Assembly: GCA_025399215.1 (NCBI GenBank)
Contig: MU621144.1
Location: 1 to 64,000, forward strand
Direction of reading: 5' to 3'
DNA from: Globomyces pollinis-pini
Taxonomy: Eukaryota > Chytridiomycota > Chytridiomycetes > Rhizophydiales > Globomycetaceae
DNA: 64,000 bases
Shown: piece after piece, positions 1-64,000 of the stretch
Layout of the letters: each line of letters starts with the position of its first letter
How positions within the stretch are numbered: position 1 is the stretch's first letter
Notes under the pieces: generated by a model
Told to the model about the DNA's origin: nothing
The model's database searches: none
What the model saw: the letters and a program-made list of their open reading frames with translations, nothing else
Program-made: the position numbers and the translations under genes

Positions 1-687
1 CCATGTGGATTGGATGAGCGGAAGTATGGAATCGCTTTCATTGAGTAATGTTAAACAGGACCCTTACGCATGTCATTAATCATAGAGTTCACATAAGATC
101 ACGTCATCCTATGTACCTTTAAGCACTAATTTTAACAGTATTTTACCGACATTCGATCTTCAAGTTCTATTCAATATCCTTTGTTTCACTTTATTCATCG
201 GCAGTTATTAAAAGAGTAAAGAAAGTGATATAATTCCTAATCTGCCAAAAACAATCAAACGAGGTCTGTGATGAATCATCACACAGCTACAAATTTTACG
301 CATGTCTTAAATAACGTCCTGATCATTTGTCGTACACACTTGCCACAAATAAGTATTCAAGCAGTGTTAAGTATCAAAATATTAACATACGAATAGTATT
401 GAACTCTATCCATTTGAGTTTAATCCATTACGTTAAGTCTAAAAACAGAACTGATTGTATTTGGAATCTGCCATAATAATCCAAATGGTGTCTGTGTTAA
501 TTTGTCCTCCACACGTCTACAAATTGAATAGTTTACATAAATCGACAGTTATTCTTGTTGATAATGACATTGTGGGGGTTCAAGGCAGATATTTTACGCA
601 ATCGTGTTCTTTTTTATAATCAAGATTGGTATTTACCAAGATCAAAAACAAACATTAGTATCTGAAAGCTCTGCTCAAGGAAACTAT
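1..687. other. AT-rich stretch without a recognisable gene
   Basis: No reading frame with family-like content was found on either strand. Two loosely similar segments near 239-300 and 468-530 both begin AATCTGCCA and both contain GTCTGTG and CTACAAATT; this may be a degraded repeat. The stretch lies upstream of a decayed protease gene and may include more of its remains, too eroded to read. Confidence 0.4.
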
Positions 688-1165
688 TTGCAGACTACTG
701 AATCAAGTTGAAGGGCTTCTTAGAGGCCTAGGACGAAGTCTGATACTGCTGCACTGGAGTTACTATGGGAAGAAATATGCGCACTAGTATTAGATGCTGT
801 CTAAACTGTACTAAGCATACAACCAACACAGTTACAATCGACGGTTTGAACACTTTGGATGAAGTACACACTATTGGTGAAGGTTGGGCTACAGTTTACT
901 GGAACGAACTTGGTTGACCAATATGGATTCTCAAGCAACTGGAAGGATGTTACTCAAACTAAGGGTTACATCATCGCTTTTTGGAATTGTAATTGGAGGG
1001 AGAAATTGCAACCATGTAAGCCAGTATTGACCCAAGCGCTGATGCCATTATCAAAGCTGGCGAGAACATTTACCAAGGAGTAAATAAATGTGTTATCTGG
1101 AAAGCATCTGCTCAGAGAGGGTTGTGAACTGATACAGACAATTCATCAAACTACCTATGTCACCA
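688..1165 (+). pseudogene. decayed fungalysin (M36) metalloprotease remnant
   Basis: Translation in shifting frames resembles the C-terminal half of the intact fungalysin at 11059-12864. The stretch around the third zinc ligand (TTES, then a decayed GMGEGWSD-like region) lies near 690-745. NTLDEVH and GEGWATV follow near 848-895, then SSNW, QTKG and LQPC near 930-1020, and a CVIWKAS-like segment near 1090-1110. Stop codons and frame changes interrupt it repeatedly, for example TGA at 916-918 and TAA at 1081-1083. No zinc-binding HEXXH stretch was found upstream. This is a dead fragment of the C-terminal catalytic region, on the opposite strand from the intact copy. Calling it a paralogue of that gene is certain enough; when it died is unknown. 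Confidence 0.8.
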
Positions 1166-1587
1166 GCGATGAATACTATCTTGAAAATTATCACGAAGAG
1201 TTATTGGAGAAAGTCTTGGAGACTTTGGGAATATATCGGAGATATAACCGGTCCAATAACGCCAACTAACAATTGGAGCACTTAGTCGACTTGGAGATTT
1301 CTAATATCAATATGTAGTTAAAAAAAGAGCAGTAAACTTCAGTTGAATTTGCATTTTCTGTGCTAGTATCGTATGAGGTCAAATCTCCACAGTTCAAACC
1401 CAATGAGAAATCATTTTGATCTTGTCATTGAGACAAACATGTTTTTATAATATCGGATATATTTTGAATATGGCGATGAAAGACTGGAATTATTCCATAC
1501 GGCTACTCTATTGACTTATAGGTCCATCGGAAATGTAGTCCGACGGATAAATGGGAAAAAGTCACACCGCAAATTTTACCTTTTCAA
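1166..1587. other. intergenic stretch, nothing recognised
   Basis: No gene is visible. It separates the dead M36 fragment from the F-box-like gene and should hold the promoter of the latter. Confidence 0.4.
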
Positions 1588-2332
1588 ATGACAATCACTC
1601 AATTACCCAACGACATTTTATATCAAATATTCAAATACTTTACCAATCCAAAGCAACTGTTGACAGTATCAGAAGTATGTAGGGTAATCATTAAATACCA
1701 TTCAAGTATTTAGCAATGGAATGAAGTCTCCAATTTCAATAATTTATGGATAAACTTATGGTTTGTAATTTCATCTAACATAAAGTGCCTTAGAATGGAA
1801 GAATAAAAAATTCATTACATTGGATTTACATCCAAGAGTAGATTATACTGACTTGACCACTACTTTAACAGTGAAGGAAATGAAGAAAATTTTAGATAAA
1901 CGATTGATTAGTTACAAAGGTTTATTGGAAAAGTCGGAATTTATTGATTTAATTTGTAAAAGTACACCCGCAAAGATTGGTCGATGGAGTCCAAAATGGA
2001 AGGCATCATATATTGTAGCTCAAATTGATTCAAATAGAAGACTGATAACGAAGGAGGAGTTGTGTGGCATTGAATGGTAAAAAAATTAAGATTAAACAGT
2101 TAGGAATTTTCGGTTCAAACAATGGCCAGTGGGACAGTTTTGTAAAGCACGATTCAAAAGTGATTACACTTATGTGAGTGATTTATTTGATCGAGAATTA
2201 CATTGGAGATTTTATGCAGGCGAAATCCAAGTTGAACAATACCCGACTACACGTACATATCGTACTGATGATTGGTCATGGGTGATTGAGAATGAAATGG
2301 TGATATACTATGCTTGTGTTGAAGGGGAGTAG
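1588..2332 (+). CDS. F-box-like protein, paralogue of the gene at 19017-19825
   Basis: The N-terminus (LPNDILYQIFKYF, residues about 6-18) is a typical F-box start, so the protein probably binds Skp1 and recruits a target to an SCF ubiquitin ligase. Removing introns 1684-1713, 1761-1785 and 2077-2103 gives one frame of 220 codons. The second junction restores a TLC/NLC...WK pattern that is also present in the minus-strand paralogue. The C-terminal half is a domain I cannot name; it ends in a DWSW...EN.MV.Y motif shared with the paralogue and may be the substrate-binding part. The start ATG at 1588 directly precedes the F-box. The F-box call rests on pattern; the target is unknown. Confidence 0.72.
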
Positions 2333-2496
2333 TTTTCACTATGGAATCTGTAGGTAATTGTAATAAAATCACGGTCATATATAATCATTGAGTTCTTAAT
2401 AGAATTCTACTTGCTTTCAACCAATGAAATGCGAGTTGTAACCAGCATGACAAAAGGTGGCAAAGTCAACAAAGAAAGGTTTTAGAAACTTACCCA

Positions 2497-3539
2497 ATGC
2501 CCCATCCAATAATTCATATTTTGAAATTCACTGCTTTGACTGTATGTGTCGCTGTTGCAGTTGGTTATGTATTGCTTCAACCAATGCAAACTCATGAAGG
2601 TTATACTCATCAAAATCATAAAGAGAAAAATAATACTTTTGAGGAAGAGGAGGATCCTTTGGATTTGGTTAGAAACTTAAACCAACCTTCTGACTTTCAT
2701 TCTCTGAAAAAGTCGTTGATGGAAATGGGTTTTGAAGAGACTTTGGTGGAAAAATCATTGAAAGACTTTGTATGTTGAATATTGTTGTTTAATAGTATTA
2801 GAATAATGATTTGAATCTAGCTTTGGATTGGTTGGAAAAGAATGCTTTTGATCAACCTAAATTAGAAAATGAACCGTTACCTACCTATGAAACTCCATTG
2901 GATCAACCAAGCACTTATCAAGAGATTCATTGGATCTCTAAAGAGCGTGAGAACATCCAAAAACGTTTGGCTCTTTTGGAAGATTTCGAAAGATCTGCTC
3001 AATTGATTGCTGAAGTCCAGTCTCAACCAGAAGGAAATGGTGAGTATCTTGAGAAATTACAAGCAGATCATGCAAAATTACAAAACCTGATTGAAAATTC
3101 AAACTTCAAGCCTTCAAACGAAGTTAATCTTTTCCCAATGACCTCTCAAAAAGATGCTTTATCTGCGATTGAAGCATCGAATGAAAATCCAGAGTTGTCT
3201 GAATTAGATATGTATATTAACTCCAACCAATCTATTGATCAGCTCATCTTGTTACCAGGTATTAAGCCAACAGTCCCTATTCAAGTGTCCGAAAATACTC
3301 TTCCAGAACCAGAAACAGAACTTAACTTGTATATAGATATGGAAGATATTGCTGGTTCAAATAGTATGGAAAGTAATGGCCAGGATGCTGTATCTGAAAA
3401 GTCATCAAATGACATTTTTAAAAGTGTGTCTATTGAATCGCATTCAGATACTGGCAGCATTGCAGCATCGGATCATAACTCTGTATCAATGAAATCAAGT
3501 GAATGGGATATGGCATCTGTTTCTACTCAAAATGTATAA
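2497..3539 (+). CDS. membrane-anchored UBA-domain protein, acidic tail
   Basis: The first 30 residues contain one hydrophobic segment (FTALTVCVAVAVGYVLL), a probable membrane anchor or signal anchor. A UBA-like fold follows at about residues 68-105: LMEMGFEE, then a phase-0 intron (2770-2801), then LALDWLEKN. UBA domains bind ubiquitin, so a role as a ubiquitin receptor on a membrane is plausible. The remaining roughly 230 residues are acidic, Ser/Asn-rich and probably disordered. The gene at 13464-14419 has the same design (N-terminal hydrophobic segment, UBA interrupted by a phase-0 intron at the same place, disordered tail), so the two are paralogues although the tails have diverged. I do not recognise a named family. 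Confidence 0.7.
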
Positions 3540-3863
3540 AGATTTACTATTCTATCGTTGCTTGGCAAATAAAACCATTTTTTACTGTTCATTTATTGAT
3601 AGCTTGTATCTTTTACGGTTGGCATATGTATCACACAAAACGGACCTTGAATTGATCTTGTACTTTCAAATGGTTCTAAAGATAAACATTGATATGAATG
3701 ACAAGTCTGACTTGAATTGATTACTCACTCACTCCTTGACTTATGAGTAAGATCTTGAAGATCGGCGTGACTCAGAGTGCACGTCCCCTTCAAGCATACA
3801 TAGATCAGGTTTGCCATCACTGACTTTTCATTGAATTTTCCAACCAAACCAACTTTGAATCAA

Positions 3864-5105
3864 ATGCAATTTGAGGGATTACCGGTAGAAATCCTAGAAA
3901 CTATCACCAGTCATTTAAACATAGCTGATTATCACAAAGTCCGAAATTCATCTGTCAAATTAAACCTTCCAGTAACACCGACTCTCTCTTGGCAAGCTTA
4001 CCAACAATCCGTCATCATTTCTAAATCATTCTGTATGGTCCATGTCTGCTCACCAATCATTGATTGTATCAACCAATATCGATTAGAAACTCTTTATACT
4101 GATCAACATTATCAACTCGTTCAAGATTACATTTCAAAAAATCAATCGAAAGTCTCTTTAAAAATACAGCAAGAATTATTTTTTAGATCTGCAATGGATG
4201 GTATCGTAAAATTAATGAAATTGTTGTTGAAGAATCCATTATTGGATCCATCTGCCCGTGACGACTATGACAAGCGACTAAAGTCTAAACATATCTATTC
4301 GGAAGCCATCAGAAAGTTGTTGATGGATACAGTCAAATCAAGTGTAGATGAAAATGATGCGATATGTTATGCAGCCACTAATGGTCGTGCACAAATAGTT
4401 GCTTTGTTGTTGGCTGATGATAGATTGCGAACAACAAACCTTCAAGATGCATTGGGTTGTGCTGCTACTAACGGCCAATTAAATTGTGTGATTCATTTGA
4501 TGGGTGATAGTCGGATTGATCCTTCATATGATGATAACAATGCTTTATGTTGGGCAGCTGTTAATGGACATCATGAATGTTTGGCTTATCTATTGACGGA
4601 TCATCGTGTGAATCCTGGTATTGATCGAAATTATCCTATTTGTATTGCTGCCCAACATGGCCATACTGAATGTATTCGGGTTTTACTAGCAGATGATCGA
4701 GTAGATCCAACAGCAAGAGATAACTATCCTGTTCGTATTACTGCTGAAGATTGTCATATTGCAAGTTTAAGTTTATTGTTACAAGATCCAAGAGTTGACC
4801 CTGCTGCTCTCGATAATACCCCTGTTGTCTATGCAGCCGAGCAAGGACACACGAACATCTTGAAACTTCTATTGGAACATCCAAAGGTGGATCCTTCTGC
4901 TCAAGATAACTATGCAGTATGTCTTGCTGCTGCAAATGGGCATTCAGAATGCTTGAAACTTCTACTAACCGACGCTCGTACGGATCCGACAGTAGATAAC
5001 GACTACCCTTTGAGGTTGGCAAAGCGTAATGGACATTATCGTTGCTTGTATGTATTGAAAAACGATGAACGAATTCGAGAATTTGCTGAATTATATCTGC
5101 GATAG
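3864..5105 (+). CDS. F-box/ankyrin-repeat protein 1
   Basis: A single exon encodes 413 residues. The N-terminus carries an F-box-like motif (LPVEILETITSHL, residues about 6-18) and the C-terminal two thirds is a run of ankyrin repeats with the consensus D.RVDPS..DN....AA..GH.ECL.LLL. The combination suggests a substrate adaptor for an SCF ubiquitin ligase. Two relatives lie in the window (31278-32192 and 56074-57690), sharing the F-box, a short non-repeat linker and the same repeat consensus. ATG 3864 is chosen because it places the F-box at residue 5, as in the relatives; an in-frame stretch upstream has no ATG. Some repeats are degenerate, for instance the AED.H repeat near 4740. Substrate unknown. 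Confidence 0.85.
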   Translation: MQFEGLPVEILETITSHLNIADYHKVRNSSVKLNLPVTPTLSWQAYQQSVIISKSFCMVHVCSPIIDCINQYRLETLYTDQHYQLVQDYISKNQSKVSLKIQQELFFRSAMDGIVKLMKLLLKNPLLDPSARDDYDKRLKSKHIYSEAIRKLLMDTVKSSVDENDAICYAATNGRAQIVALLLADDRLRTTNLQDALGCAATNGQLNCVIHLMGDSRIDPSYDDNNALCWAAVNGHHECLAYLLTDHRVNPGIDRNYPICIAAQHGHTECIRVLLADDRVDPTARDNYPVRITAEDCHIASLSLLLQDPRVDPAALDNTPVVYAAEQGHTNILKLLLEHPKVDPSAQDNYAVCLAAANGHSECLKLLLTDARTDPTVDNDYPLRLAKRNGHYRCLYVLKNDERIREFAELYLR

Positions 5106-5362
5106 CTTCTACATTATCTTCTTTTGAATATACTTATTTCTGTGATTTGTAAAGTATCCAATATTATTAATGAGTAAATAAACACGTCTGTTTAGTTGGT
5201 TTACTGCCCAAAATTAATTGGACAGATGATAAGTATGAACATATTAATCTCACTCGGCACACGATAAAAAGTTATAGTCCATTGCATACTTATTGCCTTC
5301 ACGTTTGGCGTGTTCCACTTATCGTGGATTCTTTTTTTATTTCTTTTTGAATAACAAAAACA

Positions 5363-7173
5363 ATGCAATCACAATTACTTCAATCACCCTTTGAAATGTT
5401 GGAGATACTTGGAAAAACAACCGGAATCTTACCACCTAAAAGAGGAGTTTGGACGTTTTTAAATACAACCGTTGAATTGAAAAAGCATATTCAATTAACT
5501 CAAATTCAACCTCATTCTAGATTACTAAACAATAACAATTTTATATTTTGGAAATTGATATCAGAACAAATGGCATGCTTATTGAAATCCTTGAAATTAG
5601 AAAATATGGATCAGATTTCATACATTTTAAGACTGTTGGAATTATCAAGGAATTTATGTGCAGAAAATCCATTAAATCAATTACATTGTTCACAATCAAA
5701 TTTACCTAATTTGACTTTAGATATTTTGATTCAACTGATTAACTCAACAACCAATGTACCTTCATCTATACCTTCCATTATTCCAGGAACCATTAGAATC
5801 GGAATTCAATTTCTAGCAAATATGATGACTGATAACCTTCAGATTCAGAAATTATATTGGCCAATTTTCATTCAATCTGATTTGATTAGGTAGATTTTTA
5901 AAACATTTAAACCATTTCAAATAGTTCAGCGTTAAAATCATTAGATCCTAAAACAGTTAGAAGTACACTTGTTTGGATATACAATTGTACACATCATGAC
6001 ACTCTTCAAAGGTAAGACTGGCCACCTGTATTATTCTTCTCTTTACTATTTATCTAAATTTTAAATCACATCTAACAATATTAGTTCACAGCTATTGGCA
6101 CATGAAAATGGAATCAAAACAATCATTCAAATCTTGACAATATGTGAATCCAATGTGGATGAAATAGATAATATCAATTTTGAATTAGGCATCTCAATTG
6201 TTACCTCTATAATAGAATTAGATGCATTACCAATCATTTGGAATTCATTATCCACGTATGAATCACCATCACATTAACTAAAGTGCTGACTGTAATGATT
6301 CAGATAAATCTGGAAAATTAACACTATTGAAAGTATTGGATGGAATATGTCATTCAACAGATAAAAAACAATACCAATTTGAAAAGATTTTTATAAAGAC
6401 TTCCACTTTTCTGTTGAATGAAATGAATACTATCATAAATAGTATTTCTAATAGTTCGTTTCAATTAAATCATATAGAAGACTCTGTGATGTCAACAGGT
6501 TCAATTTTCATGATGACTCACTTTAAATAGATAGTCTTGATTTGAAATGTACCAAACAACTGACGTTACAATTATATTATATTTTACAATTTTGGAATAT
6601 TTTATCAGAAGAAATACCAGAAAGTTATCAAAATTGGTTAGACAATGGATTAATCAATATCATCACCAGTATTTTATTCATTTTGATAACTAACCTTGTC
6701 AATAGAAGTATTAGGAGCACTTCAACAAATGCAACCGGAACAAATTACAATCAAAGATTCTAAATCAATGGATATTAAAAATCATCCACTTTATATGATG
6801 AAAATATATGTGATCAAAATAATATCAAATCTCACCTCAAATGAAAAATCATTTCAAAATACTGTAATGATAATCTCATTTAACTTCAATTAGTTTAGGA
6901 TATCAGGTGCGATTGGATTGGTTATGTCTAATTGTATTATTGATGATTTAAATCCATGTAAATAATCATGTAAATACTAATACATTAGATATACGCGAAG
7001 CCAGTTTGTTTTGTTTGCGTAACCTGTTAAATGCAAACATCGAAAATCAAGATTTGATTAGATCTTTAGAAGCTCAAGCAGTAGCTAAATCTAATATTTT
7101 GGACGAGTTAGGGTTAGAGGCTGAACTAGATAAATCATCTGGTAAAGTGAAAATTAAAAGAAGCGTTGTCTGA
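5363..7173 (+). CDS. ATXN10: ataxin-10 family protein (ARM-like repeats)
   Basis: The first exon (5363 to about 5889) encodes helical, Asn/Leu-rich repeat-like sequence. The decisive part is the C-terminus: when introns of about 30 nt are removed, near 6957-6991 the reading is CIIDDLNPYIREASLFCLRN followed by LLNANIENQDLI, the hallmark of the ataxin-10 C-terminal domain. At least five introns are needed. One near 6011-6083 is about 72 nt, long for this genome; one near 6669-6704 joins two frames cleanly. Ataxin-10 homologues are cytoplasmic scaffold proteins linked to cytokinesis and cilium function in animals; yeast Ctr86 is a member. The gene is convergent with katanin, with 113 nt between the stops. 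Function in this organism is inferred from family only. Confidence 0.85.
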
Positions 7174-7286
7174 TGTGAATTTTATCTTAATATAGTATCT
7201 GTTATCACTATTGATAATTATTGAAGTTTGTGGAAAGATTTAAAAGAAAGCAAATCGAGACATTTCGTTATATTTATCAACTTTGG

Positions 7287-9194
<1,908 letters not shown>

Positions 9195-9310
9195 CAACTA
9201 TTACTTAATCTAATTGAATACCTTGAGGTAATTTTCTAATGTCCAGTCGTGAGAGTGATATTGAAGTCATAAAGAACGGAAAGAATTTTACCAACACTCC
9301 ACCTGATTTA

Positions 9311-9517
9311 TTACAACACTACGAACTACCACCAATAAAGGTTCTTTACCAATACTCTGTGCGCTGAAAGGTATGATCTTGGTGAGAGTGGAAATAATCT
9401 TGCTGATGAACTTGGATTCTTATCATGGTTTTGGATCAAATGCTTCTTGGTTGATTTCAGTTCGATTAGACAGGATTCATTTCTAGTAGCTCACTCCTTA
9501 TATACTAGGAATGACTT
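9311..9517. repeat. 207-bp direct repeat, copy 1
   Basis: Aligns without gaps to 10772-10978, with about 11 differences by eye. It lies about 115 nt upstream of the katanin start and about 90 nt downstream of the cysteine-protease-like stop. The two copies bracket the protease-like gene in direct orientation, 1461 nt apart. Confidence 0.95.
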
Positions 9518-9608
9518 ATACCAGTTTTTTAGGCGAGAGTCTCTGCGACATTGTGTCAAAAGTTGATGAGATTTCCGTTAATAGATTTTATGGTACATGA
9601 AATTTTAT

Positions 9609-10645
9609 TTAGTTATCATCAGGAATAAAGTTTTCAGATGCATCAATACCAGATTCACATTCAACGAGAGCTTCAAGATTACTCGGATAATCACCCATTT
9701 CCAACTGCTTCTCCTTGATGAAATGAATGGTAGCTCTGGAACTGAGCAAGTAGTCTACATCAACTTCAACATAAGGCTTGGACTTCCACCAATTCTGCAA
9801 GAGATACCGCTTCTTTCCATCAACAATTCGGTAACCAACAAGAACCATAGCATGTCGTCCTTCAAACTTCTCAACCTTGTACTTCCCCAAATGTTGCCAA
9901 TCGGTACCTACGAAATCTTTAGCTACACAAAACCCAGAAACTAGACCAGGACCATAAGATTTGACAAGTTTGTCCATTTCAGTATCTGCAAGAACTTTGT
10001 TTGATAGAGTTACAATGTTTTCCGAATCTGGTCTTTCCTTCAAAATGTTTTCAAGAAAGTCCAGCGAATCCCCACCCCTGTTGTTCCAGATGTGTTGATA
10101 AAGTCTGTCTCCGGGCATATACTTTTTCAAGTATTCAGCCATATTCAACATTGGAACTTTCTTGTCATTATCCATCGCAACTAGGTAATGCTGAACAACC
10201 ACACAAGCATGCATGTAACATAACCCACTTTTTGCAATCTTTCAACAAGCGCATGAGATTTCCCTTTCAAGTTTTGACGATCCCTGAACACTACAAATGA
10301 ATCCTCCGCTTTCCATTCTTTGTGTTTCGTAACAAAGTCATCAAACACCGAGTCAGCTTCCATTTTAAATCTTGTAGGTGTAGTTTCTCCCTTTTCAACA
10401 ATTGTCGTGAGTCTTTCAAGAGCTTTCTTTGCTTCAGTTGTTTCCGCTGCCAATATTTCTTGAAACTCAGCTTTTCTGACAACAGAACTCTTTGCTGCCA
10501 ATATTCCCTTTGCATAGAGAAAGAGCAGCAATTTGGTTGGGTTGGTATTCTCTGTTCCATAGTCTTGAGCAAACAGTTCAGCAACTGTTTTAATATCGCT
10601 TTCTTCCAACTTCCATTCGTCAGTATAAGGTGTGAATAAGTGCAT
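9609..10645 (-). CDS. papain-like protease family protein, reading frame disturbed near the expected active-site cysteine
   Basis: The C-terminal half has GRHAMVLVGYRI followed by LLQNWW, the His and Asn regions of papain-like enzymes. The N-terminal half (ATG 10645) has no signal peptide, suggesting an intracellular protein. The two halves are in different frames, meeting near 10180-10215, just where the catalytic Cys would be expected. In one frame the overlap reads MHACVVVQHYLVAM. Either a short intron (about 10186-10214, lacking a clear branch site) is spliced out, or a one-base change has broken the gene. The gene sits between the two copies of a 207-bp direct repeat and next to the fungalysin gene. 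Substrate unknown; the family assignment rests on the His/Asn motifs only. Confidence 0.55.
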
Positions 10646-10771
10646 TTTGGTGGGCAAGTTTCATCAGTTGAAAAAAGTGAAGAATAACGAGTGAATAACT
10701 AACTTTAACTATAATCTCCAGCTATTCAAAATTTCTTGTTTCCGACCAGTCTATGTTGATCATAATATTAC

Positions 10772-10978
10772 TTACAACAATACGAACTACCACCAATAAA
10801 GGTTCTTTACCAATACTCTGTGCGCTGAGAGGTATGATCTTGGTGGGAGTGGAAATAATCTTGCTGATGAACTTGGACTCTTAGCATTGTTTTGGATCAA
10901 ATGAGTCTTGGTTGATTTCAGTTCGATTAGACAGGATTGATTTCTAGTAGATCACTCCTTATATAGTAGGAATGACTT
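10772..10978. repeat. 207-bp direct repeat, copy 2
   Basis: Partner of 9311-9517. It lies about 127 nt upstream of the cysteine-protease-like start and 80 nt downstream of the fungalysin stop, nearly the same relative placement as copy 1, so it may have served as duplicated promoter or 3' flank. Confidence 0.95.
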
Positions 10979-11058
10979 TGTATTATTTACTAGCATTGAC
11001 AACGATTGGATAGACTGTATTTCGTATGTTTAACAAAAATTTATTATTATGCTACAAT

Positions 11059-12864
11059 TTAACAGTTGGCTGGCAAAGAAGAATCGGCAGAATATCCATT
11101 ACTGTCTGTTGCTTTAACACCAAGTCCACGTTTAGCAAATGCTTTCCAAATAAGACATTTGTTTGCTCCTCCATAGTTGGCTTCATCTGCTTTTAGAATA
11201 GCATCACGAGCATTGATGAAAGTAGGGTTACAAGGTTGTAATTTCATTCCTCCAATAACGACTTTTAAGGCAATAATGTTACCCTTGGTTTGATTTGCAT
11301 CTAACCAATTGCTAGAATAACCAGATTTGTCCACCAAATTCCAGTAGACTTCGTTCAAAATGGTTGCCCAAATTTCTCCAATATCATGAACTTCATCAAG
11401 TGTGTTTAAGCTATTGTATGAAAGTGGATTTACAGCAAGATCGGTAGAGTAAGGATAAGATCTAATTCCAGCAGGCTTATTTACAGCATAACTTCCCATG
11501 GTAACGTCAGTAGCACGAGTATCAGTTGCTTTTCTGCCTAAATAGATGGCAACGGTATCACTCCAACCTTCACCCATACCGCGCGATTCGCTGGTTTGGA
11601 GACAGTTTCCTTGAGCAGAACCACCAGTAAGTCGGTTAGAAACTCCATGTACAAATTCATGAACTGGAATACCATTATCAAGAGAACCATCACGATTAGG
11701 AGTGGTTAAAGTAAATCGAAACATATTCATAACACCATTTTGACCATCTGGAGGAGTAGCAAAGTTAGCATTGTTAGTACCAGATGCTTGGTTGTTGATC
11801 TTGACACGATCATTGCCCTGACCACCTTTACCAAAGTTGTTGTTTTGGAAGTTACCAGCAGCCTCAGTAAATCCGTATTTGTAAGTAATATCATGAAGCG
11901 CGTTAACCACTATACATTAGAAAGAAAGGGACTTACAGTAGAAAGAGTTGACCGTTGCAGCACGCTTATTTGCAGTGGTGGTTGGAGCAGAAGAAGCATC
12001 AAAAGCAGTGTTGAAATTTAAGGCAGATCCACCAGTGGCAGTAGTACCAGAGACAGCTGAGATAGCATTGTTTCCTTGGGTGTCTTTATAGGACTTAGTA
12101 TCCTTATGCCAACCGTTAGGGGATGCAGTAGCATCAGCAGGATCGGTGACAGTTGTGAATCCATCACGTGGATCATTGTTCGGCAAAGCAAGGACTTTGT
12201 ATGAGGCTTTGTTGACAAAGTCAACTACTTGTATCAATTGGCCATTGTCAGCAGCAACAGTTACTTGGTAGAATTTAGTGCTGTCTTCATTTTGCAATTG
12301 GAATTGATGGGCATAGACAAATTTCCCACTTGCAAGCTGTACGTAGACAAACTTTGCTGGAATGGAATCTCTTGGAGCACCCAATTCTTGGGTTGCCTTT
12401 TTAACAGCTTCATCCAAGGAAACAATTACCGTTGGAGCATTGACCAAGTCAGATCGCTTTTGAAGACCACCAGAGAATGACGAAGAAAGTTGAATAACTT
12501 TTCCATTTTTGATATGAACAGCACTGTTGTTATTGTCAACTGGAACTCCATCGATGTTACGAATAAAGTAGATGTGAGTGACACCAGCTTCATCAGTATG
12601 AGATTGACTCACAGCCAATTCAGAAGGTGAAATCTTGAATTCTTTCACCAATGCATCAGTAGCAATTTTGGTGATATCTTCGTTGGAAATATCTCTGGCA
12701 GCAACATGAGAGACTGGGAAAGACTTGGTGATTGGCTTTGGGTAGTAAAAGGCAGAATGAACACCATTTCGTCGAACGAGTTGAACATCGTGGGTTTCAG
12801 GAGAAGTTGGGATAGCATGGGCGGCAAGAGCAAGAGTAATAGCAGCGAGTTGTTTGTATTGCAT
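11059..12864 (-). CDS. fungalysin, secreted M36 zinc metalloprotease
   Basis: ATG 12864 opens a signal peptide (MQYKQLAAITLALAAHAIP). A propeptide (FTP-like, then a PepSY-like region) follows, and the catalytic domain after a Lys-Arg site near 12001-11960. The zinc-binding motif is HEFVH, the third ligand lies in GMGEGWSD, and LNTLDEVHDIGEIWA matches the fungalysin C-terminal half. One 27-nt intron (11910-11936) lies just after the start of the mature enzyme. Length is about 610 residues, normal for the family. Such enzymes degrade extracellular protein such as collagen, elastin and keratin and are expanded in some animal-associated chytrids. A dead relative lies at 688-1165. All catalytic residues are present, so the gene looks functional. 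Confidence 0.96.
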
Positions 12865-13463
12865 TTCTAGTATTTTATAGAATATGTACGATGGAATATC
12901 GAGGGGAATAACGATGTTTTTATATTTACTGATCATCTGAAAACGCGAAGTGCACCATGCTAATATTTCACAGACCTCATGACGAATCATTTTTGCTAAA
13001 GACCTCAGCCAATGTGACACACCATGCTTGCACACACAAAGGGAATTATCCACTTGATACTTTTCGTTGATTCCTAACCTGTTCAACATATCTTGATAAT
13101 TTGTTTCCTCATCCTAAACTTAATGCATGAAGAAATTAATAAATGATTCAAGAGAATGCTTCAAAAATACCATAAATACCTGTTTTTTTTTTGAGGGGTC
13201 AGGTCTATCTGAGGGTTCATTTTACATGCCAGGAAATTGATAGTTTACTAGTGAATTGATAGATTTCATTGTTCTCTTACTTTTTCCATTGCATGCTGAA
13301 GATGCATTTGGTACCTTGAAAAATACCAAAACCCATAATTATCACGCATTTGGTTTCAAAGTGTGCATTTCATCCATGCGTCTGATCTTATGCACCTCAT
13401 CAGCAATTGTAACAGAACAAAAATGTGCAGTTTAAAATTAGTAAGATATATGAAAAAGAGAGT
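12865..13463. promoter_or_regulatory. upstream region of the fungalysin gene
   Basis: About 600 nt between the fungalysin start and the stop of the next minus-strand gene. It contains a run of T near 13183-13192 and two similar GCATTTGGT words (near 13304 and 13347). No gene seen; regulatory role is inference. Confidence 0.35.
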
Positions 13464-14419
13464 TCAATTTGAACTGGAATTCAATGGGATTTCCCATTCA
13501 CTAGATTCAGATAAATTGGTAGACAACACAACAGATTGTTCAGATACCAAGGTAACAGGAAGTATTGGTGAATCAATTAATACATGATTGTTCAAACTCC
13601 ATGACGACATTGAACTACAATCGGATTGGTCTTTAAAATCTTCAGATATCGATTGGTTTTGTGATTGGATATCATCATCGACTTCAAACACTACGCTTGA
13701 TTGAACTGATGATGTATTGGTTGGAGATGGGATCAACGAATGTTGGTAACTAGAGTATCCATCACTTGAATCTATCGTCTCGGATGCATCTAAGGACAAT
13801 TGCTGGGGAGAATTCTGTGGGAGATTCTTTGGGAGTAATAGTTGATTGTCAGCTTCTCTTAAAAATGAATCTGGCAAGTGTGCTTTTTCTTGATCATAGA
13901 TTGCTATTTCATCTTCAATCAAGGTTGTGTGTGACACTGAAAATGTTTTGGTAATGGTACCAATTTCGGGTTTATGGGTTGTTGTGGGTGGAACTATGTC
14001 GTTTTCCAACTGCTTAATATCAGTTTTAACATGCATGGGATATTTATTGCTCCCTAGATCTAACATGAGTAACCTATCTAACGTCAAATGAGGATCGTAA
14101 TCCTAAAAGATCAGCATAGCGGTAAAACTACAGTAATTCGTGCGATATCTTGCACATCAGCCATAGGAAACCCCATATCCAAGAATGACTCAATAAATGA
14201 TATTTGAGATGAAGACAAATCTCTGGAGTATAGACTGTTCTGATCAAGTTTTGATTTTTTGTATTGATACGCAGGATATGTAGTATAATCATCAGAATTA
14301 AACATGATGATCACGGTAGAAATAGCAATAGCCAGTGACGTAGATGCTATTCCGATCGCATAAAGAAACGATAGTTGTAAAGGCATTCTTAATAAATTAG
14401 AAAGAAACTGCACGGACAA
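13464..14419 (-). CDS. membrane-anchored UBA-like protein, paralogue of 2497-3539
   Basis: A hydrophobic N-terminus (LQLSFLYAIGIASTSLAIAI, then STVIIMF) is followed by a UBA-like motif (FIESFLDMGFPMADV) at about residues 76-90. A 29-nt phase-0 intron (14103-14131) splits this domain before DYDPHLTLDRLLML. The tail of about 200 residues is acidic, Ser-rich and low in structure. Layout and intron position match the gene at 2497-3539. The protein could hold ubiquitinated partners at a membrane. No catalytic domain is visible. The UBA call is weaker here than in the partner gene because the second half departs from the consensus. Confidence 0.6.
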
Positions 14420-14868
14420 TTATTGCAGGGTTGCATATTATTATCGCTCTTTTATCGTTATCGTGTCGATAAAACTTTATTGATCCTAGTGATTGAAGTC
14501 AACATGATCTTTGTTGTTTGCCAAAAACAAAAACACACGATGATTATATGGAATTTGAATTGCGTAAAACTTTATACCTAAACAGCTGTAAAAACTAGTA
14601 CTATTCAGGAGACTTATAACTGATATTCACATAAGATCAAGTTTCAAAGTAAAAAGTACTGTTGATTGGATTATTATTGAAATGAAACCAAAATAGTTTA
14701 CAAATATTGCTGATAGTGAGCAAACACTGTTTAGATTGCACTCATAAATTCTCACCAAAACCCTTTCATTGATCGATCGTATCTCTTTTGTTTGTGTTGT
14801 TTGGAATATTCTGGAAGCTTAAAATGGTGTCAAAATTGCCACAATTTCTTCCTTTTTTCATCCTCAAA
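14420..14868. promoter_or_regulatory. divergent promoter region, UBA gene / SGT1
   Basis: About 450 nt between two starts on opposite strands. AT-rich; no distinct motif or additional gene recognised. Confidence 0.4.
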
Positions 14869-15506
14869 ATGATGTCTACACCAACAATTAGACATGAATG
14901 GTACCAAACCGATTCTCATGTGATGATCTCAATCTTTATTAAAAACTTAAAAGCTGATCAAGTGGTGGTGGATATTGTAGATAGATCTTTGACTGTTTCT
15001 GTTAAATTGGATGGTTCAAGGGAATCTCAGTTGGATTTTGATCCTCTCTTTTTACCTATCATTCCTGCTGAATCTTCTTTTGCAATTCTATCCACAAAAA
15101 TTGAAGTCAAATTGAAAAAAGCTTCAATGGGAACCCGTTGGGAATTATTACAAGGAAATGGCTCTGATATTTTGTCTACTATGAACTCATCTGTTAATGA
15201 TGCTCCACCTGCTTATCCATCCTCATCTAAAAAGGTATTGTTAATTTTGACTTTGATTTTTAGAAACATGATTGGAACAAATTGGAAAAATCAGTAGAAG
15301 AAGAGAAGGCTGAAGGAGAACAAGCTCTAAACCAGTTGTTCCAGCAAATATTTAAAGACGGATCAGATGAAACTAAACGAGCAATGATGAAATCATTCCA
15401 AGAGAGTGGTGGAACCTGTTTATCTACTGATTGGAGTAAAGTTGGAAAGGAAAAAGTTGAAATTACACCACCAGAAGGCATGGTTGCTAAAAAATACAAT
15501 GAATAA
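14869..15506 (+). CDS. SGT1: SGT1-like co-chaperone (CS and SGS domains, no TPR)
   Basis: The CS domain covers about residues 1-95 ([20 protein letters not shown], then KIEVKLKKA). After a 29-nt intron (15235-15263) the SGS domain begins with HDWNKLEKS and ends with the diagnostic [23 protein letters not shown]1 links Hsp90 to SCF ubiquitin ligases and kinetochore assembly. The usual N-terminal TPR domain is absent: the predicted start (ATG ATG at 14869) lies directly before the CS domain, and upstream sequence shows no TPR pattern. Either the TPR exons lie unseen upstream in the divergent promoter region or this lineage has a short form. Presence beside several F-box genes is suggestive but may be chance. 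Confidence 0.9.
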
Positions 15507-15606
15507 TAAAACTCTTCTTAATTTGGAACCAATATTGATGTTATTAAGTTAATTATACATCTGGTTAATAATGCATATAAAAACACAGACTATATTATTA
15601 ACTGAT

Positions 15607-16939
15607 TTAAAATGGATTCTGTTCACGATAATGATGTTGTAGCATGTTATGTTTTTGTCCGACACGAGCAGTAAAGTCTTGTTGATGGGCCATACGAGCT
15701 TTAGTGGATTTGATTTTAACTTTCAACTCCAATTTCATTTGTCTACGCATCAAAGCTTGTTCGGTAGTATATCCAAGCAATTTATAGTTATCTGATAATC
15801 TGGATAACATTTCTGGATCATTCATAGAACCTGGAATGATAGTTTGTGGTTTGATGTTCTGTTTCCAGTATTTCCTAAATTGTCTGTTTCCAATTCGAAT
15901 TCCAGACGGCAAGATCATTTGAGTTTCATCTTCGGTAATGGTTGCATACCTAATTAATAATGTTAAAATCTAATTTACATACTTTTGAGTATCTTGTTGA
16001 CTTTCCCAATCTTCATCAACAATTTCTTCATCAGAACCAACTTCAGATCCATCCACATCTTCCCAATCATTACCATCCTTCTTCTCGAAATTATAATACT
16101 CAGCAATATCATCTTCATCTCCATCATCATAAGGTATTTTACAATGAGATTTATCAATCTGAAATAAGTTTACTCTGAAATCTTACCATATGAGCTCTAA
16201 CAGCTTCAATTGAGTGTAATGCTCTTCCTTTTCCATTGCAGAAGATACAAACATTTGCAATAGCAATTTTGTCTGCAAGGTAACCAATCAAACCAGGTAA
16301 ATCTGCCATATATTCCATGTCAGGGATGAAGAAAGAATGAGCTTTTGCCATATGGTCCAAATTTCTATAAAATCGTTAGACAATAAGTCAAATTACAATT
16401 CAAATGAATCAGCATTATGAGTACAGAACAAACACTCAGTGGAAGTCAATCTAGTAGCCGAGTTCATCTTTTCATTCAAAATTTCATCAATTTCTCTCTC
16501 CGTTTTAGCTTGTCCTAATCTAATTTTCCAATTTTTAGTATCTTCCTTCACTTGTTGTGTTTCATTATTAGAAGGGGATGATTCTTGATCCACCTCCAGC
16601 TTTGGTTTAAATGATTTAACCTTTTCCAAATGTTTTTTGGAATTACAATGATTTTTGTATTGATTTTCATTAGTATAAACCTTTTTACAAGCTGGACAGT
16701 TTCCAACAAAAGTTTCTTGTTGAGCTAAATTGGATTGATTAACTTCCTGAAGTTTCTGTGAGAATTGAATGGCAGACACAGGAGGTAAATCAATAACTTT
16801 TCGCTTCAAGTTATACCTATGCCAGTCACTTTTCATGTGCTCTCTTTGTAATTCGGCGGTTTGGAATGCGACTTGGCACTGGGAATTAATCATGGCATTC
16901 CATTGAACTTACTGAAATGCAGGTAAATAATTGTGACAT
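15607..16939 (-). CDS. REI1: REI1/ZNF622-type pre-60S ribosome maturation factor
   Basis: Three C2H2-type zinc-finger regions are visible: an N-terminal finger followed by QREHMKSDWHRYNLKRKV, a second (CPACKKVYTNENQYKNHCNS), and later CLFCTHNADS and CIFCNGKGRALHS. The C-terminus (SGIRIGNRQFRKYWKQNI, then QQDFTARVGQKHNMLQHH) is diagnostic. The true start is ATG 16939: exon 1 gives MSQLFTCIS and a 34-nt intron (16879-16912) joins it to CQVAF, so the first CxxC is split by the intron. An in-frame ATG inside that intron would yield a protein lacking the first zinc ligand. REI1 acts in the cytoplasm to release Arx1/Alb1 from pre-60S particles. Confidence 0.95.
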
Positions 16940-17045
16940 TAAACTCAAGTTTTAAAAAAAAAAATATGAAAATTTAAACTCATGGAGTGAGTCATTTCTC
17001 CACCCAGAAATACATCAAAGAAAAATAAATTGGAAAACTTCTACT

Positions 17046-18743
17046 CTACAATCCTTTATACTTCAAATTTGATTCTGGCCCGTTCCAATCCTGAATCGTT
17101 AAAAACTGTTCAAAAATACCTTCTTGGAGTAATTTTTCATAAGCAAGATAATCAACCTAATAAATCATAAATTAATGTCAAACTAATTACCTTTTCTTGT
17201 GCGTACTTGGCTTGTTTATCAATACGCTCTTGTTCTTTAGCCTTTTCAATGTCTTGGATTTGCTGCGCAAGTATTTGGGAGTACTCTTGGCGTAATTTCA
17301 ATTTTCTTGCACTTTCTTGGTTTTCTAACAATTTGGTTTTCTCAATCTGTTTTTCAATCTCCAATTGTTGGCGTTTAGATTCTTCTAATGATTGTCGGTT
17401 TCGTTCAATCGCTTCTTGTAATTGCAATTGTCTACCGCTAATAACTTCTTTCATTAATCTATCCCTTGCGGCCCTCTCTTTCTTCCATTTCTCCGTTCTA
17501 ACTTTCCACACCTTGTTTTAATGAACCGGTCATTTTTACCCTCTCTTGCGCTTCTGAATAATACCGCTCAATTTCTCGCTCTCTTGCTTCTTCGATTTCT
17601 TTTTGTTGTGCCAAATGTTCCCGGTAAAGTTGCATTTCTTTTTGTAGTTCTTGTCGACGACGTGCATGAGAATCTTTTTCTTCCATTTCAAACTTTGAGA
17701 ATTCTTGTAACGTTTTAATATCACGTTCTAATTCTTCTTTGATTTCTTGTTGGCGTTGTAGAATTTTGGCCTTGTTGAATGTGTCCAATTCGAATCTGAT
17801 GGCTCTCTTTTCCTTTTCCTTTTCTTCTCTCAATCTTTCATCTTCTATCAATCTCATCTTGGTATCTTCTTGCTGAACATATTAAATGTACAATATTACC
17901 ATCAACCGTGCTTCTTCTGCCTTTAGCGCTTCGTGACTTCTAGCTTGGGCCTTCAAAGCGGCCAATTGCTCATTCAAACTTTTCAGAGTTTCCATATTTC
18001 GTTGATGTCGCATATCGTGGTCTTGCTTTTCCCGTTCTACTTTCTGAAGTCGACCTTGTTCCCATAATGCTTCGTAATAAAGCTTTTCTTGTCGATCCAA
18101 TTGTCTCTGTTTCTCCTTTTCTTCCAACTGAATGGATCTTCCCTTTGTAACTTTTTGAACCAGCATTTTACTTTCATATTTTCTTAATTCGTCACAACCT
18201 TGCCTATCTCATAAAATACAATTTTGCCGTACCTCCATTGTAAATCTCTCTTTTCTTTGACTATAGCTTGTCTTTCTTTTTCTCTTTCTGCTCTCAAATG
18301 ATTCATTCGTTCTCTCATCACATTTATTCTAGATTCATTTGTTCCTTCTGATTTTTTCAGTAGATCTTTATAATGAATTTGATCCTGTTCATATAACAAT
18401 TTTAATCTAATGTACATTTTATAAGATATATACATTACCTTTGTTGACGAGCGTGTAGTTTCTCAGCTTCTTGCTCTTTTAATTTGTTCAAACGAGAGAG
18501 AAAATGATTGTTATTAATTTTAGTAGTTGTGTTTGATTCGAATTGTGACTATAATAAATAAGAGATTACATTGAGGCAACCTTTAAATCCATTCTAGCGT
18601 AATATCTAGTCTTTTCTTCAACAATTTGTCTATTAGCCTCATCTTTTCTTCGATTCGTGATAAGATAATCTGATTTCGGTTGATTCTATAACATCCATTA
18701 CTATTTTGTTGTTTTTCATTACCTTTTTGATGAGTGTGGTCAT
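17046..18743 (-). CDS. CFAP53: CFAP53/CCDC11-like axonemal coiled-coil protein
   Basis: Almost the whole protein is charged coiled coil of the trichohyalin-plectin-homology type. Landmarks in order are MTTLIKK from ATG 18743, TRYYARMDLK, NNHFLSRLNKLKEQEAEKL, RMNHLRAEREKERQAIVKEK, YYEALWEQGRLQK, LKAEEARLM, LYREHLAQQKEIEEA, AARDRLMKEVISGRQLQLQE and LRQEYSQILAQQI. These match the order in CFAP53 (CCDC11), a protein inside ciliary microtubules. Exons are joined by introns of roughly 25-37 nt; the last exon ends at TAG 17046-17048. Its presence is strong evidence that the organism builds motile flagella. Related TPH-domain proteins are the alternative, but the ALWEQ...RL and RLMKEV motifs favour CFAP53. 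Confidence 0.85.
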
Positions 18744-19016
18744 CAAGAGAAAGTGAAAAAACAATTGATACACGCGAACTATGGAACCATCACAACAATA
18801 TAAAATCAACAACAAAACTTGATCTTTTCTACTAATAAAATCATTTGCTTTCTATTTCACAATGCATCAGTTGGTCCTGTCTCTTACTGATAATTCTTTC
18901 ACTGTATAATTAGTATGGGTAAAGAAATTACAGTAACTCTATCAAATACAAATACTATCATCTTTTCAATTCATTGTAAAATTGGTGGGATTTGGACTTT
19001 TATATTAATCTCAAAA

Positions 19017-19825
19017 TCACGCAAGTTGAGTATCTTTCAAACTAGTGTAGACGACCATACTGTTTTCTAACCGCCAAGACCAATCAGGGTTTCTGAAACT
19101 GTTCAAAGGCTCTTGAGAGTACACAGTAACTTTTCCGTTTGTGAAATTCCAGGTGATTCGATCACCAAGCAGATCAGTTTCCAAAGTAAAGTCTTTGAAG
19201 AACTTTACTGTAGTACTACTGATGATAGGCCATTTTTTGAAAGAGAAATGCCTAGCATTGTTAACAACGTTTCTTTACCAATTCAGAGCACATAACTCAT
19301 CAACTGTTATTTGAGATCGTTTGGAATCAACAAACGTGCATACATAGAATGATTTCCATTTTGAAAAACAGCAGCTTTCTATCCCTTGTGCGGTCTGAGT
19401 AAACAATTTAACGGGTTGTTGATACGATACGTTGATTTTGAGTGGTAATAGTTGGGAACGAGTCACTCTGGACAGCTCTTGAATGGCAACAGTTTCACTA
19501 ATTGTTGAGCATAGTGCAAGAATTTTTAAATCCAGTGTTATCAAAGACTTATCTTTCCAGTAATTGACACTAACATAAGCATTTGAGAATTACCAGAGTG
19601 TTCTCCAAAGACCATTATAATGACAAACTTTGTTCCATTTCTTGAATTAATATCATGATGGTATACCTTATTTATTATAGAAAGTTTGATCAGATCAAGT
19701 GGATGATTGAGATAATGTGCAACGAGTAACTTTACACAATCAGGTAAAATGTCAAGGTGACTTTCATTGTTGCCATTCGATATTGGATTCTGAATAATGC
19801 CATGAAGAACAGTCTCACTGTTCAT
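19017..19825 (-). CDS. F-box-like protein, paralogue of the gene at 1588-2332
   Basis: ATG 19825 leads into an N-terminal extension and then an F-box-like stretch (LPDCVKLLVAHYLNHPLDLI). Three short introns lie at the same places as in the gene at 1588-2332: after the F-box helices, within a TLC...YWK motif, and inside LNW/IEW near the C-terminal domain. Beyond the last intron the frame runs to TGA at 19017-19019 and includes NPDWSWRLENSMVVY, matching DWSWVIENEMVIYY of the paralogue. The shared intron positions make common descent very likely despite strong sequence divergence. It is divergently arranged with the HMG-box gene. Presumed substrate receptor of an SCF ligase; target unknown. Confidence 0.7.
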
Positions 19826-20192
19826 AATGGGCTACATTGACTTCGCTACATTGTGTTTTTTTCACTATTAATATTTACGTCGCGTCATTCAATTCATATG
19901 TCACTCAAACCAACCAATCAGCGAGCTATGAGACGTCACCTCTGTATTCAAAAAGGAATTTCTGAAAGGAAAAGCTTCACTTATTATTTAGAAACTCTTC
20001 AAACCGTTTCTATTTGCTAAATCTTCTACTCTTTTATATAACCTTTGAAAACCTATCCTAAAGGTAAAGTGAACATTATCTCCTGCATCTGTATTGTCTA
20101 TATCACAGCTCCATTATCCTCACTCTACATAACAAACGTATATTGTTACTCCTCCTTCTTTGTTTGACATTTTACTAACTAGTATTAGAACA
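19826..20192. promoter_or_regulatory. divergent promoter region, F-box-like gene / HMG-box gene
   Basis: About 365 nt between divergent starts. No further gene and no motif that I can name. Confidence 0.4.
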
Positions 20193-21317
20193 ATGACAAG
20201 TTACCACCAGGACACTGAATACTTCCATCAACCTAGTCCCGCCTCTTCGTATCCTGAAGATACATACCAAGAGAGCCATATTGGAGGAAAGCAAATGAAC
20301 TACCAACCCATGCAATCATACAATCCTCATGGTTACATTCCAAATTCCAATGATTACAATCTGATTCCTCATGATGTATCTTCTACCACATTGTGTAACG
20401 GTTCACAAAGTGGTTTGACCCCACCTGCTCATCATGCCGCAGCGGCTGCAATTGTCAATTCTGGACATGGGTCTCTAACAAGAATGTCTTTACAACGCGC
20501 CGACTCGAACCACTCTTTTGATAGTTCCGCATCTCATCAAAATTATAGAAATGACTTTCACAACCATGCTCCTACCATAGAAGATGATAATTCAAACAAA
20601 TCGTCAAAGAGAGAAAGAGCAAGAGGTCATACGCCCCGCCCATCAAATTCTTTTATCTTGTACCGTCGTGAAAAACATGTTGAAATCATGGCTCAATATA
20701 AAGGAGGAAAGACTTTAAACAATAATGTGATTTCCAAGATCGTAGCTAGCATGTGGAAACAAGAAAGTGCTGAAACAAAAGCACGATTCGCTAGCTTAGC
20801 TGAGCAAGAAAAGAAAGCTCATATGCTCAAATATCCTGATTATAAGTATAGACCTAGAAAATCCGCCTCAAAGAAAGCTACCACTAAGAAAGCTGTTTCT
20901 ACTCCACCAAAAGAAGTACAGGCAAATAATCACCAACACCACCAACATCACCAACAACCAATGGTTCAGTCACACATGTATGGTAACGTGATGGTAGCAC
21001 CACCTTATCCAGTAATGAACCAACCACTTCAATGGAATATGGTACCAACTCAAATGACAGCAATGGGAAGTAGTTTATATCAGCCATTACACGTTATTGA
21101 ACAAACTCACCGTATGCCAATGGTTGAGACAGAAATTGATCGCAATACATACGATTTGATGAATTCAGATCAATTCGATATGACCCCTACATATGATGGT
21201 CTACATGGTTTTCACCAAGAAGGTTTGTTGATTAATAATGAATTCCCACATGCTTGGTCTATGAACTCGTCAATACATGGCTGGGACTTGGGTGGATTGG
21301 AACAAATCCCAGAGTGA
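20193..21317 (+). CDS. HMG-box transcription factor (MATA/sex-type HMG)
   Basis: A single exon from ATG 20193 gives 374 residues. The HMG box occupies about residues 142-215: RPSNSFILYRREKHVEIMAQ, then NNNVISKIVASMWKQES and ARFASLAEQEKKAHMLKYPD. The RPSNSFILYR start and the K.VA.MWK spacing resemble the sequence-specific MATA-type HMG boxes of fungal mating-type and Ste11-like regulators rather than the non-specific HMGB class. A basic Lys-rich patch after the box may be a nuclear localisation signal. The flanks are Gln/His/Asn/Pro-rich and probably disordered activation regions. It could be a mating-type or sexual-development regulator, but nothing at the locus proves this; neighbours are an F-box-like gene and a protein kinase. 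Confidence 0.88.
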   Translation: MTSYHQDTEYFHQPSPASSYPEDTYQESHIGGKQMNYQPMQSYNPHGYIPNSNDYNLIPHDVSSTTLCNGSQSGLTPPAHHAAAAAIVNSGHGSLTRMSLQRADSNHSFDSSASHQNYRNDFHNHAPTIEDDNSNKSSKRERARGHTPRPSNSFILYRREKHVEIMAQYKGGKTLNNNVISKIVASMWKQESAETKARFASLAEQEKKAHMLKYPDYKYRPRKSASKKATTKKAVSTPPKEVQANNHQHHQHHQQPMVQSHMYGNVMVAPPYPVMNQPLQWNMVPTQMTAMGSSLYQPLHVIEQTHRMPMVETEIDRNTYDLMNSDQFDMTPTYDGLHGFHQEGLLINNEFPHAWSMNSSIHGWDLGGLEQIPE

Positions 21318-21606
21318 TTTCTTATTATTGAATTTCTCTACTGGTGCCTATGCTATTTGTGCAATAAATTTTGTAAATTATAGATGAAAATCATTTCTAT
21401 TCCTTTTGTATTAACGCTTATCTATCCCAATGATTAGGCTTTACAGTTAGGATGATTTATATTGGGGATAAGTAACGTATTAGAATGAATTAGAATGTCA
21501 AGAGTCAGGCTGATATTTCCATGGTTATCTCCACTATTATTTCTTTCCATTCACAAAGTTAATCTTGGTTTTCGCGTTTTCAATTAACTATTAACTAATA
21601 TTCAAA

Positions 21607-24148
<2,542 letters not shown>

Positions 24149-24375
24149 TTTTCCTACAATTAAATCATTATAATGAAAAAGATGTCATCATTAGCAAAAA
24201 AGATTGTTATTTTAGACTGTATAAGAATATGAGATAAACCACTTTCTACTTTAAACTACATTGAACGAAGTACGTTTCTCTGCTGACTTTCAAATGGTTG
24301 GATTTCTATCATAAATTAGACGACTTGAGTCTCAAAACATATGCCAATAATGATAATTGAAACAATATATTCATA

Positions 24376-25744
24376 TTAAAACCGTAAAGGAGGTAAAAGT
24401 GATTGAGATCTAGCAGAAAATGTGGAACGAGGTCTACTAACTTGACTTGGAGTTCCATTAGACACAGGTTCACATATAGCCAATGGGAGAATACCATCTT
24501 GACCAGTGGTAACATTTTTACCTGAACCCCATCCTAACATATGAGTAACTATTAAGTCTTACCATCATCATATTCTTCATAAACAATGACACGATCACCA
24601 ACTCTGCAATCCATTTCATCATCCATTCCAGCATCATAATCTTCGACAATTTGAACTTCGTAACCATTGCCTTCACCTTTAGGGTCTTCCAATTGTTGGA
24701 ATTTGTCGTTACGTGGTAAAGTGTCGCTTTTACCCTTGAAAATAGTGCTGGCTCTAACAGTGGTGAACAAACTAGATCTTGGTTTGTTATTGAAGGTGTT
24801 AGGGACTGGTGGGGCGGCACCACCACTACCGTTGTTGAAAAACATCGTTGATTTGGTTTGTGTGACACGATTTGGTTGATAAGCGGTGGTAGGACGTTGA
24901 CGGCTTTTGGATACTCTTTGGAAGACCAAAAACACGATACCAACAAGTGATAATGCACCAGCAATAATAGCAAAGATAATCCAAGTGTTACTGGCAGGAG
25001 CTAGTAAGGCCATGCTAGGACCAGCAGCGGCTACACAACAAGGATCCTCTTTAGAAACCTTGCAGTATTCGTCAGATTCTTCTTTTTTGGCAAATCCTAC
25101 ATACATAAACAACAAAAGTCATTACCACACTGAGCAAATTCGGCCTTGACACCTGCAAAGCATTGTTTGGCATCATTAGCCACTGTATTTGATTTTAAAG
25201 AAGCACAGTAAGAATTTAAATTAGTCTCTGCAGTGATAGCAGTAGCATCTTGTCTAGCTTTAGCCGCTTCTGGACTAGGATTTGGGTCACAAACAGTAGT
25301 GTTCTTCAATATATTGCCAATAGAATCGTTATGGCCTGTACAAGTGGAAGAACACAAAGTCAGTGGTTTAACGTTTGCATCCATTTGTGATTTACATTTC
25401 TCAAATGAAGTTGTGACCATCTAGAGATTAGTAAAGGTAAGAAATACAAATGAGCACAAGGCAGAGAGAGGATAACGACCTTGCCGGCCATTGAAGTTTG
25501 CACATTGATAAGTGGTCATGAAAGACGAGATGATAGATTGTGAATCAAATTTAGTATTTTCCATGAAAGCATCGAAAGCGGCCAAATCTTTAAATTCGGA
25601 AGATGGCATGATAGCTAAAAGGTTAGAGAGTGATAGAGTACCATAGCCAGTCAAATCTGTGCAAGACTTGCTATCCTTGAGCAGAATACATTGGGAATCC
25701 TGAGCATTTCCCAGGTAGAATAAAAACAGTAAATTCAGAATCAT
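24376..25744 (-). CDS. type I membrane protein with Cys-rich ectodomain and cytoplasmic SH3 domain
   Basis: ATG 25744 begins a signal peptide (LNLLFLFYLGNAQ). A Cys-rich ectodomain of about 240 residues follows. A single membrane helix (NTWIIFAIIAGALSLVGIVF) separates it from a cytoplasmic tail. The tail is Pro/Ser/Thr-rich and ends in an SH3 domain (VQIVEDYDAGMDDEMDCRVG, then GWGSG, then GILPLAICE). Three introns join the exons. The order signal, Cys-rich ectodomain, TM, SH3 suggests a surface sensor that recruits Pro-rich partners, loosely like the yeast osmosensor Sho1, but Sho1 has four TM segments, so it is not an orthologue. Ligand and pathway are unknown. Confidence 0.8.
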
Positions 25745-26315
25745 AGTTTATGGTAAAGAAGAAATCGAATGAATTCAGAATTTGTCATTGGCTTATTGTT
25801 TCAGTGGGAGGAGCCTCTTGGTTGCCGGGAAGAGCCAGAACAGGGTCACGGTCTGTTGCTCATTCTGTATCTTGTCTGTATGTTTGCGGTGAAATAAGTA
25901 CCATTGTCGCTTGTTGTTTCTCGTGTTTCTGATTCTGTTATGTGCTAGGTTCGGTTTCTGTTCTTGGTTTCTTCATTTTTTTGGCAAGTGTATTATTCTT
26001 GTACTTCTTGTGTAGTAGATCGTTGTTATATGTAGTAAAGTCTGACAGGTTTGCTACTGTAATTCCTAAAGACCCAAGTATTCTCCTTAAGCCTTAAGTC
26101 ATGATACACGCTTTTTTCTCTCTTGAGCCCAACTGAATTTGGTAAATTATTTAATATTCAAACATTTGTATTTCTATTTTGAGAAATGTTCATGGTTTCT
26201 GTATGGTATTTTAAAAGTCACACGAGAGCTTAATCTGAGTTCAGAGTTTAATTCAAAAAAAATCATAAAATACTTGCCATAAATCAATTTATGCATTGAA
26301 TTCATTCATAAATTT
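25745..26315. other. intergenic region between divergent genes
   Basis: About 570 nt between the SH3-protein start and the first RBR-type gene. It has T-rich and AT-rich runs and no recognised gene; it presumably contains both promoters. Confidence 0.4.
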
Positions 26316-26657
26316 ATGCGCTCATCTGAAGTGGAAACTTCAATAAAACAAAGAGATCTGTTCATTGAATGTCTTTTCTGCAATCTCATACATCCTTACA
26401 CTAAAGTATCCTTAATTAGTTCATTTCATAGATGATATCTTGTACAACTGGCCATTATTTTTGTATAAAATGTGTCAAGACCTCAATGGAAGTGTTGGTT
26501 ACAAATCGTAAGTTAATGATTTTAATCATCAGGAAAAACTCACATGAATTGTATTAGTATCAAGCATTGTAATGGATACTTTAATGAACCTGCGATTCAA
26601 TCATGCCTTCCTTCAAACATGTATGAAAGATACGTAATTGCTTTTCAAGTATTGTAA
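26316..26657 (+). pseudogene. truncated RNF216-like RBR gene (first RING only)
   Basis: From ATG 26316, three exons joined by introns of about 25 nt encode only the first RING and the following helix: QRDLFIECLFCN, SCTTGHYFCIKC, CNGYFNEPAIQSCLP. The frame then ends at TAA 26655-26657, and the next gene copy starts 9 nt later. The exon structure equals that of the third copy (27818-29563), whose RING1 exons are clearly homologous. The IBR and RING2 needed for ubiquitin transfer are missing. It is either a truncated duplicate with intact splice sites, able to make a short RING protein, or a remnant of unequal crossing-over. Confidence 0.65.
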
Positions 26658-26666
26658 TTGCAATAG

Positions 26667-27582
26667 ATGGACATCCAGAACACTGATCTTGATATTGAAT
26701 GTGCTTGCTGTTATTTGGAATATCCTCTATCTATGGTACATCAGTTACTTTTGATCTTCTCACATGGTTTCTTGTACTTTGGGACATTTGTTTTGCATAG
26801 AATGCTGTAAAAAATCAATTGAAACCTTAATTGTACATCGTAAGTATTATGCTTTTATATTAGTAAAAATATATATGAAATGTATCACCACCAATGAGTG
26901 CAATGGATATTTTGACACGAAAACCATCCAAACTTGCCTCTCTTTGAAAGGGTACGAGAGATATCAAATGTTAGTGGAAGAGTTGGCACTTAAACAGGTA
27001 CAAGGGATATTCAATTTTTCTACTTTTATTCAATTCTTTACTGTTCTTCATGACTATTTAACTCAAAGGCAAATCTAGAAGGATTGGAAAAGTGTCCATT
27101 TTGTCCATACGCAGTGATAATTGAAAATCCCAAAAAAGATTCTTTGTTCATTTGCCGAAGGCAGGGTTGTTTAAAAGTCAGCTGTAAGCATTGTAAACAG
27201 GCTGATCATACTCCATCACCATGTCCTGGTAATTCATTTGGTATTCTCACATATCCTAGAATTACTTGAACATTCCGTTGCAGAGGCCATGAGTAAGGCG
27301 TTAATAAGAGAATGTCCAAAATGTGGAATTAGATATTATAAAACAGAAGGATGCAATAAGATGGTGTGTGTTTGTGGTCAAAGTAACTGATTTTTCTGAA
27401 ATTGAACGTTAGAGATGTGTTATGTTTGTAGGAAACCAATATCTGATTATTCACATTTCAAAACCACAAATTGTCCAATGCAGGATAATACTGTTGCCAG
27501 AAATCAGTCCGAAATCGCGCATGCCAAGTTGATTCAATCGACTATTCTTGAACAACTTACAAACCGTTTAGCTTTACTTTAA
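26667..27582 (+). CDS. RNF216-like RBR E3 ubiquitin ligase, copy 2 with damaged first intron
   Basis: The order RING1 (ECACCYLEYPL, SCTLGHLFCIEC), IBR (CPFCPYAVIIENPKKDSLFI, CKHCKQADH) and RING2 (RECPKCGIRYYKTEGCNKM, VCVCGQ, MCYVCRKPI) is complete across six exons, ending at TAA 27580-27582. RING2 with MCYVCRKPISDYSHF is diagnostic of the RNF216 (Triad3) group, in which the catalytic Cys lies in the second RING. The intron expected at 26736-26763 ends in AC instead of AG. The first exon may therefore not join correctly, or translation may begin at ATG 26764, losing half of RING1. This may be a recently damaged gene. Confidence 0.75.
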
Positions 27583-27817
27583 TAAAGTGATGTTTTCGAT
27601 AGCGTATCAACTGCACATCGTGGCAAAACCACAGCAAGTTGTCAAATTACATATAACGTGAAGCACTAAACATTCTGTAATTGTTTATTGTTCAACACGT
27701 TCAATTGATTGATAAGATGACTAGTTGTCATTCATTCTTGCATTATTTTGTGTCTGTTGATCGGACCATGTTTGATTTTCAATACTAAATTTATTCATTG
27801 ATTTCGATTCATAACGA

Positions 27818-29563
27818 ATGCATTCATCTACAGAACTTTCGTATAAAAAACAAAGAGATATCACCATCGAATGTCTTTGCTGTTATCTGGAGCATCCACT
27901 ATCAAACGTACTTTAACAATTTATGATAATTCAAACAGATGGTTTCTTGTACTTTGGGTCATTTGTTTTGTATAGAATGCTCTATGCGAGCCATTGAAAC
28001 CTTAATTGTACATTGTATTCAATATTACTTTAATCATCAGTCAAAACGGATATGAAATGTTTTAGTACAACGGATTGTAATGGATATTTTGATGAATTAG
28101 CAATTCAAACTTGTCTTCCAGCTACAAGTTATAAACGATATCAAGTCTTATGCGAGGAAGTTGCCCTGAAAAAGGTATGTTAATCATTGAATTGGAACTT
28201 CTCTTACAAATTCTACCAAATTATAATTTAACTGATATCGTTTAGGCAAATATATCGGGTTTAGAAAGATGTCCATTCTGTCCATATGCAGTTATCAACG
28301 AATTTACCGAAAAAGATTCTTTATTTTACTGTCAGAGACAAGATTGTTTTAAAATCAGTTGTAATAGATGTAAAAAAGTAGATCATCGTCCAAATCCATG
28401 TCAAGGTGAATAAGTATCACTTACATTTCAGATTTATTGGAACATTCGGTTGCAGAAGCAATGAGTAGTGCATTACTTAGAGAATGTCCAAAATGTAAAA
28501 TGCGGTACTATAAAACGGAAGGATGTAACAAGATGACATGCGTTTGTGGACAAAGTAAGTTACTTTTATGTTATTAATATTAGGCATGTGTTATGTTTGT
28601 AGAAGTCCCATTTCAAAGGGTTATAATCATTTTATGGACAAGAAATGCCCATTATGGGATGATAGTGCTTCTAGAAATTTAGAGGATGTAACCAGAGCAA
28701 AAACGATCCGCTTAAATGCAATTGGAAAAATGATACCAAATGATCTCCCAGCAACATTGATCGATAACCCTAATGGTAGTCTTGTAAACGATCCGCAAAA
28801 TGGAAAAAGAATGGATCCACTGAGGAATGCAGTTGAACCACTGTCGCAGCCGACGCAAGATATCAGACCTAATATCAATCTACTTCACCATATTAGGCGA
28901 CGGAAAGCAGTTATCATAAAGGCATCGGCATTACAGCGCGAGACAAATCCTCCGCACCACAATCGACAGATTCTACCAGTAAGACCTAAGCAAGCTGTCG
29001 GACAATTGAACCCACCTAACGACATCATCGAACAAGTATTACCACAGAAACCGGCGAAAGTAAAGAGAATAATGGACCCACAGGAAACTACAAACCTAGT
29101 CGCTAAAATCAATCGTATTAGACGACGGAGAGGAGATATCATAAAAGAATTAGATTTACAACCCGAAAGAAATCCACCGCACTACATTCGACAGATTCTA
29201 CCAGTAAAACCTGAGCAAGCTGCTGGGCAATTGAACCCACCTAACCTCATCGTGGAGCCAGAAATATCACATAGACCAGTGAATATAAAGAGAATAATAT
29301 ACCCACGGGATTTACCGGGTAAACCTACGGAAGATGCAGGACAAATGGTCGCTTCTATTAATGCTGCTGGGCCGATGTTACCACGGAAGCACAGAAAGAC
29401 TACCAGAACCAAACCTAAAATATCCAGAGAAGTAGTGGATTTATCTGAGGACATTGTCGTGCGACCCCGACCCCCATCAATTGAAATCATCGATATATCT
29501 GACGACGGTATTGGATCAGTTTCACCATTCACCATCTCAAAAAAGAAAAGGCCCAATATTTAA
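27818..29563 (+). CDS. RNF216-like RBR E3 ubiquitin ligase, copy 3, with repetitive C-terminal extension
   Basis: ATG 27818 and about five short introns yield an intact RING1-IBR-RING2 module: IECLCCYLEHPL; SCTLGHLFCIECS; CPFCPYAVINE; LRECPKCKMRYYKTEGC; then CVCGQ and MCYVCRSPISKGYNHF. The last exon, from about 28583, adds roughly 300 residues not seen in copy 2. These contain two related blocks of about 80 residues, each with NPPH.. RQILPV.P.QA.GQLNPPN. The tail ends in acidic IDISDD/VDLSEDIV stretches of the kind that can act as SUMO-interacting motifs (inference). RBR ligases pass ubiquitin through a Cys in RING2. The end of this gene is duplicated downstream (29417-29938). Confidence 0.88.
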
Positions 29564-29938
29564 AAATTGCATTGCCATTTATTTAATACAAAGACATCAT
29601 ACCCTCAATTGCATGTGTGACTGTTTAATGAATGTACATATCTATATACCTATGAAAATCTTTAGATTATGCTAGGGAAAATATCCAGAGAAGTAGTGGA
29701 TTTATCTGAGGACATTGTCGTGAGACCCCGACCCCCATCAATTGAAATCATCGATATATCTGACGACGGTATTGGATCAGTTTCACCATTCACCATCTCA
29801 AAAAAGAAAAGGCCCAATATTTAAAAATTGCATTGACATTTATTTAATACAAAGACATCATACCCTCAATTGCATGTGTGACTGTTTAATGAATGTACAT
29901 ATCTATATAACTATGAAAATCTTTAGATTATGCTAGGG
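29417..29938. repeat. tandem duplication, two copies of 261 bp
   Basis: Positions 29417-29677 and 29678-29938 are near-identical direct copies, with about three or four differences by eye. Each includes the last 48 or so codons of the RBR gene and its 3' flank. Only the first copy is attached to the gene. The high identity points to a recent duplication. Confidence 0.97.
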
Positions 29939-29966
29939 AAAGTACAAAATGATTAGTATTATTTCA

Positions 29967-31148
<1,182 letters not shown>

Positions 31149-31277
31149 TCAAAATGAGAAAAAAATGGATTCAAAACAAGGTGAATATTTACTTTCCAAC
31201 CAAGTACATGTGTAACTACTACCAACAAGTACATACTTGCATAGTCACTTTGATATAGTGATTCTTTGGTATAATTT

Positions 31278-32192
31278 ATGCGAATTGAAAAACAAATTTT
31301 TACTCCCATGATTGACAATTTACCAGTTGAAATTCAATTACAAATTTCTTGTTACTTGAATTACCATGATTATCACCATCTTCGTTTGGCTTCAAATTTA
31401 ATGTCAATTCCTAAAATACCTTCCTTAATTTGGGATTCTTACTTGTCTTCTACTAACTCTTTATTAAATATTGGTATCACTAACATCAATGATTTATTAT
31501 CACTGAAATGGGATTCCATTCAAAATGATCATTTAGAAACTTTATACAATCATCATCAAACTAACCTTTTATGTAAATATATCACTAAAAATTTAAATTC
31601 AATTTCAATGGATATTCAATACGAATTGTTTTTTAGATCTTGTATTGATGGAAATTCAATACTTTTATCAACTCTTTTATTGAATACAAATTTAGATCCA
31701 TCAGCTAGTGATAATTTTGCAATTCGACGAAAATCAAATATCAAATATTCATCTGCAATTCAAGAGTACTTATCCGTAGATCCATTAGCTGATGATATCA
31801 ATGATGGAATTTGTTTTGCAGCAACATCTGGACATAGTCATTGTTTATCCATACTACTTCAAAATGATCGATTGAAAATGAAGAATGTAAATGATGGATA
31901 TTGGTGTGCTGCTGCATATGGACATTTGGATTGTTTACAAATTCTACTAGATGATAAAAGAACAAATCCATGTGGTGATCATCATTTCAATTCGGCAGTA
32001 AGAAAGGCGGCTGAAAATGGACATGCTGATTGTTTGGCTTTACTCTTATCGGATCCTCGAGTCGATCCGGCCATACACGATAATTACCCTCTCCTTTTGG
32101 CATTGAAAAATAGACATTTGGATTGTATTCGATTGTTGGAAAATGATAGTCGAGTGATAGAAGCATTTGATACTGATACTGGTTTCTTTTGA
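31278..32192 (+). CDS. F-box/ankyrin-repeat protein 2
   Basis: A single exon of 304 residues. The F-box-like motif NLPVEIQLQISCYLNYHDYH comes first, then a linker, then about five ankyrin repeats with the family consensus GH.DCL.LLL.D.R..P. The linker and the sentence-like phrase YELFFRSCIDG correspond to QELFFRSAMDG in the gene at 3864-5105, proving close relationship. It has fewer repeats than its relatives, so repeat number varies by whole units. ATG 31278 is the first in frame; a second ATG at 31308 would begin nearer the F-box. Likely a substrate receptor of an SCF ligase. Confidence 0.85.
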   Translation: MRIEKQIFTPMIDNLPVEIQLQISCYLNYHDYHHLRLASNLMSIPKIPSLIWDSYLSSTNSLLNIGITNINDLLSLKWDSIQNDHLETLYNHHQTNLLCKYITKNLNSISMDIQYELFFRSCIDGNSILLSTLLLNTNLDPSASDNFAIRRKSNIKYSSAIQEYLSVDPLADDINDGICFAATSGHSHCLSILLQNDRLKMKNVNDGYWCAAAYGHLDCLQILLDDKRTNPCGDHHFNSAVRKAAENGHADCLALLLSDPRVDPAIHDNYPLLLALKNRHLDCIRLLENDSRVIEAFDTDTGFF

Positions 32193-32461
32193 TTTTTAGA
32201 TCCACTTCAACGATAAACAATTTCAATCACCTTCAGAGTTTACTTCTTAATCTTGTTTTAATAAACGTTTCTTTAAATATTAATTATGCTTGAATTTGCA
32301 AGTATTTATTACTCAATAACTTGATGGTAGTCAATAAAGATCAAGTACATTCAACAGCTTGTTCATTTAAACAACACATCATTGGCTAATATACCGCTTT
32401 CATTCAATCTAATTTTTGTGTGACTTTGTTCATCGTTTAACTATTTTTCCTTTCCTTTGGA

Positions 32462-34032
32462 ATGTTTGGAGCGGTGGACGAAGGAAGTGCGAAAGTGAGT
32501 TCAGTAGTGTATTATCTATCGGTTTTGGCTGTATTTGGAGCTACAGTTGTTTCCATTTATACCATATTCCTCCATTTGAAAAATTATAGAAGACCGGATC
32601 TTCAACGACTGACAATTCGGATTCTTATCATGTATTATACAAATATTGGTTGTTGATGGTATAGGATTCCTATCTATGGAATTGCTTCCTTGATCAGTTT
32701 ATCCTCTCGTTATTTGTCTTTCTTTATTGACACCATCAGGGATATTTACGAAGTATACCATTATATACAGTTTGATTTTCATTTAGGCCTTTGTTATCTA
32801 TTCCTTCTTTATCCTACTGATAAATTATTTGAATGGTGAACGAGCATTGTTGGACTTGATTCAAAATCGACTAAGAATTCATCATTTGTTTCCATTCAAC
32901 TATTGTTTTCGACCAATATTGGTATGGTTTATTGATTTGATGTTGTAGGTTGGTGATCCTGATAATTTTCTGCTTATCAAGCAAGGTGTCTTACAGTTTG
33001 TTATTCTAAAGCCAATTATTGGTGTTTTCATTATGGGGTTGAAGATATTTGATTTATATGATGAAGGGTATATTGCTTGGGATTCTTCTTACTTGTGGTT
33101 ATCTTTGATATACAATGCAAGTGTGTGTACTGCCATGTATTGTTTGGTACTCTTTTATTATCAATGTTCACACGATTTAAAACCATATCGGTATTTGATC
33201 TTTATTGACTAAAATCATAGTCCAATGCCAAAGTTCATTTGTGTTAAATCCCTCATTTTTTTGACTTTTTGGTAATAGAAAGATCAAGCTAATTATTTTA
33301 GGCAAGGATTATTAGTATCGTTTCTAGTTTGGGCTGGTGTTATCAGAGAGAGTAAGTATTTTTGTAAATCTCAATCTTTTTTTAGAAGGGACTGAATATT
33401 CCACACACAACATATCACAGGCATATCAAGATGCCCTTTTGTGCCTCGAAATGCCATTTTTTGCTTGGTTGCATTGGTATGCATTTCCTTGGACAGACTA
33501 CGATACTTCTCGATTGTCCTCTCGACTTCAAGTATATTATGCATTTAGAGATTGTATGGGAATGCATGATATTGTAGTTGATACTCGCGAAACCTTTTCA
33601 AATGTTCTTCCAAAGTTTAATTCCTCTAATAATTATGGTGTTTATCTGGATGACGATGAAGTATTACCATTCAATAGACCGCAAAGTAGTCGATATTTGA
33701 ATTCCACTATACCATTGGAGTTTGAACTAGATTCCACTGAAGAAATAGATTATGAAAATGCACGAGGATTAACTTTTGGAGATGGTCATTATCCCGTTAT
33801 ACATGAACATCATCAACATCCACCAGAAGTTCAAGATCGTATCCGTAAGAATGCAACAGAGTTTTATGAAAGAGTTCGGGCTAGTCAAGAATTACAACCA
33901 AGTGCATCATCGTCACTTCGAACATCAGCATCCGATTTATGGAACTTGGATGATACGAGTGACCAAGTACCATTAACTATTACACCTCACCAATCACCAT
34001 CTAAAACTGGGAAAGGGAAAGGGCGAGTCTAA
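32462..34032 (+). CDS. TMEM184/organic solute transporter alpha family membrane protein
   Basis: Seven or so hydrophobic segments occur in separate exons. The first is YYLSVLAVFGATVVSIYTIF, followed by the HLKNYRRPDLQR loop. RIPIYGIASLISL and the ending RNRLRIHHLFPFNYCF lead to LIKQGVLQFVILKPI, and later CLVLFYYQ and MPFFAWLHWYAFPW. This order is that of the TMEM184/Ost-alpha (DUF300) family. The C-terminal cytoplasmic tail of about 170 residues is acidic then basic and probably disordered. Members are implicated in organic solute transport and vacuolar membrane integrity. Five or six short introns are present; the exact joints between the third and fourth membrane segments were not fixed by eye. 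Confidence 0.85.
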
Positions 34033-34317
34033 TATAAAGTGTTTTGTAAAGATGACTGTTTATAACAAACTAAACTGAGCATCGTGAGTCTTTTACCCTA
34101 AGTCCCATGTATGGATGAGGTTCATTTCTATTACACAAGTGTATGTATGAGGTTCGTATATGGATAATGTATTGTGTGTTGTGAAGCGAGTTTAATTTTT
34201 TATTGAATTTTTATGCTCAAAGAGAATTTAAACTTTAACTTTAATGACGAGATTTAAAGGAAAAAGGTAACGAGAATCACTAATTAAGAATCAGTTTAAC
34301 TACAAAAAATAAACAAA

Positions 34318-37300
34318 ATATACTAAAATGGATTAAAGAAAATCATTCAGATTTAAATGATATCATACATGAAGCAATTCATATCCAATTATCTTCTTTA
34401 TCAAAAAATAAAGCTTCACTACAATTCGTATTTCAAGTTGCAAAAGAATTGATTGAATATCATCATTGGGTTATATTCGATCATTATCTGGAATTCATTC
34501 AAAATTGTATTAAAAAACAAAAAGAATTCATTGGTCCAATGATGGTGGAATTCCTTTACGTTTTATCAAATAACTCTATAGATCAGGTTGAATTAAAAAG
34601 TTGTTTTGGAACATTATTACAAACAGTTGCTGAATTAATTTCAAAATGTCAATCAAATAAGAATTTAATTTATCATGAAATTAAATTACTTCAATGGTTT
34701 GTTAAGATACTACCAGAATTACAAGGTAAATTATATTCATCATAATTTGATGATAGATATGGATTCTCAACTTCAAGTTGTTGCTGTACTATTTCGATTG
34801 ACTCCTATTAACCAAACTGCTAAACAAGAATTTTTTAGTAAAATTGGACTTGACCCCACATTTGATACCATTGGGTAATTGGAATTCCATATTTTAACTT
34901 TTTTTAAAAGTTCTACTTATTTTCAAAGAGTTAATTTTAGTCGGATTTATTTTTTAGGATGCACGATTATGGTTAACTAAAGCAAATCAATCCAAATCTC
35001 AGAGTGAATCATTTATAGATAGTACACAAGTTGTTGGTGGTGGTCCAAGAATTCCATTGTCGTTATCAGTAAACAGTCTTCAATTAGTATTTAAAGATGG
35101 TCAAACTATAGTATTTCATATGATATTTTTTATTTTCTATTAGGATTGTCAAATGATAGATCCACAAGCTTGTATTTTTATAGATTGTAATTTGTTATCA
35201 ATTGTGATTCCTGACTATAATTTGAATTTGAATTCAACGATATCTGTATATTTGTAATGATTAAACTTAGAATATATTTCCAATTAACTTGCCATATGGA
35301 CATATCGAATGTTGGGGTCATCGTCATGATGACAATACAATTCTTGTCACTTTACAATTACAATCTCAAAATTCACAATTATCAATGATAAAATTTCATC
35401 TGGAATCATCACCGTTTGGTATAAACCTCTATCACTCACAAATAGCCATATTGAAACGAATACTGGAGTATAATGAAGTGGTATGTGATTTGAATTATTG
35501 ATTAGTAGATGCATATAGAAGAAAAAGTCTCCAGTGTTTCATTACAATTGGCTATCGAACCATCTGAAGCAACGCAAGATGTGAATGAAGTTTCTTATCG
35601 ATTTCGAAATGAAGATTGGAATCAATTTTTAGATTTAGATGCAATTACTCCTATTCAATTGAACGGATCACAATCTCATATTAACCTACCATATCAATTT
35701 TCAGATTCACTTCAAATCAGTCAAAGTAGTTTTGTTAGACATGCTTCAGACAATTCTTTACCTCCAGCAGGCCAACAGAAGCCAATGAAAGTCTCACCAA
35801 TCATTGGGAAATCAACTACACAACCCGAAAAGAACTCCAAACAACTTGCTTCTGGCGTAGTAACACATGCAGAAGTGAATGGAAAGATATTTCAATCGGA
35901 TGTTGGTGTATCGGGTATAGGTGAATCTGAACGGCATATTATCTCCCCTCCTGTTGATATTGTTTTAGACAGCCAATCTTCATTGCAATCCAGTGAATAT
36001 AAAGTAATCGCCTTTGAATTTGATTTTAGGATACGTCTTTTATAAATAAAGAAGACTCTGATAAGGAAAACAAAGATCCAGCTATACCGATTCATCCAAG
36101 AAAGACTTTCAAACATGAAGATCTTCAAAGTCCACCACATTCACCCATAGTTAGCCACCACCAACCAGCAAATAATAACCAGACAAACAAAAAGGGAAAG
36201 GGTAAGTCTAGGAAGAGTGATGTTGTTGAGCCGATGGAATCAAAGAGACGAAGGATATCTAAAGTATTATTTCACCATGACATTGGTTCAGAATCATTGT
36301 TTTCGACATCATCTGAAGACTTTTCTGAACCAATCAGAAGCAAGCGAAGATTGAATGTGGGCAAACAAATAAAATCAGTCAAAATCAGTTCTCGCAATCA
36401 AAATCAGAGCCGCAGTAAAGCGATGATAGAGAATGATACATCCGATAAAAAGATTCAGGTGGAATCCACAGCAAGCAGTACAAACATGAAGGTATCATTG
36501 GAACGCTTGCCTAAAGTATTATCAAAATCAAAAGATCAATTACAAAAGAAACCTACAGAACGACATGGTTTGCCAATGAAAGCCGTATTCCCTTCCTACA
36601 ATACAAACATCTCTGCAACAAAAAAACTTGATGGGACTCCAGAACCAAAACAACCTCAAATTGACACTATTCGATTAAGACCACTGTCAGAGATTGTAAA
36701 GCAAAGGTCCAATAGCTTTAAGGATCTTTTACAATTTTCCAACAAGAGTAGCCTTCTGAAAACATTACGACTTGACAGCAATAGCGAAAAGAATGCTTTG
36801 AAAAACCCGATCAGACCACATAAGCAAATCAAGGAAGGGATTTCCAAGAATGACGGTCTTCCAGGTAATGCGTGTACATCTCATATTTTTAGACGAATCA
36901 ATCCCAATTTCCACACCTACAAGAGTAAGGACTCATCAAGTGATACTCCCAAAACCTCACCGAAACACGCCATTAAGTTCAACCAAGGTAAATCTTCAGA
37001 GCCCCCATAAAGTTGAACATTCAAAACTAAGACGACATTGGACCAAACAAGTAAATCTTGACAAAATCACAAAAGAATTTGATATAGTAAGTAATATACA
37101 GAATTATTCACTCCTAGATGTACAAGTCATTCGTCAATCGAACTCTGAACTCAATAGATGAAGAGATTTCAAAAGTGGAAAGGGAAGGCGAAGTCATACA
37201 ACACGCGAAACATGCCGTTCAAATGTATATTGATAGGACTTCGCAATTCCAGTTAGCTTTAAAAGAGGTAGAATTGGGGATGTAGTGATGGGTTGAGTTG

Positions 37301-37353
37301 AAATTTTCTTGAATATATTTTTTGCATATCAGACTTTAAAACAAAATAATTAG
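34318..37353 (+). CDS. probable SYCP2/Red1-like meiotic chromosome axis protein
   Basis: Domain order matches SYCP2, Red1 and ASY3. An N-terminal helical ARM-like part contains LLQTVAELISKCQ, and after intron 34726-34756 the phrase DSQLQVVAVLFRLTP, like the DLQVGIVEALCRMT signature of SYCP2. A beta-rich PH-like part follows (GPRIPLSLSVNSLQLVFKDG; ACIFIDCNLLSIVIPD; ECWGHRHDDNTILVTLQLQS). A long basic Ser/Lys-rich disordered region follows (about 35510-37080). It ends in a coiled coil (NSIDEEISKVEREGEV, then HAVQMYIDRTSQFQLALKE) at TAG 37351-37353. Such coiled coils tetramerise axis cores. The first exon and start ATG were not located; the frame is open from about 34318. The assignment is by remembered family pattern, not alignment. 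Confidence 0.6.
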
Positions 37354-37359
37354 GACAAC

Positions 37360-40300
37360 ATGAGCATCGAAGCGCAAGTTGAGCAGGTGAGCGAGTAATG
37401 CTGACTTCAGGCGTTGAATAATATGTATTCAAACAGGACCGATGTTGATAAAAAGCAATATGAGAAATTCTTGATGGATTATCAGTCAAGTCCACAAACT
37501 TGGAGGCATTCACTAGGACTTTTGTCATCTAAAGTAGGATTCCATCTCTGACTTTAGTCTCACAATGCTCAATTTTTTGGAGCTCAATCTTTGTATACAA
37601 ATTTACATCGCGATTCAAAAATCATGGATCCTGTTGCTCTCAATATGATAGGTCAAGGTCTTATTAATTACCTGCATACAGATGGAAAGAACGCACCAGC
37701 ATTTGTCACCATCAAAATATGTTTAGCGCTTAGTGTATTTACAATTAAATCATTGAACACATTACCAAATGCTATTCAACTCTTCTGTTCTTCAACACAA
37801 GACTTGATTAATCAATCAGATCCTCAATTAAGAGAATACTATATTGAACTCATTACTCAATACTTGGCCTTTATTCCTGAAGAAGCTTCAAAAGTGAACA
37901 GTTCTACTGAAGGGTATTGAGATTTACCAAGTATTAAATCATGTACTAGAAATTTTGTCAAAATGAAAGTTGCGGAATTTTCACCATTTACATTCTCTTT
38001 GGTACTTCCCCTATTTAATGACCCAAGCGGAAAAGTTCAGATCTCAGCTTTGAATTGCGTTGCTAGTTGGTAAACAATAATTTAACTGATCATTTAAAGG
38101 GCAACTTATAGTACAATTCAAATGGAGTAACTTTACACAGTTGTTTAATCATTAGTACGTTGTTTCCTCTGTTAGATTTAGTTCTTCAAAAGCTACCACA
38201 AGTAGATCTCCTTGAAACTACTTCAGATGTGTTAATTACACTATTGGGGGACAATAGACTGTCTGGTTTGGAGAAAAATGTTCCTACTAAAATGTTTCCC
38301 GTCATTACCAGTGAATTTTTTCAAGAGAAGTTAACAGAGGCAATCAATGGTTCGAAATTCTTGTTTTTTATATATTAGAGGAAGATGAATATTTTTTGCT
38401 AGCTTTTGCGAAACTATTTTGTAAATTCGGGGAATTATACGTTGATTTTTTACTTCAAAATGGTCAATCTGTTGCTGTTTTTTATGATATGATGTTAAAA
38501 CTAACATCTTATAATGGGTCATATCCATCAAATCCAGATATAGCAGTCAGTGAACTGACCTTTTTCTTCTGGTTTAGTTTTGAAGATGCATTAGATAGTA
38601 GTAGTGATCCAAGATCAAAACATAATCAAACCAAGTATACCCTTACGGAAGGCGAAGGACATCAGATTTTGGCACGACTGTTGGAAGTCTTATTCAATCG
38701 AATTAAATATCCTTCAGATGAAGAAGTTGCTGGTTGGAGTGGAGGTATTAACGATTGAATCTTATTGTGTATAGAAACTAGAGATAAGATTAGAACCCAT
38801 AGGGTCGAGTGTGGGGATACAACACTATATTGTTATTATAACCTACAAGACAAAGCATTAAATTTAATCATGAATGTATTCCAAACTGAATTGGATCAAC
38901 TTCAAAGAAATAGCCAGCTAGGTGTCCAGGTATTGAATCATTTCGCTGAGTCGGTAGTCTTTAGAGGCCGCCATACTCTGCATGAAATCATTTTCAGAGT
39001 CGATATCCAGTGAAGAGGCAGTTTATACACCAATCTTATTCTCGCAAGAAAATGTTGCAATCATTCAAAATCTTATTAATACCAAGAGAAACGGTTATGC
39101 GCAGCTTGAAAAGTCATTTTCTTTATGTATGGGTAATGGATTCTATTTTCTGATTGGTAAGGAAATTTTTCGGAATGGTTCTGTTCTCAACCGTCTTGTC
39201 TACCCACCTGTTTCAATTTTTTATTATCCGAATTAGCAGATTCTGTTCATCCTATGATTGCTGCCAATTCATTGGTAGAAATTTGTGCAGTATGTCAAGT
39301 ACATCTTGCTAAATACCCTGATGATATTATGAATTTATGTATGACTGCACTCCCAACTGTACAACCACCCATACAAGGACGACTTATTCAAGCATTATCA
39401 TATGTTATTCAAGCTCTGCCACCCAATGAAGCAACCCCTCGTTTAAGCTTCATATTAAATGGTATTGTAATTTATAATTCATTTTTTGCTAGGAATTATG
39501 GATCAGATTAGTACTACAATGCAATCTTATGAGGTAATGAAGGGTGAGCTCAAGTGTTAGCGAGAAGGATTAACTGATGCAGTTTATGCGGCTTTGATGA
39601 TCAATTTAAATTTCTTGAAATCATTTTGTAGAGGCACAGGAGGCCATCCAATTGATCTAGAAGATTCTGTTCCAAAGAAACCGTTATCAGAAACAGACAA
39701 AGCCTTAGGAAGTCGATTTCACTCTCTTTTATCAGTAATCTTGCAGTTTTGGTTAAATGATAATGTGGTTTTAATGGTAAAAGATCTTGCTCATTGTGGT
39801 TTAGGAAGTTTGTATTATTTTAAGAGATTGTCATAGATCTGGAATATCTTTTATCGAAGCCCAATTTGGAAATTTTATGCAATTATTAGCTGATACATTT
39901 TCCAAAACTCAACAAGCATGTCTGCTTACAACTGCTGCAACTCTAATACCGACTGCTGATCAAAAAATCACACAAGAAGATATCGAAGTGTTTTCACGAT
40001 CATGTACATCAATATGTGTATCTTTTGCGACTAACTGTACCACAATTACTTATATGGAAAATAACCCTGATGTTGTAGCAGAGTTTTACCAGTATTTAGC
40101 ATGGTTATTGAAGCGACAAGCTGGGATTGTTTTGCAACTACAGAATAGTATCATTGAGATAATCTTTGGACAAACTCTTATACAGGGTCTTATGTTGCAA
40201 GAAAATTTGGCACTGCAATCTATTCTGAAGTTTTTGGTATATTAAAATTCTAACTCTCTAGCGAGATTTTGTTAATCTGAACTTTGAAACATCACCTTCG

Positions 40301-40719
40301 GAGCAATTTGTGAAAAATGTATGGGGAGTCATTTGCGATCCAGTAGTTCGACAACTGATACAGGTATAAACAATTTATTGTAGTCTGATTTAAAGGGTAT
40401 AGGTGGTGGGCATAGCAGTAGTGTGATCCCAAAATTGGGTGAAACTCTACTACAACTCATCACACTCTTTCCTACCGAGACACAAAATAGTTTATCGAAC
40501 TGTTTGCAACAGGTTTGTTACTTGTATACTAACAAGCTCAGGATGGATTTCCCACTGCTTTGGTAACAATTGAAGAAAAAGAAGTATTTCTCAAAACTCT
40601 CATAGGGTAATTTATTAAAACTTATTGTTAGGATACGTAAAGTGAAACCATTTAAAGAATGCGTTCGAATGTTTTCGCTTAAATGCCGTGGTCTTTCAAA
40701 CAACCTTCCTACAATGTAA
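37360..40719 (+). CDS. importin-13/transportin-3-like karyopherin
   Basis: ATG 37360 starts only 6 nt after the stop of the preceding gene. The N-terminus (VEQALNNMYSNRTDVDKKQY, then FLMDYQSSPQTWRHSLGLL and FFGAQSLY) is the importin-beta N-terminal HEAT pattern of importin 13 and transportin 3. HEAT-like helices continue through about 15 exons, for example AANSLVEICAVCQVHLA near 39260 and FKECVRMFSLKCRGL at the C-terminus. The stop is TAA 40717-40719. These carriers bind Ran-GTP and move cargo, including SR proteins and some transcription factors, through nuclear pores. Which of the IPO13, TNPO3 or Kap122 groups it belongs to is undecided. Internal exon limits are approximate. Confidence 0.82.
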
Positions 40720-41301
40720 TAAAAAATATTAATCATTTTCGATTATGAATTATATGAACTTGTACTGTTGAAATTTTTATCAGAATACAAACCAGAAAAT
40801 AATGTTTGTATGAGAATTCTGCTTCTACAAGATCATTAGCAATTCACTATTTTCAATACAAGAAAGATTGTTTAAAACCTTATAAAATCAATGTCTCTGT
40901 GGTCTGAAAGGATGATGAACTAAGAATAATCAGAAACAGAGTTTACAAAGCAAACTCAATATCGTTTCCGTGAGTATTTCGTGTTATTCTGTAGTGTCTT
41001 TTACATCTTAATGGTTCAAATGTTATTAATATCCAGTTTCTCTGTTCAGATAACCTTAAATCGTGGCTTGGTTAACATCGTGTTCTAAAAACTATAGTTG
41101 AATTCCACACGTTAGGTCCATGCGGTTAAATTTGTAACAGGCCCCTCAGATAGCATCATCAATTTGGTCATTTAGAGGCTCTGTAGGCATGTTTTGTAGT
41201 GTTTCAGAGTCTACCTGAACTTGTATTTGAGGGGTGTACAAATGGTGTGAGCCAACAATTATACAAACGAATAATGAACGTAACAATTCTTGACAACTCG
41301 A
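40720..41301. other. intergenic stretch, no gene seen
   Basis: About 580 nt between the karyopherin stop and the 7TM gene start. No family-like reading on either strand; presumably 3' flank and promoter. Confidence 0.4.
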
Positions 41302-42750
41302 ATGCCAAATTATACTGGTCTAGCACTTTCCCTTTTAGTATTGCCCTTGGCAATTATAGGGGCCATCTCAGCTATCTGGATCTTACGAAAGAATATACTT
41401 CCCGATAATGCTTTCACCAAACTCATTACAACAGTCATTTATTTTGATCTAGTGGCCAACTTCACGGTTATATTGACTGAATCACAGAATGTCTATGCCG
41501 TTCTAATCGCGACAAAACCACAACGAAAGGCAATCTACAACTCACCCTTATTCTTTATCCCTTCCAGTTTAACCAGTTCTTTCTTTCATTCAGAACTGTT
41601 TTTAAGCACTGTAATCGCCATGGCAACGGTCCAAGTCATCAATTTTAAAGGAACATTTTATACAATCAATTGGAAATTGATGATTGCACTTGCTACACTA
41701 TTTGGTTTGGTAGATTTAGCACTTAGCTTTATGCCATATTTCAGTTTTGAAATTACAGATATCCTTTCTGTCGTTGAATTGATTGTCGTTACCGTCACTG
41801 TGGCGATACAACTACTTGCATGTACACTTTCCGTTCAAGAGTTAAATAAACAGAAAACAGCTCGTCAAAAGAACCTCACCACCAACACGTTCAAATTAAT
41901 GGAATATAAACGTCATAAAGCTGATCAGATAATGATGAATTTCATTCTATCATTCATGATTTTAAATGCTGCAACTTGGGTTCCATATATCATATCCGGT
42001 TTATTATTTTATGCACGTATATGTGGAGATAATTTCATTAATCAAATATTTTATTTTACATATAATGGAGTAGGAGCAATACGTGGATGTTTACAGGCAA
42101 TTATCATAAATCGCGCGTATTCCAAAGTTGAATTCACTTCAGAACAAGATAATGATAATGAAGATGATGTGAATGATGATAAAAAAAAGAAATCACTTGA
42201 AGATGCTACCACTCAAATTCAGATTGATGAAAAGGTCACTAAGTATGATAATGCATCTACACAAATTGAAATTCTGAATCCATTTCAGAATGAAAGTTTT
42301 GGTAGTAATACACCTATTTTGGAAGACGCGGTTCAAGTTAGTAGTCCTCGTCAACAAATCCCATCTGTTTGGTCTCCAACCACTGATTCCATCAGTTTTA
42401 ATCGATCAATGAACAGGAAAGTTCGTGTTCGAGTAGTTGATTCATTTCTTCCAACATTATCAGGTTCAAATGCATTGAATTATCCTACAAATTCAATTCT
42501 TTTGATGAATCAAAACCATCTTTCCAAAATTGATAGTAAAGTATTATCTTTGGATTCTCCAACCAGATTCAATTCATTTGTTAGACCTGTATCAATCATC
42601 ACCCCCAAGTTGGATATGTCCTTTGTTTCTGTTCCCAGGCATAAAGCAGTTGATGCAATTCGAAATTCTAATCAAAGTTATGCAATCAAGATCGATTCAC
42701 CATTAGCAACTGGAGATATCTATGACTCATATTTGTATGAGAACAAATAA
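41302..42750 (+). CDS. seven-transmembrane (GPCR-like) protein
   Basis: A single exon from ATG 41302 (482 residues). Seven hydrophobic segments occupy about residues 1-270. The first is LALSLLVLPLAIIGAISAIW. The sixth and seventh read LSFMILNAATWVPYIISGLL and FTYNGVGAIRGCLQAIIINR; the short loop and the RAYSKV ending are typical of a receptor that enters a cytoplasmic tail. A basic third loop (KQKTARQKN, KLMEYKRHKADQIM) lies between TM5 and TM6. The tail of about 200 residues is acidic, then Ser/Thr/Asn-rich, suited to phosphorylation. No named GPCR class motif such as DRY or NPxxY is clear, so class and ligand are unknown. Confidence 0.75.
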   Translation: MPNYTGLALSLLVLPLAIIGAISAIWILRKNILPDNAFTKLITTVIYFDLVANFTVILTESQNVYAVLIATKPQRKAIYNSPLFFIPSSLTSSFFHSELFLSTVIAMATVQVINFKGTFYTINWKLMIALATLFGLVDLALSFMPYFSFEITDILSVVELIVVTVTVAIQLLACTLSVQELNKQKTARQKNLTTNTFKLMEYKRHKADQIMMNFILSFMILNAATWVPYIISGLLFYARICGDNFINQIFYFTYNGVGAIRGCLQAIIINRAYSKVEFTSEQDNDNEDDVNDDKKKKSLEDATTQIQIDEKVTKYDNASTQIEILNPFQNESFGSNTPILEDAVQVSSPRQQIPSVWSPTTDSISFNRSMNRKVRVRVVDSFLPTLSGSNALNYPTNSILLMNQNHLSKIDSKVLSLDSPTRFNSFVRPVSIITPKLDMSFVSVPRHKAVDAIRNSNQSYAIKIDSPLATGDIYDSYLYENK

Positions 42751-42855
42751 TTGGTTTGCCATACCCGATATTCATTAACTTAATGTAAATAAATTTCTAT
42801 TTTGTAATTTAAGAACCAGTGTAATTGAACACTTATTTTATTGAATATCTGAGTA

Positions 42856-44826
42856 TTACATACGGAATACTCCAAATTTGGTTTCTTCAGTCTTGGCATT
42901 CATAGAAGCACTTAATGCTAAACCTAACACCTTTCTGGTGTCTTTAGGTTCAATAATACCATCATCCCAAAGTCTCGCACTGAAGAACAAATTAGCTTCA
43001 CTTAAAATTACCTAGCAAAGTAAGGATGTCCTTCGCTTTCATAACGAGTTTGAATAGGTGCTTTAAATTCAGCTTCAGCTTCAGGAGTCCAGGTTTCACC
43101 ACGCTTTTCTTTTGCATCACGAGTGACTATAATGAATCAGTTACTTTAAATCTGTTACTCTGAGATAAGACTCCGGCAGCTTGTTCTCCTCCCATAACAC
43201 TAATTCTAGCTAAACAGGTTAAAAATAGATAAAAATACAGTTTGGCCATGACCACAAGAATCGAGGTGAATAAGCTCTACCACACATTCCATAGTTACCA
43301 GCACCATAAGATGCTCCACAAAGAACAGTGAATTTTGGGACTTTAGCAGATGCTACAGCATTGACCATCTTGGCACCATTTTTGGCAATTCCACCTGCTT
43401 CGGCATTTTTACCAACCATAAACCCAGTAATATTTTGTAAGAAAACTAATGGAATATTTCTTTGGGAACATAATTCAATAAAATGAGCACCTTTTAAGGC
43501 ACATTCAGAAAACAAAATTCCGTTATTTCCTACAATCCCAACTGGATATCCATGAATTCGAGCAAATCCTGACATTAATCATGAATTGGAAATCGTACCA
43601 GTAACAAGTTGTGTTGCATAGTTTTCTTTGAATTCGTGGAATCGACTGCCATCTACAATACGAGCAATAACTTGTTTCATATCAAAAGGTTTTCTTAAAT
43701 TATCCCCCACTATACCCCCAATTTCGGACGGGTCGTAAAGCGGTGGTTCTGGTTTAGTCAAGGTCACCTAGTAATGAATCAAAACATAAAATTACAGTAA
43801 CATCTTTCTTGTAGTTGAAGTTTGCAACAATGTTACGACCAATTTCTAAAGCATGTTCATCAGATTGTGCAAGATGATCAGTTACACCCGATACTTTACA
43901 ATGTAAATCACCACCGCCTAATTCTTCGGCAGTCACTACTTCACCTGTAGCTGCTTTAACTAATGGAGGACCAGCCAAGAAAATGGTTCCTTGGTTTTTG
44001 ACAATGACACTTTCATCGGACATGGCTGGTACATAAGCACCACCTGCAGTACACGAACCCAATACAATGGCTACTTGTGGAATTCCAGCTAAATGATCAA
44101 AAAATAGATTTTTGTTACCACCGGAAAGGGTTGCTTGATTGTAAAAGATACGTCCAAAATGTTCTTTGTCAGGAAACACATCTGCTTGTCTAGGAAGATT
44201 GGCACCACCTTAAAAAACATTAACTTCAAGTAAAATACCAGAATCAACTAAATAAATACATGGCAACCCATTTTCACGAGCAATTTCTTGAGCTCGAAGA
44301 TGTTTCTTGACCGTAATTGGATAATACGAACCACCTTTAACGGTAGGGTCATTAGCAACGATGACACATTCAATCCCACTCACTCTACCAATTCCGGTAA
44401 TGATTCCACCAGCTGGTACATCATCATCATAGAGTTCATAACCAGCAAATTGAGAGAGTTCCAAAAATGGTGTGCTAAAAACAACATGAATACATCATAA
44501 TCAAATACCCCGGATCAATTAATGAATCGATTCTATCTCTAGGCAATAACTTTTTCCTTTCCAAATGTCTTTTTCTAGCTCGTTCACCACCACCTAGTTT
44601 GATAGTTTCTACTTTGCTTCTCAAATCTGCGATAATTTTCTCTTGAGCAATGGTATTTTCCTAAATATGAATATGAAAAGAATCGAACCTTGAATGAATC
44701 TGAGTCGGTATCGACAGTATTTGGAATAACTTTACCAAGATGGTAAAATCTAGTAACCATCAAAGGTAATGGTTTGGTAAAGGCAACATTTCTGGTGGAC
44801 TTGAATAATAACCTGCCAACTTTCAT
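42856..44826 (-). CDS. MCCC2: methylcrotonyl-CoA carboxylase beta subunit (mitochondrial)
   Basis: The N-terminus ([20 protein letters not shown]) is basic and Ser/Thr-rich, a probable mitochondrial targeting sequence. Carboxyltransferase motifs follow: [112 protein letters not shown], then [20 protein letters not shown] and [20 protein letters not shown]. The last exon ends [12 protein letters not shown]. About eight short introns interrupt it. With the biotin-carrying alpha subunit the enzyme carboxylates methylcrotonyl-CoA in leucine degradation. Length and motifs are complete, so it looks functional. Confidence 0.96.
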
Positions 44827-45116
44827 GATTTAATTTGAAGTTTGGGGATGTGGGGGAAAGCAATTTGAAGGATTGCTGGAAAGGGTCTGGACTCGTGATC
44901 AACAGCAGTTGTACAAACCAATCGATTGAGTTTGTATTTCATTTATAAAAATATTCAATCCTATGCCATATATCAAATGCATTGGACTGTGTGGTTTAAT
45001 TAAGAAGTTGAATATGACGCGATAGTATTACACTTCAAGACTAGGTTTTCTAATTCAATACAGGTATGATAATTATTTAAGTATTATATTATGCTAGAGG
45101 CAAACGAATTTGACCT

Positions 45117-46550
45117 TTAATTGTCTATTACACGACCAGAATCACGTTTTGCATTAGCAGAACCAATTTGACCACTCAATTTTTCTACTTCATCTTGGAA
45201 ATTTGATATAAAATTTTCTTCAGAATCAGAAGCCTCTGCTAAACTGAGATACTGATTTGGGTCAAGGTAATCTGTCTCTTCAACGTTAGGGTCTGGGTAT
45301 ATTATATCGTTTAAGAATTTATCCATCAAGAATCCGTTTTGGCGAGATACTTCTTCATTCAAAAGTGATGATGTTCTGGGCGGTCGTAGAGGCCGTAGTG
45401 AACTGGTTCTGGGAGTTGGCTTAGGTACACTTGACAATTCTTCGAATTCTGGAATTATGGAATCCAAGAGCTTACCCAATTGTGGAATAAGGCCATTGGA
45501 ATGTATCGTAGGACTTGAGTTTTCAAATTCTGTGTCATCTTCGGCATCTGGATCAAACCAATCTGGTACAATTGAATCAAGAAACATTCCAACTTTAAAC
45601 CAAGTTGATTGTTGTGGTTTATTTCTTGTTTTCGACTTTGATGGTTTTAAATTTGAGGTGACAAACGGCTTGTTTTCATAAATGGTTGGTGGAACCTTGT
45701 AGTTACCACTAGAGCTTCTTGATCGAGGAGTATCGGTTGAAAGTTTCATTATAGGGGTATGTGATCGAATGGGAGCAGTAGTTGTGAGACTACCCATAGA
45801 TTCATATTGACGCATACGAATCGTTCTGGGAGCTTCTGATATAGTTTTTGACCTTGATAGTGATGGCAGATCAGAATCTTTCCGTTTTGTTATTGGGTTG
45901 GATAATGTTCGAGATCGGGGAAGCTTTTCCTCATCTGATTTGGAATCTGAGGAATCATTTGAGTTGTGTAATTCACTGAAATCAGAGTTAATACTAGACA
46001 TTGATCTAGTTTTTCGTAATTTATTCAAGTGCTGTAGACTGTGACATTTGGTGAAAATGGAAGTAAAGGATTCTTCCACATTGATATCGGCTAAAGCACT
46101 GGTTTCTACAAACATACACCCACAATTCTTTGCAAGTGCTTGACCCTCTGCTTCACTAACCATTCTATTTTCCAAATCTGCTTTATTCCCAACCACCAAC
46201 AATACATATGTTTTGTTTGAGTCTTGAGCAGAACGAAAACATTCTACCCATTTCTTTACAGATTCGAATGATTTTCTATTTGCAACATCATATACAATCA
46301 TAGCACCTTCAGCATTTTGCCAATGAGTTTTCAAACTTGACATAGTGTTTTGATTTCCAGGGTTATCTAAAACCTGACATTTAGTATCCAATACACCATT
46401 ATTTAATTTGAGCATAGTAGTTGATAATTGTATGAGTATAGTTTTGTTTGTAACAGTATAATATTTTTTGAAATATCTGTCAATAAGCTGAGTTTTCCCT
46501 ACTCCCGAATCACCAATACAAGTGATTTTTATAGTTTGAAGCAATACCAT
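45117..46550 (-). CDS. atypical Ras-superfamily GTPase with long C-terminal extension
   Basis: A single exon of 477 residues. The GTPase domain covers about residues 6-175: P-loop GDSGVGKT, NKAD for guanine specificity and ETSAL. The G3 region reads DNPGNQ rather than D-x-A-G-Q, so the Ala and catalytic Gln positions are replaced by Pro and Asn. Intrinsic GTP hydrolysis may be poor. The domain is followed by about 300 residues, rich in Ser, Arg and Pro, without a C-terminal Cys prenylation motif (it ends RVIDN). The tail contains three similar short segments: FLDSIVPDWF, LLDSIIPEFE and FLNDIIYPDP. These look like repeated linear binding motifs. I cannot assign it to Rab, Ras or RJL groups. 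Confidence 0.85.
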   Translation of the reverse strand: MVLLQTIKITCIGDSGVGKTQLIDRYFKKYYTVTNKTILIQLSTTMLKLNNGVLDTKCQVLDNPGNQNTMSSLKTHWQNAEGAMIVYDVANRKSFESVKKWVECFRSAQDSNKTYVLLVVGNKADLENRMVSEAEGQALAKNCGCMFVETSALADINVEESFTSIFTKCHSLQHLNKLRKTRSMSSINSDFSELHNSNDSSDSKSDEEKLPRSRTLSNPITKRKDSDLPSLSRSKTISEAPRTIRMRQYESMGSLTTTAPIRSHTPIMKLSTDTPRSRSSSGNYKVPPTIYENKPFVTSNLKPSKSKTRNKPQQSTWFKVGMFLDSIVPDWFDPDAEDDTEFENSSPTIHSNGLIPQLGKLLDSIIPEFEELSSVPKPTPRTSSLRPLRPPRTSSLLNEEVSRQNGFLMDKFLNDIIYPDPNVEETDYLDPNQYLSLAEASDSEENFISNFQDEVEKLSGQIGSANAKRDSGRVIDN

Positions 46551-46849
46551 CGAGTAAAGTAAAAAATCAAAGTGAAATTCAGACCAAAATTAGTTAAAAC
46601 ACAACAGTGCCCCAAGCCGTTCCAGTCTTTAGGTATTTTTTTATTGTTATTAAGGCTGAGCACAAAAAACCAAAGAATGAATTTTAAACAAAGAAAACTT
46701 GAGACTTAAAATAGGAATTTAATAGAGAAAAAAACTTGAATCCTTTAATTAATACATTGGAGAAATTGTAGAAAATTGAAACAAAAGAATGAAACATCTC
46801 CCCATATGAAGTTGTTGGTGCTCTTTGTCATGCCCTAAATACAAGTATT

Positions 46850-47921
46850 ATGAGGCTTGGTCAAAACAAATCATCATTGTCAATCTACTTGTCATTTATG
46901 AACTCAATTCCATTCGAGATTCTATCAGAAGAAAGAGTTAATGAATTAGAAGATTACGTGGATCTATTGATTTCTTCAAATCTCTCAAATTTTCCGAATG
47001 ATAATTTATTAGTCGAATTACAAAAAATTAAGAAATTAAAATTCACTAGAATTCCAAAACCAATTCCATTTGGAACATCCGGTTGTGTCACTAAAAAAAT
47101 TACCACCATTCAGAATTATATACAACTTTTATCGTATAATTATTTAGGTTTGATTAGATTTATAACACTCTTTAGGTGAATATAAATCGGATCTAATTAT
47201 TCTTCTTAGGTTTGCCAATACATTTAACAATCATTCATTAGGTACGCGTTTTTAAACTTTTCTAAATCATCTAAGGTTTGTCTTTATCAATTAAATGTAA
47301 ACAAAAATAGGCGATCCTTTCTTTATAATCAAAAAATCATTTAGTATTCATAAACTATGTCGTATTGCTCAACAAATGGTATCTGCATCATTACCAATCA
47401 AATGTTTGGAGGCAGTAGTACTAGGGATACAACAAACAATGAATTTAGAAAATTTAGATCGGATCAGTAATCAATCATATGTTCATCATAGCATTATCCT
47501 TCAAATCGGTATGTGATGGAATTGTTTATCGTCATATCGTATTGGTTTTGAAATATTTTGATAAATGGGGTGCCCTTGGACTTTCAAGAAGACCGGATTT
47601 AATGAATAAAACTTTGACTTATAGGGTAATTGATTCAGTACTAATTTGAAATAGACATTATCAGATCTCATACATGAATACAAAATATGTTATGAAAATA
47701 GTATTATTCAACAAATTAATGCTTTAGATTTCCATAAATTACTTAAAGTGAAATTAGGATGGCCAGTAGCTCATAATTTGGCCAGTAATGAAGCTCCGAC
47801 TTGGAAGGTTCTAAATTGATTTACTCTAAATCTATAGCATACTTGTATTTATATCCAACAACCTTGGTCAGATGTAATGAAAGAGGTGGATAGTTACTGC
47901 AGACTACTTCGATCTCGCTAA
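46850..47921 (+). CDS. VASH: vasohibin-like tubulin tyrosine carboxypeptidase
   Basis: Joined exons show the vasohibin core: TRIPKPIPFGTSG, IQNYIQLLSYNYLGDPFFII, SASLPIKCLEAVVLGI, SFKSVCDGIVYRHIVL, KWGALGLSRRPDLM, then LLKVKLGWPVAH and APTWKH. The non-canonical triad residues are all present: Cys (codon 47403-47405), His (47533-47535) and Ser (47584-47586). Introns are 47148-47310, 47467-47491, 47626-47654 and 47808-47837; removing them gives one frame to TAA 47919-47921. Start is ATG 46850 or ATG 46898. Vasohibins, with SVBP, cut the C-terminal Tyr from alpha-tubulin; no SVBP gene is seen here. The first intron is 163 nt, four to five times the usual length, and has an extraordinary internal structure. 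Confidence 0.92.
47148..47310 (+). other. five head-to-tail minimal introns at one intron position
   Basis: The interval divides exactly into 47148-47175 (28 nt), 47176-47209 (34), 47210-47241 (32), 47242-47275 (34) and 47276-47310 (35). Each unit begins GT and ends AG; four end TAG and one AAG. Most have a TAAC/TAAT/TAAA-like branch candidate. The units abut with no base between, giving AG/GT at all four internal junctions. Removing the whole block restores the vasohibin reading SYNYLGDPFFII. Unit lengths equal the normal intron lengths of this genome. Confidence 0.8.
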
Positions 47922-48099
47922 AAAGACAACCAGTCCATACTATAAATTATTACAATACTCCATTAAAAGTTCAATATAACATTCACATTTCTATCTGACA
48001 ATTCGTTTTCTAAACGTATAACAAACAGTAATATTTTTAGTAAGTGATCTGGCAATTCAAACTATTAAAGTGATATTGTGAAAATGTATATTAACAAAC

Positions 48100-49503
48100 T
48101 CACAATTCATCGGCATAAGGAAGACGCGATGTATTTCCAGAAGCAACGATACTTGGTTTTGATTTTAATGCAGAGGCAGCAACCTAAACTATTCAACGAA
48201 AAAACCGTTTACCTTTTGGACATCTGCGGCTGTAACAGAGTTAATAGCTTCGATATTCAATAATGTGGATCCAGTAAGTGCTTCTTTTCCTAAAGCATCA
48301 ATGACACCAGCTCGGGTTAAATCGGCTTCTAAGGTAACAATGGCCCCTTTCTTGGCACCTTCAAGGGCTTCGGCAGAGATTGACTTGGAAACTGACTTTA
48401 AGGCATCAATGGCAGCGGAAACGGTTGATTTGATTTCAGCAGTTTTTCCTTCAACCACGAATCCAACTAAACCGGCATCTGAGTAGGATTTGGTAAAGGC
48501 CTTGACAGAGGTATCTTCGGTACCAACGGCACCCAAGCAACCACTTCCGTTACCACGTTTAACACTCTTGCTTCCTTGTAGCAAAGCACCAAGAACTAAT
48601 GATGCATAATAATCTGGTGATGTGAAGGCAACTCCAGGGTAAGCTACAGCGTAAATGGCAGTTGATTTAGGACCGGATTCAATTCTAGCTTCACCACCGA
48701 AATATTTGGAAGGAGCCACTGAAGCATTGGCTGCTGCTTGTACCTTTAACTTGGACAAGGTGGATTCTACAATAGTCTTCAAGTCACTGTGAGAAACACC
48801 AGTTGCAACGACAGCAATGTTTCCTTCAGTGAATTGGTTAGCAGTAAAGCTCTTAATATCTGAGCGACTTAAACCTGCAACAGCTTCTTTTTTAGCATAA
48901 ATAGAATTTCCAAGTCCAGTTCTGAAAGCAACTTGATGTAGTTTATCATTGACTTGTTCATGTCTGCAAGAAAGTGCGGAGGCAGTTTGTTTAACAGCAC
49001 CATGAGCAGCTTCAATGAATTCATAAGTTTCGAATTGGCTATTCAAAGCGTTTTCAAGCAAAGTTGGGACAACGTCAACACTAAAAATGAATACATTGAA
49101 AATTACACATCATCACGAAGGAAATTAGCACCAAAAGTAATATGCTCCCTGGAAACAGCAGAGTATAAAGAGTTTCCTCTCAATTCAGCATCCAAAAAAG
49201 TTCGCACAGCACTATCGTTTGGCAAATTCTAGACTATTAGTAACAATTATAAAGTACTCTAATAAGGGAGGTTTTAGTTAAATGAGCAAGACCAGGAGCA
49301 TCTAAAGAGTCGAAACGGGAACCAGCTTTTAAAACAACAGCAACAGAGGAAGCAGGTCCAGCAGTATCATAGGATGCGATAGAAATCCCGCCGACCTTGG
49401 ACAGTTGTTTGATAGCCTTAGGACCAACGGTGATTTGCTCTCCATTACGATTATACGCAACAGCGTCAGTTGCAAAGTGTCTGAGTCGATTCAATCTTAA
49501 CAT
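48100..49503 (-). CDS. QCR2: ubiquinol-cytochrome c reductase core protein 2
   Basis: ATG 49503 begins a short basic presequence (MLRLNRLRHFATDAV). The M16-peptidase-like fold follows: VGGISIASYDTAGPASSVAV, KAGSRFDSLDAPGLAHLTKT, then ELRGNSLYSAVSREHITFGA, and later YFGGEARIESGPKSTAIYAV and YASLVLGALLQGSKSVKRG. The zinc-binding HXXEH is absent, as expected for core protein 2. Three or four introns are present; the last (near 48191-48219) precedes VAASALKSKPSIVASGN. It is part of mitochondrial complex III, facing the matrix. Length is about 430 residues, normal for the family. It is convergent with the vasohibin gene and divergent from the aminopeptidase gene. Confidence 0.95.
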
Positions 49504-49959
49504 CCTTGATTGTTTTAAGAAAGAAATTTTATTTTGAATTTCCAACGGAAAAAAATTTGACTAAGAATGAATATTGACCAACAATAGTAATGATTGAGAT
49601 CGACAATAGAGTAAGAAGGTGTAAGTGTATTGATTCGTAGTCTCTTTATCATTAGAATTTATTGTTGCAGAGGTATTCTATTCAATGGGGTTTCATTCAA
49701 TCAAGTTAAAGGTATTATTATTCTACAACTTGGTGAATAATAGCATCATTTTAATTGTATAATCTGAATATTTTGAGTAAAGAGTCACGATATTATCGTT
49801 ACGTATCTGTGAAATAAATCAAGTATGCTTATCCGTAAAATCAATCGACTGTTTGAGTCTAACTACCTTCAACTCCACTTGAAAAAAGTCTGTGGATTTC
49901 CAGTCCACTCGGGACTTGGTATCATGTGCATCAAGTTTTAATGTTTTTTTGTAACTTTA
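49504..49959. promoter_or_regulatory. divergent promoter region, QCR2 / LTA4 hydrolase-like
   Basis: About 455 nt between starts on opposite strands; AT-rich. No gene or named motif seen. Confidence 0.4.
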
Positions 49960-51984
49960 ATGACGATAGTTGATTGCCAAAAGGATCCTAATTCACACGC
50001 TAACACTGAACAAGTGGTCATTGTACATTCTCATGTACAATGGACTGCCGACTTCTCTTCAAAGACTCTTCGAGGTTCTGTTCGTCATGACTTACGAATC
50101 TTGAGTCCAACAGACCATGTTGTATTGGATGCTAAATTCTTGGTTATCTCTCGTATTGAGGACACTGAAGGGAATGCTTTGGAGGTATTGAAAGTACTGC
50201 TCATCATTAGTTTAATCTTGCTCCTCCTCACGAAACTTTTGGGTCTGCTTTGACCATTAACTTTGGACATCTTGACTCAAATGCTACTTACTCTATCGTG
50301 ATTTTTTATGAAACTACTGAAAAATCTACTGCAATCCAATGGTTAACTCCAAGTCAAACAATGGGAAAAGTTCATCCATATCTGTTCACTCAATGCCAAG
50401 CTATTCATGCCAGAAGCATTATCCCATGTCAAGATACTCCTGGTATGTATGTAGAATAGCATATTGATTGTATTATAGGTGTCAAAATCACTTACTCTGC
50501 TCAGGTCACGGTTCCTAAAGAGTTGAGAGCACTTATGTCTGCTGTGCCTATCACTCCTGAAAACCCACTTGAAAATACCTACTATTTCGATCAAAAAATT
50601 GCCATTCCTTCTTACTTGATTGCTCTTGCAGGTTCCGATTGATTGTACTAAAACTTTAACAGTGGGTGATATTGTGGGAATCAAAGTGGGACCTAGATCA
50701 ACCGTTTGGTCTGAACCTTCTATTGTAAAAGCTTGTGCGTGGGAATTTGAAGACACCGAAACATTTATCTCTATCGGTGAATCTTTGTTAACACCTTATT
50801 GTTGGGGAGTTTATGATCTTTTGGTTCTTCCAACATCTTTCCCATATGGTGGTATGGATATGACTATTTATAACCGTTTAGGAATGGAAAATCCATGTTT
50901 AACTTTTGTTACCCCTTCGTTATTGGCTGGTGATCGTACTTTAGTGGATGTAGTTGCCCATGAAATTGCCCACTCTTGGATGGGAAATTTGTAAGATTGA
51001 ATCGTACCTAATTAATTTTATTTAGAGTGACAACAAAGAATTGGGAACATTTTTGGTTAAATGAAGGATTCACCGTATTTATTGAACGTAAAATCATTGG
51101 TCGTTTACATGGTGAATCATCACGTCATTTCAATTCTATTATTGGCCTTGCAGCACTTCAAGAAAGTGTCGATCATTGCCATTCAACATCACACCCAGAA
51201 TATTCATATTTATGTCCATGTTTGAAAGGGGTAAGTGGTTTTGAAACTAATCGTCTAGGTGGACCCTGATGATGTCTTTTCTCGTGTTCCTTATGAAAAA
51301 GGTTTTAATTTCTTGTTTTACTTGGAACAATTGGTTGGTGGTCCAGAAATATTTGAACCGTATGTCAAAGCGCATGTAGTGGAATTTTCTCACAAGGCCA
51401 TCACCACAACTGATTTTAAAGAATTTTTATTCAAATACTTTAGAGAGTTTGATAATGGCTCCAAACTGTCATTTATCGAATCAGTCGATTACGAGTTATG
51501 GTTCCATGGTCCAGGAATGCCACCTGTTGACAATGCCTTTAGTCGTGAATTGGTAGAAAACTGTCAAATCTTGGCTGACAGTTGGCTTGGGGATGTATTA
51601 CCAACAAACTCGACTCAAATGTGGGATGAAATGCAAACGAACCAACGTGTCATGTTTTTTGACATTTTAATTGCAAAGGCACCATTATCTCATGAAACCT
51701 TAAATGCTTTAGATTTGGCTTACAAACTCTCTTCCATTAAAAACTCTGAAGTACGATTCAAATGGCAACACCTATGTCTTCAATCTCATAAAACTGAAAT
51801 CTTTGATCAAGTAGTGGACTTTATCACAAACATTGGTAGAATGAAATTTGTTCGTCCACTCTATCGTTCTTTGTTTGCATGTCAAGATGGTAAACAATTA
51901 GCAAGAGATACCTTTATCAAACATCGTGATTTCTATCACCCTATTTGTGCCACTATGGTTGCTAGGGATTTGGGTATTGCTTAG
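49960..51984 (+). CDS. LTA4H: leukotriene A4 hydrolase-like M1 aminopeptidase
   Basis: M1 family motifs are complete. The N-terminal beta domain carries [20 protein letters not shown] and IALAVGDI with [11 protein letters not shown]. The catalytic part has [21 protein letters not shown], the zinc site HEIAH followed by [14 protein letters not shown], and [20 protein letters not shown]. An ARM-type C-terminal domain ends at TAG 51982-51984. The GxMEN substrate motif is split by a 30-nt intron (50852-50881) that lacks a stop and is a multiple of three, so it also reads through in frame. Another intron restores [13 protein letters not shown]. Fungal members are mainly epoxide hydrolase/aminopeptidases in the cytosol. 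Complete and probably active. Confidence 0.95.
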
Positions 51985-52389
51985 ATAGTGGTTTAACTTA
52001 CAAAGAATAAACTGTTGTACTAGTATTGAAAATACAATCTACTCTAATACAAATACCCATTGTTATTCTTACAATTAATTCTCCTGACAAGATGCAGCAC
52101 CTAATGGCACAAAACTGTAGTCCTCAGCAATTATGGCATTTATAAACATAAACACCGATTTAATTACATACAAGACATTTTATCTACCATGACTCCGTTC
52201 ACTGAATTTGCTGATACAAAGACAGCGGTTGGACTAAATCCAACATCCATGGATGATCTAGCGATCAATATATTTTTGATCCAATAACGTTCACTTATCA
52301 GTTAATGGTTCAACGATATATCGTCACTCTAAAAAACAAAAAAAAAATTAAAACGTAAAACAAAATTTATAGTCATTAAATTTGCCACT
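51985..52389. other. convergent intergenic region
   Basis: Between two 3' ends. An ATG-opened stretch of 32 codons (52189 to about 52287) has no family-like content. No repeat or RNA recognised. Confidence 0.35.
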
Positions 52390-53334
52390 TCAACGACGAA
52401 AGGAAGCTCTAGAAGAAGGTCGAACGGGGGATTCAAATCGTGAACTATTTTGATTCATAAAGCTGGTAAATGTACGTGGAGTCAAATTCACATCACCTGA
52501 TCGTGATTGCCCAAACTTTGATGGTAAGGTAAAACGATCAGTTGATGAATGGACATTATGCTGCAATTTTTCAAACTTGAAAGTAGATCGATCGTGTTTC
52601 AAAAAATGTCCATTTGGCACTTGAATATCAGATTCTTTTTGGGATATTGGTGTTTTTCTTTTGAGCTTGTCATACAGAACCTTAATATTGGATTAAAATC
52701 AAGCATTACCTGTAATTTTTGGAGTTGACGGGATTTCTCATTCATTTGTTCAGTTAGTTCATGAATTCGACGTTTCTCTAATTCTCGATCATGGGATGCA
52801 ACTTTATACTTCTCTTGCAATGCTACGATAAGAAAATACATTGTCCAAAGTACCCTCAATTTCTTGGTTTGCTTCGCGAATGACAATCTGGGTGTTTCGT
52901 TCTAGTTCAGAGCATTTTTCATTGAGCGTCTTTCTGATAATATCTTGATATGCTGCCTCTTGAGATATCCTATGACTGTTTAATATATAAATATGTTACT
53001 GATAAACCCAAAAGCTGAGAGATCGACTGGCAATCTCACAGATAATTTCCGGACTTAAACCAGACAAAATGGACTAAAATTAGACATACAAACACAAACA
53101 GATTTATAGTCATCGGTTGGACAAAGGTCATTGATCACAATATCATCTTTCTGAGTTAAAGACGTATCACAAGCAGGACTACCTGGTTAAACCAAACGCT
53201 TACCAAATCAGAGCCGTCTCAAAATATCGCTGTCCACACTCCATGCAGAAGATATGACTACAAGTGGTCACTACCCCTTTGCTTGAGATTTGCTTTCGGC
53301 ATTTGAGATTATTGCAGCGAAGTGGGAAATCCAT
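52390..53334 (-). CDS. HEI10: HEI10/CCNB1IP1-like RING protein (meiotic crossover factor)
   Basis: ATG 53334 begins the RING: CNNLKCRKQIS, CSHIFCMEC, then, across a 25-nt intron, CPACDTSLTQKDDIV. DLCPTDDYK and LSGLSPEIICEIASRSLSFW follow as in HEI10, then a coiled coil (REANQEIEALQEKYKVASHD, with KSRQLQKLQ and VLYDKLKRK). The C-terminal 90 residues are Ser/Arg-rich and basic. HEI10 is a SUMO/ubiquitin ligase that concentrates at designated crossovers on meiotic chromosomes. One junction (GAAATTGAGG joined to CATTGCAAGAG) shows that the intron there, not the open stretch beside it, is correct. Five short introns in all. Related Zip3/RNF212 proteins are the alternative, but the SPEII.EI..R.L.FW stretch favours HEI10. 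Confidence 0.85.
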
Positions 53335-53384
53335 GAAAGGAAAAACAGGAAAAACGGTAACAAGAAAATTTAACCAACCCGAGT

Positions 53385-54549
53385 TTATTTAACAAATCTT
53401 AGCTCTTCAGTGCGATACGAATGATACTTATCTTTGTATTCATCATACAATTCACGAAGACTATTTACATACCTAGCATGTAGCTCATCTATTTGTTCTT
53501 GGGTTGGATTCTCAATGATTCCATCAACTTCGACTGGTTTACCCACTGTTATATGTTAGACTATCTAAATTACCGACTGTGACTAATGGATGCTGCTTGG
53601 GGAACAATGTACCGAATTGGCCGTAAAATAATGGAGCAGCAGCTTTGAAAAGTGTTTGAAACACACCATGAAGAGGTTGAAAAAACGAATGAGTTACACG
53701 ATGATACAATTCGTTTTCACCGAATCCTATAACTGGAACTGGAGAGGCACCAGTCATTAAGGCTATTTTAGCAAATCCTTTTCGTTTCAGCAACACCAAA
53801 TCAAGAGTTCCTGGAGGATTAAATAAACACTGCAAACCTTCTGTCATGTATTTGAATTCTTCTGCACCACCAATAGCAATCATCATACTAGTTCCTGGCT
53901 TTCCATATAATAACCGTTGTTTTATCGACTTTCTTTCGCATGATCCAGATCCCAATGCTAAGGCATAGTCTCGCCAAATAGGCACGGAAAAGTTGGCGGG
54001 TAAAGTTGACATTATAATGTGAATACTAAACAGGTTAGTTGGAAACATATTACCCAGGAAACAAATCTTCTTCCACATGGCGATTAAAGATTATATTGCA
54101 AAACGGTGCAATAGCATAGACACCTAGAATATTAATCTGAATGGACAGTTACCATGTGGATGAACACCAATAATATACTTTTTAGATGGATCCAATTTTT
54201 TGGTTCGAATGATCTGTGCAGGAAAATATGCACGAAAGTAGTCCCATATTTTAGCATGTCGAATAAAGGATCTAAACCAATTCCTTTTCATACCCACAAT
54301 TGGAGTTTTTGTATCTAAAAAGATATATCCAAAATACACCAATATAGGGAATCTTGACCAACTGGAGTAATAGAAAAGAACCAATACCAGCACTGGTGCA
54401 CCAATCATGATGAAGAACAACGAAAATAACCACAAATTGACAGCAATAAATTGTAAAATCCTATCGGTCACAGTGAAGCTAGTTGGATAAGACTCTGGAA
54501 TGATTTTATAATCCTCATTTTCAGGTTGATCTGCTTTTGCTGTTGTCAT
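53385..54549 (-). CDS. DGAT2: DGAT2-family diacylglycerol acyltransferase, copy A
   Basis: ATG 54549 precedes a double hydrophobic hairpin (LWLFSLFFIMIGAPVLVLVL). The active-site motif YIIGVHPHG follows, then FSVPIWRDYALALGSGS, KPGTSMMIAIGGAEEF, LLKRKGFAKIALMTGASPVP and IGFGENELYHRV. The last exon ends with RTEELRFVK. Three introns sit at the same places as in copy B (54675-55850). The enzyme esterifies diacylglycerol with acyl-CoA at the ER and lipid droplets; chytrid zoospores carry large lipid stores. The intergenic distance to the HEI10-like gene is only 50 nt. Confidence 0.95.
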
Positions 54550-54674
54550 TTGCAAACTCTTTAATCTTCTCAAAACCTCTAATCAATTCATTTTACATCA
54601 ATTGCTTTTTAAGGGGATCTGCGCCACCCAGCAAAGGCCGAAAGTTTTCCTCTCAAAACAAACGTATTTTTTTA

Positions 54675-55850
54675 TTAAGCTACGAATCGAAGCTCTTGCT
54701 TTCGTTCTGCATCAAAAATGTCTTTGTAGCTGTGGTAAAGTTCTTTCAATTTTGTCACGTATTCTTCGTGTAATTCATCAATTTGTTGTTTGGTTGGGTG
54801 GGGAACTGCATGATTCACATGAATGGGACTGCCGACTAACACGTTATTATTATCATGGGAATATACCTAAAGTAACGAGCGGCACATTTTTTGGAATTAT
54901 GGTTCCAAATCGGCCAATGAACAATGGTGCCTCACTTTTCACCAACAGGCGGAATAAAGAATGTAAAGGCTCTAAAAATGAGTGCTTGACTTTTTGAAAT
55001 AGATTATTTTCCCCAAAGCCAATTATTGGTACAAGTGAACTTCCAGTTATCAAAGCCAATTTGACGAAACCTTTCCTCTTCATTAAAACTAAATCTAGAG
55101 TTCCTATTGTGTGTAAGATTTTGAGAAAACACATACCTTCGGCCATATATTTGAATTCGTCAGCTCCTCCAAGTGCAATCATCATACTGGTTCCAGGATC
55201 CCCGTGCAAAAGACGATGCTTGATGGATCGTCTTTCGCAAGATCCTGTACCTACAAGAATACACAAGTCTCTCCAAAATGGAATCCAAAAATTCGCAGGC
55301 AAAGTGTTTGTTATAACTTGAATACTAAACAGTTAGTTTTAGGTATGTACCCTGGAAAGAGAGATTTAAAGTGCCGATTAAATACAACTGAAGCAAACAT
55401 TGAGATAGCATACACTCCATGTGGGTGGTAGCCAATTATATACCGTCTTGATGGATCTAAATGCGCGGTTTTTACAAGTTGTGCAGGAAAGTAGCCTCTA
55501 AAGTGATCCCAAAGGGTCCAATGACGGAATGACTCTCTTAACCAATTGTTCTTTCTCCCAACAATTGCTGATTTTGAATCAAAGATCATCCACATAAAAT
55601 AAGCTATCACAAAGATTCTAGACGATGGATAATAGATAAAAGATAGAAGTAGTAGAGTTGGAGCTACAATCATGAATCCAACCAAAATAGACATCCAGAA
55701 TGCAGTTACTATCAATTGAACCAACCTCTGGTAGAATGTAGTTGGTAGCGTCTTTGACGGATAAATTTCATACTTGAGCTTCGCTTTTGATTTCAACTGA
55801 TCTATTTCCTTCTTTAGAACTTCTAGATTATGTTGCTCTTCAATTGTCAT
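54675..55850 (-). CDS. DGAT2: DGAT2-family diacylglycerol acyltransferase, copy B
   Basis: ATG 55850 leads through a charged N-terminal helix to a hydrophobic hairpin (FWMSILVGFMIVAPTLLLLS). Then come YIIGYHPHGVYAISMFASVV, FWIPFWRDLCILVGTGSCER, DPGTSMMIALGGADEFKYMA, LMKRKGFVKLALITGSSLVP and IIGFGENNLF. It ends QELRFVA at TAA 54675-54677. The HPHG and RKGF motifs are intact. It is clearly homologous to copy A along its length, with 125 nt between copy A start and copy B stop, so the pair arose by tandem duplication. Substitutions are spread widely, implying the duplication is not very recent. The two may differ in substrate (DAG versus monoacylglycerol or wax alcohol); the sequence does not tell. 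Confidence 0.95.
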
Positions 55851-56073
55851 TTAGTTACAAACAAAGACAAATGCGGACGGAAATGACAGTCATAAATTCA
55901 TTATTGTGTCTGTGTAACAATCTTAAATGACAGGTACATGATCATCACTTTAATTACAAAATTTAACAATGCAAAGATATCTAAGATCGAATAAATGTGC
56001 TCAAAATTTATAGTGTACCATGAACAGAAAAAATCCTTGATAATTTACAGTGGTTTTATTGTACATCTGGATA

Positions 56074-57690
56074 TTAATTGATTCCAGAATGCGTCTTCTT
56101 GATCATATATTCCACCATTGCTGCAACACATTTTAAATGCCCTTTATCAGTGGCTGCATGAATGGCATAATTTTTGTTAGCCATTGGATCGATCCTAGGG
56201 TCAGCTAAAAGCAATTCCACACAGTCAAGGTGTCCATTCCTGGCTGCCTGTTGAATGGCATTATTGTTGAAATCCGATGGATCTACTCTACCATCTCGTA
56301 ACAGAAAATATACACACGCAGCATGCCCCATTTGGCATGCTAAACGTAATGCAGAATTAGAAAGGGCGTTTGGATTTACCCTTCTGTCAGCTAATAAGAT
56401 GGAAACACATTTCACATGCCCCTCTAACGCAGCATTTCGAATTGCATAATTATCAAGTTCTGAAGGATCCACTCTTGAGTCTGACAATAGCAGTTCTAAA
56501 CACTCAGCATGTCCAAATTTTGATGCTACTAATACAGCATTGTTTCTAGCATCAGATGGGTCTACTCTAGGGTCTTCCATTAATCTCTTTACAGCTTTAT
56601 AATGCCCATTTTGTGTTGCTATTCTGATCGGGTTGTTCATATTGACAGCTGGATCAACTCTCGGATCAGTCAATAGTAATTCTATACAATCCAAATGTCC
56701 ATTCATGGCTGCCACTCTAATTGCGCAGTTGTCTCTTTCAGATGGGTTCACTCTACAATCATCCAATAATATCTTGACGCAATCAACATTTCCACGCTCA
56801 GATGCAATTCGAACTGCGTTATTGTCATTGACAGTTGGATCTACACGATTGTCTGTTAGTAGCAGTTTAACTATATCAGAGAAACCAAACATAGCTGCAA
56901 CACGTATTGCAATGTTATTATCCACTGCTGGATTGACTCTCCCGTCTTTCAATAGTACTTTTAAACATTCGAAATGCCCATTCTGAGTTGCAGCAATGAA
57001 TGCAATATTGTTTCGATCAGATGGGTCCACTCTTTCATCATCCAAGAGCAAACGAAGACATTCAAGATGTCCATGCTTAGCCGCAACTTGAGTAGCGTGG
57101 TTGTTTCTTGATGCTGGATTCACATTTTTACTATTCAATAGTAATTTTAGAACATCAGCTGCTCCATTTGTACATGCAATGTCCACCATCATAGAATCCC
57201 CAACCGATACATCTACCTTACAACGATTCACAAAGTATTTAAAGAGTTCAATCTGTTTCTTTTCAATCAATTGCTTCAATAGTAAATGAGATTTTATGTT
57301 TGATTGAAACTCTTTGTCCATGAGTATAATTTGAAAGAGTGACAGTAATCCTACATCCACTGCTTTATCAAAAATAACCTGTTTCCCATATAATGGCAAT
57401 GAATTGATGTTGAGTCGAATGTATTGCTCTACGATTTTATATTTACCATGATTTAATAATTTTAATGCTCGTAGACAATTCAAACTAGATACATCTGGAT
57501 TAATATGATTGACTAGAAAGGTGCATTGAAGTTTTTGAATTTCATTCTCATATGTATCCCAAGTTAAACTGACTGAGATGGGTAGATTAAAGACTGTACT
57601 GCTAAGTCTTAGATTTGTGTAGGTTTCTAAAGGGATGTAGCTACTTATCTGCTCTATAATTTCGATGGGCAATAGTTCTATAGTATGCAT
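56074..57690 (-). CDS. F-box/ankyrin-repeat protein 3 (long repeat array)
   Basis: ATG 57690 opens MHTIELLPIEIIEQISSYI, an F-box-like start. A non-repeat linker of about 130 residues follows, then about ten or eleven ankyrin repeats of 33-34 residues with the sharp consensus DPRVDPS..NN.AI..AA..GH..C..LLL. It is the longest of three such genes in the window. The repeats are very similar to one another, at protein and partly at DNA level, a sign of recent repeat expansion. Single exon. The reverse strand is open over long stretches within the repeats; this follows from the repeat codon pattern, not from real genes. Probable SCF substrate receptor; target unknown. Confidence 0.88.
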   Translation of the reverse strand: MHTIELLPIEIIEQISSYIPLETYTNLRLSSTVFNLPISVSLTWDTYENEIQKLQCTFLVNHINPDVSSLNCLRALKLLNHGKYKIVEQYIRLNINSLPLYGKQVIFDKAVDVGLLSLFQIILMDKEFQSNIKSHLLLKQLIEKKQIELFKYFVNRCKVDVSVGDSMMVDIACTNGAADVLKLLLNSKNVNPASRNNHATQVAAKHGHLECLRLLLDDERVDPSDRNNIAFIAATQNGHFECLKVLLKDGRVNPAVDNNIAIRVAAMFGFSDIVKLLLTDNRVDPTVNDNNAVRIASERGNVDCVKILLDDCRVNPSERDNCAIRVAAMNGHLDCIELLLTDPRVDPAVNMNNPIRIATQNGHYKAVKRLMEDPRVDPSDARNNAVLVASKFGHAECLELLLSDSRVDPSELDNYAIRNAALEGHVKCVSILLADRRVNPNALSNSALRLACQMGHAACVYFLLRDGRVDPSDFNNNAIQQAARNGHLDCVELLLADPRIDPMANKNYAIHAATDKGHLKCVAAMVEYMIKKTHSGIN

Positions 57691-58569
57691 ATTTAGAGAC
57701 CACAATTTTCGCGTTTTACTTGAAGTTAATGATAACCTACATTAGGGTTTATGATGAATAATATTCCAGTTTGAATTATTAGGAGATTCACTGCCAGATT
57801 AATTTTTCATGGAATTTAAAGGAATTAAAGTATATCAGGCATAACTCCTTTTGCATCTTAATTATCTTGGATGAGATTGGATTCTTTGGGTCACTGCAAT
57901 TGCGTTAGGAATCGCTTACTTTTTTTGGCAGTCAAATCTTCGCTAGATACTCTGTGAGAAACAGATTTAATGTGAACCAACAGAAAATTCAGACAACTTC
58001 GCCATTGGTGTTGTCGATTTCCACTAGTTGGTGGGCTTGACATCCTCCGACGGAGCTTCAAATGATTAGGTACTATGTCTTCATTGTACAAGAGTTCAAG
58101 TACCAACCTGCCAATCTCAAAACCATCATACGCGCTTTCCGATATCTTCTTATGGTTATATATATGTGGATCCAATCTTTGCTAGTTCGTGAATAATCTT
58201 TAGTTGGGGTCAGTTATTAATATAAATAAATTATAAACCGAACTATTTGATTATCTTAAGCCAAAATAGCATTTTCGCTTGTGAAAGCAAGAATGGACGT
58301 GTGTGTGGAAGAGAGATAACCATTATTGATTTTATCGATCAATTCATAATAGAATGTACAACTGAAGAAAATAATCATTCAACATTCATTATATTGTCTT
58401 GTATAAGTTAACTCACCCCAACTGATGTACACACTGCTTTATAATCCCACACAAAAGAGCTTTAATGTCATAAATGAATCAATGAATTTTGACAAGTAAA
58501 GAAAATTAAGTCTTCATTGTAATTAATCAAGAGTAACAAATCTGCCAGTTAAAACCAAATCTATAACCA
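57691..58569. other. gene-poor stretch with an unassigned open frame
   Basis: About 880 nt. On the minus strand 57891-58175 is open for about 94 codons, but it lacks an ATG near its beginning. It shows no family pattern, though DGFEIGRLVLELLY looks protein-like. It may be an exon of an unrecognised gene or a remnant. Confidence 0.35.
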
Positions 58570-59522
58570 TCAAACTTTAAGAGTCGCACGTCTTTTCGAT
58601 TTCTTCTTTTCGTTATCTGTTGGTATATCCATCATTTCAACAGTATTTGGGACTGAATTTAAGAACGATAAAGAATTGAACCACCACTCAACATAAGCCA
58701 TTCCACCAATCAAACTATCTGCCATATCATCCTTTTTCTTTGATAGTTGGTATTCAGTTAATAAATCATCACGACAGTTGAACCGTCCACTTTTTATCCA
58801 CTTATTGACAAGTGTCACTCCATTACTTTTCTTTCGGTGATAGCTTCCAGCACCATTTAAATCAAACAGTGTTGATATTAATTCTATCGGATTAAAGAAA
58901 AATGATTCAAGTACGTGGATTAATAGATTCACATTTGACGTTATTCTTGGTTCCTCGATCTACGATCATTCCTAATAATATAGCTTCGAAAATACTAGAT
59001 CGTAATATCGGTTTTGGTATCATTTGCTTGATTCCTATCGGTCTTATTGACTTTTGAATCAGTTGTTATATATTACTTGCTCTACAATTAGTTCACTTGT
59101 GTATTACTTTCGACAATATACAATGATGCATCCGGTTTATATAGTTGAGAATCCAAAATACGTCTACACTCCACTGCAAATTTATAACTATGATATTCTT
59201 TTGGAATATCTACACTAAACACTCCCCAATCTTTTATGGTAATCTTTGGTGACTCCAATGGTTTGAATTCATTATAGTCACATTTCAAATGACAAAACCC
59301 CAAATTGACACAACTATTCATAAGCTTTGATGAAACTAACCCAACATCAATGGATACTAAAGAATTGGGAAATTTTGATTGAGATATATGTTGTAAGTGT
59401 TGAGTTAATCGATCATCTAGGATTGATTTGGTACCAGATTTGCTAAGTCCAAATGATGTGCACAGCTCTTGTAGTTCTACCAATTTCTTTGATTTTAAAT
59501 TTAGCTTTGAAAGTCGATTCAT
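58570..59522 (-). CDS. CCE1: Cce1/Ydc2-type mitochondrial Holliday-junction resolvase
   Basis: ATG 59522 is followed by a SAP-like DNA-binding motif (LVELQELCTSFGLSKSGTKS). The RuvC-like fold begins VSIDVGL, with the first catalytic Asp. A second acidic site lies at VEKQ, which exists only if a 5-nt microexon (59077-59081) is included. SSIFEAILLGMI follows, and the last acidic site is KKDDMADSLIGGMAYVEWW, the most diagnostic stretch. Introns are 59082-59107, 59051-59076 and one of about 31 nt near 58916-58946. The tail is basic. Cce1 cuts four-way junctions in mitochondrial DNA and keeps the genome segregating. A mitochondrial presequence is not obvious, so the start may lie further upstream. 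Confidence 0.85.
59077..59081 (-). other. 5-nt microexon in the Cce1-like gene
   Basis: The bases AGCAA (minus strand) lie between two 26-nt GT-AG introns (59082-59107 and 59051-59076). With the microexon the frame reads GTC GAA A-AG CAA TCA, giving VEKQS; skipping it puts the remaining exon out of frame. Confidence 0.75.
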
Positions 59523-59943
59523 GGTTTGTCCAGTTGAATTGAACACTCTTGAAAATGGAAAAAGTTTGAACGAGCGATTGATAGAAGTTTGAGCTAGTAA
59601 TTGACTGGCATCAGAATTTCTGGGGATAAAGAGGTCTATTAAGTACTTGCCAATGGGCTAATGGTCTTTATTTACATTGATGAAGAGTCTCTTTTACAGG
59701 AGTATAACGAAGAGTTATGCGATCAATACGCAATGTCATTTTCTTCATTTGCTAATTATATATTTATGAACAATTGTACTAGGTAGTAAATTTGTCGCGA
59801 CAGACCATGTGTTCCAATATTTTTATCAAGAGCAACCTTCGTGTTTTTAAAATCCTACCATTAGCTAACGCTCCTATTGTGACAATAACACTGCCAGTTC
59901 ATACTAATAGATTAATGGTACGTAATGGATTCAAAATAATTTA
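59523..59943. other. intergenic stretch upstream of Cce1
   Basis: About 420 nt; it carries the Cce1 promoter and the 3' flank of the rhomboid gene. No gene recognised, though a 5' exon of Cce1 could lie here. Confidence 0.35.
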
Positions 59944-60814
59944 TTAAGCTTCCACCCAATTCCAAAACCGCATTAAGAGAATTCCACTCAAAAACCCACC
60001 AATATGGGCAGAATGGGCAATACTCACCATTCCATAATTTACTTCCGATTGTTGAGTCATTGAAAAAATCTCCAATCCAAATTGCATTAGCCTAAATACC
60101 ACCATTGTGGCCAATTGGGCAAACTCGAATTCAGCATCTTGCTTATCTTTGTGAGAATATCGTTTGCTTTTAATTGTGTTTAGTCTGGATATAAATGTGG
60201 ATAGTTCAGCACCAATAAATCCATAACAAGCTGCACTTGAACCACAAACCAAATTTGTTTTGGTAAAGAATTTCGAGAAGACTGATTTATTTGTGAATCG
60301 GATATTAAATATTGAATTGCTAGGATTATCCAACAAATTCATATCCATTAATAAATCATTCGCTTTTTTTTGTAGATTGTTTAGTGGGTGTTGTGATTTG
60401 GAAAAGACATGTTCCAATAAAACAAAAGACAATCCAGAGATGCTTGTTATAACAAACTATCGATTAGTTGGAGCAAATCATCACCATCGTAGCTGTTTTA
60501 ATAAAACCCAAGTCCTAGTATAAATGACACTATTTTTACCAACACGCAGATAGAACTTATCAAGGAACTCATGTTCATAAACCAATGACTGCTTCATCAA
60601 TATAAAATAGTTACTTGATATCATGGTGATGTAATGTATGCGTTATTATAGTATGTTTTGCAGATGTGATTCTTAACGGTTCAGTTGAGAATTGGCAGTA
60701 TCCATGTTTGATTACAAAGTCTTGAAGTGATTTGAATTGATCGGACTGGGCTAAGAGTGATGGAAATGTCAATGGTATGGTTCCTAATAGAAACAATCCA
60801 GTTCCAGTTTTCAT
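59944..60814 (-). CDS. rhomboid-family intramembrane serine protease
   Basis: After joining five exons the rhomboid landmarks appear in order: HTLHHHDINHWFMNMSSLIS (the conserved His and Asn of TM2), then GLSFVLLEHVF, the catalytic Ser segment CGSSAACYGFIGAE, and the catalytic His segment SAHIGGFLSGIL. The usual GxSG core is GSSA here, a small departure. Start ATG 60814 precedes a hydrophobic segment (GLFLLGTIPLTFPSLL). Introns include one joining HHHDI to NHWF and one joining TATM to FVITS. An insertion of about 45 residues between TM4 and TM5, with KSKRYSHKDK, is uncommon. Location (mitochondria, Golgi or plasma membrane) cannot be told. Confidence 0.85.
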
Positions 60815-60954
60815 TTTTGAAGGGAAGTTTGATCTCGTTAAACTCTTCGATAATTGAAACAAGAAACTATAAAGGGTTTAATAGAGTATCGGATTATACA
60901 CGACGTTTCATTAAACAATTACTTATATTAAATAAAATCAGCGATTGATGATGA

Positions 60955-62065
60955 TCATACAGTATTAATAAGAGGAGTGGATTCGGAAGGTACGTCGACC
61001 TGTCTATCCACTGATTCAGAAGCAACATTAGTGGATGTATTTGAGAGTGATTCTACAGCATTTTCTGATATATTCGCGTCTTCAATAAGCGACTCTTGAT
61101 CACTATCGATGATATTTGTGGAAGCATTTGAAGCAGAGCGAATCATAGACCCAACAAGTTGTGATTGTAGAATGAAATAACCCAGGAAAATACAAATAGA
61201 TCCAATTCCGATATTCCAGCCAAAATGCGTTCCAAGAACCAACCAATCTACCAAACTGGACAAAGGAATAGATGCAAGGATTCCTATTGATGCCATAACA
61301 GGACCAGAGAAAGTAATAACCAGTAAAAATAAGCAATTATAAATCATTCCTAGTGTAGCCACAAGTATGATCGAAAAGAATTCTTTCAATGGGGGTAATT
61401 CGAAGACTTCAAATCCAGTATAGTGAAAAATAGGAAAGAGAAAAAGGCCTAAACAAGCAGTCAATACACCCAAAACTCCAGTCAAATGAACAGAAAACAA
61501 TAGGGATGGTTTAGCAGGGACACATATTTTAGTATAAATGACTTCATAAGCGGCGACACACACTGAAGAGAAAGTAGCACAAGCATAGCCTACAATAGGA
61601 TTACTAGACGGAGTGGGATTAGCATTATCACCGAGAGAAATCACAACAATTCCGGAGATGCTGATGATTACAGCTAGCAGTTTTAACCATTTGAAAGATT
61701 CGTTGAGGAAAAGAGTTGCCAGTATATAGGTAAAGAAACAAGAAGTGTTGTAAATCTAAAGAATAAGAGAGAGGGAGGGTATATACAGCTGTGATATCAC
61801 CAATTGGTATTTTTGATACAGCCGAGTACCAAGCGAGAGAAGCTGAGGTGAATATAGCAGTCATGATGAGCATTCTCGTCCATATAGAGGTAGAATAAGC
61901 GAGAGGCGGTAGAGAATTTGATTGAGAGGCAATGAAAGCAATGTAATCATGATGAGAATGATTTCTTCTATAAAACAAATAAACAGTAGGAATGAACAGT
62001 GAATAACAACTAGATATTAATTCGATCCATTAGCGTACGAGTGAGAGAAGTAAAGAAGAAGCCAT
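60955..62065 (-). CDS. EamA/SLC35F-type drug/metabolite transporter
   Basis: The middle exons give a series of hydrophobic helices. The stretch SLAWYSAVSKIPIGDITAIY joins, across an intron, to NTSCFFTYILATLFLNESFK, then WLKLLAVIISISGIVVISLG. Later helices include YACATFSSVCVAAYEVIYTK, MIYNCLFLLVITFSGPVMAS and LVLGTHFGWNIGIGSICIFL. This order, with GDI.A.YN and LNE.F...K, matches the SLC35F5/YML018C-like EamA transporters, some of which sit on vacuolar or mitochondrial membranes. The C-terminal 60 residues are acidic and Ser/Thr-rich. The 5' end is uncertain: an ATG at 62065 is proposed, but the joint between first and second exons did not resolve. Substrate unknown. Confidence 0.75.
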
Positions 62066-62205
62066 GGTTTAAAGTAGTTTGTTTGAATCAATTGAACGAC
62101 TTGTGACTGTAGAACAAATGACAAAATGCAACACACCAACAACCACTGTGACATAAAAAAAAACAAAAAAAATCAAAATCATAATGCAAATCATACACTT
62201 CTTTA

Positions 62206-63691
62206 TTATTCATGTCTTAGTCTTTCTGGAACGGATTTGGGATCAAATCCTGGCATTGGTAAACTGTGTGCAAATGCTTGTACTTTGGCTCGAAGTGCTT
62301 TCACATCAGCATTACCATCCAAAGCCGCAACAAAGTCTTTCATCAATTTACCAGACTGGTTTTGAATCTTCAATGCCAATTGTACAACTTCATGTAATAA
62401 TTCAGCAACATATATAGCTTCTTTTTCTTTGACTGATCGTGATGTTAATGGAGATAATCCAACTCGCACACCACCTGGGGTAAATGCTGACACATCTCCA
62501 TGCACCGCATTCTTGTTCAAGGTAATGTTGACTGCATCACAGATCTTTTCAACTTTTCCTCCATTCAATCCTACTGGTCTGAGATCCCAAAGAACCAAAT
62601 GGTTAACAGTACCATCAGTAACAAGTTTGTAACCATGTCCCTTTAAGGTATCGGCAACTGCTACAGCATTCTTTCGGACTTGACTAGCATATTGCTTGAA
62701 TTCTGGAGATGCAGCTTGCTTTAAAGCAACGGCAATAGCTGCAATGGTGTTGTTGTGCGGACCTCCTTGGTTGGATGGGAAAACTGCAAAATTAATCTTA
62801 TCTTCCAAATCAGCGTTCTTCTCGCCCTTTGGTGCACGTTGGAAGAAAATTAAACCGGCACGAGGTCCACGTAGAGTTTTATGGGTAGTGGTGGTAACAA
62901 CATCACAGAATTCAAATGGATTGGCAGCTTCACCACTAAAGATATCAATATGACGATTCATACCTGCATACTAAACCAGAGATATGTGCAATATCGGCCA
63001 TTAAGTAAGCACCATGTTGATCTGCAATTGCTCTCAAACGTGCATAGTCCCATTCACGTGGATATGCGGATGCACCACAGATAATCAATCTTGGGCGGTA
63101 CAACTTTGCATTAGCTTCCAATCGATCGTAATCGATAAAACCAGTTTGCATATCAACCTATACTTAGTACATTGCATGGCAAACCTGGTATGGGAGTGAT
63201 TCAAAGTAAATGGCAGATGAAGAAATCTTCTTTTTAGCAGTAGCATAACCATGAGTTAAATGTCCACCTGATGGTAGATCAAGACCCATAATACGGTCAC
63301 CTGGGTTCAACATGGCAGTATATGCAGAAAAGTTGGCAGTGGAACCAGAGTATGGTTGAACATTGACACCCCATTTGGTAGGATCCAAGTTAAAGGCAGT
63401 TAAAGCACGTTCCCGACAAACATTTTCCACCACATCAACGAATTCATTACCACCATAGTAACGAGCCCCAGGTAAACCTTCTGAATATTTGTTAGTTAAT
63501 GCAGACCCGTTGGCTTCCATCACGGCTTGGGAAGTGAAATTCTATGGTTAATCATCTTGGTTTACCTCTGAAGCAATCAGTTCTAGACAAGAGTATTGTC
63601 TCCATTTTTCGTGTTGGATCAGATCATAGATGGCAGGATCTTCTTGTTCAAGAGTAGTATTCAAGCATTTATTCCATGAATCGACAGACAT
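62206..63691 (-). CDS. SHM2: serine hydroxymethyltransferase, probably cytosolic
   Basis: ATG 63691 gives [20 protein letters not shown] without a targeting sequence. PLP-enzyme motifs follow: CLELIASE joined to [77 protein letters not shown], and the PLP-binding lysine in [16 protein letters not shown]. It ends [10 protein letters not shown]. Four introns; one of about 28 nt joins SGLVCSG to EAANPFEF. The enzyme interconverts serine and glycine with tetrahydrofolate, feeding one-carbon metabolism. It is complete. Codon use is more GC-rich than its neighbours, as expected of a highly expressed gene. Confidence 0.97.
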
Positions 63692-63832
63692 TTTTTTCGT
63701 AAAGATTTCAAATAGATTTTTTTCCTTTATAGCACATGATTACATAAGCCTAAGAGTGATGAAAATCGAATTGAAAAAATGAAAAAAAAAATGAAAAAAT
63801 TACTGGATTGGTAGTTATTGGCAATCAGTGTT

Positions 63833-64000
63833 TTATATATGTCGACTAGCTAATCTACTACTGGTACGGGGAGTTGCTTCTCTCTGGCTTTGTGCAGAAA
63901 CACTCGACTGATCGATTAACTCCTCATTAGAGGTTTGACGTTGATGGATTCGCGTTGAACTTCTGGTGGATTTACGTGGTGATTCGGCCGCGATACTTTT
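63833..64000 (-). CDS. 3' end of an unidentified gene (partial)
   Basis: The last 55 codons of a minus-strand frame run off the window end and stop at TAA 63833-63835. The translation is Ser/Thr/Arg/Gln-rich (KSTRSSTRIHQRQT, then PRTSSRLASRHI), probably a disordered tail. It lies about 140 nt upstream of the SHMT start on the same strand. No family can be named from this piece. Confidence 0.6.
   Translation of the reverse strand, partial: KSIAAESPRKSTRSSTRIHQRQTSNEELIDQSSVSAQSQREATPRTSSRLASRHI

Follow-up and report, generated by a model that had tools for sequence, protein, structure and literature searches.

The window, by which we mean the whole stretch of 64,000 nucleotides analyzed here, is the start of contig C55 in the 18.5 Mb assembly of Globomyces pollinis-pini, a chytrid that NCBI classifies under Chytridiomycota, Rhizophydiales. 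It contains a gene for a vasohibin (tubulinyl-Tyr carboxypeptidase-like) protein, in which the first coding exon is followed by a stack of abutting intron-like units (Table 1). The initial annotation described this block as five complete minimal introns joined head to tail at one intron position, and the five-unit block is real: positions 47148-47310 divide with zero remainder into GT...AG units of 28, 34, 32, 34 and 35 nt, and all four internal junctions read AG/GT as claimed. A fifth AGGT lies at the 5' edge of the block, where the upstream exon ends in TTAG. The earlier expectation of about half an AGGT per 163 nt agrees with our computed values, which range from 0.42 (window, plus strand) to 0.59 (shuffled block), and none of 20,000 dinucleotide-preserving shuffles of the block, with the terminal GT and AG fixed, could be split into GT..AG units of 23-40 nt.

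Table 1. Features of the vasohibin gene around the intron stack (positions in the window).
Feature	Position	Strand	Description
Vasohibin (tubulinyl-Tyr carboxypeptidase-like) coding exon 1, as modeled	46850..47147	+	gene model, homology
Unit 1 of stack	47148..47175	+	28 nt, GTTTG...TTTAG; strict YTRAY absent in range (ATAAC at 11 nt)
Unit 2 of stack	47176..47209	+	34 nt, GTGAA...CTTAG; CTAAT branch-point-like, A 14 nt from end
Unit 3 of stack	47210..47241	+	32 nt, GTTTG...ATTAG; TTAAC branch-point-like, A 15 nt from end
Unit 4 of stack	47242..47275	+	34 nt, GTACG...CTAAG; strict YTRAY absent in range (CTAAA at 11 nt)
Unit 5 of stack	47276..47310	+	35 nt, GTTTG...AATAG; strict YTRAY absent in range (GTAAA at 11 nt)
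Vasohibin exon 3' of stack (DPFFIIKKS...)	47311..47466	+	gene model, homology
Ordinary single intron, vasohibin gene	47467..47491	+	25 nt, gene model
Ordinary single intron, vasohibin gene	47626..47654	+	29 nt, gene model
Ordinary single intron, vasohibin gene	47808..47837	+	30 nt, gene model

Among the stacks of this genome, the one in the vasohibin gene is a weak example. Four of its five donors are not GTA (GTT, GTG, GTT, GTA and GTT in units 1-5), the scores of its units fall between the 8th and 25th percentiles of those of ordinary introns, and a strict branch-point motif in range is confined to units 2 and 3, with units 1, 4 and 5 lacking it. None of the five unit lengths is a multiple of three, so that retention of any single unit would shift the reading frame. 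A repeat search of the region showed units 1 and 3 to be 70% alike over 30 nt, while a tandem repeat finder reported no repeat there and no pair of vasohibin units exceeded the 99% level of between-stack similarity.

The ordinary introns were characterized with a gene finder self-trained on the window and 200 kb of contig C1 (264 kb in all), which called 680 introns in the 94 gene models that reached a score of 15, corresponding to about 3.3 introns per kb of coding sequence. Most are 23-37 nt long with a mode of 28-29 nt, the acceptor is TAG and the donor is GTA in 85-87% of them. The claim that the units have the size of ordinary introns, for which a range of 25-36 nt had been given, is thus borne out by the gene model, and the mean length is 29.4 nt for stack units (n=277) versus 28.6 nt for ordinary introns. 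Longer single introns of 45-315 nt also occur in the gene models, and a 79-nt intron lies inside the gene for a ubiquitin-conjugating enzyme (E2) that also carries a five-unit stack. In the models of the window and C1:1-200000, a small second intron class of about 71-86 nt can be discerned, together with scattered introns of up to 315 nt. Stop-free introns accounted for 28 of the 194 ordinary introns of length 3n, versus 94 of 214 and 69 of 197 at the other lengths, with the caveat that gene finders tend to call stop-free 3n introns coding; the scarcity would fit selection via the decay of mRNAs with retained introns. By eye, the window further appears to encode several ankyrin-repeat-like proteins with similar N-termini (3804-5105, 31275-32192 and 56074-57741), possibly a local gene family.

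The gene finder permits exons of zero length without rewarding them, save through the AG of the exon context. Among the 594 internal exons, 14 were of zero length as compared with 1, 0, 0 and 0 exons of length 1, 2, 3 and 4. When the exon-side splice context was removed from the model, nine zero-length exons were called versus 1, 0, 0 and 0 for the same four lengths, and five stacks were found instead of seven, the vasohibin and CLK stacks dropping out. Four of the 594 internal exons measured exactly 5 nt and none measured 2, 3, 4, 6 or 7 nt; those of 5 nt are possible micro-exons.

The initial annotation proposed a search of the same genome for further introns concatenated through AG/GT, and many were found, so that the vasohibin stack is not a one-off. 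A pattern of three TAGGT words at a spacing of 18-32 matched 95 + 119 = 214 times in the whole genome, as compared with about 2.5 matches expected from the density of TAGGT. A control with the reversed word, TGGAT, yielded 143 matches, against an expectation of 67 given its higher density. Because this control is not frequency matched, the matched word TAGGA, which is slightly commoner than TAGGT, was added and yielded 14 matches with 3.2 expected. The shuffles and the TAGGT versus TAGGA counts rule out a chance origin of the stacks. A different pattern, GT-N15-AGGT, was rejected as a stack detector because it is too loose, and some TAGGT chains turned out to be coding tandem repeats, for example on the minus strand of C1 at 93694-93766 in the 200-kb sample.

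The first 100 of the 214 matches represent 64 places, or by proportion about 137 places in all. We examined 59 of the 64; three more fell inside the window and C1 sample, and C25:24956 and C83:57880 were left out. A stack was present at the match in 57 of these 59 loci, 47 of which were delimited by the gene model and 10 by hand. Locus L080 was rejected as coding (a WD repeat, by eye), and L043 has a stack, yet away from the pattern match. The 57 pattern loci, seven stacks from the sample and five extra ones supplied a set of 70 stacks with 277 units and total block lengths of 53-285 nt. The stacks have two to ten units each: 2 (n=14), 3 (16), 4 (20), 5 (9), 6 (6), 7 (2), 8 (2) and 10 (1), counts that do not reflect the natural size distribution since the pattern search favors stacks of at least three units. 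L021 and L069 are stacks of eight units. Simple scaling of the seven stacks in 264 kb gives about 490 in the genome (about 200-1000 by our own Poisson estimate), and their number is probably several hundred.

An apparent preference for GT at the start of the exon after the stack was dismissed as a selection effect. It was seen in 9 of 14 stacks of at least five units in the first set and sample, versus 11% of ordinary introns, but the first loci had been chosen because they contained many TAGGT matches. Counting by eye in the second set gave 3 of 18 stacks of at least four units and 11 of 35 of all sizes, and for short stacks the TAGGT pattern itself favors a GT after the stack. An AG at the end of the exon before the stack was found in 6 of 14 cases versus 33% for ordinary introns, which is not a clear excess.

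Apparent traces of how the stacks have grown are visible in a subset of them. In 11 of the 70 stacks, the likeness of at least one pair of units exceeds the 99.9% level of between-stack similarity: units 2 and 3 of L022 are identical and its unit 8 resembles unit 1, and five of the six 27-nt units of L023 are near copies. Neighbor-unit similarity was 0.216 versus 0.141, above all 3000 permutations, and without the 11 similar-pair stacks it was 0.166 versus 0.138, still above all 3000 permutations, although part of the similarity outside the 11 stacks may reflect regional base composition. For the first 25 stacks minus four similar ones, the corresponding value was p = 0.023. Genome searches with single units, allowing up to three mismatches, placed a unit of L022 at two sites, a unit of L023 at three and vasohibin unit 3 at one, all of them in the home stack. 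Searches with the whole vasohibin and L022 blocks, using a coarse first filter, returned self-matches only and no dispersed copies genome-wide. Likewise, no clear dispersed families were seen among 605 sampled introns, where the best pair scored 0.75.

The 605-intron comparison, the three unit searches and the two block searches gave no support for a dispersed mobile intron, and to that extent the earlier suggestion of repeated insertion of mobile units is not supported. Since similar units are confined to one stack and copies are local only, local tandem duplication fits better than a dispersed element, and the best reading is that the stacks grow at least partly in this manner. In 59 of the 70 stacks neither process has left a clear trace, and stacks like that of the vasohibin gene, the units of which show no clear resemblance, may have arisen by independent insertion of unrelated introns. 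We considered the hypothesis that the stacks arise from repeated insertion of unrelated introns at a splice junction, for example through reverse splicing and reverse transcription, with stepwise excision. Such insertion yields exons of exactly zero length, and it would agree with the 59 stacks that lack a clearly similar unit pair and with the absence, among the 594 internal exons, of lengths of 3 or 6 nt as a possible residue of sloppy duplication. We nevertheless regard it as somewhat unlikely, since donor copies elsewhere were found for none of the three units (up to three mismatches) or two blocks, the sampled introns gave no sign of clear dispersed families, and neighboring units resemble each other beyond chance expectation even where a stack contains no similar pair.

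It is rather improbable that the stacks go back to longer ancestral introns that were subdivided by mutations creating internal AG/GT sites, as proposed for stwintrons. A stepwise model of splice-site gain exists for the stwintrons of Lipomyces, as outlined in PMC7138796, and splitting would account for stacks with dissimilar units. However, it requires that several AG/GT sites and branch points arose at intron-length spacing, and it leaves the near-identical units in L022 and L023 unexplained.

The manner of excision can be approached through the branch points. The 5-mers enriched in ordinary introns are YTRAY-like (TTAAC, CTAAC, TTGAT, CTAAT), and we used as a criterion a YTRAY motif with its A located 7-16 nt from the 3' end. 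This was found in 366 of 605 ordinary introns versus 934 of 7946 random GT..AG pairs, and in 151 of 277 stack units versus a mean of 51.5 of 277 in shuffled units. The rate in internal units (78 of 137) is near that of ordinary introns. The branch point is absent from the pattern by which the stacks were found, although the acceptor profile does reach 10 nt inward. As a population, the units have the features of U2-type introns with regard to the donor, YTRAY, the YAG/AAG acceptor and ordinary spacing. Internal branch points would be expected to erode if splicing used the outermost sites alone. This expectation is our chief reason for favoring stepwise excision, and it carries less weight if the units were recently inserted from elsewhere.

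The contrary hypothesis is that a single reaction removes each block as one intron, joining the first donor to the last acceptor, and that the internal sites are relics or cryptic. Single introns of up to 315 nt in the gene models and the weak internal donors of the vasohibin stack speak for it. However, unused signals should decay, whereas the internal motifs persist (58 of 106 internal units) even when the 11 stacks that contain a similar unit pair are set aside, and unit lengths track the ordinary intron distribution. We consider splicing in one step to be doubtful. Of the readings considered, the stepwise splicing of a stack through zero-length exons, as suggested in the initial annotation, has the best support, and the pattern recurs throughout the genome.

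If the blocks are introns, their removal should leave intact proteins, and six spliced proteins do align without a gap across their own stacks. In the vasohibin gene, removal of the full block restores the conserved sequence as claimed, YNYLG-DPFFIIKKS being gap-free versus human VASH1, for which structures have been solved. The junction is gap-free in 8 of 10 aligned homologs, or 8 of the 9 that cover the site, since P0007 begins downstream of it; P0020 lacks one residue two positions past the junction. Units 2 and 3 jointly comprise 66 nt that are open and in frame, for which reason the self-trained gene model retained the pair as an exon, but that they represent a regulated exon of 22 codons is highly improbable, given that none of the nine homologs covering the site carries an insertion at the junction and that the total lengths of other stacks fall in all three classes modulo 3 (8, 11 and 6 of 25). 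Among the best 120 of 183 matches, no public protein is identical to the vasohibin (window 46850-47921), unlike another gene of the same assembly that does have a database protein; the public annotation may thus omit the vasohibin gene or give it in altered form.

The other five proteins are a PHYHD1-like protein (L022), which is gap-free over ten units and 285 nt, the E2 enzyme and a SAMHD1-like protein, each gap-free at a five-unit stack, a CLK kinase with a five-unit stack inside the HTDLKPEN motif, and a kinesin with a two-unit stack inside the P-loop. A search with the E2 protein at too strict a cut-off gave four matches, none of them from the G. pollinis-pini genome. By eye, we take L067 to be a histone deacetylase with a six-unit stack, L058 an RNA-binding protein resembling CstF-64, L051 a kynurenine aminotransferase-like protein and L068 Cdc5 with two stacks. 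The Cdc5-like protein of L068 (G000:C67:66800-67800) is a splicing factor, and its apparent stacks of three and two units lie close together. A public Globomyces pollinis-pini protein, P0121, equals the L022 protein except for an insert of 19 residues, which corresponds to L022 units 4 and 8 read together (G000:C12:42085-42369) and is absent from the relatives in Boothiomyces and Batrachochytrium (64-66% identity). The insert is a probable annotation error; should it have RNA support, it would speak against complete excision. Gene models that lack zero-length exons may often misread stacks.

Taken together, the block in the vasohibin gene is likely to consist of five complete spliceosomal introns that are stacked head to tail and excised singly, and stacks of this kind probably grow in part by local duplication. 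Each unit would be a minimal intron with donor, branch point and acceptor within 23-40 nt, and the spliceosome would pair adjacent sites across one unit, taking out the units singly with exons of zero length between them. Removal of any unit would leave AG/GT or exon/GT intact, and with AG/GT at every joint the final mRNA is logically the same whatever the order of removal. As extra units would leave the mRNA unchanged, stacks could grow at little cost, through local events that copy a unit beside itself, after which the copies would diverge while selection retains the splice signals. The likely failure mode would be retention of a unit. We infer that excision is stepwise, that order is immaterial in the cell, that duplication is the main source of the units and that the cost is low.

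Recursive splicing has reportedly been observed in yeast by Lopez and Seraphin in 2000. In Drosophila and vertebrates, it proceeds stepwise through a juxtaposed acceptor and donor, AG/GT, with no exon left, according to PMC8605326 and PMC5126111, the former of which also states that intronic recursive splicing in Drosophila requires a cryptic exon. PMC6616335 lists abutting U2 introns that undergo recursive splicing among the classes of complex intervening sequence, citing work on animals. Like such ratchet points, the stacks have directly juxtaposed AG/GT sites, and according to the protein alignments nothing of them remains in the coding sequences of the six genes, the public P0121 being different. 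Unlike ratchet points, which lie mostly in long introns, the stacks form blocks of only 53-285 nt, with segments of 23-40 nt and up to ten of them consecutively, for which pairing across the intron is expected.

The stwintrons of ascomycete fungi combine several complete introns at a single position and are removed by consecutive reactions, as described in PMC7138796 and PMC12403724. Several complete introns likewise share one position in the stacks. However, in a stwintron a splice element of the external intron is disrupted by the internal one, and two nested introns must be removed in a forced order, inside-out, whereas stacks consist of 2-10 abutting units with intact ends, for which the order of removal should not matter. 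Introners, or introner-like elements, are many introns gained in one genome through copying, as described in PMC9860276. The stacks also suggest that many introns were gained by copying in one genome, but introner copies are dispersed over genes, whereas similar stack copies were confined to one stack (605 introns, three units, two blocks). In the AGGT tandem-duplication model, one intron is made from a duplicated stretch of exon; in the stacks, by contrast, it is apparently the intron that was duplicated. A tandem genomic duplication with AGGT that provides the splice sites, and thereby leads to intron gain, is covered in PMC4974935. We found no report of stacks or arrays of minimal (23-40 nt) AG/GT introns in the open-license literature. 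Thus, abutting recursively spliced introns are already known as a class, and arrays of 23-40 nt introns may be new.

The stacks are of relevance for annotation, since a self-trained gene model and one public model each retained stack units as coding. Intron gain is an old open question with few visible intermediate states, and this one genome offers an apparent series that runs from single introns through pairs and near-identical tandem units (L022, L023) to diverged stacks. We lean toward the hypothesis that introns in this chytrid lineage behave like satellite repeats, with tandem amplification at low cost owing to the order-independent removal of abutting units, arrays that lengthen themselves and routine recursion of up to ten reactions per junction. 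If so, introns would be gained without a gain of intron positions, and an exon junction would undergo up to ten recursive reactions with sites paired across tiny introns. The stacks would offer a natural test case for the recursive splicing of minimal introns, well away from the long introns in which the process is studied, and for the question whether the order of splicing matters where the product is independent of it. An intron copied next to itself would represent a little-known route of intron multiplication.
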